Source: Bacteroidia bacterium (lineage in GTDB: Bacteria > Bacteroidota > Bacteroidia > Chitinophagales > JAUHXS01). Taken from it: a stretch of DNA of 64,000 nucleotides. The position numbers and the translations under genes are program-made. Positions 1 through 64,000 of this stretch are shown one piece after another. Location: the NCBI GenBank assembly GCA_030426955.1, contig JAUHXS010000005.1, forward strand, positions 1 to 64,000, read 5' to 3'. The notes under the pieces were generated by a model. It was not told where the DNA came from. It worked only from the letters and a program-made list of their open reading frames with translations, and searched no databases. Each line of letters begins with the position of its first letter. Position 1 is the stretch's first letter.

Positions 1-1
1 T

Positions 2-115
2 AGTGATATCAAGAAATTGTTCCCTAGAACTATTCATGCTGTAACATTGAATGGGTTCATTATAAAACTAATTCTGTTCATATTTGCTGTCCAAATTTCT
101 AAAACCATTAACTAG
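2..115 (+). CDS. C-terminal end of an unidentified protein (cut by the window edge)
   Basis: An open frame enters from the left edge and ends at TAG (113-115), giving 37 residues that contain the stretch LFPRTIHAVTLNGF followed by a hydrophobic helix-like end. The codons look normal for this genome. The sequence has the feel of the tail of a transposase, but that is an impression and not an identification. No terminal inverted repeat is visible after the stop. Confidence 0.35.
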   Translation, partial: SDIKKLFPRTIHAVTLNGFIIKLILFIFAVQISKTIN

Positions 116-342
116 CAACTTGAATTAATTATATAACAAATTTAAGCACATAAGATATTCAATGGAGCAATTATACATTGTATTGAACAAATAATTATTC
201 TATGCCATATAGATTTGTAATTAAATTGAAAATCAGCAAGTTAAAGGCTAGTTAGTTGTTAAGATATATCCTTTCGAAAAGCATATATAGCCTCACATTG
301 TCATTATTTTGTATCTGTACAATGTTTTAAGGAGTAGCTTTT

Positions 343-374
343 TTGCTATTTTAGTATTCTCTAAATCTTCTTTG
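343..374 (+). promoter_or_regulatory. Putative Bacteroidota promoter of the Omp28-like gene
   Basis: TTG at 343-345 is followed after 21 nt by CTTCTTTG (367-374), an imperfect match to the TAnnTTTG -7 box. The box ends only 4 nt before the ATG at 379, so a transcript from here would begin at or very near the start codon. Bases 116-342 upstream show no gene or clear signal. Confidence 0.4.
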
Positions 375-378
375 TACC

Positions 379-2391
379 ATGAAACACCTACTAAACTTGC
401 TCTGTATATTCTTGATACACCAGACTACCTGTGCACAAGTCATCAATAATTTTGACTCCTACAGTGTAGGCGATTCCCTAACTATGGTTTCTACAGATTG
501 GTTTAGGTGGAGTGGCGCCAGTGAGGAAGAGGTCTTGATCGATACTTTTAATTCATATAATGGAGATAACTCTATACATCTTTTTTCATCAAGAGGAGTA
601 GATGGAGGCCCTCAAGATGTATTATTATCTTTTGGGGGAGAATATACATTAGGAGATTTAGACTTTAGCATGAGAATGTTTGTAGAAAACGGCAAGAGTG
701 CGTATTTCAACATACAAGGGAATGAAACCCCTGGTTGGTCTACTCCATTGCAATGCTTTTTTGAAGATGACGGCAAATTATTGGTTGAGCAATCAGGGAA
801 TTTATTACTTCAAAGCAACTATGTTCAAGGACAATGGATTAAAGTTGGCTTGATAGTGGATCTTAATGAAAACAAATGGAAGCTATACATAGACGACGTT
901 GACCAAGGTAAAATCAGTATCCCCAGTTGGGCAAATCAATTAGCATCACTTAACCTATATCCCGTTAATAGGTCTGGTGACAATGATACTTCTAGTTACT
1001 GGGTTGATAATGTTCGTTATACTTTTACGCCTTATGTTGTGCCTCCCATTAATGCTGCAGCAGTTTCTGCTGGCATTGAACAAGGTGGTGGTTTAGAAGG
1101 TCAAGAACGGCGTCTTGGCGTTACTGTCGCTAATAGGGGTATCGGAGATATTCTATCACTAGATATCATTGTTGACTACAACGGCAAACAATGGGTAGAT
1201 AAAGCTACCAATCTCAATATGGCTGCAGGTTCTAATAGATATATTCTTACAGATAGCACCATTATTTTAAGCAATGCCGATACCACTGTAGATATCGTGG
1301 TTACGAATGTTCACTCTAATGGTCAAGATGATGATCCAAGCGATGACTCTATTTCTTTTTCCTTTAAGCCAGTTGTTCCTCACCCTGATAGAATGATGAT
1401 TGCCGAAGTACAAACAGGTACTTCCTGCCAGTTTTGCGTAGAAGGATACGTAGCATTAGAAGAGTTAACTCAAGAATACGAAGGATTATTTCAAGGTATT
1501 TCTATTCATAGCCAAGATGCAATGGAAGTTCCTGAATACGCTGAGTGGATAGACTCTTTTTATGGGGCACCTCCAGGAGCGTCTTTATTTAGAACCTTTT
1601 TTTCTAATGGTGGACAGCAAAACTTTCTAGAGGGGGGCATTATTCAAACTATAGGAACAGCTCCAGACGTAAAAATTGCCCAAACCGCTACCTATCATGA
1701 TTGGTTTGAAGAAATCACCCTCGACATCGATGTCACACTTCAAGCGTCTGTAGATACTGGTTGGCATATCTTTTGTGTTTTAATAGAAGATAGCATTACT
1801 GGCCCCTCTCCTGCATATGATCAAGACAATTATTATTCTGGCTTTACAACTGGCCCAGGGAACTATACCGCTCTACCAGATCCTGTTCCTGCATCTATGA
1901 TGATGTATAATGATGTTGCTAGAGCAATATTACCAAGCCCAGCTGGAGAGGATGCATTCGGAGCTACCCCCGACTCTGGAGCAACTTACAGCTTTAGCTA
2001 TGTTTTTCCTTTTAGTTCTACTTGGAAGGTTGAAAATATGGCTGCAGTTACTGTTGTTTTAAACGAATTTGGTCAGATTGAAAACGGTGCAGCAAGTGAT
2101 ATAAGCATTGTGAGCAATGTCGAAAAAGAAGTGACTTCAAGGAATTCCTTTTCCATTAAACCTAATCCTGCAAATTATTTTACTTATATCGAAGCCAACA
2201 TAAGCGGAGATCGTGTACCTCAGATTAATGTGTATAATACTGCAGGCCAAAAAGTATTGTCAAAAACATACAAACAACTTAATGGAAACTATCTTTTTCC
2301 AATAAATATCAGCGACCTAGAAAAGGGTGTTTATTTAGTTGAGCTTCATAATGGGGAAACCCAATACCGAGAGAAGCTAGTTGTTCATTAG
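379..2391 (+). CDS. T9SS-exported Omp28-like protein with concanavalin-like N-terminal domain
   Basis: 670 aa. A signal peptide spans about residues 1-20, ending in TCAQ. Residues ~21-215 look like a LamG/concanavalin-type beta sandwich and ~225-330 like a CARDB-type linker domain. Residues ~335-585 resemble the Omp28 family, a thioredoxin-like fold, with a visible Cys350-x-x-Cys353 pair (CQFC). The last ~80 residues form a type A T9SS sorting domain: KPNPA start, NVYNTAGQKV core, and GVYLVEL near the end. The protein is therefore expected to cross the outer membrane through the T9SS and to be surface-attached or released. The CxxC suggests redox activity or a structural disulfide; the substrate is unknown. 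It is monocistronic, and the next gene is convergent 4 nt downstream. Confidence 0.8.
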   Translation: MKHLLNLLCIFLIHQTTCAQVINNFDSYSVGDSLTMVSTDWFRWSGASEEEVLIDTFNSYNGDNSIHLFSSRGVDGGPQDVLLSFGGEYTLGDLDFSMRMFVENGKSAYFNIQGNETPGWSTPLQCFFEDDGKLLVEQSGNLLLQSNYVQGQWIKVGLIVDLNENKWKLYIDDVDQGKISIPSWANQLASLNLYPVNRSGDNDTSSYWVDNVRYTFTPYVVPPINAAAVSAGIEQGGGLEGQERRLGVTVANRGIGDILSLDIIVDYNGKQWVDKATNLNMAAGSNRYILTDSTIILSNADTTVDIVVTNVHSNGQDDDPSDDSISFSFKPVVPHPDRMMIAEVQTGTSCQFCVEGYVALEELTQEYEGLFQGISIHSQDAMEVPEYAEWIDSFYGAPPGASLFRTFFSNGGQQNFLEGGIIQTIGTAPDVKIAQTATYHDWFEEITLDIDVTLQASVDTGWHIFCVLIEDSITGPSPAYDQDNYYSGFTTGPGNYTALPDPVPASMMMYNDVARAILPSPAGEDAFGATPDSGATYSFSYVFPFSSTWKVENMAAVTVVLNEFGQIENGAASDISIVSNVEKEVTSRNSFSIKPNPANYFTYIEANISGDRVPQINVYNTAGQKVLSKTYKQLNGNYLFPINISDLEKGVYLVELHNGETQYREKLVVH

Positions 2392-2395
2392 CAAC

Positions 2396-3163
2396 CTATT
2401 CTTTCAAACTCTTCAACTCTACTTGCATCTTTCTAAGCATGCCCATTACACTGGATAGATTTATGTCTTCTACGTCTAATTCATTCGTATTGATGCTACA
2501 CACATATTCCCAAATTTCTAGAATATCACTAATTCGAATTTCATAAGGATCATATACTTTATTATCAGAAGCTAGTTTTAATGTATGTCTATTATTATGA
2601 TCATGATAATATAGTCGTTTGTATACAATACCCTCATCTTTGCTAATAATCACATAGGTATTTCCGTCTTTTATGTCTCTTACATCTTCTACAAACTTAC
2701 CCACTACATATGAACCATCTTTTAAAGGAAGCATTGAATCTCCTCTTATAGGAAAGGCACGATGTTTGCCAGTGGGAATGAAAGGAAGTTTCATTAACTG
2801 AAGGCTTTCAATATATTCAGGGTCTGCATAGCCATTTAGATATCCTGCTGATGCCTTAGCAGGTACAATTTCAATTAAATCATTATTGTGTTCATCAACA
2901 ATAATAGGAAAAAGAACCCTTTGGTCTCCTATTTCGATAGTAGGTTCTTCTTTTCCTTTTGTGAGATCTTTTTTAACCAACACATCTATTGGTAACTTAA
3001 AGTAATCTGAAAGCTTAATCAAAAGCTCCAATGGAGGAGCTGCTCTTGACTCTTCATAAGCTCCAATTCTTGATTTTGTAATACCTAACTCACGAGCAAA
3101 TGCCACTTGACTCAGTTTTCGAAGTTTTCTTAGGTGAGCGATATTTCTGGCTATTTGTATCAA
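2396..3163 (-). CDS. XRE-family repressor with S24 (LexA-like) peptidase domain
   Basis: 255 aa from the chosen start. The N-terminal ~60 residues are a helix-turn-helix of the XRE type (LRKLRKLSQVAFARELGITK, then YEESRAAPPLELL). The C-terminal ~140 residues resemble a LexA/CI S24 domain, with the nucleophile region IRGDSMLPL and a downstream VYKRLYY lysine region, so self-cleavage or a cleavage-derived fold is possible. An open frame extends to a TTG at 3199, but a TATCTTTG promoter box lies inside that extension (3183-3190). The TTG at 3163, immediately before IQIARNIAHLRK, also fits where this family normally begins. It is a probable stress or phage-type regulator. No target operator is evident, and no prophage genes are nearby. 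Confidence 0.8.
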   Translation of the reverse strand: MIQIARNIAHLRKLRKLSQVAFARELGITKSRIGAYEESRAAPPLELLIKLSDYFKLPIDVLVKKDLTKGKEEPTIEIGDQRVLFPIIVDEHNNDLIEIVPAKASAGYLNGYADPEYIESLQLMKLPFIPTGKHRAFPIRGDSMLPLKDGSYVVGKFVEDVRDIKDGNTYVIISKDEGIVYKRLYYHDHNNRHTLKLASDNKVYDPYEIRISDILEIWEYVCSINTNELDVEDINLSSVMGMLRKMQVELKSLKE

Positions 3164-3182
3164 AGTAAGGAATCGATGAATC

Positions 3183-3190
3183 CAAAGATA
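3183..3190 (-). promoter_or_regulatory. -7 box (TATCTTTG) of the S24 repressor
   Basis: TATCTTTG on the minus strand is an exact match to TAnnTTTG. No TTG is correctly placed for a -33 element. Transcription would start near 3178, about 15 nt ahead of the TTG start at 3163 and downstream of the alternative start at 3199. This decides the start call. Confidence 0.5.
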
Positions 3191-3239
3191 TGGAAACAAA
3201 ACAATAAGCTAAAAAAAATAGCTATTAATACTAAAAATA

Positions 3240-3884
3240 TTAGCCATTTATATTAAACCCTTTTCTTATCATTCTAACAATAACAGTAATCAAAATTGCA
3301 CCTAAAAAGGCCAGGCACATATCTTTTTGTGCATCCCAAATATCTCCTTGAGTTCCTAAATAGGCAATGCCTTGTTCGGGGAAAAATAGATCTGCTACTG
3401 CCCATTCGATCAACTCATACAATGCACTAAAAGAAAGTGTAATCTCTATTGGCAACAACCAGGCAGTCCAAGCCGGAAACTTAAACCCTTTGTAAAAAAG
3501 CTCTCTCATTGGATAGCCCAGCAAAAAGCCAAAACTAAAGTGTACAATTCGGTCATAATGGTTTCTGGAAAACCCAAAGGCATCTTGAAGCCAATATCCA
3601 AACGGATTTTCGGCATAGGTATACTTTGAGCCGTAGACATGCAGCAACAAATACACAAAAATAAAAGTGTAGGTAAGGTCACTAAATTTGAAGCGATTAT
3701 AAGAAATGAACAAACCGCCTAAAAATAGAATAACCAAAGTGTTTTCTAGCATCCAGTTTGCCAAGTCTGTCGTGCCCACCAAAGTAGAAAGCCAATAGGT
3801 GATAAAGACCGCTAAATAACCTATTAAAAAAGGGTTCTTCTTTAATGGTGTTCTAAAATCGGAGATTGCTATCGAGTATTTCAT
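3240..3884 (-). CDS. DUF2238 (YjdF-type) inner membrane protein
   Basis: 214 aa with about six hydrophobic segments. It carries the marks of the DUF2238/YjdF family: LHVYGSKYTYA, RNHYDRIVHFSFGF, SALYELIEWAVA and GTQGDIWDAQKDM. The conserved His, Glu and Asp residues sit at membrane boundaries. The biochemical function of the family is unknown. It has an ATG start, and the DUF2339 gene lies 38 nt upstream on the same strand, so the two may share a transcript. Confidence 0.85.
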   Translation of the reverse strand: MKYSIAISDFRTPLKKNPFLIGYLAVFITYWLSTLVGTTDLANWMLENTLVILFLGGLFISYNRFKFSDLTYTFIFVYLLLHVYGSKYTYAENPFGYWLQDAFGFSRNHYDRIVHFSFGFLLGYPMRELFYKGFKFPAWTAWLLPIEITLSFSALYELIEWAVADLFFPEQGIAYLGTQGDIWDAQKDMCLAFLGAILITVIVRMIRKGFNING

Positions 3885-3922
3885 GATTTATATTTTACCC
3901 TATTAAGATATCTTATTTTCAT

Positions 3923-5506
3923 TTAATCTTTATGATTTTTAACTTCAATATCACTATCAGACCACCTTGAGTTGACGTACGCAATCCCTAAAGTAAGTAC
4001 TCCAATAATAAAAAGAGATAATACCTTATACAAACTATCCTCTCCTTGAAGATCAAAGAAGATTACTTTGAAAGAGCTGACTACAATTACAATTGTGCCC
4101 AACCGTTTAAAAATAATTGACTTTGTATATGCTCCCCAAAGAAATAGCAACAATGCATAGAAAAACCAAACTATTGAAAGCACTAAGCTAAGTTTAATAG
4201 CTGTTACATTATACGCCTCCCAAACATTATCAATTTGCAATGTCAACAAGCCTCCAATAACAGCATGGCTAGCTATTGCAAGTAGTGTGGAGATACTTCT
4301 ATCTCGTTCTCTTTTAGCCTTTTTCAGCATTATTCTGGAAAAGATAAATCCACTTGTTGCTAAGCCCATCCAAACTAAAGCACCTGGATTGATAAATGGA
4401 ATATATTTGACCCCAAACCATCTCACCCATTCTACATCCCAGGCAACAGCATACCAATGAATCATAGTAATTCCCCAAATGCCAATACCGATATATTTGG
4501 CAGCGTCTTGTTTTATAAGTTCTCCAACAAACACTACAAAACAAGCCAAGGCTAACCACATAGACGCATTGACAACATAATTCATACCTGGAGTTGCAAA
4601 TAAAGTACCTAGATCGCCTACTGCTATTGCTAGTACGACAATTCCCAAAAGATAATACAACCCTACTGGCAAAGTTGCTTCTTTAGATATTTTAAAAATA
4701 ATAGTTCCCGCTGCTATAAAGACCAGTCCAACTATCATCATCGGAATCGTATAGGATAAAGTAAAAGCATTTAGAATAAATATCGACCAGAATACATAAT
4801 GTATGGCATTGATCATTCCCAAATAAAGATTTAGTCCTTCAAACCTATCTTTCTCATACCAAGAGGCGGAAATCAACCCAATTACATAGACAAAAAACAA
4901 AGAAGAGACATAGAAAAAAGGTCTCGTCCAATGCTCGGGATCAAAATAGATATAGTAAGAGCAAAAAATAACTACAGTAGCTACAAACGAGATGATCCTT
5001 AACTCATGCCACTTTTTTACCGCACTGAGATATAACGATGCTACATTTAAAACAAGTACGTACAAAAACAATACCATATCTTGATCGGGATTGGCTTTTA
5101 TAACAATAGGTGTGATTAACCCACCAATAATACTTAAGGAAATCAAAGCACGCATATTAAAGCGATAACTAACGTACGTTACAAGACTACTTAAACTTAT
5201 CATCGATATGAATAGTGTATTGACAGACCACCTAATTTGATCCGAAAAACTGGCATAGGCAAACGTAGCATACATAACGCTCATCCCCAGTCCAGCAATT
5301 ACTTCTGAGGACAAACTTTGGTGCTTTCGAAATAAGGAATAGCCAGCAAATAGTCCACTCAGTCCAATTGTCAAACCTATAGCCGCCCTTCCAACGGGAG
5401 GCACCCACCCTGAGTCAAAAGCTAGTTTCAAAAAATATAAGAATGACATAAAGACAAAAAATACCCCTAAAAAGGTGATCCAGTTTTTCTTGAATTGATT
5501 CAACAT
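3923..5506 (-). CDS. DUF2339 polytopic membrane protein
   Basis: 527 aa and almost entirely hydrophobic, with roughly 14-16 predicted membrane helices. The N-terminal region (NWITFLGVFFVFMSFLYFLK, GWVPPVGRAAIG, then SSEVIAGLGMSVMYATFAYA) matches the DUF2339 family. Family members are often much longer, so this is a compact version. No catalytic motif is visible and the function is unknown. It has an ATG start and lies 27 nt from the next gene upstream (MFS-PlsC), which points to an operon of three membrane proteins, MFS-PlsC to DUF2339 to DUF2238. Confidence 0.75.
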   Translation of the reverse strand: MLNQFKKNWITFLGVFFVFMSFLYFLKLAFDSGWVPPVGRAAIGLTIGLSGLFAGYSLFRKHQSLSSEVIAGLGMSVMYATFAYASFSDQIRWSVNTLFISMISLSSLVTYVSYRFNMRALISLSIIGGLITPIVIKANPDQDMVLFLYVLVLNVASLYLSAVKKWHELRIISFVATVVIFCSYYIYFDPEHWTRPFFYVSSLFFVYVIGLISASWYEKDRFEGLNLYLGMINAIHYVFWSIFILNAFTLSYTIPMMIVGLVFIAAGTIIFKISKEATLPVGLYYLLGIVVLAIAVGDLGTLFATPGMNYVVNASMWLALACFVVFVGELIKQDAAKYIGIGIWGITMIHWYAVAWDVEWVRWFGVKYIPFINPGALVWMGLATSGFIFSRIMLKKAKRERDRSISTLLAIASHAVIGGLLTLQIDNVWEAYNVTAIKLSLVLSIVWFFYALLLFLWGAYTKSIIFKRLGTIVIVVSSFKVIFFDLQGEDSLYKVLSLFIIGVLTLGIAYVNSRWSDSDIEVKNHKD

Positions 5507-5533
5507 GATTTACAAGTTTTAGTTATTAAAGAT

Positions 5534-7330
5534 TTATGCATTTACTCCAAGTGCCTCAACTGCTTTTTTAACATTTTCAGCACTTGTCTCAGGAGAAAGT
5601 GGCAATCCGATATGGATAGTCACTTTTCTTCTCAAGCTTTTTATTGACATTCGAAATAGTTTAGAAGTACCCAGTTGATAGGAAAAAGGAGATCCTATCA
5701 CATTACTCATATTTATGGGAACAATAGGTGCAGTAATTCCAGAACCAATATGCTCAATACCTTTTTTGAATTCATTTAGCTCTCCAGTCTTGCTTATTTG
5801 CCCCTCAGGGAAGATGCAAACGATGTGTCCATTATTAATTTCTTCTTGGCATCTTTGGTTAAACTCATCCAAATCATTCTTATTCAACCTTGATGTAATG
5901 GGTATGATGTTGAACCTTTTGAACCACCAATGGAACAATCTATTTTCATAGATTTCTTTCAACATTACAAAACGCACCATACGAGGAGCTGCGGCAACAA
6001 TCAGGAAAGAGTCTAAAAAAGATACGTGATTAGCGGCTAATAGAGCTCCAGACTTTAGGGGAATATGCTCTTTGCCTTTGATATCAATTTTAAAAAAAGT
6101 ATTTGCCAATAAGAAGAATACAAATCTTACTATCATCGCTGGTATTCTTAACAATGTTACCAATGACATCAACCATGAAAGCAATGCAATTACAATAAAT
6201 ACATACTCAGTACCCAATCTACTTTCTACCAAACCAAATATCCCGGCAGATAGCAATATGAATAGAAAAACCATCAAATTATTGTACGCCAAAATGTCTC
6301 CTAGCTTAGTCCCTTCTACTCTTTGTTGAATCCAGGCATTTAGAGGTACTTTAAAAAGTCCACTGAAAAAAGCTCCTGCAATGAGCACAGCTATAAACCC
6401 CTTAGTTGGCAAATCAACCAACGCAATTAGAGACATACAAATAGACAAACCAATTCCTCCAATAGGCGCCAAACCAATTTCTACCCTATTCTTAGAAAGT
6501 AATCCTGCCACCCAACAGCCAAAGCCAATACCAATGGCTACAAAAGCAATTACAACACTCGTTTGCGTATTACTGAGATCCAAATTGTTTGGACAATGGA
6601 CAATCAAATTCATCTGTAACATCGAACCAATTAGCCAAAATGTGGCTAAGCCAAGGATAGTACTATTGAGTCCTTTGATGCCTTTTGCCCACCGGAAATT
6701 ATGGACAAAAAAGCGAATTGGGTTAATAGATTCGTTGTTGTTTTCTTCTTTGGATGGTTCTTGATTGACAATCTTTTTGCTAGTTAACCAACCTAAAATT
6801 GCCATTCCTAGTAGTCCGATACTGAGTAATAAAATTTGCTCCTGACCGATATCGGAAACTAAACCTGCCAAAACAGTGCCTAATAATACGGCTACGAAAC
6901 TTAACATCTCCATGGTTCCTGTTCCGAATGAAATCCCTTCAGCCCCATCGACTTCCCTTATTAGGCCATACTTTGCAGGTGAGTACAACGTGCTTTGCAA
7001 ACCCATTAAGAAAACAGAAAACATGACAATAAAAATAGACTGTACCGCAAAGCCAAATATTGCCAACACCATGATAGGTATTTCAGCCAGTTTAGCTAGT
7101 TCCACAATTTTTTGCTTTGACTTTGTTTTAGCTAACCTACCTGCAAGCGGAGAAAATAAAACAAAGGGCAAAACCAGTAATCCTGATGCAGCCGTTATGA
7201 CCAGTGATTTATTATCTGTTTCTAACCAAAAAACACTTATAAAGCAGATTAGATTTTTTAGAAAGTTGTCATTTAAAACACCTAAAAACTGTGTTGTAAA
7301 TAAGTATTTCCACTTGCTTAATGTTTGCAT
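5534..7330 (-). CDS. Lysophospholipid transporter (LplT-like MFS) fused to PlsC acyltransferase
   Basis: 598 aa. Residues 1-~400 form a 12-helix MFS transporter starting TTQFLGVLNDNFLKN, as in LplT-type permeases. Residues ~410-598 are a PlsC/1-acylglycerol-3-phosphate acyltransferase domain with the NHx4D catalytic motif (NHVSFLD, His435 and Asp440) and a FPEGQIS block. By analogy with E. coli LplT and Aas, the protein could flip lysophospholipids inward and re-acylate them at the inner membrane. No acyl-ACP synthetase domain is present. An upstream TTG at 7339 is in frame, but ATG 7330 (MQTLSKWKYLF) fits the family and the promoter better. It is the first gene of the membrane-protein run. 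Confidence 0.85.
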   Translation of the reverse strand: MQTLSKWKYLFTTQFLGVLNDNFLKNLICFISVFWLETDNKSLVITAASGLLVLPFVLFSPLAGRLAKTKSKQKIVELAKLAEIPIMVLAIFGFAVQSIFIVMFSVFLMGLQSTLYSPAKYGLIREVDGAEGISFGTGTMEMLSFVAVLLGTVLAGLVSDIGQEQILLLSIGLLGMAILGWLTSKKIVNQEPSKEENNNESINPIRFFVHNFRWAKGIKGLNSTILGLATFWLIGSMLQMNLIVHCPNNLDLSNTQTSVVIAFVAIGIGFGCWVAGLLSKNRVEIGLAPIGGIGLSICMSLIALVDLPTKGFIAVLIAGAFFSGLFKVPLNAWIQQRVEGTKLGDILAYNNLMVFLFILLSAGIFGLVESRLGTEYVFIVIALLSWLMSLVTLLRIPAMIVRFVFFLLANTFFKIDIKGKEHIPLKSGALLAANHVSFLDSFLIVAAAPRMVRFVMLKEIYENRLFHWWFKRFNIIPITSRLNKNDLDEFNQRCQEEINNGHIVCIFPEGQISKTGELNEFKKGIEHIGSGITAPIVPINMSNVIGSPFSYQLGTSKLFRMSIKSLRRKVTIHIGLPLSPETSAENVKKAVEALGVNA

Positions 7331-7352
7331 CCTTTTCAATATTTATTGATAG

Positions 7353-7383
7353 CAAACTTAGCTCATGGCAAAAGGCCACACAA
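7353..7383 (-). promoter_or_regulatory. Promoter of the MFS-PlsC operon
   Basis: On the minus strand TTG (7383-7381) is followed by a 20-nt spacer and TAAGTTTG (7360-7353). This is a full match to the Bacteroidota housekeeping promoter TTG-N19-21-TAnnTTTG. The start of transcription would be near 7348, leaving a short leader before the ATG at 7330. Confidence 0.75.
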
Positions 7384-7562
7384 TCCAAAATTTTAAACTT
7401 ACGTACTTTTGTATATTTGATAAGAAGATTAAAAAGTTAGAAAATTTCAAGATTTTTAAAACTGTTTAAGCATGATTTATTATTTTATGTATTGAATATT
7501 CGTTTACAAATTAGTACTTATATTAAAAGATGTTTATTAAATAATTACGTACTTTTAAAGTA

Positions 7563-9071
7563 GTGGATTACCTCAGAAATATCATACAAACACTTTCAGA
7601 AGAGGACATCAATAATTTCAAAACCTTTGTCAATCGACTTAAGCAAAAAGAGAAAAGGCGTGACCTTCAACTTTTTCACATTCTAAGTCTTCAGGAAGAA
7701 TTTTCGCCCAGACAGATAGCAAAAAAGCTAGACGATCATCTAAAGATGAACGCTTACCATTCCATTAGGAAAAGACTCACAAAACACTTAATGGACTTTA
7801 TGGTCACAAATAGATTGGCAGAAGATACTACCGCCTCAAGTTCTGTGATGGGACTAATCAGTTTATCTAAATACTTATTTGAAAAAAACAAACCTACCAC
7901 CGCATGGAATTATCTTGAAAAAGCGGAGCAGAAAGCCATCGATAATGAGCACTACGACTTATTGAATACCATTTACAACCTTCAAATAGAGCAAACTACC
8001 TCCAATACCAAAAAAGATCTTTATGAAATTATCTCACTTAGAAACCAAAATAAGCAACTCGCAGATGAAGAGGAAAAGGTAAACATTGCTTCAAGTATGG
8101 TCAAGCAACAAATTTTAGAATATAAACTAAATGGTGAAAATGTGGACTTCAACCAAGTTGTAAAATCTACCTTAAAGCAATATGGCCTAAGCAAAACAAT
8201 AACAGCACGCCCCAAGCTGACGCACAAAATCGTGCAAATATCCAGAGGGGTCGCATTAGCCACAAAACAATATCATGAATTTGAACCTTTCATTATCAAA
8301 CAATATCAAAAGATTGAATCGCGTAGTGAGTTTGCGCCGAAGGATCATTTCTATAAGCTTAGCTTTTTATATATGATCTCACACACACTTTATAGAAATA
8401 AAAAGTTCAAACAATCTGAACACTACCTTGAAACGCTTTATATAGAAGCATCAAAATACAAGCGTAATTATTGGGAGCAGTTTTATCCTAAATACATCAT
8501 GCTGTTATCAGCTGTAAAAAGCTATCAGGGCAATAACGAAGATGCCTTAACTTTTCTCCAAAATGAGTTTGATAAAAACAAACACAGACTATCACATGAG
8601 GATGAGCTGAACATTTTACTCAATTTGGCCCTATATTATTTCCAAAACAATGATGCTGAAAGTGCTCTGGATATATTACTTAGCAATTATCATACAGATC
8701 ATTGGTGTGCCAAGGTAGTTGGAAAGGAATGGGTTTTAAAAAAGAACCTTATGGAAGCTATTTTGCATTATGAACTGGCAAATCCGGACATGGCCATTAC
8801 ACGGATCAGAACAATTGAACGTAACCTAGGTGACATTTTATCGCAAAAACCATACGAGCGAGTTAAGGTTTTCATTGGTTTGGTTAAGCAAGTTATTTCA
8901 AAACCAGATATTGTCTCTCAACAATCTTTTGAAGATAAAATCGAATACTCTTTTGAATGGCTGCCCATGGAAGAAGAAGATATTCAGGCCATGAGTTTTT
9001 ATGCTTGGCTAAAGTCTAAGATTACTAAAAAAGATTATTACGAGGTTTTATTGCTATTAGTTAAGGGATAA
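7563..9071 (+). CDS. Unrecognised all-helical (TPR-like) protein, family member A
   Basis: 502 aa, no signal peptide or membrane helix, so cytoplasmic. It is predicted almost entirely alpha-helical, with TPR-like pairs such as AWNYLEKAEQKA and SEHYLETLYIEA. The N-terminus has the family signature: LSEEDINNFKTFV, RDLQLFHIL and NAYHSIRKRL. The C-terminus has HYELANPDMAITRIRTIERN and WLKSKITKKDYYEVLL. Related proteins lie at 41614, 45205 and 61763. The start is GTG; a TACTTTTA box at 7550-7557 ends 5 nt before it. The gene converges on the LytTR/LytS/GldM-like run, 13 nt apart. I do not recognise a described function; a regulator or adaptor is possible. Confidence 0.8.
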   Translation: MDYLRNIIQTLSEEDINNFKTFVNRLKQKEKRRDLQLFHILSLQEEFSPRQIAKKLDDHLKMNAYHSIRKRLTKHLMDFMVTNRLAEDTTASSSVMGLISLSKYLFEKNKPTTAWNYLEKAEQKAIDNEHYDLLNTIYNLQIEQTTSNTKKDLYEIISLRNQNKQLADEEEKVNIASSMVKQQILEYKLNGENVDFNQVVKSTLKQYGLSKTITARPKLTHKIVQISRGVALATKQYHEFEPFIIKQYQKIESRSEFAPKDHFYKLSFLYMISHTLYRNKKFKQSEHYLETLYIEASKYKRNYWEQFYPKYIMLLSAVKSYQGNNEDALTFLQNEFDKNKHRLSHEDELNILLNLALYYFQNNDAESALDILLSNYHTDHWCAKVVGKEWVLKKNLMEAILHYELANPDMAITRIRTIERNLGDILSQKPYERVKVFIGLVKQVISKPDIVSQQSFEDKIEYSFEWLPMEEEDIQAMSFYAWLKSKITKKDYYEVLLLLVKG

Positions 9072-9084
9072 AGAAGCCTATTAC

Positions 9085-9843
9085 TTATGTTAAATTATCC
9101 TGTAATTTATTCAAGAACAACTCTTTTCGCTGTCTTGCAATACTCAACTCTTCTCCATTCTCCATAATGACATATCCTCCGCTACTTTTCACATAGCTTT
9201 TGATATATTTTAGGTTAATCAAAAAAGACTGGTGTATTCTTACAAAACCATGTTCATCTAAAAGCTCTTCGTATTCTTTTAGCGTCCTGCTGACTAATAA
9301 ACTTGAACCATCCTTGATGACAAAATTGGTATAATTATTTTCTCCTTTACAATAAAGAATGTCTTTTGTTGGAATAAAAACCACCCTATCCTCTGTTGGA
9401 AGGGCAATTCGTTTATCAAAAGCAGGTTTTTGGTTGATATTTTTGATAAAGTTTTCCAGCCGATCATTATTATTCTTTGCTGTTGCCTTTTCTACGGCTT
9501 TATTAACAGCTTCCTTAAAGTTTTCAATGTTGATTGGCTTTAAAATATAGTCTAATGCGCTAAAACGAATTGCTTTAATCGCATACTGATTGTAAGCTGT
9601 TACAAAAATTATTTCAAATGAAATATCTTCTAAAGATTCTAACAAATCAAACGCATTACCCTTTGGCATCTCAATATCCAGAAACACGAGATCCGGCTGA
9701 ACTTCCTTGATCAAACGATTTGCCGACTCAACAGAATTCGCATTACCTACTAAATCAATGTTTTCGCAATGCTTTTGTAATATGCTTTCAATATTGCGAA
9801 TATTGTTTGGCTCATCATCAACTATGATCGTTTTCAACTGCAT
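9085..9843 (-). CDS. LytTR-family response regulator
   Basis: 252 aa. Residues 1-~120 are a receiver domain with acidic pocket Asp9/Asp10, phosphoacceptor Asp56 (FLDIEMP) and a conserved Lys in YILKPINI. Residues ~145-250 are a LytTR DNA-binding domain, with ILYCKGENNYTNF, LKEYEELL and FVRIHQSFLINLKYI. It is the expected partner of the LytS-like kinase whose stop lies 2 nt upstream. The gene order GldM-like, kinase, regulator on one strand suggests one transcript. Confidence 0.92.
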   Translation of the reverse strand: MQLKTIIVDDEPNNIRNIESILQKHCENIDLVGNANSVESANRLIKEVQPDLVFLDIEMPKGNAFDLLESLEDISFEIIFVTAYNQYAIKAIRFSALDYILKPINIENFKEAVNKAVEKATAKNNNDRLENFIKNINQKPAFDKRIALPTEDRVVFIPTKDILYCKGENNYTNFVIKDGSSLLVSRTLKEYEELLDEHGFVRIHQSFLINLKYIKSYVKSSGGYVIMENGEELSIARQRKELFLNKLQDNLT

Positions 9844-9845
9844 AC

Positions 9846-11465
9846 TTAACTTAAGGTGATATATATATTAACTAAAGTACCCGATGGTTTATTATCAGTA
9901 TATAAATCCTGAATATCTATGCTTAAGTCACTGCCGTATCGTGCATTTAAAACTTTTAGTCTCTCTTTCGTCAGGCTAATACCATACGACCTATGTCCTA
10001 CCTGATTTTTACTTTTCTGCTCCTCCGATACTTTTCTCCCTATTCCATTGTCTTCAATAGTGCAGATTAACAAATTGTCACTTTGCTGTAATTTAACAGA
10101 AACCATACCTTCTTTCCCCTTCCCTGCAATACCATGATTTATAGCATTTTCTACAAACGGTTGTATTAAAGTCGGTGGTATTTCAAGATTATACAGATCC
10201 ACACTTTTATCTACTTCTACTTTATGATTAAAATTAAACCGGAGTGATTCTAATTCAACGTACAACTCCAGAGTCAATAACTCTTCCGAAAGAGGAACAG
10301 TAGTTTTGTCCGAATGATCGAGAATCATTCTTGTTAGTTGAGCGTATTTTGAAATGTATTTATTTGCTCCGTCTAAATCATTTGTATTTACCAAACTTTG
10401 TATTGAGCTGAGTGTATTAAATAGAAAATGAGGATTCATTTGCGCTCTTAAAGCCTTAAGCTCTGTTTCAGCTAACTTCCTATTTATTTCAGCTTCCTTT
10501 CTTTTTTTTCGGTACTTTCTCACTCGATTGACATACACACCACCTCCAAGAAGCAACAAGAATAGAGAAGCTGAAGCTATTTGAAAAGTATTGCTTTGGT
10601 AAAATGGAGGAGCAATTGTAAAAGCAAATGTTCCGTAGTCCTCATCGCAACCATAGCTTTCTGTGCAGACTTTGAATGTATAATCTCCAGGCTCTAGGTC
10701 AATATAATTTAATGATCTTTGAAAATAACCTATTTCAATCCAGTCTTCATTGTACCCTTCAAGGATGGCACGAATCTTTCGGTCGGCTCCAGGTCCAATC
10801 TTGGTGTCAAATAAAAATTTTAAGTTGTTTTGATCCGCGTTTAAAAGAAGGTATTTGGGTAAACCTGTATTCTCATTTAAGCTATCCGTGTACTCCGACC
10901 AATTAAAAGGAACATAATCATCATTAATCTCAATATCCTCTTGAGTATTTCCAGAATTCATTAAAATAACATCTAAAATGATCGGCAGATCGGAATACAA
11001 AGAAACACTCCAATGATCTAACTCTCTAATCACTATATTTTCGGTTAACGTATCAGTGAAAGCTCCCTCATGATTTGCATATACCTTTAGTGTGTAGTTG
11101 CCTAATTCTAGATTATCGTAATAAATGTTTTTGTTTTGAGTAGTATTCCAAGTCGTCTCATATCCTTGTAACTTATAAAAATAGGTTGCTTCATCTGTTA
11201 CTACCTTCTCCTTTGTCGATGTTATCTCTTTGGTCTCAACAAAAGACTTGTTATCGTAAGTCTCTTTTACTTTCGTTACCGACCAATAAAAGCAACTGAA
11301 CTCAAAAGTGCAATATCCCTTATCTTCTTTAAACCCCTTTTCTGTTATTATATCAAGATACATTTTAGGTCCTTTTTCAGCAGATACAATCGTATCTACT
11401 GAAACCAATGTTTGACCTATGGTATAGTTGAAGAATAAAATGATTATGCTGGATGCAATTCTCAC
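9846..11465 (-). CDS. LytS-type sensor histidine kinase with periplasmic Y_Y_Y-like sensor
   Basis: 539 aa, GTG start. A signal-anchor or signal peptide (IASSIIILFFNYTIGQ) leads a ~270-residue beta-rich extracytoplasmic region. That region ends in a Y_Y_Y-like module (LEPGDYTFKVCTESYG), followed by one membrane helix (~292-310). The cytoplasmic part starts with a coiled coil (RKKRKEAEINRKLAETELKA), then the His_kinase box with phosphoacceptor His346 (MNPHFLFNTLSSIQ). It ends in an HATPase domain with N and G boxes (FVENAINHGI, EDNGIGRK). It has neither the seven-bladed Reg_prop propeller nor the TPRs common in relatives. It is coupled to the downstream LytTR regulator and the upstream GldM-like gene (stop to start 4 nt). 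Confidence 0.88.
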   Translation of the reverse strand: MRIASSIIILFFNYTIGQTLVSVDTIVSAEKGPKMYLDIITEKGFKEDKGYCTFEFSCFYWSVTKVKETYDNKSFVETKEITSTKEKVVTDEATYFYKLQGYETTWNTTQNKNIYYDNLELGNYTLKVYANHEGAFTDTLTENIVIRELDHWSVSLYSDLPIILDVILMNSGNTQEDIEINDDYVPFNWSEYTDSLNENTGLPKYLLLNADQNNLKFLFDTKIGPGADRKIRAILEGYNEDWIEIGYFQRSLNYIDLEPGDYTFKVCTESYGCDEDYGTFAFTIAPPFYQSNTFQIASASLFLLLLGGGVYVNRVRKYRKKRKEAEINRKLAETELKALRAQMNPHFLFNTLSSIQSLVNTNDLDGANKYISKYAQLTRMILDHSDKTTVPLSEELLTLELYVELESLRFNFNHKVEVDKSVDLYNLEIPPTLIQPFVENAINHGIAGKGKEGMVSVKLQQSDNLLICTIEDNGIGRKVSEEQKSKNQVGHRSYGISLTKERLKVLNARYGSDLSIDIQDLYTDNKPSGTLVNIYITLS

Positions 11466-11469
11466 AAGC

Positions 11470-13110
11470 CTAGTTTATACGGAAAGTGATATCAGAAAGT
11501 TTCGTTATACCCCCTGGTCCTTTAGCACGAATTCCAGTAAAGGTATAAAGATCGCCTGGTTCTGCTTTATCTATAAATTTTCTTACATCCCCAGTAAATC
11601 TAACACCCCTTCCAGGAGCAGAAGCAATACCATCAGCTCTCTGACCAACATATAGTAATTCATAGCTGGTAATTTTATAAGATATTCCCTCATAGACAAA
11701 GTTTTCCAACTCTGCAATAATCCCTAATTGTGCTCTAAACTTTGCGGCTCTGATTCTTCCTCCATTCATCTTAGCCACTTTAGCCAATGGCTTAGGCACT
11801 CGTTTTACTCTAAACCGCTTGCTACCCATCACTTTTTGAACACCCTTATCATCCACTACTGAAATGTTGATAGTTGCCAATCCCGCATTCCCCACCTGAG
11901 CGATAAACTTTCCGTTCCCTTTTTGAATCAACGTTCCTTGAGAAATACTTCCTCTAACCCTTCCCGGTGGGAACCCGGGAACAGACAAGGTCAACTCATT
12001 GTCAATTCCTACATACAATAGATTAAGCTTATCTGCGGAGGCTACCACACCCGCATTACCTACCGTATAGTCTGATTTAAAAGGAAAATAAATTGAATTT
12101 CCGTTAGGAAGTTTTAGCTTGATTGCTCCCTCATAGCTTTGTTTTCCTGGTATCTCAGGAAGTGACTCAAGAATACCTTTTCCGTTTTCTGTTTGCAATG
12201 AATCACTTATACTGGCCAATGGAGAGGTATTTGTTGCATTGTATTTTCCAGTTTGTTCATTAATACTTAAAAAGGAGGTATCCAACTCGCCTAAATATAC
12301 CATTGGTTTTTGAGTTGAACTGTAAGCCGAAACGAATATCGATGAGCGATACTGCTCTCCTAAATTCAGATAATTGGAGTTTGCTATAACCTGAGGTTCT
12401 AAAACATCAAATTGAATACCAAACTCACCTAGCTTTTTAAGTAAGTGTGTCAATAGGTCCACTTCTGTAGATTTTAAATCAGACTTTAACTTAGTAATCA
12501 TGGTAACTACAGCTGCTAAAGGCATTCCTTCAAACATATTGTTTACCCATGGTTCTTTACCATCATTAGTCACTACATCTTCTGCTGGACTTAATGCTAA
12601 GATAAAATTCTTACGATCCGCAGAGTCTACTAATTGCAATAACCGGTGCCTTGTGCTGTTAATGCGATCTTGCAACTCAAAGCCTTTCTTTTTAAAGATT
12701 AAGACTTCGCTTCCAATTTCATTATCATCTGCTTTTGCAAGCTCTCCAATACCTTGGCCACGATCTTGATAAGCAGAACCCCCACTACTTCCATCACCAC
12801 TTCCTTTACTTTCACAGATCTTTTGTAAATCGTCCATAAAATCGTTCAATTCGCCACAATATTTTTTGACTAGATTGGCTTTTATAAAGTACTCCTTGGC
12901 TCTTTTCGGATCATTTTGCATTTCGAAAGAAAGCTTACCATAAAGGTTTTCTATTTTTTGCTCTGTTTGATCATTTGATCGATCAATGCTCAATTGTACC
13001 ATTCTAAAAGCTTTTAAAACTTCCTTGGATACGTTCATTGCTAAAAGTGCAATCAAAACTAAATACATCATATTAATCATTTGTTGCCGCGGTTCTTTTG
13101 GTAGTGCCAT
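11470..13110 (-). CDS. GldM/PorM-family T9SS motor-like protein
   Basis: 546 aa, slightly longer than typical GldM (~515). The N-terminus KEPRQQMINMMYLVLIALLA, continuing MNVSKEVLKAF, is the GldM transmembrane helix, which in GldLM packs with GldL and couples proton flow. A helical domain (~35-220) has a Gly/Ser-rich insert near residue 105. Beta domains follow, with FRVKRVPKPLAKV and the C-terminal run GDLYTFTGIRAKGPGG typical of GldM D4. No gldL, gldK or gldN gene lies nearby. Instead it heads an apparent operon with a LytS kinase and a LytTR regulator. It could be the only GldM or a second copy; the rest of the genome would tell. Confidence 0.85.
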   Translation of the reverse strand: MALPKEPRQQMINMMYLVLIALLAMNVSKEVLKAFRMVQLSIDRSNDQTEQKIENLYGKLSFEMQNDPKRAKEYFIKANLVKKYCGELNDFMDDLQKICESKGSGDGSSGGSAYQDRGQGIGELAKADDNEIGSEVLIFKKKGFELQDRINSTRHRLLQLVDSADRKNFILALSPAEDVVTNDGKEPWVNNMFEGMPLAAVVTMITKLKSDLKSTEVDLLTHLLKKLGEFGIQFDVLEPQVIANSNYLNLGEQYRSSIFVSAYSSTQKPMVYLGELDTSFLSINEQTGKYNATNTSPLASISDSLQTENGKGILESLPEIPGKQSYEGAIKLKLPNGNSIYFPFKSDYTVGNAGVVASADKLNLLYVGIDNELTLSVPGFPPGRVRGSISQGTLIQKGNGKFIAQVGNAGLATINISVVDDKGVQKVMGSKRFRVKRVPKPLAKVAKMNGGRIRAAKFRAQLGIIAELENFVYEGISYKITSYELLYVGQRADGIASAPGRGVRFTGDVRKFIDKAEPGDLYTFTGIRAKGPGGITKLSDITFRIN

Positions 13111-13334
13111 GTCTTATCATTTTGGTTAACACTACTAAAACTGGTTATATTATTACCAATAATCAATATGCACTTAGCGACTGGTTAGCATCAATTAGAA
13201 TTGGACTTATTTGAGCAAGAAGTTGGTAAATCGAGAATTTTATTATCGAAAAAATGCATACTTAATAAAACACACATATATTTTGAAGTAAATCAGTACA
13301 TTTACACAAATAACTACCATATAAAACTATACAC

Positions 13335-14685
13335 ATGACAATTCTTGGCATCTTAATACTATTAGTATCGCTATTTATATATTTTTTTGGCATTCAATTA
13401 AAGCGACAAGCAAAGAAAGAAGGACTGCAAACAATGCCAGACAATACCGGTGGATTATTATCTCTCATAAAAAATAGACACACTAGACTTGCATCTCTTG
13501 GGCTATTCTTTGGAGCCTTAATGATTATTACTCCCTACCTGTTTTTGGGCAGAACCAGGATACCAGTACTTTGTTGTATATCCTAATGGTTCTAAAACAG
13601 CAGTATTGACAGAAGGCATCAAATGGAGAGGGTTTGCAAAAATCACACCGTGGCAAAAATACATTGATGTAAAAGTATTAGACGAAGGAGAAGAAACAGA
13701 AGAGATAGAAGGAGCGATGAGGCCAATACCAATTCGTTTTATTGATCAGGTAACTGCTAAAGCTAAACTATCTACAAGGTTTCAGCTACCAGCAGATGAA
13801 AAGTCTTTTATTGACTTAGCTATTGAGTTTAGGTCTTTACAGAATTTGGTGCAAACCACTTTAATTCCTACTGTCAGAGAGGTTGTTTCAAACACGGGAT
13901 ATATGTTTGCTGCACAAGATTATATTTCTGGTTCGGCTTCAGACTTTCGAGTTGCGATAGACGATCAATTAAAATTTGGAACCTACAGTGTTGAAAAAAC
14001 GGAGTATAGAGATACCATTCCTTCTTCCATTGAAGATAGCGAAAGACAAATTAAAGAAGTACGTACAAAGTATGATGTAAACAAGAGATTGGATAATACG
14101 GGCAAAGTAATCAGAATCCCGCACGACATTAACGAAAACCATATCATTGTTGCTCAGGTTATTGTAGATGATGTAATCTTGGAGGAAACCTTTAAGAAAA
14201 GACTAGAAGCACAAAGAGATGAATCTGCGAAAAGACAGCTTGAACAACAAAAGATAAAAACAGCAAAAGATGCACAAGCAAGGATTGTTGCGGAAGGAGA
14301 GAGAGATAAAGCGGCGGAACGTGTTGCTCAAGAAAAAGAGCAAGTAAAGGCATTGATTGCTATTGAAACCAAGCTTAAGCAGGAGGAAACAAATAAAAAA
14401 TTGGCAGAGATTGCTCTAAAAACAGAAAGATTAAAAGCAGAAGCAGAAAAGGTAAAGGCCGATGCAGAGTCTTATAAAAATGCTAAGTTAGTCTCAGCAG
14501 GATTAACACCTCAAGAGAAAGCTCAAATACAGATGGAAACCTCCATTGGAGTTGCAGCTGAGCTTGCCAAGATTCAATTTCCGACTACCATGATCATTGG
14601 TGGAGATGGCAAGAATAATAAGACCCCTCTAGAGGCACTAATTGGAGCTGCTATGGCAAAGCAATTGACTCCACCTAGCAAATAA
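13335..14685 (+). pseudogene. SPFH/band-7 domain membrane protein, broken by one extra T
   Basis: Two ORFs (13335-13586 and from ~13546 to 14685) read as one protein if a single T is removed from the T5 run at 13542-13546. The junction then reads ITPYLFWAEPGYQYFVVYP. The restored product is ~449 aa: an N-terminal membrane helix (ILGILILLVSLFIYFFG), a second one near residue 60, an SPFH-like domain (~75-285) and a long charged coiled coil (~280-400, rich in AEKVKADAES-type repeats). SPFH proteins scaffold membrane microdomains or proteases. Either the gene is genuinely frameshifted, or the base is a sequencing error; translation could restart at TTG 13606 without the membrane anchor. The coding quality of both halves is good, which favours a recent or technical event. 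Confidence 0.75.
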
Positions 14686-14743
14686 GGTAATACGAATGTC
14701 AAAAGATATTCATACCTATACCTTTGAGCCGAACTTGCATCTA

Positions 14744-14787
14744 AAGTTTCTGCCTACATTCCATTTCGGCAGACAGGTAGGAAACTT
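14744..14787. repeat. REP-like hairpin element
   Basis: AAGTTTC at 14744-14750 and AAACTT at 14782-14787 pair as outer arms. Inside them CCTAC (14753-14757) faces GTAGG (14777-14781), and TCTGCC (14750-14755) can alternatively pair with GGCAGA (14768-14773). The TCTGCC/GGCAGA core recurs at 22817-22835. It lies between the SPFH gene and the tRNA and may act as a transcription-end hairpin. Confidence 0.5.
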
Positions 14788-14808
14788 CTATTCCCTGCTC
14801 GCCCTTTG

Positions 14809-14880
14809 TGGCCTCACCAGGACTCGAACCTGGATCTAGAGTTTAGGAAACTCCTATTCTATCCCTTGAACTATGAGGCC
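14809..14880 (-). tRNA. tRNA-Arg (anticodon CCT)
   Basis: The 72-nt cloverleaf is complete. Acceptor GGCCTCA pairs with TGAGGCC plus discriminator A. The D-arm is GTTC/GAAT, the anticodon stem GGAGT/ACTCT has loop TTCCTAA, and the T-arm CCAGG/CCTGG has loop TTCGAGT. The CCT anticodon reads AGG. CCA is not encoded. Confidence 0.93.
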
Positions 14881-14897
14881 AATGGCTCTGAGGAGGC

Positions 14898-14922
14898 GGG
14901 TATCCATTGAACTACGAGGCGA
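14898..14922 (-). repeat. Relic of a second tRNA-Arg 5' half
   Basis: On the minus strand GCCTCGTAGTTCAATGGATA (14920-14901) matches the first 20 nt of the intact tRNA from its second base at 18 of 20 positions. The flanks also match: CTCAAAACCATT precedes the relic and CTCAGAGCCATT precedes the tRNA. The acceptor 3' half, anticodon arm and T-arm are missing. This looks like what remains of a tandem tRNA duplication. Confidence 0.65.
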
Positions 14923-15055
14923 ATGGTTTTGAGACAACCCAATAATTGCCTATCATTCAAAGGTAAAGAAATATCACAAATTCTAGATAGCTGCCTTAAA
15001 ATGATCGATGAGAATGCTAAGGCAAAGAAGAACATTTAGGTCTAGATAAAAGGCT

Positions 15056-17137
15056 TTATCTAATAATAGTTATGGTATTTTCAAACTGATAATATTGACC
15101 AAAGACATCATAAAGTTCAATTAAGTAAACATATACATTGCCTGATGATCTATTACCTTTGCTTGACCCGTTCCAGCCTTTATCTAGGTCTTCTGTATAA
15201 AATGTCATGTTTCCAAATCGATCGAAAATGGTCATATAAAACTTATCTATATTTTCAGAGTGAATGATATATGGTCTAAAAATGTCGTTACTACCATCAG
15301 CAAACTCAGGAGAAAATGCATTTGGAATATATATTGTAGGCGTGTCTATGATGGGAATTACTTCAACGACAACCTGTCCAGTTCTCTTGCATCCAAAGCT
15401 ATCTGCAACAATGATTTTGTATGTTTTATTTTCCAATGGACTAACTATTAGATTATCATTACTATCTATATTTTCATCTCCCATAGTCCAAGAAAAAGCA
15501 CTAGCTTTTGTAGAGATTGCTCCTATCAAAACAGAATCTCCCTCTAAAATTGTTGTGTCTCCATAAGTTAGTAATTCTATAGCGGAATCAACAAATATAG
15601 ATTGGCGAAATGTATCGAAATCACATCCATCTGTTATAGCTAACACAACTTCAAAGCTATCTTTTGGTTTGTATAAGTGAGAAGGACCTTGGAAGGAATC
15701 TATGTTATTAGAAGATGCATCATCGCCAAAGTTCCACTGCCAACCTGTGATATCACCACATGATTGGTCTTGAAAAGTTACTAGACCTTCTGTACAAGAT
15801 TGGGTGTATTCAAAATCTGCTTCGAGCGTTGGGGTAAAAAAATTAGAGGGAAAATTAGGTAAAACACCTCTACTGAAAGGTGGATTGCTTGGAGGAATGG
15901 TTACCGTATAAACACCGCTGTGCTCAAATCCAAATGGATCTGCATTACATGCGGTGCCACTATTATTGGGTTCATGAATAACTGGCATATGAGATCCGAA
16001 TCCATCACCACCTATATATATTTTTTTATCAGGACCGAGTTGCATCATCCCTAAAATGAGATCATAATGTAGGTTTGTTTGTTCTTTTTCTTGTAAAATA
16101 ACTTCCGAGTTTACTATGGAAAAAGAATCAGGAATTGATAAATCGTACTGCAATAGTTGGAAGACCTGATTGGGTTTTGGAAAAGGCGCTAATGTATAAT
16201 AATCTATAGCAACGCTAGCATAGAGTTTGCTATTATCCGGTGAAAACTCAACTCCTCTTCCATGCACTGGTACATAATACCCAGAGTTAAAGTCCTCTTT
16301 TAAGTAAATAGGATAGGAGATTTCTCCGGAAACATTATCAAACTTAAGAAGCTGTATACCTTCGTAATTGCATGCATGGGCTAGCCATTGTCCATCTGGT
16401 GAAAATTTCAATTGCTGACCCACAAGATGATTACTGTAAGAATTATCAGCAGCAAAACCAATAGAGATAGTATCTTGAGGAATAATTCCATCTTTTGTGA
16501 TGAGATATGTTAAGAAATTATTGCTTGGACTATTATCATCATTTTTGAAATCATGTACAACTAACCAATAGTTTTCAGTACCACATTGAATAGTAGATGC
16601 CATGACATAATGCAAGGAGTCTCCACTAATTTCTACATTGCGTTCTATCGTTGCTCCTCTGCCTCCAGCGGCTGAGATATCGACCAATGTATACCTTAAG
16701 GACATATATTCACCCGCTGCAGGAGCATATTTCGTGCCACCATAAGTAATAACATAATAAAGCGTCTTGGTTTTATCATATGGTTTAGGAATAATTAAAG
16801 ATCCTTGTTTAACACTCGGATCACCATAAATATTCATTCCACCTACTACCGTATCAGATATCAGATTGCCATTCCAGATCCTCATTTTTGTATTAGAAGT
16901 AGTTCCCGTATATAATAAAAGATTACCTTCTGCATCACAAATAGAAGATGTTCCACCATACATATCCACTTCATCATTTGTTAACTCAAAAGGAGCTCCG
17001 CTATTAAAATCTAGTCCTGCTTGTGCCCCGTAATACCAAATATTTGCCCTTTTATCTGTACATGGCGGCTGTTGTGCAAAAGTCATTACACACACTATAG
17101 TTAAAATAAAAGTTGTAGTTTTTGTTAAGTGACTCAT
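15056..17137 (-). CDS. T9SS type B cargo with beta-propeller and PKD domain
   Basis: 693 aa. The signal peptide ends near FAQQ (residue ~22). Residues ~30-430 form a WD40-like propeller, starting ANIWYYGAQAGLDF, with SPDGQWLAHA and SPDNSKLYAS blades. Residues ~440-520 are a PKD domain (WQWNFGDD). An Ig-like unit follows, and the last ~95 residues are a type B sorting domain (IYIPNAFSPEFADGSNDIF, TIFDRFGN, GWNGSSKG). It is expected to be secreted and surface-retained. The same N-terminal propeller occurs at 46821-48473. It follows the type A cargo gene (17140-19287) by 2 nt, so the two are probably co-transcribed and may form one surface complex. Confidence 0.85.
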   Translation of the reverse strand: MSHLTKTTTFILTIVCVMTFAQQPPCTDKRANIWYYGAQAGLDFNSGAPFELTNDEVDMYGGTSSICDAEGNLLLYTGTTSNTKMRIWNGNLISDTVVGGMNIYGDPSVKQGSLIIPKPYDKTKTLYYVITYGGTKYAPAAGEYMSLRYTLVDISAAGGRGATIERNVEISGDSLHYVMASTIQCGTENYWLVVHDFKNDDNSPSNNFLTYLITKDGIIPQDTISIGFAADNSYSNHLVGQQLKFSPDGQWLAHACNYEGIQLLKFDNVSGEISYPIYLKEDFNSGYYVPVHGRGVEFSPDNSKLYASVAIDYYTLAPFPKPNQVFQLLQYDLSIPDSFSIVNSEVILQEKEQTNLHYDLILGMMQLGPDKKIYIGGDGFGSHMPVIHEPNNSGTACNADPFGFEHSGVYTVTIPPSNPPFSRGVLPNFPSNFFTPTLEADFEYTQSCTEGLVTFQDQSCGDITGWQWNFGDDASSNNIDSFQGPSHLYKPKDSFEVVLAITDGCDFDTFRQSIFVDSAIELLTYGDTTILEGDSVLIGAISTKASAFSWTMGDENIDSNDNLIVSPLENKTYKIIVADSFGCKRTGQVVVEVIPIIDTPTIYIPNAFSPEFADGSNDIFRPYIIHSENIDKFYMTIFDRFGNMTFYTEDLDKGWNGSSKGNRSSGNVYVYLIELYDVFGQYYQFENTITIIR

Positions 17138-17139
17138 TA

Positions 17140-19287
17140 CTACTTTTTAAAAATCTTATTTACTGCTTCAAAATCATTTCCCTTCATACTTAAATAGTAT
17201 ATTCCGGAAGAAAGACTTGAAGTTGACACTTCTATATAGCTAGAATTTTGAATATTATCGTACCATACCGTTTGTCCTAATTTATTTTGTATTGACAACT
17301 CAATGCCTTGTAAGCTTGGGATTTCAATTTTAAGTTTATCTGTAAAAGGATTAGGATAAACAGACAATTCGATATTGGGTTCAAATATAGAGGTTGCCAT
17401 ATTCAGCTCAACACATTTTTCTGAAGAACACCCAAAGTAGTCTACAATGAGGCATACTTCATTATTACCATTAATGGTTATATCTAAATCGAAAAAAGAG
17501 AAATCATGAATGGAATCGCCATTATTTGTCCAGTAATAATTAGCTACTTCTGTATTTTCCTGCAATCGATATAATGTACCGTCAATTAGTGTATCTACAA
17601 TGATATCCGATGCAATAGAGTTATAAACTGTTATGATTTTCTGAGTTGTTGTTGTATCATCAAAATAGTCTATAGTAGTAAGCTTTACAACATATTCTCC
17701 AGGAGTAGGATAAGTATATTGTGGATTGGGATCATTACTTACATCTAATAACGTAGTTGTGTCTCCAAAATCCCAAGACCAACTTTTTGTTCCAGAGCTT
17801 GATATATCCTCAAAGGTTATCTCTAAGGAGGAACAGTCAACAGTATAGTCAAAATTATTTTTTGTTACTGGACAGTATTTTGCTGTTTGGGGATTAGAAA
17901 AGTATTCTACTGTTGTTGGAGCTGAAATTACGGTAGGCGTATAATATTCTATACTATCTTCGTTAACTATCGCTGGTATAAAGTCATTATCAACAGTCAG
18001 TTCTTGAACAAAATCTTGCTGGGTCTTATAACATTCTGAGGCACTTTCGTCCTCAAAAGAATTTCCATTTGAATCTATTTGTACAATATAGGCTTGGTTC
18101 ACAGTGAATGAGCCAACTGGTGTTTTTCCGTCTGTTTCTCCTACAAACATAACTTGTCCGGAAGGTTTTTCTATAATTTGAGTAAAAGCATCATTATAAA
18201 AGGCTTCGTAAAGGTGAGAACACTTTATTGTATTATTTGAATAACTTGCCTCATCCTCTTGAATACAGATAGCCAATGCGTCTGTTCCAATATTCATATA
18301 ATCATCATCATTTGAGCTTCCTGCCAAGATGATTTCACCATTAGACTTAAGGTGAATATCATTAATAATCTCATTAGCATTATTTTCATACACCTGAAAG
18401 TAATTCAGGGCTCCTTGATTTGAAAATGATGCCATAAAAGCATTTTTATGTCCATGATTCCCTTGAACTTCTATGTTTCCAGCTATATAAATGTCTCCTT
18501 CTTGTTTTAAAGCTATGCTGTTACAGGTTATAGCATTAATATTGGTATCTTCTATTACTCGTATCCATTCAGCAATTCCAGTTGAGTCAAACTTTCCAAT
18601 TCGTAGTTTTTTTGCATTTTTAATCTCGCTTACAAAGTAAACATTGTCTTCTTCATCCAATTCCAAGTCATAGATTGCATCACTATTATATCCATTTCCA
18701 TTACCTAATAATCTAGCCCACTTCACTGTAGTACCATCCTGAGAAAGCTTGAATAGAATTGAACTTTTAGAGTTGTCGCTATTAGTTAAAAAGCCACCAA
18801 CGAGCAAATTTCCTTTACTATCTACTTTAATTGCAAAAGCTCGGTCTTGCTTATTAGAGCCAATATAAGTTGTCCAGAGTAATCCAGGAGAATATGATCC
18901 AGAAGTATCATATTTGAATACGGCAATATCGTTTCCTCCAATTGTATTTGGGCCACTATTGAATCCCGTACCGTATAACAACTCATCTTTACCGATGCAG
19001 ATAGACATTCCTTCTGCAAATGGGCTTGAATGTGCTTGAAACCAATTAACCCAGAGATCATTCATATTTGTTTTAAAGGCGCTAACTATCATTTGTCGTT
19101 GCATCCCCGAGCTTCCTCGTTTTATACCAGTAGAATAAAACTTATTGTTTTGTTGATGATAAGCAAGACCTTTAATAGGATAGTATGTGCCTGCTATAAA
19201 ATAAAACCTTTGAAAAGGAGGTTCCTGAGCATATGTATAAATACAACTGTAAATTGTAACATGAAGGATTAAAAGGATTCTTTTCAT
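17140..19287 (-). CDS. T9SS type A cargo with SBBP-like propeller and PKD domain
   Basis: 715 aa. The signal peptide spans 1-20 (YTYAQ). Residues ~25-430 contain repeats of the SBBP type, with blocks such as VDSKGNLLVGGF, LDEEDNVYFVSE and LKSNGEIILAGS. A PKD domain lies at ~490-565 (SWSWDFGDTT, YPTPGEYVVKL). The C-terminal ~75 residues are a type A sorting domain (VYPNPFTDKLKIEIPS, SIQNKLGQTVW, SSGIYYLSM). The family reports no known enzyme activity; adhesive or structural roles are usual guesses. It is the first gene of a two-gene unit with the type B cargo downstream. Confidence 0.85.
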   Translation of the reverse strand: MKRILLILHVTIYSCIYTYAQEPPFQRFYFIAGTYYPIKGLAYHQQNNKFYSTGIKRGSSGMQRQMIVSAFKTNMNDLWVNWFQAHSSPFAEGMSICIGKDELLYGTGFNSGPNTIGGNDIAVFKYDTSGSYSPGLLWTTYIGSNKQDRAFAIKVDSKGNLLVGGFLTNSDNSKSSILFKLSQDGTTVKWARLLGNGNGYNSDAIYDLELDEEDNVYFVSEIKNAKKLRIGKFDSTGIAEWIRVIEDTNINAITCNSIALKQEGDIYIAGNIEVQGNHGHKNAFMASFSNQGALNYFQVYENNANEIINDIHLKSNGEIILAGSSNDDDYMNIGTDALAICIQEDEASYSNNTIKCSHLYEAFYNDAFTQIIEKPSGQVMFVGETDGKTPVGSFTVNQAYIVQIDSNGNSFEDESASECYKTQQDFVQELTVDNDFIPAIVNEDSIEYYTPTVISAPTTVEYFSNPQTAKYCPVTKNNFDYTVDCSSLEITFEDISSSGTKSWSWDFGDTTTLLDVSNDPNPQYTYPTPGEYVVKLTTIDYFDDTTTTQKIITVYNSIASDIIVDTLIDGTLYRLQENTEVANYYWTNNGDSIHDFSFFDLDITINGNNEVCLIVDYFGCSSEKCVELNMATSIFEPNIELSVYPNPFTDKLKIEIPSLQGIELSIQNKLGQTVWYDNIQNSSYIEVSTSSLSSGIYYLSMKGNDFEAVNKIFKK

Positions 19288-19470
19288 GTCAATTAAATTA
19301 TCTAATACCTACAATCTAAACAATACATAAAATGAAAAAAATTTAAATTCTAACCTATATATTATGATCGAAATTTTCAAAAGCAATAGTATTATTTGGA
19401 AAGCTTCCAGATTGTTTTCTATAAAGCATTGGTTGAAATAGAGTAACTTTAATCAACTATCGACAAACTT

Positions 19471-19839
19471 TTGAAATATATTAAAGCGAATGTATTTGTA
19501 ATTGGTATTTTTCTCTTCTTACTGATAGCTTGTTCTAAAGAAAAGGCTGACCCTACTCAAGACCGCATACTTTGTGACACAATAGCAGTAAGCTTTTCAA
19601 ATGATCTTGTTCCCATTTTTGAACGCTCTTGCTCCAATCCACCATATGCTAGTTGCCACACTTGGGTAACCGACTATGATGCAATAAAGTCTAAAGTTAA
19701 AAATGGGAGTTTTGATAGTCGTGTTTTAGAGATCAAAGATATGCCTCCTACTCCCAATAGCTACGGCATTGATACCTTATCAAGTGAAGAGCTTCTTAAA
19801 ATCAGGTGTTGGATATTTTACGGTAGCATCGACAACTAA
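19471..19839 (+). CDS. Small cytochrome c-like lipoprotein
   Basis: 122 aa, TTG start (no ATG in a suitable place). A lipoprotein signal ends in FLLIAC, so Cys21 would be lipidated. The mature part resembles small c-type cytochrome lipoproteins of Bacteroidota: FSNDLVPIFERSC, then SCHTW, VKNGSF, MPPTP and LLKIRCWIFYGS. The haem-type motif is stretched to C-x7-CH instead of CxxCH, so haem attachment is uncertain. It stands alone, convergent with the flippase gene. Confidence 0.65.
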   Translation: MKYIKANVFVIGIFLFLLIACSKEKADPTQDRILCDTIAVSFSNDLVPIFERSCSNPPYASCHTWVTDYDAIKSKVKNGSFDSRVLEIKDMPPTPNSYGIDTLSSEELLKIRCWIFYGSIDN

Positions 19840-19844
19840 GGATA

Positions 19845-21353
19845 TTACTGAGAAACTTTTAACATCCTTCTTGTAGAGGCCTTATTGGCAAGATACACGA
19901 CTAATAAATATGTTAAAAACAGCGTAGTATTTAAAATAAACTTATTATAACCACCTATTTCAAAATATATACGGATAAATATGGATGATGCATATATTGC
20001 AATTGCCAAAGCAATATACAACACAATACTTCCTACCCTATAGGGAACCTTGTAATAGTTTCGCCCAATTAAATAAGATACTAGTAGCATTGTTCCATAA
20101 CATATTAGTGTGGCCCACGCCGATCCAAGATACCCAATTCTTGGAATTAGAAGATAATTAAGCTCTAATGTAATGATGGATCCTAAAACTGCGATGTAAG
20201 CCCCATAATGAGTTTTATCTGTAAGCTTGTACCAAACAGAAAGATTGTAATACAGCCCTAAAAACAAGTTAGCTAATAATAAAATAGGAACAACATGTAA
20301 TCCATTCCAATAGTTTTGGTCGATGAAATGCTTAAATACATCTAGATAAAGAGTGACTAAAAGGAATATAATGCAACCTACAATTACGAAATAATCCATT
20401 ACTTCTGCATAGATTTCTTTTGCATCTTTTTCTCTTGCATAGTCAAAGAAAAACGGTTCTCCAGCAAATCGAAATGCTTGAATAAATAATGTCATAAGAA
20501 TAGAGAGCTTATAGCAAGCGCCATAAATACCGACATAGTACATATTTTGTTCCAGTGTGTATGGTAAAAGATATTTTAATAAAATCTTGTCAAAAGTTTC
20601 ATTTATAATTCCAGCTACACCAACCACCATAAGGGGCCAAGCGTATTTCAGCATTCCTTTCCAGATATTAAAATCAAATGTTTTACTACTTTTCTTTGAA
20701 GGAATAAAAGGCACTAAAAGCACAAACGTGATTGCACTTGCTGCTAAGTTTGCGGCAAAAATATATCCAATACCTATTTCAGGTTTATAGATCATATTAA
20801 TGTATTGGTGCAGAAATTCTAGCTTGCCTGTATATAAAAGGTATGGGCAAACTTTGAGCAAAAATAGAACTAGCCCTATGTTGACGAGAATGCCAAATAT
20901 TTTAATCCCAGCAAAAATTAATGCTTTACCTTTTGACCTTAGCTTTGCAAAAATGATGCTAGAAATCACATCAAAAGTAATGACAAAGCCAAAACAAATT
21001 ACGTAACTCTTAGCACCATTATACCCTAGCAAGGTTGCAATGGATTGAGCGTTTAAATATATTATTCCCAGGAAAGCTGTCGAAGTAATTAATAAAGAAG
21101 TGAATGCAGTTTTAAATACTGTTTCAGAATTTTGAGTATTGCTTGAAAAACGAAAGTAGGCCGTTTCAAAACCATACGTAAGTAAAACCATCAAAAAGGC
21201 TACGTAAGAATAAAACTCAGTAACTACACCAAATTGCTCAGGAAGAAAAAGCCTCGTATATAACGGAACCAGTAAATAGTTGAGTAACCTTCCAATGATG
21301 CTACTTAGCCCGTAAACGATAGTCTGGTTTGCCAGTTTTTTTATGGTGCTCAT
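19845..21353 (-). CDS. Polysaccharide flippase (Wzx/MATE-like), first copy
   Basis: 502 aa with about 14 membrane helices. The N-terminus (LANQTIVYGLSSIIGRLLNY, then LVPLYTRLFLPEQFGVVTEF) is the polysaccharide biosynthesis/flippase family signature. It would flip lipid-linked sugar repeats across the inner membrane. The ATG lies 2 nt after the HepT stop, so it is translationally coupled to the toxin-antitoxin pair upstream. It is the last gene of the cluster 26702-19845. A second, distinct flippase heads the cluster. Confidence 0.88.
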   Translation of the reverse strand: MSTIKKLANQTIVYGLSSIIGRLLNYLLVPLYTRLFLPEQFGVVTEFYSYVAFLMVLLTYGFETAYFRFSSNTQNSETVFKTAFTSLLITSTAFLGIIYLNAQSIATLLGYNGAKSYVICFGFVITFDVISSIIFAKLRSKGKALIFAGIKIFGILVNIGLVLFLLKVCPYLLYTGKLEFLHQYINMIYKPEIGIGYIFAANLAASAITFVLLVPFIPSKKSSKTFDFNIWKGMLKYAWPLMVVGVAGIINETFDKILLKYLLPYTLEQNMYYVGIYGACYKLSILMTLFIQAFRFAGEPFFFDYAREKDAKEIYAEVMDYFVIVGCIIFLLVTLYLDVFKHFIDQNYWNGLHVVPILLLANLFLGLYYNLSVWYKLTDKTHYGAYIAVLGSIITLELNYLLIPRIGYLGSAWATLICYGTMLLVSYLIGRNYYKVPYRVGSIVLYIALAIAIYASSIFIRIYFEIGGYNKFILNTTLFLTYLLVVYLANKASTRRMLKVSQ

Positions 21354-21355
21354 AG

Positions 21356-21682
21356 CTATATTATGAGTTTCAATTTGTTTTCAAGCTCTGGTAAATCTTT
21401 ATTTACTGTTTCCCAAACTACATCAATGTCAACTCCCATATAATCATGAATTAACTTATCCCTTAAACCAGCCATTGATCTCCATGGAATGTTATCATTA
21501 TTATCCCTAAATCTGGCTGATATGTTTTTTGTAGCTTCACCTATAATTTCGAGATTTCTAATTATTGCATCTTGAGCCATTTCGTTTTTTGCAAAATCGT
21601 CCTTTGTTAAGGATGTGCTAAATTTTCTTATTTTCTGTATACAATTAAGAATATGTTCAATATACGCTAGATCATCCTTCAT
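21356..21682 (-). CDS. hepT: HepT-like ribonuclease toxin (DUF86)
   Basis: 108 aa, all helical. The HEPN catalytic motif RX4HXY is present as Arg74, His79 and Tyr81 (LRDKLIHDYMG). In characterised systems HepT is an RNase whose motif tyrosine is AMPylated by MntA. The gene overlaps the 3' end of the mntA-like gene by 11 nt and ends 2 nt before the flippase ATG. The antitoxin precedes the toxin here. Confidence 0.87.
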   Translation of the reverse strand: MKDDLAYIEHILNCIQKIRKFSTSLTKDDFAKNEMAQDAIIRNLEIIGEATKNISARFRDNNDNIPWRSMAGLRDKLIHDYMGVDIDVVWETVNKDLPELENKLKLII

Positions 21683-21968
21683 TTTGGTATAATATCTTAA
21701 TATCCTTATAAATTTGATCCTTTATTTTGCTATTTGTAATAGCATTCTCTGTTATAAGGTCAACTTTTACACCAAGTTGATCAGAAAGCTGGTTTTCTAT
21801 GCCTATTAATTGAAGCAATGATACAACTTTTTTAAATCTAACTAGGATATCTAGATCGCTACTTGACTTATTATCGCCCCTTGCATAAGACCCGAAAAGG
21901 GCTATTAAATCTGCATTATGTTTCCTAAGCTGACTGGTGATTATTCGTTTATCTTCGGGGTTTAACAT
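21672..21968 (-). CDS. mntA: MntA-like nucleotidyltransferase antitoxin
   Basis: 98 aa, a minimal nucleotidyltransferase. The motif GSx10DxD is intact: Gly26-Ser27 (LFGSYARGDN), then Asp38 and Asp40 (SDLDILV). In the described MntA/HepT systems this enzyme transfers AMP to the toxin and neutralises it. It lies 30 nt from the tatC stop upstream, inside an operon otherwise devoted to envelope functions. Confidence 0.87.
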   Translation of the reverse strand: MLNPEDKRIITSQLRKHNADLIALFGSYARGDNKSSSDLDILVRFKKVVSLLQLIGIENQLSDQLGVKVDLITENAITNSKIKDQIYKDIKILYQNEG

Positions 21969-21998
21969 TTAGTAAATTTAAAAGTATAAACTTCATTT

Positions 21999-22793
21999 TC
22001 AAACAGGAACATAAACTCTTTTTGCAATTATAATACCAATCTCGTACAAAAAATACAATGGAATGGCAATGATGAATTGACTTGTGACATCTGGAGGCGT
22101 AATCATAGCCGATAATACTAAAATGATTACAAATGCATGCTTTCTGTAGGTTTTCATAAAACCTGACGTAATTAGCCCCAGCTTTGCTAGAAAATAAGTT
22201 ATCATTGGTAACTCGAAAATTAGCCCTGAGGCTAATACCAGCATGATAACAGTTGATATATAAGAGCTTAGATTGATGTTGTTTTGTACTTCTTCAGCTA
22301 CTGTGTATGATCCAAGAAAGCTAACGGAAAAAGGGGTCAAAACGAAATATCCAAAGCTTATGCCCATATAAAATAACAATGAGCTAAAAAATAAAACACC
22401 TCTTGAGTTTCTCTTTTCATTATCGTGAAGAGCTGGTTGAACAAACCTCCAAAGCTCCCACAAAATGTAGGGGAACGCTACTATCAAGCCAAACATAATG
22501 GAGACTTTTATGTGAATCAAAAATTGCCCTGCCATATCAATATTAGTAACGGAGAAACTGATTTCTTTTAGGCATAGTACTTCTCCAAACTTTACTTTTT
22601 CAGCAAATTTGCAAAGTAGTTCATAGGTAAGAAAATCAGCATTTTTGGGAGCCAAAACGATTTTAGAAAAAACAAAATTCTTGGCGACGAATGCTCCAAT
22701 GGAAATCAATAAAATGGCTGATACCGATCGTATAATGTGCCATCTCAATTCTTCAAGATGATCTAAAAAAGTCATTTGATCATTCTGAGGCAT
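21999..22793 (-). CDS. tatC: Twin-arginine translocase subunit TatC
   Basis: 264 aa with six membrane helices. TatC signatures are clear: FLDHLEELRWHIIRS at the N-terminus, FPYILWELWRFVQPAL after helix 2, and ITPPDVTSQFI near the end. TatC binds twin-arginine signal peptides of folded proteins at the inner membrane. No tatA is adjacent. The start overlaps the O-antigen ligase gene by 14 nt. Confidence 0.95.
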   Translation of the reverse strand: MPQNDQMTFLDHLEELRWHIIRSVSAILLISIGAFVAKNFVFSKIVLAPKNADFLTYELLCKFAEKVKFGEVLCLKEISFSVTNIDMAGQFLIHIKVSIMFGLIVAFPYILWELWRFVQPALHDNEKRNSRGVLFFSSLLFYMGISFGYFVLTPFSVSFLGSYTVAEEVQNNINLSSYISTVIMLVLASGLIFELPMITYFLAKLGLITSGFMKTYRKHAFVIILVLSAMITPPDVTSQFIIAIPLYFLYEIGIIIAKRVYVPV

Positions 22794-24258
22794 ATGAATG
22801 CTTTGCTTTTAAACCTATCTGCCGATCAGGCAGATCCCACAATACTAAGATAGCTATGTTTAGAAAAAAGAAAATTCCAACTTTATCTGTCTCTATAAGG
22901 TCACTAAAAAAGTTCATAATAACAATAGAAACCAATGACAATAAAACAGCGATAATAAGATTTTTGTCTTCTACTTTGACAAGTTTTAAATATATTTTTT
23001 GCCCAATGTAAAATATCATAAACGTTAATACAAAAAATATACTTAATCCTATATAGCCTTGTTCTATTAATGTCATCAAAAAATAATTATGGACTCCAGA
23101 CTTCTCTTCATTACCACTTACATATGTAGTAAAATCACTTACCGCGTATTTTTTATAATTAAAATAAAAGTTTCCTGGGCCAAAACCCAAAAATGGTCTT
23201 GCTTTGCTCATCTGCATAGCGGCTGCCCAACGATAAAACCGTTCTGCAGTGGAAATATCTTCAAAGCTTACGGTAGACTCTAGGTGATCACTTATGTTTT
23301 CGTGATAAATCGTTTTGGAGTATTCTGGAGCAAAAGAGAGATACTTATTATCTTTTATTAAAAAGCTTATAAATAATCCAACACATAATATCCCTAGTAT
23401 CATCGCTGGAATAAAAATTCTTTTTTTAATAAGAAAGAATGCAACCATCATTACAACAACACATATCCATGCAGCTCTTGTATAGGAAAGATATATCGCA
23501 ACTAAGAATAACAAGTTGCCAAAATCAATAAAAATTCTAATTATAGAGTTTCTAGAATACCATGTTCTAGCCAAAAATATAAATGGGTAAAAAAGCACAA
23601 GAAAAGCGGCATAATTGACGTGGTTTCTAAAATATGGCGTAACACAATTGTTGACACTCAAAAATGAAAACTCAAACTGCCAATGCCTTATCAATGTTTG
23701 AACAACAGTAAATATTGCAGGAAAAAATAACAGCCAAAAGATGGTTTTGATATTCTTTAAGTCCTTAATCATTATACTCGCCAAGAGAATAAAGACACCT
23801 ACATACCATAACTTGGCAATCCAATACTTTAATGCAACTAAAAATTCTGTCGCATATATAGCTGTAATTCCTATCCAAAGGGTATGCAATGTAAGCACTT
23901 TGATAATTGGATGCCTTAAAAAGGACCTTGAAATACTACTGGGACGCAATGCCAGAATGCTTCCTAAAATTAAGAACAATGTAATAATAATGAACTCCGT
24001 TGGTAGATCAGTTGCTAAAGCATCTCCTATCTCTACTTCCATCGAAAGTGGAATAAAAAAGAAAAGCAAATACCATATCTTTTTATAATCATAAATAGCT
24101 GTTGCCATAAAGAGCGTTATAAATGGTATAGCAAGCAACGCGTGTAATTCTAGCACAAAGCTCAGGATTGAAAGAATAATAGTCAATGCACCAAACCCCC
24201 AAAAGATGCCATTATCTTTTATGTTAAAAAGACTTGCTGTTTTTAACGCCTCTGTCAC
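22780..24258 (-). CDS. O-antigen ligase/polymerase (Wzy_C family) membrane protein
   Basis: 492 aa, GTG start, about 11-12 membrane helices. A large periplasmic loop carries the family motif region RPFLGFGPGNFYFNYKKY and HNYFLMTLIEQGYIGL (Wzy_C). It would either ligate glycan to lipid A core or polymerise repeats; sequence alone does not separate these. Its neighbours are a Wzz-like protein (2 nt upstream) and two flippases. The last codons contain a REP-like palindrome (22817-22835), so the C-terminus (DLPDRQIG) seems to have been supplied by a repeat. Confidence 0.82.
   Translation of the reverse strand: MTEALKTASLFNIKDNGIFWGFGALTIILSILSFVLELHALLAIPFITLFMATAIYDYKKIWYLLFFFIPLSMEVEIGDALATDLPTEFIIITLFLILGSILALRPSSISRSFLRHPIIKVLTLHTLWIGITAIYATEFLVALKYWIAKLWYVGVFILLASIMIKDLKNIKTIFWLLFFPAIFTVVQTLIRHWQFEFSFLSVNNCVTPYFRNHVNYAAFLVLFYPFIFLARTWYSRNSIIRIFIDFGNLLFLVAIYLSYTRAAWICVVVMMVAFFLIKKRIFIPAMILGILCVGLFISFLIKDNKYLSFAPEYSKTIYHENISDHLESTVSFEDISTAERFYRWAAAMQMSKARPFLGFGPGNFYFNYKKYAVSDFTTYVSGNEEKSGVHNYFLMTLIEQGYIGLSIFFVLTFMIFYIGQKIYLKLVKVEDKNLIIAVLLSLVSIVIMNFFSDLIETDKVGIFFFLNIAILVLWDLPDRQIGLKAKHSYASE
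22817..22835. repeat. REP-like palindrome inside the ligase reading frame
   Basis: ATCTGCC-GATCA-GGCAGAT: seven-base arms with a five-base loop. The same TCTGCC/GGCAGA arms occur in the element at 14744-14787. Here it is translated as part of DLPDRQIG near the C-terminus of the O-antigen ligase. Confidence 0.6.
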
Positions 24259-24260
24259 TA

Positions 24261-25217
24261 TTATGAAAGCTTAATAGACTTAGCACTTTCTATGACTACT
24301 GCAGTGAGCAAACTAACAAAAAAGGTAATCAATACAGTACTTACTACTATTAACCACCTGATGGGTTTTACTTTCTTTTCTGCAGGATAAGCTCTCTCCA
24401 AAATATAAACAGAAGAGAAATTCTCTCCCGCGGAAGTCTTATACTGGTCGTATAGGTTATTAACAATACTTAAGGCTTCCAAAGAAGCAGTTTTTTGACT
24501 TTCTAATTGTACAATCTTTTGCAATTCTTTTACCTCATTAGAAGAAAGGCTTGAATTGGACAGTCTCTTGTTTGCGGCATCCAAACTATAAATCTTATTC
24601 TTACTTTTTAATAACAACAAGGTTGAGTCAGTTTTGTTAATGGCAAGCTCATGAGCCCCCTTTTTATCTTCAAAAATCTTCACAATATCTTCCTTATTAC
24701 TCCTGACCATGGAGTTGTTTATTTCGTCAATCTTATCCAGTATGGTATTTGCCATTTCTGCCGCAAGGTTCTTATCTTGATCTAATACATGTATTTCGAT
24801 AGCACCAAACTCATTTCGAAATATTTGAAAATTATCTGAGAACTCCTTATTTACAGCATACTGCGGATATTTTGTGCTTTCAGGATCAATATTATAGTGC
24901 TGCATTAAATTAAATTCCTGAATAATAAATGCTGCTAATTGAGATGATTTACCAATTTGTAATAATCTGTCCGCATCCTTTTCTTTGCCAAAAAAGCTGA
25001 TGGGTAAATCTCCAGCCTCTGTCCTGAATAAGTTTTGTCTATCTGTCAATGCCGGGTTTGAAGGAAAGAAAATGGCATTGGACTCGTAATAGTTTGGAAG
25101 CAAAAGCGATACAATAACGCTCGAAATTGAGGCCAATAGCACTAAAGCAATAATAGGCTTGCGCCATTTAACTCCTATCTTTAGCACATCTATCAAATCA
25201 AAGTTTTTTTCCTTCAT
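24261..25217 (-). CDS. Wzz-like chain-length/polysaccharide co-polymerase protein
   Basis: 318 aa. There is one membrane helix near the N-terminus (KPIIALVLLASISSVIVSLL) and one at the C-terminus (RWLIVVSTVLITFFVSLLTA). The periplasmic region between is largely helical and coiled-coil (~150-250), the layout of the Wzz/GNVR family. It lacks the cytoplasmic tyrosine-kinase domain of the Wzc type. It likely sets glycan chain length with the ligase/polymerase encoded 2 nt downstream. Confidence 0.8.
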   Translation of the reverse strand: MKEKNFDLIDVLKIGVKWRKPIIALVLLASISSVIVSLLLPNYYESNAIFFPSNPALTDRQNLFRTEAGDLPISFFGKEKDADRLLQIGKSSQLAAFIIQEFNLMQHYNIDPESTKYPQYAVNKEFSDNFQIFRNEFGAIEIHVLDQDKNLAAEMANTILDKIDEINNSMVRSNKEDIVKIFEDKKGAHELAINKTDSTLLLLKSKNKIYSLDAANKRLSNSSLSSNEVKELQKIVQLESQKTASLEALSIVNNLYDQYKTSAGENFSSVYILERAYPAEKKVKPIRWLIVVSTVLITFFVSLLTAVVIESAKSIKLS

Positions 25218-25253
25218 TATTGCTTAGTTGTTGTGAAGCGAAATTACTCTTTT

Positions 25254-26702
25254 TTAATCATTTCTTACCCTAATCACACTTAGAAGACCACTAACGTTAA
25301 GTAGTTGGAGTAAAAACGCTAAAAGCACACCTGAAATTACACTAAAAGCAAACTTCATCATCCAAGCTATAGGCAAATGGCTTGACAAGTAGCAGCTAGT
25401 TATTAGTGAAATTATAAATGCGACATACTTTGTTATTTGTTTCAACGTCACTTTGAAAGAAAAAGTGAATTTTACAACTACGATGTGAAAAACTGTTATT
25501 AAGCATTGAGTGCTAATTGTAGCAATAGCTGCTCCGTAAGCTTTGTATTCCGGAATTAGCAAATAGTTTAGGCAGATATTAACAAAAACACCCATTATTG
25601 CCATTGTATTTAGCTGTTTAAGATTTCCATTTGCTGTTAATAAAGTTCCTAAAATATAAGTGACAGATGTTAGTGATAACGATAGAATGAGTACTCCAAA
25701 TATGTCAGCAATATAGCTGCTAGATTCTATGTAAAGCAAGTCCATTATCTCTTGTCTAAAAACATATGATGTAATTGCTGTTACAGAAGCCATTACAACA
25801 ATACTGCTAAGGCTTAATCTTATTAGCGAATTAACTGGTTTTTGTTCCTTTATTAGCTTTGATAATATTGGTAATAGTAGTGTGCTAAATAAATAGCCAA
25901 GCATATTACAAGCGTCTAAAAGTCGAAAACCTTGAGCATAAAACCCTGCTTCTTGCTGACCTTCCTTGCCTGCTAATCGCTCAATCATGACACCATCTAT
26001 ACGATAATATAAAGCCATAAATAGAAACAAAGTAGCATAGGGATAACTTTGCATAACGATTACCCTAATTGTTTTAAAACTGATATTTAGCTCAATCTTT
26101 TTTGAGTAATGAAAAATCAATATAGAAGATATAACTAGCGTAATCAGATACGCAATAGTCTGACCATATACTAACCATTCTATTTGAAATGCTTGAGTGA
26201 CAATATTTGACCACAAAAGAAGGCCCACCCCAATTATCATGATAGATTTATCTAGCACGGATAAAATACTATCAGCTCTTAAATGCAACATCCCAGAAAT
26301 ATTAGACCTCATGAAAAGTGTCATAGAGCCAAGTACTTGATTTGTACAAAGTAAGATAAGCATTGGCCAATGCTTATCACCGAAACCAAGCGTATAGGCC
26401 ACCCCAAAAGTTATAATAATATATAACATAGAAAACACAAGCTTCAATACTAGTATGTTAGTAAAGTTGGTCTGAATGATGTTGGATTCACGAGCTACAG
26501 ATCGATTATTAAAACCTGTAATGCCCATATCGAGTATCACCTGGAAGAGAAAAGATAGATTGAATAAAGCGAAATACAACCCATATTCCTCGGCCCCTAC
26601 CTCATTTTGAACGCCTCTATCAATGCCTAAAATCCAAAGTGGTTTGATAATCAGGTTAAGGGTGAGTAAAAAAAATAGATTAGAAAGAAATTTCTTTTGC
26701 AT
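25254..26702 (-). CDS. Polysaccharide flippase (Wzx-like), second copy
   Basis: 482 aa from ATG 26702 (MQKKFLSNLFFLLTLNLIIK), about 14 membrane helices. Family features include GAEEYGLYFALFNLSFLFQ and the NLKQLNTMAIMGVFVNICLN region. An upstream TTG (26720) is in frame but lies within the promoter box at 26718-26725, so the ATG is preferred. It heads the polysaccharide cluster and is divergent from the T9SS gene at 26810. It is only distantly similar to the flippase at 19845. Confidence 0.85.
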   Translation of the reverse strand: MQKKFLSNLFFLLTLNLIIKPLWILGIDRGVQNEVGAEEYGLYFALFNLSFLFQVILDMGITGFNNRSVARESNIIQTNFTNILVLKLVFSMLYIIITFGVAYTLGFGDKHWPMLILLCTNQVLGSMTLFMRSNISGMLHLRADSILSVLDKSIMIIGVGLLLWSNIVTQAFQIEWLVYGQTIAYLITLVISSILIFHYSKKIELNISFKTIRVIVMQSYPYATLFLFMALYYRIDGVMIERLAGKEGQQEAGFYAQGFRLLDACNMLGYLFSTLLLPILSKLIKEQKPVNSLIRLSLSSIVVMASVTAITSYVFRQEIMDLLYIESSSYIADIFGVLILSLSLTSVTYILGTLLTANGNLKQLNTMAIMGVFVNICLNYLLIPEYKAYGAAIATISTQCLITVFHIVVVKFTFSFKVTLKQITKYVAFIISLITSCYLSSHLPIAWMMKFAFSVISGVLLAFLLQLLNVSGLLSVIRVRND

Positions 26703-26717
26703 TGCAATCAATACGAA

Positions 26718-26725
26718 CAAAAATA
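26718..26725 (-). promoter_or_regulatory. -7 box of the polysaccharide cluster
   Basis: TATTTTTG on the minus strand matches TAnnTTTG. It ends 15 nt before the ATG at 26702. No well-placed -33 TTG is seen. Confidence 0.45.
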
Positions 26726-26783
26726 CATTTTATTATAGTTTTAACGATGATGCAAGTAGAGTTATATTTATCATATTAATGCT

Positions 26784-26791
26784 TACTTTTG
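26784..26791 (+). promoter_or_regulatory. -7 box of the 914-aa T9SS gene
   Basis: TACTTTTG matches TAnnTTTG. It overlaps the in-frame TTG at 26789, so that codon cannot be in the mRNA. This supports ATG 26810 as the start, with a ~14-nt leader. No -33 TTG is correctly placed. Confidence 0.5.
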
Positions 26792-26809
26792 TATGTAAAT
26801 AAATTCAAA

Positions 26810-29554
26810 ATGAATCGATTATTAATTTTAAGCGTGCTTATAGCTCTATTCGTTACCCCAGGGGTATCACAAGTAACGGAGGAATGGGTAACTACAATAC
26901 ATGAAGGCAATCAAGCTTATGATTTTGAATTATCCCCAGATGGAAGCTTATATTGCTTAACATCACCTAATGCTGGATTTGGAAGGCTTTTATCTAAGTT
27001 GAACAGTTCAGGAGATACTATTTGGAATTCTCTATTTATGATAACAACAAGCACCGTTATTCATGACATGGATATTGATGCTAATGGTAATATATACCTT
27101 ACAGGTGTAGTTTCTTCTTTTACTCCCAATTCTAAGAAATTTTTTTTAGCTAAAATGGATCCCAACACTGGAGATAGCGTTTGGACATCCACATATGATG
27201 GTATTGCACCAAGCACCAACACCGATGAAGGGGTTGCTATGGCTTTTAATTCGACAGGAGACATTTGGGTTACAGGATTTTCAGATTCAGGTAGTGGAAA
27301 TCATGACGTCATTACTATTCGCTTTGACTCTAATGGAGATACCATATGGACCAATAGATATGACAAAGATGGATTTTATGATCAGGCTAAGGATATAATA
27401 GTTGACGAAGCAAATAATGCCTATGTGGTTGGGTTGACTAGAGATGGAGGCTCCATTAACAAGGGGTTGGTAATAAAGTACAATAGCTTAGGAGATACCG
27501 TATGGACTAAAAAAACTAATGTTGGTAGCTCTAATGAAGAGGCTTTTAAAGTTATGATGTTTGGTAACTCTGTTTTTGTTTTGTCAAATTATTTCGAAGG
27601 AAGCAATAATGTATCTATCATAAAATACAATTCCTTTACTGGAGATACAATATGGGTTGCAAGATATGATGGTACACAGAATGGATATGATTATCCCTTT
27701 GATATGACAATTGATGAGAAGGGTAATGTTTATATGTGCGGAACTTCTGATATTATTGGAGGAATGGGAATGAACGAATCTATGTTTTTGGCCAAATATG
27801 ATTCGAATGGAATTCATAAATGGACTGCGGATTATAATGGCGATGGAAATAGCGCTAGTGATCAGGCCGGTGCAGTGCTCACCGATAAACATTGTAACGT
27901 ATACATTTCTGGAGTTGTAGACAATGTATTATCTGAATGGGATTTAGTAACAATAAAATATGATTCCATGGGAATATTACAGTGGGTAGGTACTTATAAC
28001 GGCATAGATAATGAAGATGACTATTTCAACAGTATGGCTTTAGACTCCAACGGAGTAGTTTATATTTTTGGAGAGGATAGAGACATGTCTTTAAATAACA
28101 TTCCTATTGTAATTAAATATTGTCAAAATGTTCCAAATGTTACAGGGCTTGCCGACACTGCACATTGTGCAGGAGATACTATTCAACTCAACGTATCAGG
28201 AGGCAATTCCTACTTATGGTCCTTTTTGAGCGGAGACCTTTCAAACTATTTTAGTAACGATTCTATCCATAATCCGTTTGTTTCTGCAAATGGAAGAACC
28301 TATTATATCGTAAGAGCAACTGGTATCGATGGTTGTTGGAGCGAAGATACTGTTGAGGTCGACAAAAACAACAATCCAATTCCTGATTTTACAACAAATG
28401 AAACATCGGGCATTCCTCCACTTGAAAGTGAGTTTACAGATCAGACTCCAGGGAGCATTGTAAGCTGGGAATGGAACCTAGGTGATGGTAACCTTTCTAA
28501 TGACGAAGATCCTATTCACACTTACATGACTATTGATTCTTTTGACGTTACGCTTACGGTTACCGATGATAATGGGTGTAGTGGCACGATCGTAAAGCCT
28601 GATTTTATTAAAACTGAACCAGCGATAGTTGCTGGCACAATATTCAAGGAGACAGACCAAGACACGATCAAGGCTGGTATTGTAATTGCCTATGATAAGA
28701 ACTTCCCACTAAACAAGGCAGATACGGTTATCATTAATACAGATGGCTCTTATCAATTTAATACACTTATAAAAGGAGAATACTACTTTTTAGCTAAGCC
28801 TGACTACAGTACATACCCTAATGCAGTGCCTACTTATTTTGGAAACAAGCCCAGGTGGTTTGATGGCGGAACTTCTAAAAATCTTACATCAAGCTCCTTT
28901 AACGATGTGATTGTTGTTGATACTATTGAATCAACAACAGGCAATATTGACATAGAGGGTAGAGTTTCTCAAGGAAACTACTTTGGAAAAGTTCAGGGAC
29001 CAGGCGACCCATTGAATGGATTGGATGTGTCCCTGATTGATAAGTCATCAACCAAGACTATCAGCTATCAAGAAACTGCAGAAACAGGCGAAGGCTCTTT
29101 TAACCTAAGCAGTTTAAATTCGGGTTCCTATCAAGTCTATGTTAATATTGCTGGAATTCCCCTTGATGTCACGATGGATATAGATATTGAAAATAATTCG
29201 GAAGAAATATTTTTAGATATAATTGTAGATTCTAATTTAATTTATTTGTCTGACTCTTCTACTGTGGGGTTGTCGTCAGCAATCTCTTTTAGCGAAGCGG
29301 TTAAGGTTTTTCCGAACCCTACAAGTGACATTATAAACTTACAATACAGTTTAAATCAATCAGAAAATATTGAAATAGTGCTATATAGTTTAGAGGGAAA
29401 GAGGTTGCTTGCATTGGTTAATGGGCAAAGAAAGAAGGGAACATACATAGAACAGGTTGCACTAAAAAACTTGAATTTAGCTGCAGGCCAGTATTTAGTA
29501 GTGTTTGAGTACGATAATAAAACTTTCTCCCAAGAAATATTTATAACAAAATAA
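26810..29554 (+). CDS. Large T9SS type A cargo with SBBP-type propeller, PKD and CnaB-like domains
   Basis: 914 aa. The signal peptide spans 1-~21 (MNRLLILSVLIALF, ending PGVSQ). Residues ~25-440 hold seven or so SBBP-type repeats, with recurring GDTIWTNRYD, DEANNAYVVG and NGIHKWTADY units. An Ig-like segment follows (AHCAGDTIQLNVSGG), then PKD at ~520-600 (WEWNLGDGN). A CnaB/carboxypeptidase-regulatory-like fold lies at ~605-790, and a type A sorting domain at ~840-914 (VFPNPTSDIINLQYS, VLYSLEGKRLL). It is probably a surface-anchored structural or binding protein. It is divergent from the polysaccharide cluster, and a glycosyltransferase lies 49 nt downstream. Confidence 0.85.
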   Translation: MNRLLILSVLIALFVTPGVSQVTEEWVTTIHEGNQAYDFELSPDGSLYCLTSPNAGFGRLLSKLNSSGDTIWNSLFMITTSTVIHDMDIDANGNIYLTGVVSSFTPNSKKFFLAKMDPNTGDSVWTSTYDGIAPSTNTDEGVAMAFNSTGDIWVTGFSDSGSGNHDVITIRFDSNGDTIWTNRYDKDGFYDQAKDIIVDEANNAYVVGLTRDGGSINKGLVIKYNSLGDTVWTKKTNVGSSNEEAFKVMMFGNSVFVLSNYFEGSNNVSIIKYNSFTGDTIWVARYDGTQNGYDYPFDMTIDEKGNVYMCGTSDIIGGMGMNESMFLAKYDSNGIHKWTADYNGDGNSASDQAGAVLTDKHCNVYISGVVDNVLSEWDLVTIKYDSMGILQWVGTYNGIDNEDDYFNSMALDSNGVVYIFGEDRDMSLNNIPIVIKYCQNVPNVTGLADTAHCAGDTIQLNVSGGNSYLWSFLSGDLSNYFSNDSIHNPFVSANGRTYYIVRATGIDGCWSEDTVEVDKNNNPIPDFTTNETSGIPPLESEFTDQTPGSIVSWEWNLGDGNLSNDEDPIHTYMTIDSFDVTLTVTDDNGCSGTIVKPDFIKTEPAIVAGTIFKETDQDTIKAGIVIAYDKNFPLNKADTVIINTDGSYQFNTLIKGEYYFLAKPDYSTYPNAVPTYFGNKPRWFDGGTSKNLTSSSFNDVIVVDTIESTTGNIDIEGRVSQGNYFGKVQGPGDPLNGLDVSLIDKSSTKTISYQETAETGEGSFNLSSLNSGSYQVYVNIAGIPLDVTMDIDIENNSEEIFLDIIVDSNLIYLSDSSTVGLSSAISFSEAVKVFPNPTSDIINLQYSLNQSENIEIVLYSLEGKRLLALVNGQRKKGTYIEQVALKNLNLAAGQYLVVFEYDNKTFSQEIFITK

Positions 29555-29603
29555 ATTAATCGCTCTTTGTGAGCTTATAACAGGTTGGTTATTAGGTCGA
29601 TCG

Positions 29604-30740
29604 ATGAATATTGCTGTTAATACCCGATGCTTAATTGAAGATAAACTGGAAGGTATCGGTTGGTTTACTTATCAAACCCTCAAAAGAATAACTCAAAGCC
29701 ATCCTGAGCATAATTTTTACTTCATTTTTGACAGACCTTTTAGTGAGTCCTTTATTTTTGCCCCCAATGTTCACCCAGTAATTGTTGGTCCCCAAGCAAG
29801 GCATCCCCTTCTATGGTGGTGGTGGTTCGAAAAGTCAATCCCGAAGGTATTAAAACAGATCAACGCAGATATTTTCATGTCAACAGATGGTTTTAACTCA
29901 CTCAACATTAAAACAAAGTCCTTATTAGTTATTCATGACTTAGGATTTGAACACTACCCCCAACATGTACCTTGGCTTGTTAAACAATACTATTCCTACT
30001 TTACCCCGCGATATGCTCATAAGGCAAATCAAATTGCAACAGTTTCATCCTACTCTAAAGACGACATTGCTAAATTGTATGATATTGCTAAAAGCAAGAT
30101 AGATGTTGTTTATAATGGCTCTGATGAATCGTATAAACCGATATCTGAAAAAGAACAAATTTGCATAAGAGAAAAATACACTTTAGGAAAGCCCTATTTT
30201 TTATTTGTAGGCTCAATACACCCTAGAAAAAACTTAGAAGGATTGTTACGAGCTTTTGACTTATTTAAAAAATCATCCTGCTCAGAACTTAAGTTATTAG
30301 TAGTAGGAAGAATGGCATGGCAGACCTCCAATGTAGAATCGATACTAAAAGTTATGCAATTCAGAAAAGAAGTAATTTTTATTGATCACCAGAACCTTCC
30401 AGCGTTATCCAGTATTATGGCAAGTGCTTTTGCTTTAGTCTACCCATCATTATTTGAAGGCTTTGGCATCCCGATTATTGAAGCAATGAATTGTGAAGTT
30501 CCTGTAATCACATCAAACTCTTCCTCAATGATAGAAGTTGCTGGAAAGGCAGCTTTATTTTCAAACCCCAAAGACGTTAAAAGCATCGCATCACAAATGG
30601 CAGCATTACAAAAAGAGCCTACACTGAGAACAAAACTCATAGCTGAAGGCAAAAAGCAAGCAGAAAAGTACAGTTGGGATAAATCTGCAATGCTTTTATG
30701 GAAAAGCTTAGAAAAAATAAATGCTAAGTCAAGTTCATAA
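29604..30740 (+). CDS. GT4-family glycosyltransferase
   Basis: 378 aa, GT-B fold. The C-terminal half carries the GT4 donor-site features FVGSIHPRKNLEGLLRAF, then YPSLFEGFGIPIIEAM (the E-x7-E motif) and VPVITSNSSSMIEVAG. Glycosyltransferases of this type act in the cytoplasm on lipid-linked glycans or as mannosyltransferases. The donor and acceptor cannot be told. It sits next to the polysaccharide cluster but on the other strand, 49 nt after the T9SS gene. Confidence 0.88.
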   Translation: MNIAVNTRCLIEDKLEGIGWFTYQTLKRITQSHPEHNFYFIFDRPFSESFIFAPNVHPVIVGPQARHPLLWWWWFEKSIPKVLKQINADIFMSTDGFNSLNIKTKSLLVIHDLGFEHYPQHVPWLVKQYYSYFTPRYAHKANQIATVSSYSKDDIAKLYDIAKSKIDVVYNGSDESYKPISEKEQICIREKYTLGKPYFLFVGSIHPRKNLEGLLRAFDLFKKSSCSELKLLVVGRMAWQTSNVESILKVMQFRKEVIFIDHQNLPALSSIMASAFALVYPSLFEGFGIPIIEAMNCEVPVITSNSSSMIEVAGKAALFSNPKDVKSIASQMAALQKEPTLRTKLIAEGKKQAEKYSWDKSAMLLWKSLEKINAKSSS

Positions 30741-30834
30741 AACCATATTTTTTAACATTTCTTAACACACCATTAGGAAACAAATAGACAACTATTAGCG
30801 TTCTTTAATTAGGAACTCAAAATTATAAACTAAA

Positions 30835-31533
30835 ATGGGATTAGGATATTTATTAATTGTACTGGTATTTATGGGCATCGGTGCGATTGTGCAAGCAAGG
30901 CTCAAAAGCAAATTCAAAAAATATGCACAAATGCCACTAAGGTCTGGCCTTAGTGGTAAAGAAGTAGCCGAAAAGATGTTACATGATAATGGAATATTTG
31001 ATGTCAATATAGTTTCTGTGAAAGGCCGATTGACAGACCATTACAATCCTGTAGATAAAACAGTAAACCTCAGTCAGGATGTGTATAGTGGTCGAAATAT
31101 TTCCGCGGCGTCTGTAGCTGCTCATGAATGTGGTCACGCCGTTCAACATGCTAAGGCTTACAGTATGCTACAATTTAGATCAGCCATGGTTCCTGTAGTT
31201 AATATAAGTTCTCAAATGCTCAGCTGGATATTCTTGATTGGTATGTTTATGTCCTATAGCTTGACGATGTTTTCTTTTGATAGTGTAATACTTGTCGTGA
31301 TAGCTGCACAGGCCGTTATAACATTATTTACCTTCGTTACATTACCCGTTGAATTTGATGCTAGCAATCGGGCATTGGCATGGCTAAACTCTAGTGGCTT
31401 AACGGCCAGCCAAGAACACGAAGGTGCTAAAGATGCCTTGAAATGGGCCGCAATGACCTACGTAGTATCTGCTTTAGCCGCGTTAACAACACTGGCATAT
31501 TATATTATGTTGTTTTTGGGTCGTAGGGATTAG
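30835..31533 (+). CDS. YugP-like zinc metallopeptidase, membrane-embedded
   Basis: 232 aa. An N-terminal membrane helix (1-20) is followed by the zinc-binding HExxH at His97-Glu98-x-x-His101 (AHECGHAVQHA), then two or three more membrane helices. A downstream EFDASNRALAWL probably supplies the third zinc ligand. This is the neutral zinc metallopeptidase type 2 family (YugP in Bacillus). Substrates are unknown; it may act in membrane protein quality control. It appears monocistronic. Confidence 0.88.
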   Translation: MGLGYLLIVLVFMGIGAIVQARLKSKFKKYAQMPLRSGLSGKEVAEKMLHDNGIFDVNIVSVKGRLTDHYNPVDKTVNLSQDVYSGRNISAASVAAHECGHAVQHAKAYSMLQFRSAMVPVVNISSQMLSWIFLIGMFMSYSLTMFSFDSVILVVIAAQAVITLFTFVTLPVEFDASNRALAWLNSSGLTASQEHEGAKDALKWAAMTYVVSALAALTTLAYYIMLFLGRRD

Positions 31534-31657
31534 GGGTGAGGAAACAGGAACGAGGGTTATTATACATCTATAAATACTAATTCCTATTTCCTTAAGCCTA
31601 GTTGCTAAAATTCTTGGGCGATTCTGATACTGATTTTCAATAATTTGTTGAAAATTG

Positions 31658-31688
31658 TTGAAATATTGAAAGAATAGTTCTATCTTCG
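31658..31688 (+). promoter_or_regulatory. Promoter of the ribosomal-protein operon
   Basis: TTG (31658-31660), a 20-nt spacer, then TATCTTCG (31681-31688), one base from TAnnTTTG. The predicted transcript starts near 31693, about 29 nt before the rplM start codon, which leaves no room for a structured autoregulatory leader. Confidence 0.7.
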
Positions 31689-31721
31689 CCGTCCTTTTTA
31701 AGGAAAATAAAAGACAAAACA

Positions 31722-32162
31722 TTGGATACATTAAGCTTTAAGACAAAATCAGCTACTCCAGAAATCATCAAGAGAGATTGGTGGGTAGTAGATGCGGAAG
31801 GTCAAGTTGTAGGAAGACTAGCATCTAAAGTAGCTGGAATTTTAAGAGGAAAAAACAAACCTTATTTCACGCCAAACTTAGACTGTGGTGACAATGTCAT
31901 CATCATCAATGCAGATAAGGTTAAGTTTACTGGTAATAAGGTTACTGATAAAGTATACCTAAGACATACTGGCTATCCAGGTGGGCAAAGAGAAACGACT
32001 CCAAAAGAGTTACTTCAAAAAAAGCCTGAAATGATCATGGAAAAAGCAGTTAAAAATATGTTGCCTAAAACCAAGTTGGGAAGAGCAATGTATAAAAAGC
32101 TTTTTGTTTACGCAGGTGCTGAACATCCTCATAGCACTCAAAAACCAAAAACACTTAAATAA
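31722..32162 (+). CDS. rplM: 50S ribosomal protein L13
   Basis: 146 aa, TTG start (MDTLSFKT), as often seen for Bacteroidota L13. Characteristic segments are [42 protein letters not shown] and the C-terminal [12 protein letters not shown]. It opens the cluster rplM-rpsI-rpsB-tsf-pyrH-frr, with 2 nt to rpsI. Confidence 0.97.
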
Positions 32163-32164
32163 AC

Positions 32165-32554
32165 ATGGATATTATAACAGCTACTGGAAGAAGAAAATCT
32201 TCAATTGCTAGAGTATATCTCTACCCTAAAGGAAAGGGAGATATTACTATTAACAAGAAGGATTATAAAGAGTATTTCCCGCAAATGCACCTTACTGGAA
32301 AAGTTTTGACGCCTCTTTCTTTGTTGCAAGTGGAGAAAAAACATGACATCAAAGTAAACGTAAAAGGTGGTGGAATTAAAGGTCAAGTTGAAGCCATTAG
32401 ATTAGGCATTTCAAGAGCTTTAGTAAAACTAAACCCTGATTACAGACTAGTATTAAAGCCTGAAGGAGTACTTACACGAGATGCGAGAATTGTTGAGCGT
32501 AAGAAATATGGCTTGATGAAGGCGAGAAAACAAACTCAGTACAGAAAACGTTAA
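32165..32554 (+). CDS. rpsI: 30S ribosomal protein S9
   Basis: 129 aa. Family hallmarks are ATGRRKSSIARVYLYPKGKG, GGGIKGQVEAIRLGISRAL and the conserved C-terminal tail ARKQTQYRKR, which reaches into the ribosomal P site. Spacing to rpsB is 20 nt. Confidence 0.97.
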   Translation: MDIITATGRRKSSIARVYLYPKGKGDITINKKDYKEYFPQMHLTGKVLTPLSLLQVEKKHDIKVNVKGGGIKGQVEAIRLGISRALVKLNPDYRLVLKPEGVLTRDARIVERKKYGLMKARKQTQYRKR

Positions 32555-32574
32555 TTTCTACATTTATATAAAGA

Positions 32575-33597
32575 ATGGCAAAAGTTACACATAAAGAATT
32601 ATTAGACGCAGGCGTTCACTTTGGACACCTAAAGAAGAAGTGGAATCCTAAAATGGCTCCTTACATTTTTATGGAGAAAAAGGGTATCCATATTATTGAC
32701 CTGAACAAAACAATGGACTCCATGGAAAATGCTGCCGCAGCATTGAAGTCTATTGCGAAGTCTGGTAAGAAAATATTATTCATTGCTACTAAAAAGCAAG
32801 CTAAGAATATTGTTGCAGAAGCTGCTCAGAGAGTAAATATGCCTTACGTTACCGAAAGGTGGTTAGGAGGTATGTTGACAAACTTCGCTACTATTAGAAA
32901 GTCCATCAAAAAGTCTCAAAGCATCGAAAAGATGTTAGGTGATGGTACTTTGGATAATATTACTAAGAAAGAGAAGCTTAACTTAAGCAGACAAAAAGCA
33001 AAACTAGATAGAGTATTAGGCGGTATTTCTATGTTGAATAGATTGCCTGCAGCTTTATTCATTGTGGATATAAGCCATGAGCACATTGCTTTAGCAGAAG
33101 CTAAGAAGTTAAATATCTCCACTTTTGCAATGGTAGATACAAACTCTAATCCTAATCAGGTTGATTTTGCTATACCTGCAAATGATGACGCTTCAAAGTC
33201 CGTTAACATAGTTGTTGACTATGTTACCAATGCTATTCAAGAAGGGCTAGCAGAGAGAAAATCTAATAAGGATGCAGCTCCTGAAGATGAGGAAGATCAA
33301 GTAGAAGCTAAGCAAGAAAAGAAACCTGTAAAAGAGGAGCCTAAAGCTGAGAAAAAAGCTCCAGCTGCAAAAAAGACAACAAAGAAAGCGGCTCCTGCTA
33401 AGAAAGAAGAAAAGGCAGAAAGCAAACCAAAAGCTTCAACAACTAAAAAGACGGCTCCAGCGAAAAAAGCAACCGCTGCCAAGAAGCCGGCTAGTACGAC
33501 CAAAAAAACTACTACAGCTAAAAAGACAACTGCCACTAAAAAGCCGGCGGCAAAGAAAAAAACAACAAAAAAAGAAAGTTCAGCAAAAGCTAAATAA
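32575..33597 (+). CDS. rpsB: 30S ribosomal protein S2 with long Lys/Ala-rich tail
   Basis: 340 aa against about 230-260 for typical S2. Residues 1-~222 are ordinary S2 (LLDAGVHFGHLKKKWNPKMA, ERWLGGMLTNFATIRKS, MVDTNSNP, IPANDDASKS). From ~228 a short acidic linker (PEDEEDQVEA) leads into ~95 residues of K/A/P/T repeats (AAKKTTKKAAPAKK type), like histone H1 tails. The tail would be disordered and strongly basic, perhaps binding rRNA or nucleic acids. The tail is in frame and uses the same codon style, so it does not look like an artefact. It ends 8 nt before tsf. Confidence 0.95.
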   Translation: MAKVTHKELLDAGVHFGHLKKKWNPKMAPYIFMEKKGIHIIDLNKTMDSMENAAAALKSIAKSGKKILFIATKKQAKNIVAEAAQRVNMPYVTERWLGGMLTNFATIRKSIKKSQSIEKMLGDGTLDNITKKEKLNLSRQKAKLDRVLGGISMLNRLPAALFIVDISHEHIALAEAKKLNISTFAMVDTNSNPNQVDFAIPANDDASKSVNIVVDYVTNAIQEGLAERKSNKDAAPEDEEDQVEAKQEKKPVKEEPKAEKKAPAAKKTTKKAAPAKKEEKAESKPKASTTKKTAPAKKATAAKKPASTTKKTTTAKKTTATKKPAAKKKTTKKESSAKAK

Positions 33598-33605
33598 TTA
33601 AGAAA

Positions 33606-34436
33606 ATGAGTGTTACAGCAGCAGAAGTAAATAAATTAAGACAAAAAACCGGTGCTGGGTTAATGGATTGTAAAAAAGCATTGGTAGAAACTTCAGGAGA
33701 TTTTGAAGCAGCTATAGACTTTTTAAGAAAGAAAGGTCAAAAGCTTTCAGAATTAAGATCAGAAAGAGAGGCTAACGAAGGCGTAGTAGTTGCAAATACT
33801 AACGGAGACAATACAATTGGTACTGTCGTTTATTTAAGCAGTGAAACTGACTTTGTGGCAAAAAACGATGACTTTGTAAACTTTGCTAAAGCCGTTTCTG
33901 ACAAAAGCTTAGAAGCACTACCTAATAGCTTAGACGATTTACTAGCTCTTGACCTTAACGGAAGTCCTATTAAAGATCAAGTGGTAGAGCTAGTTGGAAA
34001 GATTGGTGAAAAAATCACGCTTTCTAATTACGAAAAAGTTGAGGGAGAGCAGGTGGTTGCTTACAACCATGCAGGAAATAAAATCGGTGTTTTAGTTTCT
34101 TTCAATCAACAAAACGGCACTTTAGAAGAAACAGGAAAAGACATCGCTATGCAAATTGCGGCAATGAGTCCTATTGCAGTTGATGCAGATGAAGTTCCTC
34201 AAGATGTTAAAGATAGAGAAATGGCTATCGGAAGAGAGCAAGCAATTGCGGAAGGTAAGCCTGAGAACATCGTTGATAAAATTGCAGAAGGTAAGCTTCA
34301 AAAGTTTTATAAAGAAAACACGCTTGTTAACCAGCAATTCGTTAAAGATGGATCTAAAACAGTTGCAGGAGTTCTGAAAGAAATTGACTCAGGACTGCAA
34401 GTGAAAAGCTTCAAGAGAGTTGCCGTTGGTGGCTAA
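33606..34436 (+). CDS. tsf: Translation elongation factor Ts
   Basis: 276 aa. The N-terminal UBA-like region VNKLRQKTGAGLMDCKKALV and the TDFVAKND motif are diagnostic. EF-Ts recycles EF-Tu by GDP/GTP exchange. It is followed by a strong intrinsic terminator before pyrH. Confidence 0.97.
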   Translation: MSVTAAEVNKLRQKTGAGLMDCKKALVETSGDFEAAIDFLRKKGQKLSELRSEREANEGVVVANTNGDNTIGTVVYLSSETDFVAKNDDFVNFAKAVSDKSLEALPNSLDDLLALDLNGSPIKDQVVELVGKIGEKITLSNYEKVEGEQVVAYNHAGNKIGVLVSFNQQNGTLEETGKDIAMQIAAMSPIAVDADEVPQDVKDREMAIGREQAIAEGKPENIVDKIAEGKLQKFYKENTLVNQQFVKDGSKTVAGVLKEIDSGLQVKSFKRVAVGG

Positions 34437-34443
34437 AAATTTT

Positions 34444-34474
34444 AAAAGAGAGACGTTGTTCTCTCTTTTTTTTT
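34444..34474 (+). terminator. Intrinsic terminator between tsf and pyrH
   Basis: A perfect 10-bp stem AAAAGAGAGA (34444-34453)/TCTCTCTTTT (34460-34469) with a 6-nt loop, running into a T-rich tract to 34474. It splits the ribosomal-protein part from pyrH-frr. Partial read-through is likely, as pyrH starts only 17 nt later with no separate promoter evident. Confidence 0.85.
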
Positions 34475-34490
34475 GCTTAAAAATTAAGAA

Positions 34491-35198
34491 ATGGCTAAGT
34501 ATAAAAGAATATTACTAAAACTAAGTGGAGAATCGTTAATGGGTGATACCAATTTTGGCATTGATCCGAAAAGAATTGCTCAATATGCACAGGATGTTAA
34601 GTCCATCATAGACAAGGGTGTTGAAGTCGCTATTGTAATCGGTGGTGGAAACATATTCAGAGGTCTTCAGGCAGATCAAACAGGAATAGACCGTGTACAA
34701 GGTGATTACATGGGTATGCTGGCAACAGTTATCAATGGAATGGCTTTACAAGATGCTATTGAAAAGGTAGGCATTAAAACAAGACTTTTGTCAGCAATTA
34801 AGATGGAGCAGATTTGTGAGCCATATATTAGAAGAAGAGCTGTTCGTCACTTAGAAAAGGGAAGAGTCGTAATATTTGGGGCGGGTACTGGTAATCCATA
34901 TTTTACAACAGATACTGCTGCATCACTAAGAGCAATAGAAATAGAAGCCGATGTTATTTTAAAAGGAACTCGAGTTGATGGTGTATACACAGCAGATCCG
35001 GAAAAAGACACTTCTGCCACTCGTTATGAGACTATCTCTTTCACAGAAGTTTATAACAACAACTTGAATGTAATGGATATGACCGCATTTACGCTTTGTG
35101 ATGAAAACAAACTGCCCATTATTGTCTTTGATATGAACAAGGAAGGTAATTTGACGAAGGTGATTAATGGAGAAAATGTCGGGACTTTAGTATCTTAG
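34491..35198 (+). CDS. pyrH: UMP kinase
   Basis: 235 aa. Motifs are [23 protein letters not shown], the [17 protein letters not shown] segment and [16 protein letters not shown] of the amino-acid-kinase fold. It phosphorylates UMP to UDP in pyrimidine nucleotide synthesis. It lies 16 nt ahead of frr, the common pairing. Confidence 0.97.
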
Positions 35199-35214
35199 TA
35201 AAAAGAATACCATT

Positions 35215-35778
35215 ATGCACGAAGACGTACAACTATACTATGACGAGGCCAAAGATTTGATGGAAAAGGCGGTGGAGCACTTAGAAGAAGAACTTGCTAA
35301 GGTAAGGGCCGGAAAAGCAAGTCCAGCACTGGTAAATGGTATTACAGTAGATTATTTTGATAATCCAACTCCAATTAATCAAGTTGCTACATTAAAAACG
35401 ACCGATGCCAAGACGTTGGTAATAACCCCCTGGGAAAAAAGCATGTTAGAACCTATCGAAAGAGCGATCGGTGCAGCAAATATTGGCATTAATCCTCAAA
35501 ATGACGGTACTGTTGTAAGATTAGTAATGCCTCCTTTAACAGAAGAATCAAGAATGAATTTGGTTAAAAAAACCAAGTCAATTGGAGAACAACAAAAAGT
35601 AACCATTAGAAACATTCGAAGAGATGCAAATGATGGCATCAAAAAGCTTAGCAGCGATGGTGTAGCGGAAGATGCTTTAAAAGAAGGCGAAAGCAAAGTT
35701 CAAGAATTAACCGATCAGTTTAGCAAAACTATTGACAAATACTTAGATGCTAAAGAGTCTGAGATAATGACAGTGTAA
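35215..35778 (+). CDS. frr: Ribosome recycling factor
   Basis: 187 aa. RRF signatures are VRAGKASPALVNGITVDYF, the Pro-rich hinge region WEKSMLEPIERAI, and VTIRNIRRDANDGIKKL. It splits post-termination ribosomes together with EF-G. Its stop codon (35776-35778) is 1 nt from the end of the convergent 41-aa ORF. Confidence 0.97.
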   Translation: MHEDVQLYYDEAKDLMEKAVEHLEEELAKVRAGKASPALVNGITVDYFDNPTPINQVATLKTTDAKTLVITPWEKSMLEPIERAIGAANIGINPQNDGTVVRLVMPPLTEESRMNLVKKTKSIGEQQKVTIRNIRRDANDGIKKLSSDGVAEDALKEGESKVQELTDQFSKTIDKYLDAKESEIMTV

Positions 35779-35779
35779 T

Positions 35780-35905
35780 TTAGCTTGCTATAAATAGTTC
35801 TATTATTCCAAATATTAATATTACTCCAAATAATAGAATCAAGGCAAGAATCATTGTTCCTATATCACCTGGTCCTTCATAATATGTCTTATAATCTTTT
35901 CCCAC
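35780..35905 (-). CDS. Hypothetical 41-aa single-pass membrane protein
   Basis: A GTG-started ORF of 41 codons encoding MGKDYKTYYEGPGDIG, then a hydrophobic helix of ~22 residues and a short end FIAS. An unusually strong Shine-Dalgarno, AAGGAGG, sits 5 nt before the GTG; such sites are uncommon in Bacteroidota, where most genes here lack one. An overlapping ATG at 35906 leads to a stop after 15 codons, so it is not the start. Upstream lie a perfect palindrome (35988-36009) and a TATTTTTG box (36036-36029). I do not recognise the product. Confidence 0.6.
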   Translation of the reverse strand: MGKDYKTYYEGPGDIGTMILALILLFGVILIFGIIELFIAS

Positions 35906-36659
35906 ATTGCCCTCCTTTTATATATATAACGTTTTCTAAATATTAAATATTATCCAAAGGTTCTCATTGAGGTTTTTTAGAGGACGAACAACTAAAACGT
36001 TTTAGTTGTGATTTTGATTAAATAGATACAAAAATATATTTTTTTACAAAACAGGTTTAAGCTTTTAAACAACCTTAATTAATTATAAAATTTATTTAAA
36101 AACATATTTATAAGTCATCATTAGGAGTGTGGATATGTATATACTTTTTTTGATCTTTTGTTGGTTAAAATGATAAACACAAGAAATACTTCGTTACCAA
36201 CATTATTATACAACTAAATGATATTGATAATGAATCCATTTAATATAAAATTAACATTGTGTTAACTTCTAACAACATGGATAAATTCACCTGTCACTTT
36301 ATAAAACTTATTCTTTTTTGATGTCAACATTTGTTAAAAATATAAACAATATTAAATCAAAATGGAGGAAAAAATAATTTGTTTTATAACTTAAAAAAAC
36401 ATCAATTTTTAACCAACAATACTTAACAATTTTACCTAAAAAGCTGTTGAAAATAATTTATTATAAGACCTATCATCATTGAGTTTTAATGAGTACAAAT
36501 TTTTGTAATGTGAATAAGATATTTGGTGCTTACTTTATTTGGGTTGGTATAATATAAGTTACAATATCAATATCTAAGGCAAATTAGAGTACTACCTAAT
36601 TCCTCGATAGTTGGGCATATTGTAAATAATAAAGTGGACTTGAATAAGAAGATATAAGT
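35906..36659. other. AT-rich 750-bp non-coding stretch
   Basis: Very AT-rich, with many A and T runs. Apart from the Shine-Dalgarno, palindrome and possible -7 box (TATTTTTG at 36036-36029, minus strand) serving the 41-aa ORF, I see no convincing gene. An 18-codon ORF at 36320-36376 (MSTFVKNINNIKSKW start) is too short to support. No known RNA gene was recognised. Confidence 0.5.
35988..36009. promoter_or_regulatory. Perfect 22-bp palindrome, possible operator
   Basis: ACAACTAAAAC followed directly by its complement GTTTTAGTTGT, with no loop. No T-run follows on either strand, so it is not a standard terminator. It lies 83 bp upstream of the 41-aa membrane-protein start, just downstream of a TATTTTTG box, which fits an operator for a dimeric repressor or a leader hairpin. 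Confidence 0.5.
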
Positions 36660-36914
36660 TTAGCTTACCGCAACGACACCAGTTATTCCTGGAATGTCAC
36701 GCTTTATTGTTTCTTGAATACCAGCTCTCATTGTTGTCAAACTCATAGGACAACATTCACAAGCTCCTAGGAGCTTTACTTTGAGAACATTATCTGCAGT
36801 TAATTCTACAACCTCAACATCACCGCCATCAGCTTTTAAATAAGGACGAATTGAATCAAGTGAAGATTCAATTTTTGCTAGAATGGAGGTGTTGCTTTTT
36901 TCTGCAGCTAACAT
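36660..36914 (-). CDS. NifU-like C-terminal domain protein (Fe-S carrier)
   Basis: 84 aa, the stand-alone NifU C-terminal domain. RPYLKADGGDVEVVELT precedes the cluster-binding motif GACECCPMSLTTM (CxxC). Proteins of this type carry and deliver [4Fe-4S] clusters. It lies 6 nt downstream of mrp, a P-loop Fe-S carrier, so the pair is a cluster-delivery unit. Confidence 0.92.
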   Translation of the reverse strand: MLAAEKSNTSILAKIESSLDSIRPYLKADGGDVEVVELTADNVLKVKLLGACECCPMSLTTMRAGIQETIKRDIPGITGVVAVS

Positions 36915-36920
36915 TTATAT

Positions 36921-38015
36921 CTAAGGGGTTGTTTGAACTGTCTTATTCTTAGCATTAAGAATAGAAACATTTTGTACTAAGTTATCTACAATATTTGAAA
37001 AAACAAGTGATGAAATAGAATTTTTGTCTGCTATTGAAGCAGGGGTACCGCTATCACCGCTTTCTCTTATTCCTTGAACCAATGGAATTTCACCTAGAAA
37101 AGGAATATCATACTTTTGAGCGAGCGTAGACCCTCCACCCGATCCAAAAATATAATACTTGTTGTTAGGCAGTTCCTCCGGAGTGAAATAAGACATATTT
37201 TCTACAACACCAATAACGGGAATATTAATCTTATCATTTCTAAACATACCAATCGCCTTTTTTGCATCAGCTAAGGCAACTTCTTGCGGAGTTGTTACTA
37301 CAACAGCACCCGTAACAGGGACAGTTTGAGTTAACGTTAAATGTATATCGCCTGTGCCTGGAGGAAGGTCTATAATCATATAGTCTAATTCTCCCCAATC
37401 ACAATCAGTAATAAATTGCCTAAAGGCTGAAGAAACCATAGGCCCTCTCCATACGACAGCCTGATCTTCAGCCACCAAGAAACCAAAAGACAAGGTTTTT
37501 ATACCATGTGCTTCCAAAGGTTTTAAAACTTGTACTTCACCCACTGTATTTACTTTGGGTTGTTGACCTCTTAAACCAAGCATAGTAGGAATAGAAGGAC
37601 CATAAATGTCTGCATCAATTAAACCAACCTTTGCTCCTTTATTAGCTAGTCCAACAGCAATATTTACAGCAACAGTAGACTTTCCAACGCCTCCTTTACC
37701 AGAAGCAACAGCTATGATATTTTTTACATTGGGCAATAACTCCTTGGGATCAATACGATTGCTCGTCGTTCTAGCGGTCATTTCTATTTTGACATTAACA
37801 TTATTGCCAACTTCTTTTTGAACAGCCTGAATACAAGCTTTTTCAATTTTGTCTTTCATAGGACAGGCAGGAGTAGTTAAGACAACCTTGAATGATACTT
37901 CGGAGTCAGAAATATTAACATCCTCTATCATATTCAAGGTAACCAAGTCACTACCTAAGTCAGGATCAGGAACGGTAGAGAGTGCTTTTAAAATATGCTC
38001 TTTAGTGATTGACAT
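36921..38015 (-). CDS. mrp: Mrp/ApbC-family Fe-S cluster carrier ATPase
   Basis: 364 aa. The N-terminal ~90 residues are a MIP18/DUF59 domain (LSTVPDPDLGSDLVTLNMI). The P-loop ATPase follows with the deviant Walker A GKGGVGKSTVAV, DADIYGPSIP and DLPPGTGDIHL. The CxxC that follows ENMS in enterobacterial ApbC is missing: the text reads ENMSYFTPEELPNN, which as far as I know is usual in Bacteroidota. It probably works with the NifU-like protein encoded immediately downstream. Its promoter abuts the start codon. Confidence 0.92.
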   Translation of the reverse strand: MSITKEHILKALSTVPDPDLGSDLVTLNMIEDVNISDSEVSFKVVLTTPACPMKDKIEKACIQAVQKEVGNNVNVKIEMTARTTSNRIDPKELLPNVKNIIAVASGKGGVGKSTVAVNIAVGLANKGAKVGLIDADIYGPSIPTMLGLRGQQPKVNTVGEVQVLKPLEAHGIKTLSFGFLVAEDQAVVWRGPMVSSAFRQFITDCDWGELDYMIIDLPPGTGDIHLTLTQTVPVTGAVVVTTPQEVALADAKKAIGMFRNDKINIPVIGVVENMSYFTPEELPNNKYYIFGSGGGSTLAQKYDIPFLGEIPLVQGIRESGDSGTPASIADKNSISSLVFSNIVDNLVQNVSILNAKNKTVQTTP

Positions 38016-38019
38016 AAAG

Positions 38020-38049
38020 TAAAGTTAGTTAAAAGCGTACTAATTACAA
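38020..38049 (-). promoter_or_regulatory. Promoter of mrp, close to the start codon
   Basis: On the minus strand TTG (38049-38047), a 19-nt spacer and TAACTTTA (38027-38020), one base off TAnnTTTG. Only 4 nt separate the box from the ATG at 38015, so the transcript would be leaderless or nearly so. Confidence 0.55.
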
Positions 38050-38083
38050 TTTTACTTTATAGTTTTGAAGAAATGACACTAAA

Positions 38084-38779
38084 GTGAAAGGAAGTCTTTA
38101 TTTAATTCCTACAATACTAGGCGAATATTCTGACTATAAGCAGCCAGAGAATAATCAGGTTGTTGTGCAAAGATTAGCATATTTTTTTGTAGAGCGAGCA
38201 AAAACAGCTAGGAGGCATTTGCGGAAAATGGGCTTTGAAAAAAATTTCGACCAAGTTGAAATGTTAGAACTAAATAATAAAACGAAGCAAGAAGAAATCA
38301 TCAGTTTTCTACAAAAAGCAATAGAAGGTAATGATATCGGTGTGATTTCTGAAGCTGGTTGTCCTGGAGTTGCAGATCCCGGAGCTTTGGTGGTAAAGTT
38401 AGCCCATGAAATGGAGATACAAGTCAAACCCTTGGTAGGACCATCCTCCATATTGCTGGCATTAATGGCATCAGGTTTAAATGGACAAAACTTTGCTTTT
38501 ACAGGATATTTACCGATTAAACAGCCAGAGAGAAACAAAACAATAAAAAAGCTAGAGCAAAGAGCGTTGCAAGGACAAACCCAGATTTTTATGGAGACAC
38601 CATATCGTAATAATAAGTTATTAGAAGACTTGCTTGCTGTTTGTAGTCCCAATATATATTTGTGTATAGCAACAGATATATCGTTACCTACTGAAACCAT
38701 TAAGACACAACTTGTGTCTAAGTGGAAAAAAGACATTCCTCAGCTTAATAAAAGGCCAAGTATCTTTTTGGTTGGATAA
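38084..38779 (+). CDS. RsmI-like SAM-dependent (tetrapyrrole-type) methyltransferase
   Basis: 231 aa, GTG start. The tetrapyrrole-methylase fold is visible in GSLYLIPTILGE, the IGVISEAGCPGVADPGALVV block and VGPSSILLALMASGLNG. RsmI methylates the 2'-O of C1402 of 16S rRNA. This Bacteroidota subgroup is shorter (typical RsmI ~280 aa) and lacks the C-terminal domain, so its exact target is uncertain. It is divergent from mrp. Confidence 0.85.
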   Translation: MKGSLYLIPTILGEYSDYKQPENNQVVVQRLAYFFVERAKTARRHLRKMGFEKNFDQVEMLELNNKTKQEEIISFLQKAIEGNDIGVISEAGCPGVADPGALVVKLAHEMEIQVKPLVGPSSILLALMASGLNGQNFAFTGYLPIKQPERNKTIKKLEQRALQGQTQIFMETPYRNNKLLEDLLAVCSPNIYLCIATDISLPTETIKTQLVSKWKKDIPQLNKRPSIFLVG

Positions 38780-38918
38780 CAGAAATATAATTAATATTGT
38801 ATTGATTATCATTTTTTAATGAGATTTATGTTGTTTAGAAACCAAAACACATATGTTATTAGGATAGGCATTAGGTGGTTAATGCTTTATCTTGATTTTA
38901 AACAAGGCAAATACTAAA

Positions 38919-41603
38919 ATGTTTACAAAACATATACTTATCACGGTTTTATTCTTTATTGCTGTTCTACTTATAAAGGCACAATATGCACCAACAATAA
39001 GTGAGCATCAAATAGCTTTAGGAAGCACTAATGTAGAGGAAATTCAACAAGTTTTAAGAGGTGATGATGGACATATTATTGTTGTAAGCACAACACGAGG
39101 TAACAATGCTGATATTAAAGGTTTTCATGGAGGTATGCTGGCAAGAACTGATTTATGGGTCATAAAGATTCATAAAAATACAGGTGATACGATTTGGAAC
39201 TCGAGAGCTATAGGTAGCACAGGTTGGGAATCAGGAACAAACCTTCCAAATGATGTTTCAGCAAATATCGGCAAAGATGGACATATATACGTTGCAGCAC
39301 AAACAAACACTGCCAATGGGGATGTTTCAAGTATTCACTCGGGCATACCCCTATACTATGATTTATGGGTTTTTAAGATTAATAAAAATAACGGCTCTTT
39401 AATATGGGCTAGTCGAGGACTAGGGGGTAGCCAAAGAGAAGAAGGCTCTCTAATTGCAGGTTCTTCAGCTTCACGAGTAACACAAACGCGAGATAACCAT
39501 GTAGCTGTTGCAACAAATACTAGGTCGAATGATGGTGACATAAGAGGTTATCACGGGGGAACAGATATGTGGGTGGTTAAGCTTAATAGGGCAAATGGTG
39601 ATACGCTCTGGACGACTAGGGCCTTAGGTGGAAGTGCAGACGAGCAAGCACTGGGTTTAATAAACTCAATAGATGGACATTTAATCTTGGCTGGAAATAC
39701 TAATTCAAGTGATGGAGACATAAAAAGTACAAATGGAGGAGGAGATGTTTGGATAGTTAAAATACATAATACGACTGGAGATACCATTTGGACTAGCAGA
39801 GGACTAGGAGGTAGTTCGGGTGAAAGCCTTGGAAACCTCTTTTCTGATGTGGATGGAAATCTTATTGTTGTAGGAACAACTAAATCATCAGATGGAGATA
39901 TAAATGGCTTTCATGGTGGTGTATTTTGGGGTGATCTGTGGGTGGCAAAGCTCGATGTTGTAACAGGCGATACGATTTGGTTTTCCAAAGCCCTAGGAGG
40001 ACCAGGTGATGAATTCTTTTCGCAATCACTATTAACTCAAGAAGGTTCCATATTAATTGCTTGCGGAACAGATGCTGGGGGAGGAGATATAAATAACTTT
40101 CATGGAGGAATAGACTTTTGGTCTGTAAAAATAGATGCCTCTACTGGAAATGTGATATGGAAAAGCGATGCAATAGGCGGTGTAGGCGATGATGCATTGT
40201 TGAAAATCGACACGACTTGTGATGGTGGTTATATTTTGTCTGGAAACACAACGACATTAGACACGAATGATGATATCTCCCAAGTGAATGATTCCTCTTC
40301 CGGAAGAGTATTGTGGTGTGTAAAGTTGGACAAAGAAGGTCAAAAAGAGTGGGATAAGACTTGGTCTGACGGAAGCTTGTCCTCTCCATCTCCACCTGGC
40401 ACAACAAGTTTTGCACCGACAGGGGGTTATTTTTTCCAGGCAGAAAAGGGTGGTGCTATTATTATAGGTGAGAGCAGAAGAGATTTGCCTGATGGTGACA
40501 AAGTTGTTTCGGGCAAAGGTGGCGGAGTGCCAGACCAAGACCTATGGATATCTAAAGTAAAATGGTTTGATGCCAGCTTTGTCTCAGATACGGTATGTCT
40601 TGGTGAGAAAGTATCTTTTGATAATACAACACAAGCAAGCAGTAATGTGAAAAATAAAATTAAATGGATATGGAGTTTCGGGGACGGTAAAATAGACAGC
40701 ACTTTTGCACCTGAGTATCTATATAGTCAATCAGATAGTTTTGAACCACGTTTGATTGCAGAAATTCAGTGTCAAATAGATACAGTATATGGAGTAGCTA
40801 TTGTTATTGATAGTCCTCAGCTAAACCTGCCTGTCGACACTACAGTTTGTCAAAAGGCTATAAGTCTCGTTTTAAGTGCTAGCCAAACAGATATAAGCTA
40901 TCAGTACAGCTGGAGCACAGGCGATACAATACAACAGATAGAGATTGATACTCCGGGATTGTATTGGGTTAATATAAGCAATAAAACTTGCTTTGCATCA
41001 GATACTATCTTTATTGAACTAGGTCAAAAGCCAACAACTCAACTGACCCCACTAGTTGATACCAATATCAGTTGTATAGAATTGCCTAAGCTTTCAATTT
41101 CAAAATCAGGAGCAGATTCATACCAATGGATGACAGATAGTATTCAAAGTGGGAGCACATTGGATAAATTAAAACCCAATTATTTGCTAATATTAAGAGG
41201 AACAGATACCTCTAGCGGATGCAATACAATGGATAGCATGGCTCTAGAAATAGACCAACCAACCAGTACAAGAAATACTTTTAATGTAATGGCTGTTTAT
41301 GGCGATACAACTATTGAATGGAGTATTCACAATCAAGAGTGTTCTGTTTTTGTACCCAATGTTTTTAGTAAAAGCTCTAGTGCATCAAACACAAACTTTA
41401 AACCGATCTTAACCGGTATACCAAGTTCATATGAATTGGTGATTATAAATAGGTTGGGCAAAACAGTTTTTATAACCAATGATTATGATGAGGCTTGGGA
41501 AGGTGATGTAAATAATAGCAATGCAGTATACTCATACGTGTTATCTGTAGCCTATAATGAGAATGTGATCAAGAAAGTGGGAACGGTCAGTCAGGTGCAG
41601 TAG
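38919..41603 (+). CDS. T9SS type B cargo with seven-fold propeller repeat and PKD domain
   Basis: 894 aa from ATG 38919 (MFTKHILITVLFFIAV, ending KAQ), a clear signal peptide; a TTG upstream at 38892 is in frame but unlikely. Residues ~25-480 contain seven ~62-residue repeats of the pattern SDGDIxGFHGGxDxWVxKL-xxTGDTIW-xxxLGGS, the last degenerate, which suggests a seven-bladed beta-propeller. A PKD domain (~555-630, IWSFGDGK) and two Ig-like segments follow. The last ~85 residues are a type B sorting domain (VFVPNVFSK, IINRLGKTVF). It converges on helical-repeat family member B, 10 nt apart. Confidence 0.85.
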   Translation: MFTKHILITVLFFIAVLLIKAQYAPTISEHQIALGSTNVEEIQQVLRGDDGHIIVVSTTRGNNADIKGFHGGMLARTDLWVIKIHKNTGDTIWNSRAIGSTGWESGTNLPNDVSANIGKDGHIYVAAQTNTANGDVSSIHSGIPLYYDLWVFKINKNNGSLIWASRGLGGSQREEGSLIAGSSASRVTQTRDNHVAVATNTRSNDGDIRGYHGGTDMWVVKLNRANGDTLWTTRALGGSADEQALGLINSIDGHLILAGNTNSSDGDIKSTNGGGDVWIVKIHNTTGDTIWTSRGLGGSSGESLGNLFSDVDGNLIVVGTTKSSDGDINGFHGGVFWGDLWVAKLDVVTGDTIWFSKALGGPGDEFFSQSLLTQEGSILIACGTDAGGGDINNFHGGIDFWSVKIDASTGNVIWKSDAIGGVGDDALLKIDTTCDGGYILSGNTTTLDTNDDISQVNDSSSGRVLWCVKLDKEGQKEWDKTWSDGSLSSPSPPGTTSFAPTGGYFFQAEKGGAIIIGESRRDLPDGDKVVSGKGGGVPDQDLWISKVKWFDASFVSDTVCLGEKVSFDNTTQASSNVKNKIKWIWSFGDGKIDSTFAPEYLYSQSDSFEPRLIAEIQCQIDTVYGVAIVIDSPQLNLPVDTTVCQKAISLVLSASQTDISYQYSWSTGDTIQQIEIDTPGLYWVNISNKTCFASDTIFIELGQKPTTQLTPLVDTNISCIELPKLSISKSGADSYQWMTDSIQSGSTLDKLKPNYLLILRGTDTSSGCNTMDSMALEIDQPTSTRNTFNVMAVYGDTTIEWSIHNQECSVFVPNVFSKSSSASNTNFKPILTGIPSSYELVIINRLGKTVFITNDYDEAWEGDVNNSNAVYSYVLSVAYNENVIKKVGTVSQVQ

Positions 41604-41613
41604 TAAAAATGCC

Positions 41614-43119
41614 TTAGAGCAACTTTTGTTTTATCAAGTCTTTAATTGGCTGCTTTTTTATCTTGCTTTCAAGCCATATGTCGATACCAAACGCTTTCAC
41701 TAAGGCATAATTATAAGGAGTGTTTTCTTGGCTTTTAATCACTTCGTTAATCTTAACAAAGGTTTCTACTGCTTTACTGGGGTCAGTTATTTGATAGAGC
41801 TTTCTAAAAATGGGGAATATTGATTTTTCAAAACTAAGTTCTCTTTTCTTAAGAAGCATCCTGTAACAAGATCTGATGGAGCTTTCGAGCAGCATGTCAT
41901 CATCAGCTTCATAGTTAAGAATGATCCTAAAAATCATGGCAAAAGATTGGACATCTCCAAGGAGTATATTTTCAGCATGTATTATTTTTTCGAGCCAATA
42001 TCTGCATTCATCAAATTTTTGGTTTACAAATAAAAGCTGGCAGGCATCTATACATATTATCAGCCAGTTATTTAAGGGCATCTTTTTTTCGTAAACTTCT
42101 AATTGATTATTTATATTTTGGGTATCAAGCTCTATCTTTTCGACTAACATTTTTCGAATAAGAACCGTTATTTCAATAAATGCTATATCTGCTTCAATTT
42201 GACTAGATCTTATATTGGCATTTTTATAAATGGCTTTTACTTTTTGCAAAGTTTCATCAGCCTTACCATAGTTTTTTTCTTCAATTAAATAATAAACTAA
42301 TGATTTGTGATGATTAATATATCTATTTAACCTTGAGTCTAGGCCTTCAGGATGGTTTTCTTCAAGCTTAATGACCTCTTGTATATAATAGGTAGCTTTT
42401 TCAAGGTTACGTTGATATAAGAAGAAGTTATGCCAAGTATTAGCAATAATAAGTTTTTCATAGTTTGACAGGCTGAGATCTTGTTTTTTTAAAAGAGGTG
42501 ATGACATCATGGACTTTAAAGCGCTGTTTGTTTTTGCATCCGTTTTTCGCCCTAAGCTTAGTAAAGTACTGTCAATTTTTGTCGTTAAGTATTGTATTTG
42601 AGAGATTTTTTCCAAGCGTTTTAGCGCACTTGTTTCCTCTTCAAGGATACTATCATTTGACTTCATAACATTGCCCATACTGCTTTTGTAAAGCCTTTTC
42701 CAATAAAGCAGGATCAACTCAAAGTGATACTTCTGATATTTTTGAGCCTTTTTAATGGCTCCTTTAAGCATACTATATCCAAGCTGAAATTGAGCTTTTT
42801 TATATAGCACGATGATGCTTTGTATCGTTTCCAACAGCTCATTATCTGCTGTCTTTTGACTGTAATATGCACTCAAAGAGGAAACAATTTGCTGTTGTAG
42901 GTAATGCTTGTTGTATGAAATGTTTTTCAAAAACACTTTGTTATTAAAGAACTTCCGTTGGATAATAGTTTCGTTATACGATTTCATTTGTTCTATTAAA
43001 TCAAACAGCTTTACATAATTGTTTTTACCCTTTTTTACGTGCAGAGACGAATATATTTTGAAATACCTTTTTTCATTTTTGGTTAAAGACTGAACTAAGC
43101 TGTAGAGTGCTTCTGACAT
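41614..43119 (-). CDS. Unrecognised all-helical (TPR-like) protein, family member B
   Basis: 501 aa from ATG 43119 (MSEALYSLVQSLTKNEKRYF); an upstream in-frame extension to 43173 lacks a plausible start. There is no signal peptide or membrane helix. The N-terminal signature LTKNEKRYFKIYSS and KLFDLIEQM, and the C-terminal WLESKIKKQPIKDLI, align with members A, C and D. The middle is helix pairs such as GYSMLKGAIKKAQKY and KATYYIQEVIKLE. It is encoded between a type B T9SS cargo (convergent) and a T9SS-exported glycoside hydrolase (divergent, 124 nt apart). Function not recognised. Confidence 0.78.
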   Translation of the reverse strand: MSEALYSLVQSLTKNEKRYFKIYSSLHVKKGKNNYVKLFDLIEQMKSYNETIIQRKFFNNKVFLKNISYNKHYLQQQIVSSLSAYYSQKTADNELLETIQSIIVLYKKAQFQLGYSMLKGAIKKAQKYQKYHFELILLYWKRLYKSSMGNVMKSNDSILEEETSALKRLEKISQIQYLTTKIDSTLLSLGRKTDAKTNSALKSMMSSPLLKKQDLSLSNYEKLIIANTWHNFFLYQRNLEKATYYIQEVIKLEENHPEGLDSRLNRYINHHKSLVYYLIEEKNYGKADETLQKVKAIYKNANIRSSQIEADIAFIEITVLIRKMLVEKIELDTQNINNQLEVYEKKMPLNNWLIICIDACQLLFVNQKFDECRYWLEKIIHAENILLGDVQSFAMIFRIILNYEADDDMLLESSIRSCYRMLLKKRELSFEKSIFPIFRKLYQITDPSKAVETFVKINEVIKSQENTPYNYALVKAFGIDIWLESKIKKQPIKDLIKQKLL

Positions 43120-43243
43120 TTTTATAATATTGAAAATTAATATTTTATGAGAAAAAAGAAACTTTGAAATCAAATCACAATTTATAATAATTTTTTCACT
43201 TTACAGCAATTCTACTTTTTTAGCATGAAACAAATACATAGTA

Positions 43244-45208
43244 ATGAGAACACTCTACACAATATTTATGCTGATAGTTTTTTCTATTGTATATGGTCAA
43301 GATGATTTTTGGGGTTTACGCCGAATTTCAACTCAGTATGTAGACACCCCATCTATTCAAGATCTAAAGCCGGTTTATTGGGTTGGAGGAAACAGAATAT
43401 GGGAGTTGGTAGAGCCAAGTGAAAATAACTTTGATTGGGAGCCATTAGATGACTTTGTAAATGATTTTGTAAACAGCAACAATGGTGTTTTACATTATTT
43501 GTTTGAACAGGGCTTTAGTAGTTGGGCTTTAGATGCAGATGGTTTGGTCAAAGACTTTGAAAATATTCCAATCAACGACCCTGTTCCGGATTCCGGATAT
43601 TCAAAAATATTGTACAATACAATATATCAGATAGTAGCGCATATTGCTACCATATACGACCGCCCCCTTTATTTGAATTACTTAAACGAGCCTTGGTTTA
43701 ATAATCACTGGAATACAAATAGTAATGATGTTATTAATATTAATAATTATAGACGCTGCTTGAGGACCGTTTACAAAGCTGCTCACAAAGCAGGGCAAGA
43801 TCACGGATTAGAAGTTTGGGTCTCGCATGGTGGCTTTAATATTCAGCAATATTTACCATATCACTGGTATATTACCTATCAAAATAGCAGTAATAGAGAG
43901 AAAGACTCTATTGCTTTGGAGGCGAAATCTTTCTTTAATGACAGGTCGGGAACCAAAATATCAAACTTTGCTTCATTAGCTAGTTTTGTGAACTCTCAAC
44001 AACATCAGGATTGGAGATCTTGGATTACCAGAATGGCAAGAGAAACAGACTATTTAGATTATATCGACTGGCACATTCCTAATAAGCCAAGGTTTACAAA
44101 GGAAATAATGAAAGTACACGATAATTTGATCAGCTCAGATCCCATTAATGGAATACCAAAACCCTATTTCGGTAGTGAGTCCTATTTTGTTATAAGCGAT
44201 AATGGAGACACGCAGTATGAGCCTTATTTACATGCCCAGGATTTAATGAAAAAATACATAGTAGGAATGGATAATGAAATCATAACGATGTGTCCACCGT
44301 TGCACCCAGCCGGTGAAAATGCACTTACTTTCTACGGTTTTTATGATAAAAAAGATACCTCAGAAACACAAGCAATAAAGGCATACGACTATTTAAGAAA
44401 CCTTGTTCCTAATCCTTGGCAATCAGGAATGCATGATCTTAGTTCGGGAAATGTTTATCACTTCAGGTTTGACAGCTTAAATATGGATGTGTTGTGGAAA
44501 GATGCATTATCAGATGACGATGCTTCGGGAGTATCCTATGAAATTGATTTTTTTAGCGATTATGGCGCAGCTAGTATAAAAGATGTATTTGGAGATTCGG
44601 TAGGATATATTAACAAATGTAAACAAAGGCTTATTCTTAATCAGGATATCAAATATGTATTTTGGGAGGCAGAAGCGAGCGACACCAATAGTTCTTTAAG
44701 CTTTGATTTGGATACTTTGGGGCAAAGCATAATGCTAAATAGCCAAACCGATACATCGGTTTTTAAAAACTTATACTGGACAATTAACGACGACACTTTG
44801 GAATGGCAAGAATCATTGTCTATTGATGTTGACTCTAGTGGCACATATGTTATTTGCTTGATCGGAAAGTATGAGGATGAATTGTGTAGCACCGATAAAA
44901 AAATATGTAAAAATGCCGTTTTCGAAAAAGAAAATAATGCAAACAGTGTATTTCCTTCAGAAAACCTTACAGAACTCTACTTAGCGCCAAATCCTTTTCA
45001 AGATGAGATAACTATCTCTTTAAATTCAAACCTAGTAAATGATTTGATAGAAATACAGTTACTAAACATTAATGGCGTTATAGTCAAAAAACTTGAGGCT
45101 ACAAAGACCATCCGCATGACGGGTCTTTCAAGCCTAGTTAAAGGTCCTTATTTGTTGCTTGTAAAAACAACCCAAGGGCAGATAACTAAACGTTTGTATA
45201 AAATCTAA
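43244..45208 (+). CDS. T9SS type A exported glycoside hydrolase (clan GH-A-like)
   Basis: 654 aa. The signal peptide spans 1-~18 (VYGQ). Residues ~20-400 look like a TIM-barrel hydrolase of the GH-A clan. YLNYLNEPWF gives a candidate acid/base Glu149, and PYFGSESYFV gives a candidate nucleophile Glu312 ahead of an HPAGE loop. The overall look recalls agarase/GH39/GH86-type enzymes, but the family cannot be fixed by eye. A beta-sandwich linker follows, then a type A sorting domain (~580-654, APNPFQDEITISLNS, GPYLLLVKTT). The enzyme is therefore expected at the surface or outside, cutting an extracellular polysaccharide. Its stop codon overlaps that of family member C. Confidence 0.72.
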   Translation: MRTLYTIFMLIVFSIVYGQDDFWGLRRISTQYVDTPSIQDLKPVYWVGGNRIWELVEPSENNFDWEPLDDFVNDFVNSNNGVLHYLFEQGFSSWALDADGLVKDFENIPINDPVPDSGYSKILYNTIYQIVAHIATIYDRPLYLNYLNEPWFNNHWNTNSNDVININNYRRCLRTVYKAAHKAGQDHGLEVWVSHGGFNIQQYLPYHWYITYQNSSNREKDSIALEAKSFFNDRSGTKISNFASLASFVNSQQHQDWRSWITRMARETDYLDYIDWHIPNKPRFTKEIMKVHDNLISSDPINGIPKPYFGSESYFVISDNGDTQYEPYLHAQDLMKKYIVGMDNEIITMCPPLHPAGENALTFYGFYDKKDTSETQAIKAYDYLRNLVPNPWQSGMHDLSSGNVYHFRFDSLNMDVLWKDALSDDDASGVSYEIDFFSDYGAASIKDVFGDSVGYINKCKQRLILNQDIKYVFWEAEASDTNSSLSFDLDTLGQSIMLNSQTDTSVFKNLYWTINDDTLEWQESLSIDVDSSGTYVICLIGKYEDELCSTDKKICKNAVFEKENNANSVFPSENLTELYLAPNPFQDEITISLNSNLVNDLIEIQLLNINGVIVKKLEATKTIRMTGLSSLVKGPYLLLVKTTQGQITKRLYKI

Positions 45209-46695
45209 GCAGAATAATAGTGTGAGGCAAAAATTTCATAATAGCGCTTCTTTTCAAGCTTTGACAGAAGCCAATCATTAAGGTCTATAAACTCAATGGT
45301 ACCCGATATCCAAGGAGTTTCTTTAAGAAACTTTGTGCAAGAATTCTTAAACCTTTGGTTATCCAAAGCAGAAGGACTTAAGCACATTTTGTTCAAAATT
45401 TTTAAAAAGGCAAGATCTTCGCTAAAAATTTCTTTTGAAAGAAGCTCTTTATACCTAAATCGAATAGATTTAATCTTTGATAGCGCAAGGGATAGATTTT
45501 GTAACTCATAATGTAAAATGCATTCAGAAATTAGAATAATAAGTAAAGCGCTATAGCCACTGCGTTTAACAATATTAGTCTCGTATTGCAATATATCCTG
45601 AAGTATAGATAGACATTCTGAGTAATCATTTTGGGCAAAGTGCCAGATATATTGATTGATATGATATGAAAACTCCCTTACTCTGGTGGCACTATAAATA
45701 TCTTTATCTGATAATATACCCAAAAGTTTTTCCGCCTCACTGGTATTATTTAATCTCAGTTGAATAAAAAACATACATTCATAGCAATGAAAAAAATTTG
45801 GATAGGTAGCTTCCTTGGTCGAAACAGAATGTTCTTTTAAAGAGTTTTCCAGTTTGAGATTGATTTTAAGTGCCTCTGAATAATTTTTGTTTTTAACTTT
45901 TATCCAAGCAGCATTGATCAACATTATGTTATATGAATCAATGGCTGTCGAGCTTTCAATGGTTGTATGGCTAGACTCCAGTTTTTGAATGACATTTAAT
46001 AACAACTTTTCAAGGGCAATATACTTTTTCTGATTAAACATGACAACAGCAAGAGAAAATAATATGTGAAATAACTCTATAGAAATTTTTTCCCAGCTAT
46101 ATTGAAGACCAAACTCCTTTAATGTTTCAGATAGCAACTTGCTTAAGTCTGCTCCAGAAAAAGACTCCTTTTGCTTGTTGACTTTTATCATTAAACAAGA
46201 TAGTGCCAATCGGGAGCCAACATCATTTGAAAGTACATTGATAGTCTCATGATAGTCTTCAGAAATTTTTTCAATCCACTCATCAGTAAACACACCACTG
46301 TTTTTTCCTGTGTAAAGCTGTATGTGGTTGATTAGCGTATAAAGCTGTTTTTCTTTAGCATTTTTATAAACTTTTTCCAACAGCTTTTCACCACTTAAAT
46401 AGTAGCCATTATTAAAAAGGAATTTAGCAGATGCAAACCTTGAGACCAGTTGTATATAGATATCATCATTAGCTTCTTTATTGAGGATAAATAGTTCAGC
46501 TTTTTTAAGGAGTCTTTTTCGAGCCATTTGATGCTTATTTGAGCTTTTGGCAACAACATTTCCTAACCTTATCGTATTAAAAAGCAAAAGAGGGCTGTTA
46601 TTTCGTTGACTTTTAGTGTTGCTATTTAGAAATTGTTTAAACGCATTTGCTTCTGCATTAGTAAAACTGTGTATGATGTGCTCTAGTATCTTCAA
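45205..46695 (-). CDS. Unrecognised all-helical (TPR-like) protein, family member C
   Basis: 496 aa, TTG start (MKILEHIIHSFTNAEANAFK); no better codon exists. It is cytoplasmic by sequence. The N-terminal signature FTNAEANAFKQFLNS and LLLFNTI, ARKRLLKKAELF, then the C-terminal signature ECILHYELQNLSLALSKIK and WLLSKLEKKRYYEIF match members A, B and D. The stop overlaps that of the convergent glycoside hydrolase by 4 nt, and the start is divergent from a type B cargo gene (125 nt). Pairwise similarity to A, B and D is low, pointing to old duplications. Confidence 0.78.
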   Translation of the reverse strand: MKILEHIIHSFTNAEANAFKQFLNSNTKSQRNNSPLLLFNTIRLGNVVAKSSNKHQMARKRLLKKAELFILNKEANDDIYIQLVSRFASAKFLFNNGYYLSGEKLLEKVYKNAKEKQLYTLINHIQLYTGKNSGVFTDEWIEKISEDYHETINVLSNDVGSRLALSCLMIKVNKQKESFSGADLSKLLSETLKEFGLQYSWEKISIELFHILFSLAVVMFNQKKYIALEKLLLNVIQKLESSHTTIESSTAIDSYNIMLINAAWIKVKNKNYSEALKINLKLENSLKEHSVSTKEATYPNFFHCYECMFFIQLRLNNTSEAEKLLGILSDKDIYSATRVREFSYHINQYIWHFAQNDYSECLSILQDILQYETNIVKRSGYSALLIILISECILHYELQNLSLALSKIKSIRFRYKELLSKEIFSEDLAFLKILNKMCLSPSALDNQRFKNSCTKFLKETPWISGTIEFIDLNDWLLSKLEKKRYYEIFASHYYSA

Positions 46696-46785
46696 AGACC
46701 AAAATTTATATATTAAGTAATTGATATTTAGATTAAAATAACAAATTTATCTATTTAAATAAAACCATTTTTTGAATTTTTTGAA

Positions 46786-46816
46786 TTGTATTTTGAAAGT
46801 GTTTTTGTTTAGTTTG
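46786..46816 (+). promoter_or_regulatory. Promoter of the 550-aa type B cargo gene
   Basis: TTG (46786-46788), a 20-nt spacer and TTAGTTTG (46809-46816), one base from TAnnTTTG. The box ends 4 nt before ATG 46821, again implying a leaderless or nearly leaderless mRNA. Confidence 0.5.
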
Positions 46817-46820
46817 ATAA

Positions 46821-48473
46821 ATGCAGAGAAGTAGAAAAGTATTATTACTGTTTTTGTTCGTTATATACCAGATGATATTTGCTCAAGATAAGAGAGGTGC
46901 TATCTGGTATTTTGGATATGGTGGTGTAGGAATAGATTTTAGCGATGTAAATAATCCAACACCATTAGATAATGGAGCAAACATGGCAACCAGAGAAGGT
47001 TGTACTTCAGTTTGTGATAGCAATGGAGCACTTCTTTTTTATTCCAATGGTGAGTTTATTTGGGATAGTTCACAGACTCCTATGCCTAATGGAAGCAATT
47101 TATCTGGAAATGAAAGCGCTACTCAATCTGTATTAGCTGCACCAGTAATCGGAGAAGACCATAGGTATTACTTATTTACAGTAGATGCACATGAAAACTC
47201 TGGTGCAAAGGGTTTGCGTTATTCTATTGTTGATATGGACCTTGAAGGAAATGGAACTTTAAGCGAGCCCAAAGGCGATATCGATCCAGCCCACAAAGAC
47301 ATTATGCTGACAACGGGTGCTGTTTCTGAAAAGCTAACGATAGCAAAACATAAAAATGAAAGAGATTATTGGGTAATTGTAAAAACCAATAGCTTGAATG
47401 AGTATCATGCCTTTTTAGTCTCAGAAGAAGGTATTGCAACAACACCTATAACTACAAGCTTTGCCGTTTCTGGAAATCCAAGAGGAGCTCTAGTTGCTTC
47501 TGCAGATGGTGAAATGTTAGTGGAAGCTGATATCAATAGCGTTAATATATATGACTTTGATAATTGTACTGGAAAAATAAAAGATGGCTACCTAACGTTA
47601 AGCACTTCCTACACCTATGGAGTTTGCTTTTCACCTAATGACTCTATCATCTATTTTGCAGATGGTATTGTAGCTGGAAAAGGGAGGCTTTTTACTTTTG
47701 ATAGATATAGCAATGATATTTTAGGCTCAGTAGATACAATAGCTTTTTCGACTATCAGACCAAGAGCGATGAAACTAGGGATAGATCAAAAAATATACTT
47801 TACGGACTTTTCTAGCACTAAGCTTATTCATACTATTCAAAACCCTAATGACAGATTTAATCCCCAGATCAAAGACAGCACTTTTGTGTTTAGCTTTCCA
47901 GGAGTAAGATATGGGTTGCCCAATAACTATTTCCCTTCATTAATTAACATTGTGGAGGACAAAAAACTAGCTATAAATGATACCACAATTTGTTCCGAGG
48001 CGCCTATTAGTATTGGACTAGCCAATAAGGATAGTTCGTTACAATACATATGGACAAATAATATTAGCATGGATACCTTAGAAGGTTCGAGTCCATTAGC
48101 TTATATATCACAAAGTATTACATTTCATGTATCAACTGTAGGGGTCTGTAGTCAAATACTTGATAAAGACACCACTACAATTACTATATCTGAAGAATTA
48201 TGTAATACGCAGTTATTTATTCCAAATGCTGTTTCATTGAATAGTGATGGAATAAATGACTATCTGAATATAATTAAGGAGGGAGATATAGTGATCGATC
48301 AGTTTATTTTATATGATCGATATGGAAAAAAAGTTTTTGATAACAATCATTTGAATGAATTAAGAAATGGTGTTCTTTTTGAAAATAGCGCTCTAGTTTA
48401 TATCTTGACTTATACCGAAAAAGGAATATCTAAAATAAAAACAGGCAGTATTTTAGCCTTAAATAATGAATAG
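46821..48473 (+). CDS. T9SS type B cargo with WD40-like propeller
   Basis: 550 aa. The signal peptide spans 1-~21 (YQMIFAQ). Residues ~23-375 form the same propeller as the 15056-17137 protein (GAIWYFGYGGVGIDF, CDSNGALLFYSNG, SPNDSIIYFADG). An Ig-like domain (~380-460) and a type B sorting domain (IPNAVSLNSDGINDYL, LYDRYGKKVFD) complete it; no PKD module is seen. The stop is directly followed by the ATG of the next type B cargo, so the two form an operon and probably reach the surface together. Confidence 0.85.
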   Translation: MQRSRKVLLLFLFVIYQMIFAQDKRGAIWYFGYGGVGIDFSDVNNPTPLDNGANMATREGCTSVCDSNGALLFYSNGEFIWDSSQTPMPNGSNLSGNESATQSVLAAPVIGEDHRYYLFTVDAHENSGAKGLRYSIVDMDLEGNGTLSEPKGDIDPAHKDIMLTTGAVSEKLTIAKHKNERDYWVIVKTNSLNEYHAFLVSEEGIATTPITTSFAVSGNPRGALVASADGEMLVEADINSVNIYDFDNCTGKIKDGYLTLSTSYTYGVCFSPNDSIIYFADGIVAGKGRLFTFDRYSNDILGSVDTIAFSTIRPRAMKLGIDQKIYFTDFSSTKLIHTIQNPNDRFNPQIKDSTFVFSFPGVRYGLPNNYFPSLINIVEDKKLAINDTTICSEAPISIGLANKDSSLQYIWTNNISMDTLEGSSPLAYISQSITFHVSTVGVCSQILDKDTTTITISEELCNTQLFIPNAVSLNSDGINDYLNIIKEGDIVIDQFILYDRYGKKVFDNNHLNELRNGVLFENSALVYILTYTEKGISKIKTGSILALNNE

Positions 48474-50618
48474 ATGATAAAAACAATAAAGCTCGGATTA
48501 CTTTGCTTGTTGTTCTTTTCAAAAGCATTTTCACAAGTGCCTTTTGATTGGATACAAAGTATTAGCGGAAAAGCTCTTCAATCAAATAATGGTGCTTTTA
48601 GTAATGCTTTAGCAATAGATATGGAAGATAATGTAGTATCTTTTTTAACATCAGTAGATACAACATATCTTAATGGAACAATGGTAATTTGTGGTCCTAC
48701 ACCCGAACCATTGATCTTAAAACATACTAAAGAAGGTAGTCTTTTGTGGAGCAAGAAGCTTAATACTCCAGTTTCTGATATTTGTACAGACCAAGACAAT
48801 AATATCTACTTAGTAGGTAGTTTTAATGATTCCATTGAAATAGACGGAATAAAAACATATTCAAATGGTTATAGAGATGCATATATAGCAAAACTATCTC
48901 CGGGAGGAGTTTGCTTATGGATTAGAAATGGGGGAACAAAAAATCAGAATGATTATGGTTATGGCGTTATTGCTGATATACATGGCAATGTGTTTTTAAC
49001 TGGGATGTTTGCGGAGACAGATTCAGCCTATTTTGGATCTGAATATGTGATATCAAATGGAGGAGAAGATTTTTACTTAGCAAAGTATGATGCTGCAAGC
49101 GGAAATGAAATATGGGTAAGAAGCGGAGGATCTCCATCTCCTGGAACAGCTCAAGATGAAGGAGATGCAGTAGGAGTAGATAGTTTTGGAAATGTTTATG
49201 TATGGGGAAAACATTTATATAATGCAGAATTTGAAGGAACCGTTATTACGACAGGAAGCGTTTTATCTGACAATCTTTTTTTAGCAAAATATTCACCATC
49301 GGGAGGCTTAGATTGGATAAGGCAGGTATATGGAGTGGGAAGTTACAAAGCTAAAGATATTGCAGTAGATAATGCAGGCAATTCATATGTAACTGGATTG
49401 TTTAATAGAGATGCAAACTTTGACGGTTCAACAGTATTATCTGCAGGAGGAAATACATTTCAACCCGACTTTTTTGTTGCTAAATATGACTTCAATGGAA
49501 ACCTAGCTTGGGTAAGACAAATGGGTGATATGAGTGGTACTCTGTCTCTAGATTTCGCTTCTTCAGTAGCATTGGACAAATGTAATCAGCAGATTTACAT
49601 TAGTGGCAGAATTGCTCCATTTGAGGACAGTCTGACGATATTAGGTGATACAATAACCGCTCCAATTTCTTCTTACATAATTAACTATGATGAAAACGGT
49701 AATCGAAATTGGCTATTAACTAGCACGGATGCTATAAATGGATTGGCAGTAGACGAAAACTCAAATTTTTATCTTGCCGGGTCTTATACAGATACATTAA
49801 TAATAAACGATAATGAGTTAATAAGTACTGGTGCAAGCGATGCTTTTGTAGCAAAGATGAAGTTTAATGCCAATATCAACTTTCCATTATCAGATACCAT
49901 CTTTTGCAATTTAGAAAATGCGTCTATTAATATTGGCAATCCAATGGAATCAGGGTTGGAATATACTTGGGAGCCTGCAATAAATCTATCCGATAGCAGT
50001 AGCTCGGATCCACTAGCTACTATTGATACAACAACAACATTTTATGTAAATATAGAAGGGGAAAATTGTGCCTCTTATGAAGACTCTCTTACCATTTATA
50101 TAGCTCCTCCTTTAGTAGGTGGTGCTTGTTGTGATACTGTAGTTAAGAAGGGAACAGAGGTTACAAGCATAGCAGAAGGCGGTGCTTCTTATCAGTGGCA
50201 AGCTGCTGAAGGAGAAATATTAAGCAACGAGCAAGAGGTTTCCCTAGTGGTTGATGACGTAACAAAGCTCTTTGTAAATATTGTTGATTCGAATAGTTGC
50301 GAGCACCTTGACTCTGTTTTGATAGATATCATATTACCTGATATGGCACTGTTTGTACCTAATGCTTTTTCTCCAGATCAAAGGGGAGAAAATAAACAGT
50401 TTGTAACTATTGTAGAAGGCTATGAAGATTACCATTTAGCTATATATGATCGATTAGGAAAATTAGTTTTTGAATCATTTGACCAAACAAACAAATGGAT
50501 TGGAGCGGATAACCAAGGAATCAAAGTTGGAGAGGGTGTGTATCAGTACCAGTTGAAAGTAGTTGATAATAAAAATGAATTGATATATCAAAAAGGAAAC
50601 ATTACTTTATTGAGGTAG
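48474..50618 (+). CDS. T9SS type B cargo with SBBP-type repeats
   Basis: 714 aa. The signal peptide spans 1-~20 (KAFSQ). Residues ~25-465 carry SBBP-type repeats, with blocks VDSFGNVYVWGK, VDNAGNSYVTGLF and DENSNFYLAGSY. Two Ig-like segments follow (~470-620), then a type B sorting domain (LFVPNAFSPDQRGENKQF, IYDRLGKLVFESF). It is the second gene of a two-cargo operon (0 nt from the first) and converges on mutL, 5 nt apart. Confidence 0.85.
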   Translation: MIKTIKLGLLCLLFFSKAFSQVPFDWIQSISGKALQSNNGAFSNALAIDMEDNVVSFLTSVDTTYLNGTMVICGPTPEPLILKHTKEGSLLWSKKLNTPVSDICTDQDNNIYLVGSFNDSIEIDGIKTYSNGYRDAYIAKLSPGGVCLWIRNGGTKNQNDYGYGVIADIHGNVFLTGMFAETDSAYFGSEYVISNGGEDFYLAKYDAASGNEIWVRSGGSPSPGTAQDEGDAVGVDSFGNVYVWGKHLYNAEFEGTVITTGSVLSDNLFLAKYSPSGGLDWIRQVYGVGSYKAKDIAVDNAGNSYVTGLFNRDANFDGSTVLSAGGNTFQPDFFVAKYDFNGNLAWVRQMGDMSGTLSLDFASSVALDKCNQQIYISGRIAPFEDSLTILGDTITAPISSYIINYDENGNRNWLLTSTDAINGLAVDENSNFYLAGSYTDTLIINDNELISTGASDAFVAKMKFNANINFPLSDTIFCNLENASINIGNPMESGLEYTWEPAINLSDSSSSDPLATIDTTTTFYVNIEGENCASYEDSLTIYIAPPLVGGACCDTVVKKGTEVTSIAEGGASYQWQAAEGEILSNEQEVSLVVDDVTKLFVNIVDSNSCEHLDSVLIDIILPDMALFVPNAFSPDQRGENKQFVTIVEGYEDYHLAIYDRLGKLVFESFDQTNKWIGADNQGIKVGEGVYQYQLKVVDNKNELIYQKGNITLLR

Positions 50619-50623
50619 AGCGG

Positions 50624-52432
50624 TTAAAACAATTTCTCCAACTCATCAACCCCCAAAACCTTGATTACCCTTTTCCCATCGGGTGTATATTGAGGATTTT
50701 CGCACTCGAATAAAGATTGCAACAAGGCATCCATTTCTGATGAAGCTAGCTTTTTCCCTTTTTTAATAGAGGATGACTTGGCTAAAGATCGTAACATGAT
50801 TTCTCTATTAGAAAGCTTTAAATTGTTTTGACTGTTTTTAAACTGCTCTAACAATTGCTCTATCAAATATTCAGGATTTGCGTCTGTAATATCTGCTGGA
50901 ATCCCATTGATGATAAAAGCATTTTTGCCAAACTCCTCGATATCAAATCCCAGAGCATTAACGTCTTCTAAAATATCTTTCATTAGAGTGGCATCTGATG
51001 CTGTTAACTCAATGGTTTTGGTAAACAGCTCTTTCTGGGTGGTGGAATCATTGTTCTCAAGAGAGCTAAATAGCGCATCATACAAGATTCGTTCATGAGC
51101 ATGCTGCTGATGTACAATAACCATTCCTGTTTTTGTTTGAGCAACAATGTATGTCTGATGAATTTGAATTGGATTAAAAAAATCCTCTGTCGGAGCGACT
51201 GTTTCTTGTTGACTTTTTTCTGTCTCAAAAAGTTCTTTTTCAACTTGGGTTGGAATACTCGGCTTAGACGCCACTTTATAAAGCTCCTCCCAATTATCGA
51301 CATTTTTGGTATGAAGACTTGTATTTCTAAACGACGAGGAAGTAGAAACATTTGTTGCTTTCAAATCCTTAGGTGGACCTTTTACTACACTTGGTAAAGA
51401 ACTAAAAGTTGTTTCTTGTTCAAAGTCTAAAGTAGGTGTTACGCTATATTGACCTAGTGCATGTTTTACCGCAGAATTGACAAAAGCGTAGACAATCTTC
51501 TCATCATCAAACTTGATTTCTTGTTTGGTTGGATGCACATTAATGTCAATCCGCTTAGGATCAATCTCAAGCGATAAAATATATAACGGATAAGTCTTAC
51601 TTGGCAAAATATCTTCAAAAGCACCCATGACCGCGTGATTTAAGTAAGCACTTTTGATAAATCGATTATTCACAAAGAAAAACTGCTCTCCCCTGGTCTT
51701 TTTGGCAAATTCCGCCTTACCAATGAATCCGGAAATATTAACTACCTCTGTTTTTTCTTCAACAGGTACTAACTTCTGATTGTATCGATCACCAAAAATC
51801 GCAATAATACGCTGGCGTAGATTGCCACTTTTTAAACGAAAAACTTCCAAATCATCGTGATATAAGTCAAAAGAAATTTCTGGATGTATCAAGGCAATTC
51901 TCTGAAACTCGTCAATGATGTGACGCATCTCGACTGAGTTCGACTTCAAAAAATTTCTTCTGGCCGGCACATTAAAGAAAAGATTTTTTACCGCTATTGA
52001 AGTACCTGGATTACTTTGACATGCTTCCTGAGATTTAACCTCCGTTCCTTGAATATTTATCTTTGTGCCTAAGTCTTCATCGTGCTTTTTGGACTTTAAT
52101 TCCACTTGGGCAATCGCCGCAATGGATGCCAATGCCTCTCCCCGAAATCCCATTGTCCTAATCTCGAAGAGATCATCTACACTCTTTATCTTGGATGTAG
52201 CATGCTTTTCAAAGCACATTCTGGCATCTGTTTCAGACATACCACAACCATTGTCAATAACTTGGATGAGCTTACTTCCTGCCTCTTTTACAATTAATTT
52301 AATGTAAGTCGCCCCTGCATCTATGGCATTTTCCATCAACTCCTTTACAGCTGAGGAAGGTCTTTGTATAACCTCTCCTGCTGCAATTTGATTGGCTACT
52401 GGATCAGGAAGTAAATTGATAATATCTGCCAT
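50624..52432 (-). CDS. mutL: DNA mismatch repair protein MutL
   Basis: 602 aa. The GHKL ATPase N-terminal half is intact: IAAGEVIQRPSSAVKELMEN, IDNGCGM and TMGFRGEALASIA. The C-terminal endonuclease/dimerisation domain (~410-602) has the metal-site region as VHQQHAHERILYD. The consensus Asp is His here and the last Glu is Asp, so endonuclease activity may be altered. A small tail-anchored protein gene lies 3 nt upstream. Confidence 0.95.
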   Translation of the reverse strand: MADIINLLPDPVANQIAAGEVIQRPSSAVKELMENAIDAGATYIKLIVKEAGSKLIQVIDNGCGMSETDARMCFEKHATSKIKSVDDLFEIRTMGFRGEALASIAAIAQVELKSKKHDEDLGTKINIQGTEVKSQEACQSNPGTSIAVKNLFFNVPARRNFLKSNSVEMRHIIDEFQRIALIHPEISFDLYHDDLEVFRLKSGNLRQRIIAIFGDRYNQKLVPVEEKTEVVNISGFIGKAEFAKKTRGEQFFFVNNRFIKSAYLNHAVMGAFEDILPSKTYPLYILSLEIDPKRIDINVHPTKQEIKFDDEKIVYAFVNSAVKHALGQYSVTPTLDFEQETTFSSLPSVVKGPPKDLKATNVSTSSSFRNTSLHTKNVDNWEELYKVASKPSIPTQVEKELFETEKSQQETVAPTEDFFNPIQIHQTYIVAQTKTGMVIVHQQHAHERILYDALFSSLENNDSTTQKELFTKTIELTASDATLMKDILEDVNALGFDIEEFGKNAFIINGIPADITDANPEYLIEQLLEQFKNSQNNLKLSNREIMLRSLAKSSSIKKGKKLASSEMDALLQSLFECENPQYTPDGKRVIKVLGVDELEKLF

Positions 52433-52435
52433 GGA

Positions 52436-52702
52436 CTAAAAGTATAGAAAGTATGCTAGTAAAGATAATATGATAATAATTACGACAAGTCGCCTAGTTC
52501 GGTTTTGGTTTGATCTTCTTAACGAGCTTCGGTGTGTTTGATACAACTTGGCAATTTCTGTTTTATGCTGTATTCCTGCTGAGTGCTCTTTTTCTGATGC
52601 AGCTATCCGCTCCTCTAATTCTTCCTTAATGGGATCAAAATACAAAGGCTGATATTCAAATCGTCTAAACTTTGGAAGTCGGAAAAACTTTGAAAACATC
52701 AT
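52436..52702 (-). CDS. Small tail-anchored membrane protein upstream of mutL
   Basis: 88 aa from ATG 52702 (MMFSKFFRLPKFRRFEYQP), with a second ATG 3 nt on. There is a charged middle (KEELEERIAASEKEHSAG) and an Arg-rich stretch, then a single C-terminal membrane helix (RLVVIIIILSLLAYFLYF). The frame stays open to 52750, but a TATCTTTG box at 52707-52714 places transcription start at the ATG pair. Such short proteins commonly accompany mutL in Bacteroidota; their function is unknown to me. Confidence 0.65.
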   Translation of the reverse strand: MMFSKFFRLPKFRRFEYQPLYFDPIKEELEERIAASEKEHSAGIQHKTEIAKLYQTHRSSLRRSNQNRTRRLVVIIIILSLLAYFLYF

Positions 52703-52706
52703 ACTA

Positions 52707-52714
52707 CAAAGATA
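52707..52714 (-). promoter_or_regulatory. -7 box (TATCTTTG) of the small protein-mutL operon
   Basis: Exact TAnnTTTG match on the minus strand ending 4 nt before the ATG at 52702. This implies a leaderless transcript and rules out the longer frame. No -33 TTG is well placed. Confidence 0.5.
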
Positions 52715-52806
52715 ATCATTTGCGATTTGATCCATTGAAGACTGCAGCAAATAAATTTATGGACAATTCGTACAAAAGAACTAATTTTAAAGTCTAAATC
52801 AACAAC

Positions 52807-54243
52807 ATGCTCAGGCAGCGGTTAAGCCAAAAACTTCTTCAAAAATTATCTCCTCAGCAGATTCAGCTGATGAAGTTGTTGCAGGTACCGACTTTGATGT
52901 TGGATCAACGTATTAAAGATGAGCTAGAGGCCAACCCAGCTTTGGAAGAGGGCTCAGGTGAAGATAATGATCAATTGGAGGAGGGTCCTTTGAGCGATGA
53001 ACTGGATATGAGCGATTACTTGTCAGGTGATGATGAGAGCATTGCTTACAAAATGCGTTCACGCAGTTCAGGAAGTAGTGAAGATGATAATAAAAAGATT
53101 CCCATTCCAGTATCCAATACCTTTCATGAACACCTTGATCAACAACTTGGCTTAAAAGATCTGGATGAAAAAGATTATCTAATTGCTAAACAAATCATCG
53201 GAAGTATAGATGAAGATGGCTATCTCAGAAGAGAAATAGAAGCTATTACTGATGACTTGGCTTTTGCACAAAACATCATTGTATCTGAAGAAGAAGTTTG
53301 CAAAGTGCTTGAAGTGGTTCAGACATTTGATCCAATTGGTGTTGGAGCAAGGGACTTGCAAGAAAGTCTGCTCATTCAATTAAAGCGCAAGTCTAAAAAA
53401 GACGATGCCTATGCCATCGCAATCGAAATAGTCAAAGATCACTTTGAAGATTTTGCCAAAAAGCATTACGAAAAGCTGATGAGCAAGCTCAATATTAATG
53501 ATAATGACTTAAAAGATGCGGTAGAAGATATTCGAAGCCTAAACCCAAAGCCGGCAAGTGGTTACTCAGAAAATACAGGTGGTAAAAGTATTCAACATGT
53601 TATTCCTGATTTTACGATAATTAATAACCAAGGTGAGCTAGAAATAATTCTCAATTCTAAAAATGCTCCTGAGCTCAATATTAGCGAATCTTATAAATCT
53701 ATGTTAGCATCCTATGAAGCTTCAAAGAAAAAAGATAAGCAACAAAAAGAAGCTGTTTTATTTATTAAGCAGAAACTAGATGCAGCTCAGTGGTTTATTG
53801 ATGCCATTCGACAAAGACAAGCCACACTAAATGCAACAATGGGGGCTATTTTAGAATATCAGTATGACTACTTTCTGACTGGTGATGAAACAAAACTGAA
53901 GCCAATGGTTTTAAAAAACATTGCTGACTTGACGGGTCTTGATGTGTCTACTGTATCAAGGGTGACAAGCAGCAAGTACGTTCAAACAGAGTTTGGCACA
54001 AAGCTTTTGAAGTATTTCTTTTCAGAAGGCATTCAAAACGAAGATGGAGAGGAAGTCTCCACCAAAGAGGTTAAAAGCAAGTTGGCAGAATTTGTCGAAA
54101 ATGAAAACAAGAAAAAACCATTATCAGATCAAGCGTTGATGGATATGTTGAAGGAAGAAGGGTATAATATTGCTCGTAGAACCGTTGCTAAATATAGAGA
54201 ACAACTTAATATACCGGTAGCAAGATTGAGAAAAGAAATATAG
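52807..54243 (+). CDS. rpoN: RNA polymerase sigma-54 factor
   Basis: 478 aa. The Gln-rich region I (LSQKLLQKLSPQQIQLMKLL) binds enhancer-activators. An acidic region II follows, then the core-binding region, the HTH (LTGLDVSTVSRVTSSKYV) and the RpoN box (ARRTVAKYRE) near the C-terminus. It directs transcription from -24/-12 promoters. It is divergent from the mutL operon with 104 bp between; no AAA+ activator gene is in the window. Confidence 0.96.
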   Translation: MLRQRLSQKLLQKLSPQQIQLMKLLQVPTLMLDQRIKDELEANPALEEGSGEDNDQLEEGPLSDELDMSDYLSGDDESIAYKMRSRSSGSSEDDNKKIPIPVSNTFHEHLDQQLGLKDLDEKDYLIAKQIIGSIDEDGYLRREIEAITDDLAFAQNIIVSEEEVCKVLEVVQTFDPIGVGARDLQESLLIQLKRKSKKDDAYAIAIEIVKDHFEDFAKKHYEKLMSKLNINDNDLKDAVEDIRSLNPKPASGYSENTGGKSIQHVIPDFTIINNQGELEIILNSKNAPELNISESYKSMLASYEASKKKDKQQKEAVLFIKQKLDAAQWFIDAIRQRQATLNATMGAILEYQYDYFLTGDETKLKPMVLKNIADLTGLDVSTVSRVTSSKYVQTEFGTKLLKYFFSEGIQNEDGEEVSTKEVKSKLAEFVENENKKKPLSDQALMDMLKEEGYNIARRTVAKYREQLNIPVARLRKEI

Positions 54244-54293
54244 CTAGGTGATAATGGGTAGTAGAGAAATAAAGTGTAAAGTAGCTCATTACA

Positions 54294-54415
54294 ACCTTCT
54301 AAAGCATACTGTCATTTCGACGTTAGGAGAAATCTAACTTTTTGTTTTATTAAAGGTAGATTTTTCACTCCGTTCAAAATGACAAAAATGTTTATTTCTA
54401 TTGGTTTTAGAAGGT
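54294..54415. repeat. Nested inverted-repeat (MITE-like) element
   Basis: The outer arms are ACCTTCTAAA (54294-54303) and TTTAGAAGGT (54406-54415), perfectly complementary. Inner arms are TGTCATTTCGACG (54310-54322), against CGTTCAAAATGACA (54371-54384), and AGAAATCTA (54329-54337), against TAGATTTTT (54357-54365). The whole ~122-bp unit folds on itself and contains no gene. The GTCATTTCGACG...GAGAAATCT motif is of the kind often dispersed in Bacteroidota genomes. Confidence 0.6.
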
Positions 54416-54471
54416 CTTAATTTATTAGTAAATTAGTTCAATCTTAAAACCGTACTGATTTAGTAAATATA

Positions 54472-55077
54472 ATGCGAACAACAGCAAAAATCTTATCCTA
54501 TTTATTTCACCCGCTACTCATTCCTACCTACGCCTTTTTACTGGCATTTACCTTTAGTCCAGGTCTTCTGTTCTATTTGGACTCTCAGGGTGTAGCGAAT
54601 ATCTTTTTAAAGATATTCTTTAATACGTTTTTCTTTCCCGTGATTGTTGTCTTTTTAATGAGCAAATTGGAATTTGTAGACAGTATATTCCTTAAAACCA
54701 AGAAAGAAAGAATCATACCGTATATTGGAGTATCTGTATTTTTTTCCTGGAGTGTCATTACTTTTCGGAATATGTCTGTCCCACCGATATTATTTCAGAT
54801 TTTACTAGGAGCAACTATTGCTATCTTTGTGGCATTCATCGTAAACATTTTCACTAAAATCAGCATGCATACAACTGCTATGGGTTCACTAGTGATTGTT
54901 ACCTTATCCTTATCCTTAACTTCTGATTTTAATCTCAAACTTTTATTGATGGCAGTTTTTGTTATTGCAGGCTTAGTAGGCACTTGCAGATTATTATTGG
55001 ATCGTCACAAACCGTATGATGTTTACTTAGGATACTTTGTTGGTATCATTAGCCAAATAGTGGCTTTTAATTTTTAA
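54472..55077 (+). CDS. PAP2-superfamily-like integral membrane protein
   Basis: 201 aa with about six membrane helices. KISMHTTAMG and the late RLLLDRHKPYDVYLGYFVG resemble the conserved blocks of type 2 phosphatidic acid phosphatases (KISxH..G and H-x5-Y-x-G). The first catalytic block (KX6RP) is not obvious, though KKERIIPY may stand in for it. It may act on a lipid pyrophosphate or may have lost activity. It lies 10 nt ahead of the enoyl-CoA hydratase gene. Confidence 0.6.
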   Translation: MRTTAKILSYLFHPLLIPTYAFLLAFTFSPGLLFYLDSQGVANIFLKIFFNTFFFPVIVVFLMSKLEFVDSIFLKTKKERIIPYIGVSVFFSWSVITFRNMSVPPILFQILLGATIAIFVAFIVNIFTKISMHTTAMGSLVIVTLSLSLTSDFNLKLLLMAVFVIAGLVGTCRLLLDRHKPYDVYLGYFVGIISQIVAFNF

Positions 55078-55087
55078 ACCTAGAACT

Positions 55088-55867
55088 ATGTTTAACGCTT
55101 TATTACTTGAGATAGAAAATGGAATTGGCAAAATCACGCTAAATCGTCCTGACTTTTACAATGCTTTTAATGACGAGATGAGTTATGAAATGCAAGATGC
55201 ATTAAAACAGGTTGCGAAAAACCCAGATGTCAGAGTAGTTGTTATTACAGGAGCAGGTAAAGCATTTTGCTCCGGACAAGATTTAAAAGCTATTTCAGGA
55301 GCTAAAAATAGGAGTTTGTCAGATTCTCTCTACAAAAGATACAACCCTATTATAAAAGCCATGCGTAATATGCCGAAACCGATCATTGGAAGAATAAACG
55401 GTGTAGCTGCAGGAGCAGGATGTTCATTAGCTTTGGCTTGTGATATGACTGTTGCATCTGAAAAGGCATCTTTAATTGAAGTTTTCGTGAATGTTGGATT
55501 GGTTTTGGATTCAGGATCTTCTTACTTTTTACCAAGGCTCGTAGGTTTTGCTAAAGCGTTTGAATTGGCTACTATGGGCTCTAAAGTAACCGCTCAAGAA
55601 GCACTCAATTTAGGGATGATAAATAAAGTTGCTCCTGAAGAAGAATTAGACAACGCAGTAAAAGAATTAACTGATTATTATTCTAAAGCACCAACTAAAG
55701 CCATTGCACTGATGAAGAACATGCTGAATAAATCGTTCCATTCTGATTTAGAGGAGATGTTACAATATGAAGCGTATTGTCAAGAAATTGCTGGTAATAG
55801 TAATGACTATAAAGAAGGAGTTCAAGCTTTTGTAGAGAAGAGGAAGCCTGAGTTTAAAGGAGTGTAG
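55088..55867 (+). CDS. Enoyl-CoA hydratase/isomerase family protein (PaaG-like)
   Basis: 259 aa, the normal crotonase length. ITGAGKAFCSGQDLKAI and the oxyanion-hole region INGVAAGAGCSLALACDM are present. The catalytic segment NVGLVLDSGSSYFLPRLVG has Asp in place of the Glu typical of enoyl-CoA hydratase, as in PaaG-type ring-oxepin isomerases. A phenylacetate pathway is not otherwise evident here, so a general acyl-CoA isomerase is the alternative. It shares an operon with the PAP2-like gene. Confidence 0.82.
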   Translation: MFNALLLEIENGIGKITLNRPDFYNAFNDEMSYEMQDALKQVAKNPDVRVVVITGAGKAFCSGQDLKAISGAKNRSLSDSLYKRYNPIIKAMRNMPKPIIGRINGVAAGAGCSLALACDMTVASEKASLIEVFVNVGLVLDSGSSYFLPRLVGFAKAFELATMGSKVTAQEALNLGMINKVAPEEELDNAVKELTDYYSKAPTKAIALMKNMLNKSFHSDLEEMLQYEAYCQEIAGNSNDYKEGVQAFVEKRKPEFKGV

Positions 55868-55873
55868 CATTTG

Positions 55874-57454
55874 TTACTTTAAATAACGTAGCCCTAGATT
55901 CACGGTGCTTCCTGCGCCACCATTAATTGATGCAAAGAAATTACTAAGTAACAGTTCTACATTTAGGCTTTCGGATAACTGATACTTTCCACCTATGCCA
56001 ACTTGTGCATAAGCTGACGATGGTAAAAAGTTATTTCTATCAAATTCAAAACTAGGCGCTATTTGTATCATGGAATATATTGTGGACTTATTAGAAGGAA
56101 AATAGCTTAAAAATGAACTGATTGGCGTTGATAGGATAGACTTTTTAGCTACTTGATTGTGGTATTTTTTATTGCTTTTAGCGATTCTAAATAATAAGTC
56201 TGCTTCAGAAAATAACCGCCATTTTACGCCAATTTTTTTATCTAGAAAGAATTGATTCCACCAGGTATATCTGTTGTAAGATAGCCATGGTTGATTTAGC
56301 GAGTCAGACTCTAGATCATTGGTTACAGGAAACCAAAACGCACTTTGTATAGAAAACCCTGACCATTTTTTGATTGGTTGAAGTTTAACTTTAGGCCCAA
56401 GAGAAGTTATCGTTGTTCTAGAAATAGAATCGTTGTGAAACTTAAGCACTTTGAAAAGTGAGCTATTGGGGTTGGGGTCTATCCTTACCGATTTAAAGTT
56501 TGCATCTATTCCTATATTTAGATTTCTTTTTGAGGTTATTCCAATTAGAAAATAAAATAAAGCAGTATAATAGGTATCTCTTGATCCTAGTTTAACCCTT
56601 TTGCCATCGCTTCCTCGAAAAGCATTTTGGGTATAGATATTATTAAATAATTGCGTTTCAAACTGTCCTTTTTTAAGGAGGACAGAAGGAGTGTAAGCTT
56701 GAATGTTAGACACGCCTTTACCCATTCGTTGCTCATTAAGATTCCAGTCATATTCATAGTATTCTACTCGATAGCTATTAGGAATTTTTTCTGTTCTATA
56801 TTGATTAATATAATCAATTATACTACTTTCTTTGCTTGCAAAATCAGACTGATACCAATTAAATATCTCTGATATGATAACTTTACTATCAGCACTTTTA
56901 ACACGAATAAATGAACTTTCGTTTAGCGCCGATACGGTCTTCAATTCTATTTGATCGTCCAGCCGACTTGGTAAATACGCTTCATTCGATATCTTTGGGC
57001 ATCCAATGGCGCCACATACCAAAACAAAGTGCAACCTAGGGTCTTGATATACTCTAAGCAGAAGGTCTTTTTCTAGTTCATTCAACGATATTTTTTTATT
57101 GAATAAGTAGTAAGATTTTTGAGTAAAAAAGTTGTTTATGCTTTGAGGCGAGGTAGCAGGGTATTTTTCAACTATTCCTTTTATTACAAATAGATTATAG
57201 GAGTTAATTAGAAATGCTTTTTTATCATCTTCAGCTAATAAAGCTTCTTTCGTGTTTTTGATGAATGAAATTAAGCTATCTAATTCACTAGGCTTGTCAA
57301 CAATAGATTTGTAATCAACAAGCCCATCTTGAACATACCTTAGAAAAAAGGTATCGGCTTTATTCCAAAACGAATGAATGTTTTCAAGTCCAAAAGAAGA
57401 ATTGTTAAAAGAAAACAAAAGCAGAAATAATATAAAACGTGGTTTGACAGTCAT
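55874..57454 (-). CDS. DUF547 domain fused to a putative outer-membrane beta-barrel
   Basis: 526 aa. The signal peptide spans ~1-23. Residues ~25-225 are a DUF547 domain (DGLVDYKSIV, AFLINSYNLFVIKGI, LHFVLVCGAIGCPKI). Residues ~240-526 are rich in alternating hydrophobic beta strands ending in an aromatic-poor strand LGLRYLK, like a 10-12-strand outer-membrane barrel. DUF547 is usually stand-alone, so the fusion is notable. The start overlaps the GT2 stop by 4 nt (ATGA), indicating translational coupling with glycosyltransferases and a role in exporting or handling their glycan. Confidence 0.7.
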   Translation of the reverse strand: MTVKPRFILFLLLFSFNNSSFGLENIHSFWNKADTFFLRYVQDGLVDYKSIVDKPSELDSLISFIKNTKEALLAEDDKKAFLINSYNLFVIKGIVEKYPATSPQSINNFFTQKSYYLFNKKISLNELEKDLLLRVYQDPRLHFVLVCGAIGCPKISNEAYLPSRLDDQIELKTVSALNESSFIRVKSADSKVIISEIFNWYQSDFASKESSIIDYINQYRTEKIPNSYRVEYYEYDWNLNEQRMGKGVSNIQAYTPSVLLKKGQFETQLFNNIYTQNAFRGSDGKRVKLGSRDTYYTALFYFLIGITSKRNLNIGIDANFKSVRIDPNPNSSLFKVLKFHNDSISRTTITSLGPKVKLQPIKKWSGFSIQSAFWFPVTNDLESDSLNQPWLSYNRYTWWNQFFLDKKIGVKWRLFSEADLLFRIAKSNKKYHNQVAKKSILSTPISSFLSYFPSNKSTIYSMIQIAPSFEFDRNNFLPSSAYAQVGIGGKYQLSESLNVELLLSNFFASINGGAGSTVNLGLRYLK

Positions 57455-58926
57455 GCCATTTTGGTGTGTTTAATTGAGTAATAGGCAACACTGGCAAATC
57501 CAAAAGCCAAAAATGTATGAAATAGTAGTAAGTAGAAATCCTTAAAATGAAAACTAAGCACCACTCCAAAGGTAAAGTAAGCTGCTAATAAAGCCTCTAA
57601 AAAAGATAAAGGGTTTATCTTCTTAATTACATAAATATTTTCTTTCCAGCTATCTGAAGATTGATTGACATTGAGTTTAGGTGTCCGAACAAAAGGCGTT
57701 TTTCTGCCAATATAGCCTTCAATGACTGCTATAGTATTGTGTAATGAAAGCCCCATCGAAATACATAGAAACAAAGGAAACCTAGCAAGAAAAATTCTCA
57801 TTCGACAACTCAGTCGTGTATAATCTCTGGATAAAGAGCTCCAATAGTATATACCTAAAGATAACAATCCAAAAAGAAATATAGAGGCGATATCAAATAT
57901 GTAGGCATATTGAAATTGATACTGGTTTTTCATGATCAGCAAAGGAATGCTGACTAAGGCTGTTAAGAGTACACAAACAAAAATGAAGCTATTCATCAGG
58001 TGGAAACAAGCGTGAAGCTTAGTTGAAAATGGCAATTCTGACCGTAAAACTTTTCCTAAATTCTTCTTTGCTGTCTCTGCAGCACCTTTCGTCCATCGAT
58101 ACTGTTGAGACTTTAATGCATTCATTTCAGCAGGAAGTTCTGCAGGTGCATTTACTTCTTCTAAAAACTTAAACTGCCATCCTTTTAATTGCGCTCTATA
58201 ACTCAAGTCCAGATCTTCTGTTAAAGTATCTGACTGCCATCCCCCAGCATCTTCAATGCACTCTTTGCGCCAAACTCCAGCAGTGCCATTAAAGTTGATA
58301 AAATAGCCTCCTTCATTTCTGCCTTTTTGTTCTACCGAAAAGTGTGCATCTAAACCAAAAGCCTGAAGCTTGGTTAGCATAGAATAGTCTTTATTAAGGT
58401 GCCCCCATCTGGTTTGTACAACCCCTACTTTATCGCTATCAAATTTTGGAATGGTTCTTTTTAAAAAGTCTGTATGTGGCACAAAGTCTGCATCAAAAAT
58501 AGCGATGTAGTCCCCTTTGGCAGATCTTAACCCCTCCTGCAAAGCTCCAGCTTTGAAACCAGCTCTATTTATCCTTCTAATTTGTTTAATATCTATTCCT
58601 TTTGTCTGCCATTTTTCAACGCATTCTTTTACTACATCAACTGTATCATCGGTTGAGTCATCTAAAACTTGGATTTCAAGCTTATCAACTGGATAATCTA
58701 AGTTTGCGACGGTATCAACTAGTCGCTTAACAACGTATAATTCATTATAAATAGGAAGTTGCACAGTTACCATTGGAAAGGCATTCTCTTTTCCTTTAGT
58801 GTCTTTATTTTCACATACCTTCTTGCAAGCTTTTCGGTAATTATAGACAAGGTGTATTTGAATAAAGCTGTAACAGAATATAAAGCTCAGTGCACCAATA
58901 TATATAACGATTAGAAAAAGTGCCAT
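57451..58926 (-). CDS. Processive GT2 glycosyltransferase (cellulose-synthase-like)
   Basis: 491 aa. There is an N-terminal membrane helix, then a GT2 domain with LPIYNELYVVKRLVDTV, VLDDSTDDTV, IAIFDADFVP, TEDLDLSYRAQLKGW and the processivity motif QQYRW. Four or so membrane helices follow the catalytic domain. The layout is that of CslA/glucomannan- or glucan-type synthases. Together with the GT2 gene 2 nt upstream and the coupled DUF547-barrel gene it suggests an envelope glycan route. Confidence 0.88.
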   Translation of the reverse strand: MALFLIVIYIGALSFIFCYSFIQIHLVYNYRKACKKVCENKDTKGKENAFPMVTVQLPIYNELYVVKRLVDTVANLDYPVDKLEIQVLDDSTDDTVDVVKECVEKWQTKGIDIKQIRRINRAGFKAGALQEGLRSAKGDYIAIFDADFVPHTDFLKRTIPKFDSDKVGVVQTRWGHLNKDYSMLTKLQAFGLDAHFSVEQKGRNEGGYFINFNGTAGVWRKECIEDAGGWQSDTLTEDLDLSYRAQLKGWQFKFLEEVNAPAELPAEMNALKSQQYRWTKGAAETAKKNLGKVLRSELPFSTKLHACFHLMNSFIFVCVLLTALVSIPLLIMKNQYQFQYAYIFDIASIFLFGLLSLGIYYWSSLSRDYTRLSCRMRIFLARFPLFLCISMGLSLHNTIAVIEGYIGRKTPFVRTPKLNVNQSSDSWKENIYVIKKINPLSFLEALLAAYFTFGVVLSFHFKDFYLLLFHTFLAFGFASVAYYSIKHTKMA

Positions 58927-58928
58927 TC

Positions 58929-59612
58929 TTACAAATATCTGAAGATAGTATACAAAATCTTATATCCAGCCAATACAGTGCCTTTTACCGTACCCGTTAT
59001 TTTAGAAACACCGATCCTTTTGCGGTATTTAACTGGTACTTCAATGCACCTTAACCCTTGTTTTAATGCTTTTAGCTGCATCTCTACTGTCCATCCATAA
59101 GTTTGATCCTGCATTTTTAATGCCAACAACTTATCAAACTTAATTGCTCTAAACGGTCCAAGATCAGTAAACTTCCCGCCGTATATTATTTTCAAGAGTG
59201 TTGTTGCCAGCCAGTTGCCAAATATTTGTTGTGGTAACATGGCACCTTTTTCCTTATTACCAAGTGCTCTAGAACCAATGACCATGTCTGCTTTATTATC
59301 CAAAATGGGTTGCACAACTTCGTGACATTCTTCGGGATAATCTGAATAATCTGCATCTAGAAAAATAACCGCTTCCACTCGGGGGCTTCGTTGCCTTACG
59401 TATTCGATTCCCCTTAAGCAAGCTGCGCCATACCCTTGAAATGTTTCTTCTAAGACAGTAGCACCGCAATCTGCAGCAATTTGAGCGGTATTGTCTGTAG
59501 AGTTGTTATTTACTACAATAACCTCTTTTACTAGGTCTTTTGGAATATCTTTAATCACATTTCCAACCGAACCTGATTCATTAAAAGCAGGAATGATAAC
59601 TACTATTTCCAA
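58929..59612 (-). CDS. GT2 polyprenyl-phosphate sugar transferase-like protein (DPM1/GtrB type)
   Basis: 227 aa, TTG start directly before EIVVIIPAFNESGSVGNVI. The GT2 features VVNNNSTDNTAQIA and FLDADYSDYPEE (DxD) are clear, and GSRALGNKEKGAMLPQQIFG is typical of dolichyl-phosphate mannose/glucose synthases. It lacks the C-terminal membrane helices of GtrB. It probably makes a polyprenyl-phosphate-linked sugar used by the processive GT2 encoded 2 nt downstream. Confidence 0.85.
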   Translation of the reverse strand: MEIVVIIPAFNESGSVGNVIKDIPKDLVKEVIVVNNNSTDNTAQIAADCGATVLEETFQGYGAACLRGIEYVRQRSPRVEAVIFLDADYSDYPEECHEVVQPILDNKADMVIGSRALGNKEKGAMLPQQIFGNWLATTLLKIIYGGKFTDLGPFRAIKFDKLLALKMQDQTYGWTVEMQLKALKQGLRCIEVPVKYRKRIGVSKITGTVKGTVLAGYKILYTIFRYL

Positions 59613-59682
59613 AAATGAATGTTGTGCAAATTGAAAATTATATTGACCAAACCGTTAATCTAAAGTAAAAGTTCCACAATGG

Positions 59683-60672
59683 TTATTTATCATTTGCTAT
59701 TGCAATCACTTTGTCATAATCATTTTGCATCATGCACTTAAAATGACCCTTAGGGCACTTGTCATAACCAATCTTTGAGCAAGGTCTACACGAAAGACTT
59801 TTAACCTCTATCATATTACTTTGGGAACCAGTTTTATAAGGGTACATTCCAAACTCAGGAATTGTATTTCCCCAAATAGAAATGATCTCTTTATTAAAAG
59901 CAGTTGCAATATGCATCAAACCAGTATCGGAAGTAATTACTTTTTCTGCTTGCTTGATGATAGATGCAGATTGATTAATGTTATAATTACCACAGGCATT
60001 ATATAAATGCTGGTTTTCAGCAACAGCAATAACATTACTACCTACATTTCGATCTTCTTTTCCCCCGAGTAAGATGATTGGTTTGTCAATCTCCCTACAT
60101 AGCAACTGTAGTTTTTCAACAGGAATTCTCTTAGTAAAATGTTTGGCACCAATTACCAAAGCAACATACCCCTTTTGAAAATCCTCTGGCAAATCTTTAA
60201 CATCAACCTCATCTTTGGGAGGGATAAAGTATTCTAGGCCCTTTTGATCATTTTGAACCCCAAGTTTCTGAATTGCCTCAAAGTACCGGTCTACAATATG
60301 GTTATTGGGTAGCCTATTAATCTTAAAGTTAACCATCAACCACTTTCTAATATTTATTTTGTCAAAAGTAAATGACTTAGCGCTTTTTAAAGCGCGCTTT
60401 ACTTTAAAGGATCTAATGTTGTTATGCAAATCAACGATGTAATCAAAGCTTTCTTTTCTTAGCCCATTAATCAAGTCTTCTAGGTTATTTTCTAAGACGT
60501 GTACTTTTTTCACATAAGGATTGTGAATCAACAAGTCTTTATTTGCTTTTTTTGTTACGTAATGAACCTCTGCATCTGAGAGTTGTTCCTTAATTGCTCG
60601 AATAATTGGACTGGTGAGTACAATATCACCAATTGAGCTAAAGCGAATGATTAGAATTTTTTTTGAAGGCAT
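59683..60672 (-). CDS. GT9 heptosyltransferase-like protein
   Basis: 329 aa. The GT9 signature is complete: KKILIIRFSSIGDIVLTSPI at the N-terminus, GAKHFTKRIPVEKLQLL, ILLGGKEDRNVG and the donor-site block TSDTGLMHIATAFNKEIISI. Proteins of this family add ADP-heptose to the LPS inner core. A late Cys-rich segment (CRPCSKIGYDKCPKGHFKC) is common in this group. It lies 70 nt upstream of the GT2 gene with its own promoter box. Confidence 0.9.
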   Translation of the reverse strand: MPSKKILIIRFSSIGDIVLTSPIIRAIKEQLSDAEVHYVTKKANKDLLIHNPYVKKVHVLENNLEDLINGLRKESFDYIVDLHNNIRSFKVKRALKSAKSFTFDKINIRKWLMVNFKINRLPNNHIVDRYFEAIQKLGVQNDQKGLEYFIPPKDEVDVKDLPEDFQKGYVALVIGAKHFTKRIPVEKLQLLCREIDKPIILLGGKEDRNVGSNVIAVAENQHLYNACGNYNINQSASIIKQAEKVITSDTGLMHIATAFNKEIISIWGNTIPEFGMYPYKTGSQSNMIEVKSLSCRPCSKIGYDKCPKGHFKCMMQNDYDKVIAIANDK

Positions 60673-60689
60673 TTAAAAGGTGTCTGTCG

Positions 60690-60697
60690 CAAAGGTA
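60690..60697 (-). promoter_or_regulatory. -7 box of the GT9 gene
   Basis: TACCTTTG on the minus strand matches TAnnTTTG exactly. It ends 17 nt before ATG 60672. No well-spaced -33 TTG is visible. Confidence 0.5.
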
Positions 60698-60716
60698 ACG
60701 ATTGACAGGAAAAGCT

Positions 60717-60753
60717 AAAAAAAAAATGCAAGTGACCACAATCGGCCACCTGC
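60717..60753 (-). terminator. Intrinsic terminator of the 304-aa T9SS cargo gene
   Basis: On the minus strand GCAGGTGGCC (60753-60744), loop, then GGTCACTTGC (60737-60728) forms a 10-bp stem with one mismatch and one wobble. It is followed by A, then T10 (60726-60717). It ends transcription just before the GT9 promoter. Confidence 0.75.
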
Positions 60754-60762
60754 GAACCCAAC

Positions 60763-61677
60763 TTACTTTTTTACAAACTTTTTAATGAAAATAGAACCAT
60801 CAAACAACTCGATTTCTGCAAAGTATACCCCTGAAATCAAGCTGTTAATATCAATCTCTTTTGATTTGTCGTGTAAAGCCAATTCTCTACCCAGCGTATC
60901 AAAAATTCTTACGTGCCTAACAATACCTTCGATACTAATGTTTAATACTCCCAATGACGGATTAGGGTAAATTTTTAACCTTCTAATTGGTTCTTCTACG
61001 CCTTTAATGCCAACCTTTGTTGAGCTAATGGCTAAACAAGTATCATCTGTGCATGACGAATCGTCTGTAATCGTTAAGCATATTTGATAGGAGCTATCCA
61101 TATTAGGATAGGTATGCGTTACATTTTCATTTGTATCGGTAGTGCCATCTCCCAAATTCCACAAGTAGGTTAGTTCGCCTATGCCAACAGAGGTGTTAAA
61201 GGTCGATAACACATTGTTGGTAATGGAGTAATTAAAAGAGGCATTACAGTCAACAGTATCTGGTTCATCCGCGGGCAGGACAAATATTGTTCTTGATGCA
61301 GAGTCAGCGGTTGGGACTATTCCGGCTGGCCAGACGATAATAATATTTGAAAATCCAACATCATAACTTTCTTCCTCTATGCTTATTTGTGAATTGAACA
61401 AGATGCTGTCAGAAACTGCTAGACTAGATACAAAAGCAGTATCAAGTATACTCTCTACGGTATCATTGATAGAATAGGACAATATAATTTCTCCAGTATA
61501 GCTAGCATTTCCTTTATTTACAACGTACGCCGAAAAAGGATAAGAATTGCCCACTTGAACGGTATCGAGGAGTCCGAATATGCCTTGGTTGCTTATTCCA
61601 AGTTGGGCTTGGCTAAATGCACTAAGACTAAAAAATACAGCTAGTATTCCAATGTTTATTACTCTTAATAGTTTCAT
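60763..61677 (-). CDS. T9SS type A cargo with PKD domain
   Basis: 304 aa. The signal peptide spans 1-~24 (SAFSQ). Residues ~30-130 look like a CARDB-type beta sandwich (SYPFSAYVVNKGNASYTGEI). Residues ~145-220 are PKD (YLWNLGDGTTDTNENVTHTY). Residues ~235-304 are a type A sorting domain (IYPNPSLGVLNISIEG, IFDTLGRELA, SGVYFAEIEL). The role is unknown. It is divergent from family member D (85 bp) and ends in its own terminator. Confidence 0.82.
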   Translation of the reverse strand: MKLLRVINIGILAVFFSLSAFSQAQLGISNQGIFGLLDTVQVGNSYPFSAYVVNKGNASYTGEIILSYSINDTVESILDTAFVSSLAVSDSILFNSQISIEEESYDVGFSNIIIVWPAGIVPTADSASRTIFVLPADEPDTVDCNASFNYSITNNVLSTFNTSVGIGELTYLWNLGDGTTDTNENVTHTYPNMDSSYQICLTITDDSSCTDDTCLAISSTKVGIKGVEEPIRRLKIYPNPSLGVLNISIEGIVRHVRIFDTLGRELALHDKSKEIDINSLISGVYFAEIELFDGSIFIKKFVKK

Positions 61678-61693
61678 GATACCAGATTTGATT

Positions 61694-61701
61694 CAAAATT
61701 A
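61694..61701 (-). promoter_or_regulatory. -7 box of the 304-aa cargo gene
   Basis: TAATTTTG on the minus strand matches TAnnTTTG and ends 16 nt before the ATG at 61677. The nearest TTG upstream is only 14 nt away, short of the usual spacing. Confidence 0.4.
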
Positions 61702-61762
61702 TACTATTAAAAGAGCAATAAAAACATTATTTTCATAAAATCTTACGCGTTAAAGAATATAT

Positions 61763-63217
61763 ATGGATTTATTGAGCACACTTATTTTACAAATGAGCAA
61801 AGATGAAGTTCGAAACTTCAAGATATATTCAAAAAGGACAATGCAATCAGAAAGTCGTAAAGATTTAGAGCTTTTTGATCTGATACGTGTACAGAAAGAT
61901 AATTTTGATGAAGACAAAGCTTTTCAAAAACTGTATGAAAAGGGTGAGAAAAATGCTTTTTATCGCTTAAAAAATAGACTCATTCAAGATATCAATAAAA
62001 ATACGATGCTACATCACCTAGGCGATGAAACCATCGGACTTTTTCAACTATTAAGTTTGTCTAAAGTTTACCGCAACAAGAGCAACTATGAAGTTGCTGT
62101 ATACTTTCTGAAAAAAGCAGAGAAAAATGCTTTGAAAATAGAGGCATTTGAAATACTAGACCTAATATATAGTGATTTTATAAAGCTTTCGAAGGATTTC
62201 ACTGCTATACACCCTGAAATCTATATTAAAAAGAGGAAAGAAAATAATTATCAAATCCAAAAGCTGAAGTCATTAGATGACATTCTTGCAATGGTTACAT
62301 ACAAAATAAGGACAACTCAAAATTTTTCTTCAAAAAATATAGATATAATAGAAGTATTAGAAGATACCGTAAATACTTATAGCAAGGATAGTGATTTAGA
62401 GAAAGGCGCAAAGTTTAAAACGATGGTTTACAAGGCAGTAAGTAGTATTCTTCTAGAAAGAAAAGATTTTGCTTCACTAGTTAAGTTTACAAGTAAAACG
62501 TTTGATGACTTTAATAATTTAAACTTATTCAACAAAAGTAATCACGCAGACAAACTGCAAATGCTTACTTACATAGCAAATGCATACTATAAAATAAAAT
62601 CATATGACAAATCATTGAATTATAGTGGGTTATTGAAAGATGCTATGAATGAGTTTGGAGGGTTTCTAGAGGGAAAATATTCATTTTATTATCATAATAT
62701 AGTTTTGGCAAATCTTGCTATTGTTGACAAGGAAGAGGCACTGACAACTTTGTATGCGCTTTTAGACAATGATAAGATCATGCAGCAATCTTATTTTGAA
62801 TTTTTTGTATATGCTAATATCTGCACACTTTATTTCGATCTTGAAAATTATGATAAATCACTGGAGTATCTTGTAAAACTATACACAAAAGATGGCTATA
62901 AAAGCTTAGACAATAGTTTAAAGCTCAAGTTTGATGTAGCAGAAATGATCGTTAGATATGAGCTAAGGGATTTTGACTTTATAGACTATAAAATACAGCA
63001 AATTAGACGAGACTATAAATTACTCCTAGAGAATCAAGACTATCAAAGAGAAAGAAACTTGTTATCGATAATTAAAAGAATGGCAAATACAATTGAAATT
63101 AAGCAGGATAAGAGAAGCACTAAGCTGATTTCTGAGTTTTTAGCATCAAATACCAGTCAAGAGGTTGAAGAGAGTGAAATTATTCAGTATGATAAATGGC
63201 TGAAAAAATACGAATAA
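61763..63217 (+). CDS. Unrecognised all-helical (TPR-like) protein, family member D
   Basis: 484 aa, ATG start, no signal peptide. It is closest to member A: MSKDEVRNFKIYSKR, RKDLELFDLI, NAFYRLKNRLIQDI, AVYFLKKAEKNALK near residue 120 and VRYELRDFDFIDYKIQQIRR near 400. It ends YDKWLKKYE, shorter than the WLxSKIxKKxYYE end of A and C. It lies between two T9SS cargo genes: divergent from 60763-61677 and convergent with the cargo at the right edge. Function not recognised. Confidence 0.8.
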   Translation: MDLLSTLILQMSKDEVRNFKIYSKRTMQSESRKDLELFDLIRVQKDNFDEDKAFQKLYEKGEKNAFYRLKNRLIQDINKNTMLHHLGDETIGLFQLLSLSKVYRNKSNYEVAVYFLKKAEKNALKIEAFEILDLIYSDFIKLSKDFTAIHPEIYIKKRKENNYQIQKLKSLDDILAMVTYKIRTTQNFSSKNIDIIEVLEDTVNTYSKDSDLEKGAKFKTMVYKAVSSILLERKDFASLVKFTSKTFDDFNNLNLFNKSNHADKLQMLTYIANAYYKIKSYDKSLNYSGLLKDAMNEFGGFLEGKYSFYYHNIVLANLAIVDKEEALTTLYALLDNDKIMQQSYFEFFVYANICTLYFDLENYDKSLEYLVKLYTKDGYKSLDNSLKLKFDVAEMIVRYELRDFDFIDYKIQQIRRDYKLLLENQDYQRERNLLSIIKRMANTIEIKQDKRSTKLISEFLASNTSQEVEESEIIQYDKWLKKYE

Positions 63218-63218
63218 T

Positions 63219-63249
63219 AAAAAAGCCTCGGCAAAACTTGCCGAGGCTT
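63219..63249 (-). terminator. Strong intrinsic terminator between member D and the edge cargo gene
   Basis: A perfect 12-bp stem AAGCCTCGGCAA/TTGCCGAGGCTT (63223-63234 and 63238-63249) with a 3-nt loop. On the minus strand it runs into a T6 tract, so it mainly ends the cargo gene at 63273; on the plus strand the T-tract is weak. Confidence 0.85.
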
Positions 63250-63272
63250 AACTGGAAGACTAATTTTTATAA

Positions 63273-64000
63273 TTAATGCTTCACAAACTGGTGTACCTTT
63301 TCAATTTGGCCATTTATCATGATCGTTGCAAAATAAACGCCATCAGAAAGATTTTCTAATTGAATATTAGCCTGATTTGCACCATTGGTAATATCGATAG
63401 TTTGAACCATTACTTCTTGACCAAAGTGGTTAATTATAGAAATAGAAGCCTCGGTGGTTTCTAAAGATTCAAAGCTAATAGATATTCTATCACTTGCAGG
63501 ATTAGGATACAGACTTAGCTTAGAAACTAAGTTAGAAGCCTCCTCTATTCCAGTAACGCTAATCGTATTTTCATCAACCTTAAAGTCGATATTATCTACG
63601 CTTTCGTTTTCCTCATTTAGCGTAATGACTGCATCATGAGTTGACTTCCCATCAATCACAGGTCTTACTTTATAGCTATCAAATGGCAAGTTGTTGAACT
63701 CGTAGTTACCTTCGGTGTCGGTATACTTGATGTCAAATAGTTCGTCATTACCATCATACAACTCAACTCTAATATTACTTAGCCCAACCTCTTGGCTTTT
63801 GCCCGAACCATTCTCATCTTTCACCTTTCCTTTGATTTTACCAGGTCCTGTTGGCATGCTGTCTCCTACATAGATTATATCGCAGTAGGTATCAAAACAT
63901 GAACTATCATTACAGTCAGCTATAGAAATACAAACTTCATATTTCCCTGGCTCACTATAGACATGACATGGGTGTGAACTATACGAGTAGTTTCCATCAC
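63273..64000 (-). CDS. T9SS type A cargo with PKD-like and CnaB-like domains (runs off the right edge)
   Basis: The frame is open from 63273 to the window edge; the ATG at 63857 is internal. Visible from the edge inward: a PKD-like end (HVYSEPGKYEVCISIADCND), a SdrD/CnaB-like fold (GKIKGKVKDENG, LYDGNDELFDIKYTDTEGNY, NNLPFDSYKV), and a type A sorting domain (LYPNPASDRISISFES, SIINHFGQEVM, DGVYFATIMING). The N-terminus and signal peptide lie outside. It is convergent with family member D and ends before a strong terminator. Confidence 0.85.
   Translation of the reverse strand, partial: DGNYSYSSHPCHVYSEPGKYEVCISIADCNDSSCFDTYCDIIYVGDSMPTGPGKIKGKVKDENGSGKSQEVGLSNIRVELYDGNDELFDIKYTDTEGNYEFNNLPFDSYKVRPVIDGKSTHDAVITLNEENESVDNIDFKVDENTISVTGIEEASNLVSKLSLYPNPASDRISISFESLETTEASISIINHFGQEVMVQTIDITNGANQANIQLENLSDGVYFATIMINGQIEKVHQFVKH

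Follow-up and report, generated by a model that had tools for sequence, protein, structure and literature searches.

A lineage-specific second GldM encoded in an apparent operon with LytS and LytTR genes

We characterized gldM2, a gene of a Bacteroidia bacterium, as encoding a lineage-specific paralogue of GldM, the rotating shaft of the type IX secretion (T9SS) and gliding motor; the gene apparently shares an operon with genes of a two-component system and exemplifies a class of stand-alone GldMs that recurs in the order. The genome (3.41 Mb in 23 contigs, 97% complete) carries on contig C7 a complete gldK-gldL-gldM-gldN operon with its own gldM; a putative porP/sprF-like gene precedes this operon. 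The gldM of the window (the whole stretch of 64 000 nt that was analysed) is a second copy; the initial annotation had proposed to look for another gldM in the genome and, as this was found inside the complete gldKLMN operon, it is the window gene that is the extra one. Full-length gldL and gldN each occur just once in the genome, in the C7 operon. The sole other gldL match, a short membrane protein encoded on contig C11, has a GldL-like stretch at residues 20–60 (45% identity) and lacks the GldL cytoplasmic part; a dedicated second gldL was thus rejected.

The gldM2 locus and its sensor kinase

Three co-directional genes occupy the minus strand of the window: gldM2 (11470..13110, 546 aa), a gene for a LytS-type sensor kinase (9846..11465, 539 aa, GTG start) and a gene for a LytTR-type response regulator (9085..9843, 252 aa). 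The gaps are 4 nt between gldM2 and the kinase gene and 2 nt between the kinase and regulator genes, the same spacings that were given in the initial annotation. A single transcript for gldM2 and the kinase gene is favoured by the 4-nt gap and the shared direction, and the three genes form an apparent operon. No gldL or gldN is found near gldM2 and no gldK is evident among the window ORFs, in line with the initial description of the locus.

The gldM2 product is a full-length GldM/PorM paralogue with a transmembrane (TM) helix and domains D1–D4. It matches all four GldM Pfam domains (E-values from 1e-34 to 8e-12) and scores 289 bits against the NCBIfam GldM equivalog TIGR03517 (cut-off 180); in the AlphaFold model (mean pLDDT 85) a single helix at the N-terminus is accompanied by a helical D1 and by beta domains. 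Pfam, NCBIfam and AlphaFold agree with the initial assignment to the GldM family, full length, with motor helix and terminal beta domains.

The Pfam matches of the kinase are His_kinase, HATPase_c and two Y_Y_Y stretches; those of the regulator are Response_reg and LytTR. The periplasmic part of the kinase consists of two Y_Y_Y-type beta domains (about residues 33–146, modelled at low confidence, and about residues 206–284) with no beta-propeller, which refines the earlier description of a LytS kinase with a periplasmic sensor. A helix starting from about residue 292 leads through the membrane into the kinase; His_kinase covers residues 334–411, with H346 in the motif MNPHFLFN, and the HATPase domain follows. 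The catalytic motifs are intact, H346 and N440 being invariant. With a phospho-acceptor His, an ATPase domain and an adjacent LytTR regulator with a receiver, the pair is of the LytS/LytTR type. The closest relatives of the kinase are mostly ∼1000 aa long, and their long N-terminal part we take to be the usual beta-propeller; in 398 genomes, nothing matched the first ∼183 residues of the window kinase by sequence at E 1e-8. There are only three LytS kinases in the genome, and the window kinase alone among them appears to carry a periplasmic sensor part, the other two being judged by length and start of sequence. As the usual propeller sensor module is absent, the window kinase may respond to a partner protein instead.

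The divergent intergenic region 5′ of gldM2 (13111..13334) is the presumed site of the operon promoter. The strict Bacteroidota promoter TTG-N17-23-TANNTTTG was not found upstream of gldM2. The region has two 8-nt direct repeats (13140–13147 and 13180–13187), a possible, unsupported candidate for an operator; the search for a promoter and a LytTR operator gave no convincing candidate.

Several other features of the window were recorded. The gene divergent from gldM2 (13335–14685, plus strand) is SPFH/Band-7-like and lies in two frames, split near 13560–13600, by either a natural frameshift or a sequencing error. Past it, upstream of the gldM2 operon, are a tRNA gene (14809–14880, minus strand; Rfam) and two adjoining genes (15056–19287, minus strand) for proteins that have PKD domains and C-terminal signals for type IX secretion (CHU_C, Por_Secre_tail). 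Four proteins of ∼500 aa with similar-looking N-termini (7563–9071, 41614–43173, 45205–46695 and 61763–63217) represent a local expansion; the one encoded at 7563–9071 has a TPR match and a weak match to the BT2802 family.

Divergence of GldM2 and other stand-alone GldMs

GldM2 and the canonical GldM of the same genome (GldM1) are 51% identical, while the best GldM2 match outside the genome, in 398 same-order genomes with none of the same genus or family, is 41% identical. A separate scan of genome contigs yielded canonical GldMs for the most part, and nothing closely related. In a tree of 71 GldMs the two proteins are sisters with support 100/100; the duplication is therefore lineage-specific, and on this ground a horizontal origin of gldM2 was rejected. 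The end branch of GldM2 (0.76) is 2.6-fold longer than that of GldM1 (0.29).

The divergence was assessed at near-invariant positions defined against 47 operon GldMs. In the first 35 residues of GldM2, which contain the membrane helix, 23 out of 24 such positions are kept, and this segment is 91% identical to that of GldM1. In D3–D4, GldM2 keeps 13 of the 18 positions, the changes being P372E, V416I, D440K, F473Y and D533G, and GldM1 keeps all 18; taken alone, this loss is marginal (Fisher p 0.04). It is known that GldM binds GldL through the GldM TM helix (PMC8986121), that PorM D4 alone is sufficient to bind PorN (PMC5790014), and that the D4–PorN contact is confirmed by a disulfide cross-link (PMC12421860). 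Given these binding data and the distribution of kept and lost positions, we read the GldM2 sequence as that of a protein whose motor end is preserved and whose ring end has drifted.

Extra GldMs are ordinary in the order, as ∼65 out of 299 genomes have at least two GldM-family matches (some of which may be fragments); the kinase link is the unusual part. A search for a conserved GldM-LytS-LytTR triplet, the check proposed in the initial annotation, covered, in 398 same-order genomes with the own family not among them, the closest GldM loci and 30 kinase loci, including that of the window itself; the triplet was seen in the window genome only, beside none of the other closest kinases or GldMs, and as a conserved module it was not found. 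With window proteins as queries, no LytS/LytTR neighbour was detectable for the other extra GldM copies examined, which are isolated, adjacent to gldN or placed in tandem after gldKLMN. An incomplete check of the literature gave no relevant paper on a GldM with LytTR or on a second GldM copy; F. johnsoniae is noted to have additional porM orthologues (PMC5790014).

We then considered the stand-alone GldM copies as a class (n = 16, e.g. L025, L031, L039–L041, L045, L057, L150 and L153–L159). All 16 keep the motor helix. For a first set, with four independent stand-alone lineages pooled, near-invariant cells were lost in 17 out of 36 cases in D4 and in 10 out of 112 in D1–D3 (Fisher p 2e-6). Of 58 copies with adjacent gldL, 57 have the Asp at D4 position 533 (GldM2 numbering); it is also found in 7 of 10 gldN-only extra copies, and in none of the 16 stand-alone copies, with the proviso that copies of one lineage are not independent and that a few copies might have a neighbour concealed by a contig end. 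The sole operon-class copy without this Asp is a second gldLM copy (L044). Eight of the stand-alone copies were added in a second round; all of them are without Asp533, and seven keep six of the seven near-invariant D4 positions of that set. A quick tree, with weak deep support, gave ∼6 changes to the stand-alone state and ∼7 losses of Asp533. Since the GldM of F. johnsoniae has no Asp aligned at position 533, Asp533 appears to be a signature at the order level; it may not be a GldN contact.

Other arrangements of extra gldL and gldM genes were seen in the order. In family f9 (L146, L148 and L149) a second gldM-gldN pair is in tandem behind gldKLMN, without a second gldL; this was seen directly, and in one more genome (G010, L011/L115) such a tandem pair was inferred across a contig break. 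Four loci (L111–L114), which form one clade (100/100), have a separate divergent gldL-gldM pair, a putative second GldLM motor, without gldK or gldN and beside a gene for a protein of ∼810–900 aa. At L121 (4114–5524) two tandem proteins of 220–240 aa match the D3–D4 end of GldM only and have no motor helix.

Possible roles of GldM2

We propose, with a probability of about one half, that GldM2 is a retargeted accessory motor shaft which shares GldL and is co-expressed with the two-component system. The gldM2 gene arose by duplication of the cell's own gldM; GldM2 dimers would share the GldL pentamers with GldM1, and these proton-driven shafts, no longer docking normally on the GldK-GldN ring, would act on a periplasmic partner other than, or besides, that ring. 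Through co-transcription with the genes for the LytS kinase and the LytTR regulator, GldM2 would be made within a regulated envelope response, shared expression being the least demanding version of the link between gldM2 and the two-component system. An accessory shaft on shared GldL is suggested because the helix is kept, a second full-length gldL is absent and D3–D4 residues are lost; the recurrence of D4 loss in independent stand-alone GldMs (∼6 origins) also supports it. On the other hand, GldM2, with its score above the GldM equivalog cut-off, might work in the normal T9SS, the triplet is present in one genome only, and the D3–D4 loss in GldM2 alone is marginal (p 0.04).

It is possible, if on the unlikely side, that duplication and rearrangement brought gldM2 to a place 5′ of a LytS/LytTR pair with which it has nothing to do, and that the pair senses something else and is perhaps merely co-expressed with gldM2. 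Such an origin would fit the lack of the triplet in the other genomes of the order searched, the presence of LytS/LytTR pairs of the same type together without gldM in many relatives, and the unrelated neighbours of other stand-alone GldMs. Still, with only three LytS kinases in the genome, there is no great likelihood that gldM2 landed by chance immediately 5′ of one of them at a distance of 4 nt; a single transcript is favoured by this gap and the shared direction, and the sensor part of the window kinase has changed too.

We consider it doubtful that GldM2 is a backup or a decaying duplicate working in the ordinary T9SS. The protein is full length, with all domains and with a score above the equivalog threshold, and its faster evolution could reflect relaxed constraint; however, the gldM2 frame is intact, and preservation of the helix along with change in D3–D4, repeated in independent stand-alone copies, is not what uniform decay predicts.

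The coupling of envelope or T9SS motor state to transcription that the initial annotation put forward is conjectural, so that its interpretation is supported in part. A stronger version of the accessory-shaft proposal, in which the propeller-less kinase would touch GldM2 and report motor or envelope state to the regulator, is unlikely in our estimate; that the kinase reads GldM2 would be a weaker proposition than that GldM2 works on the shared GldL motor with another partner. Quite unlikely is a motor-state sensor proper, in which the Y_Y_Y domains would bind the GldM2 rod, proton-driven movement or loading would set the kinase, and LytTR would adjust envelope or T9SS genes: the operon structure, the kinase without a propeller, the periplasmic beta domains in both GldM2 and the kinase and the PorX–PorL precedent of a T9SS motor meeting a two-component protein (PMC5005315) speak for it, but the triplet is not conserved beyond one genome and the first kinase domain is modelled at low confidence. 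In a further reading, a dedicated GldM shaft, driven by GldL as the shared proton motor but with no coupling to the secretion ring, would be the input of a LytS/LytTR system and would pass the state of the motor or of the proton gradient to gene expression, separately from PorXY; we regard this as improbable.

Should one GldL accept different GldM paralogues as interchangeable shafts, a single proton motor could have several outputs, with the outer-membrane end choosing the target. The pattern of kept helix and changed D4 in independently arisen stand-alone GldMs makes this idea directly testable, and the first candidate for a shaft with a connection to transcription would be the kinase-linked GldM2.

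Comparison with known systems

GldM2 has in common with the GldM/PorM proteins of gldKLMN/porKLMN operons the TM helix, the helical D1, the beta domains D2–D4 and the equivalog match; its solved relatives include 7cmg, 6ys8, 6ey4 and 6ey5. It differs from them in having no gldK, gldL or gldN alongside, in altered D3–D4 residues and in the two-component genes of its apparent operon; the GldM/PorM family is not defined by gene position. Elsewhere in the order, GldM paralogues that stand alone or are linked to gldN are like GldM2 in having no gldL of their own, a kept helix and a changed D4; unlike GldM2, those examined have no kinase or LytTR gene adjoining.

The window kinase shares with propeller/Y_Y_Y LytS kinases the Y_Y_Y domain, the TM segment, His_kinase and the adjacent LytTR gene, and identity across the C-terminal two thirds reaches 45%; these relatives are mostly ∼1000 aa, whereas the window kinase, at 539 aa, has only an extra Y_Y_Y-type domain. 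Finally, PorXY is a two-component system with a connection to the T9SS motor (PorX binds the motor protein PorL; PMC5005315), and in this it resembles the gldM2-LytS-LytTR arrangement. The initial annotation regarded the two as distinct, and we concur: PorX is a CheY-PglZ protein, and a protein of this type is encoded separately in the same genome, on C11, apart from the gldM2 locus, while the window regulator is a receiver with LytTR and its kinase is of the LytS type.
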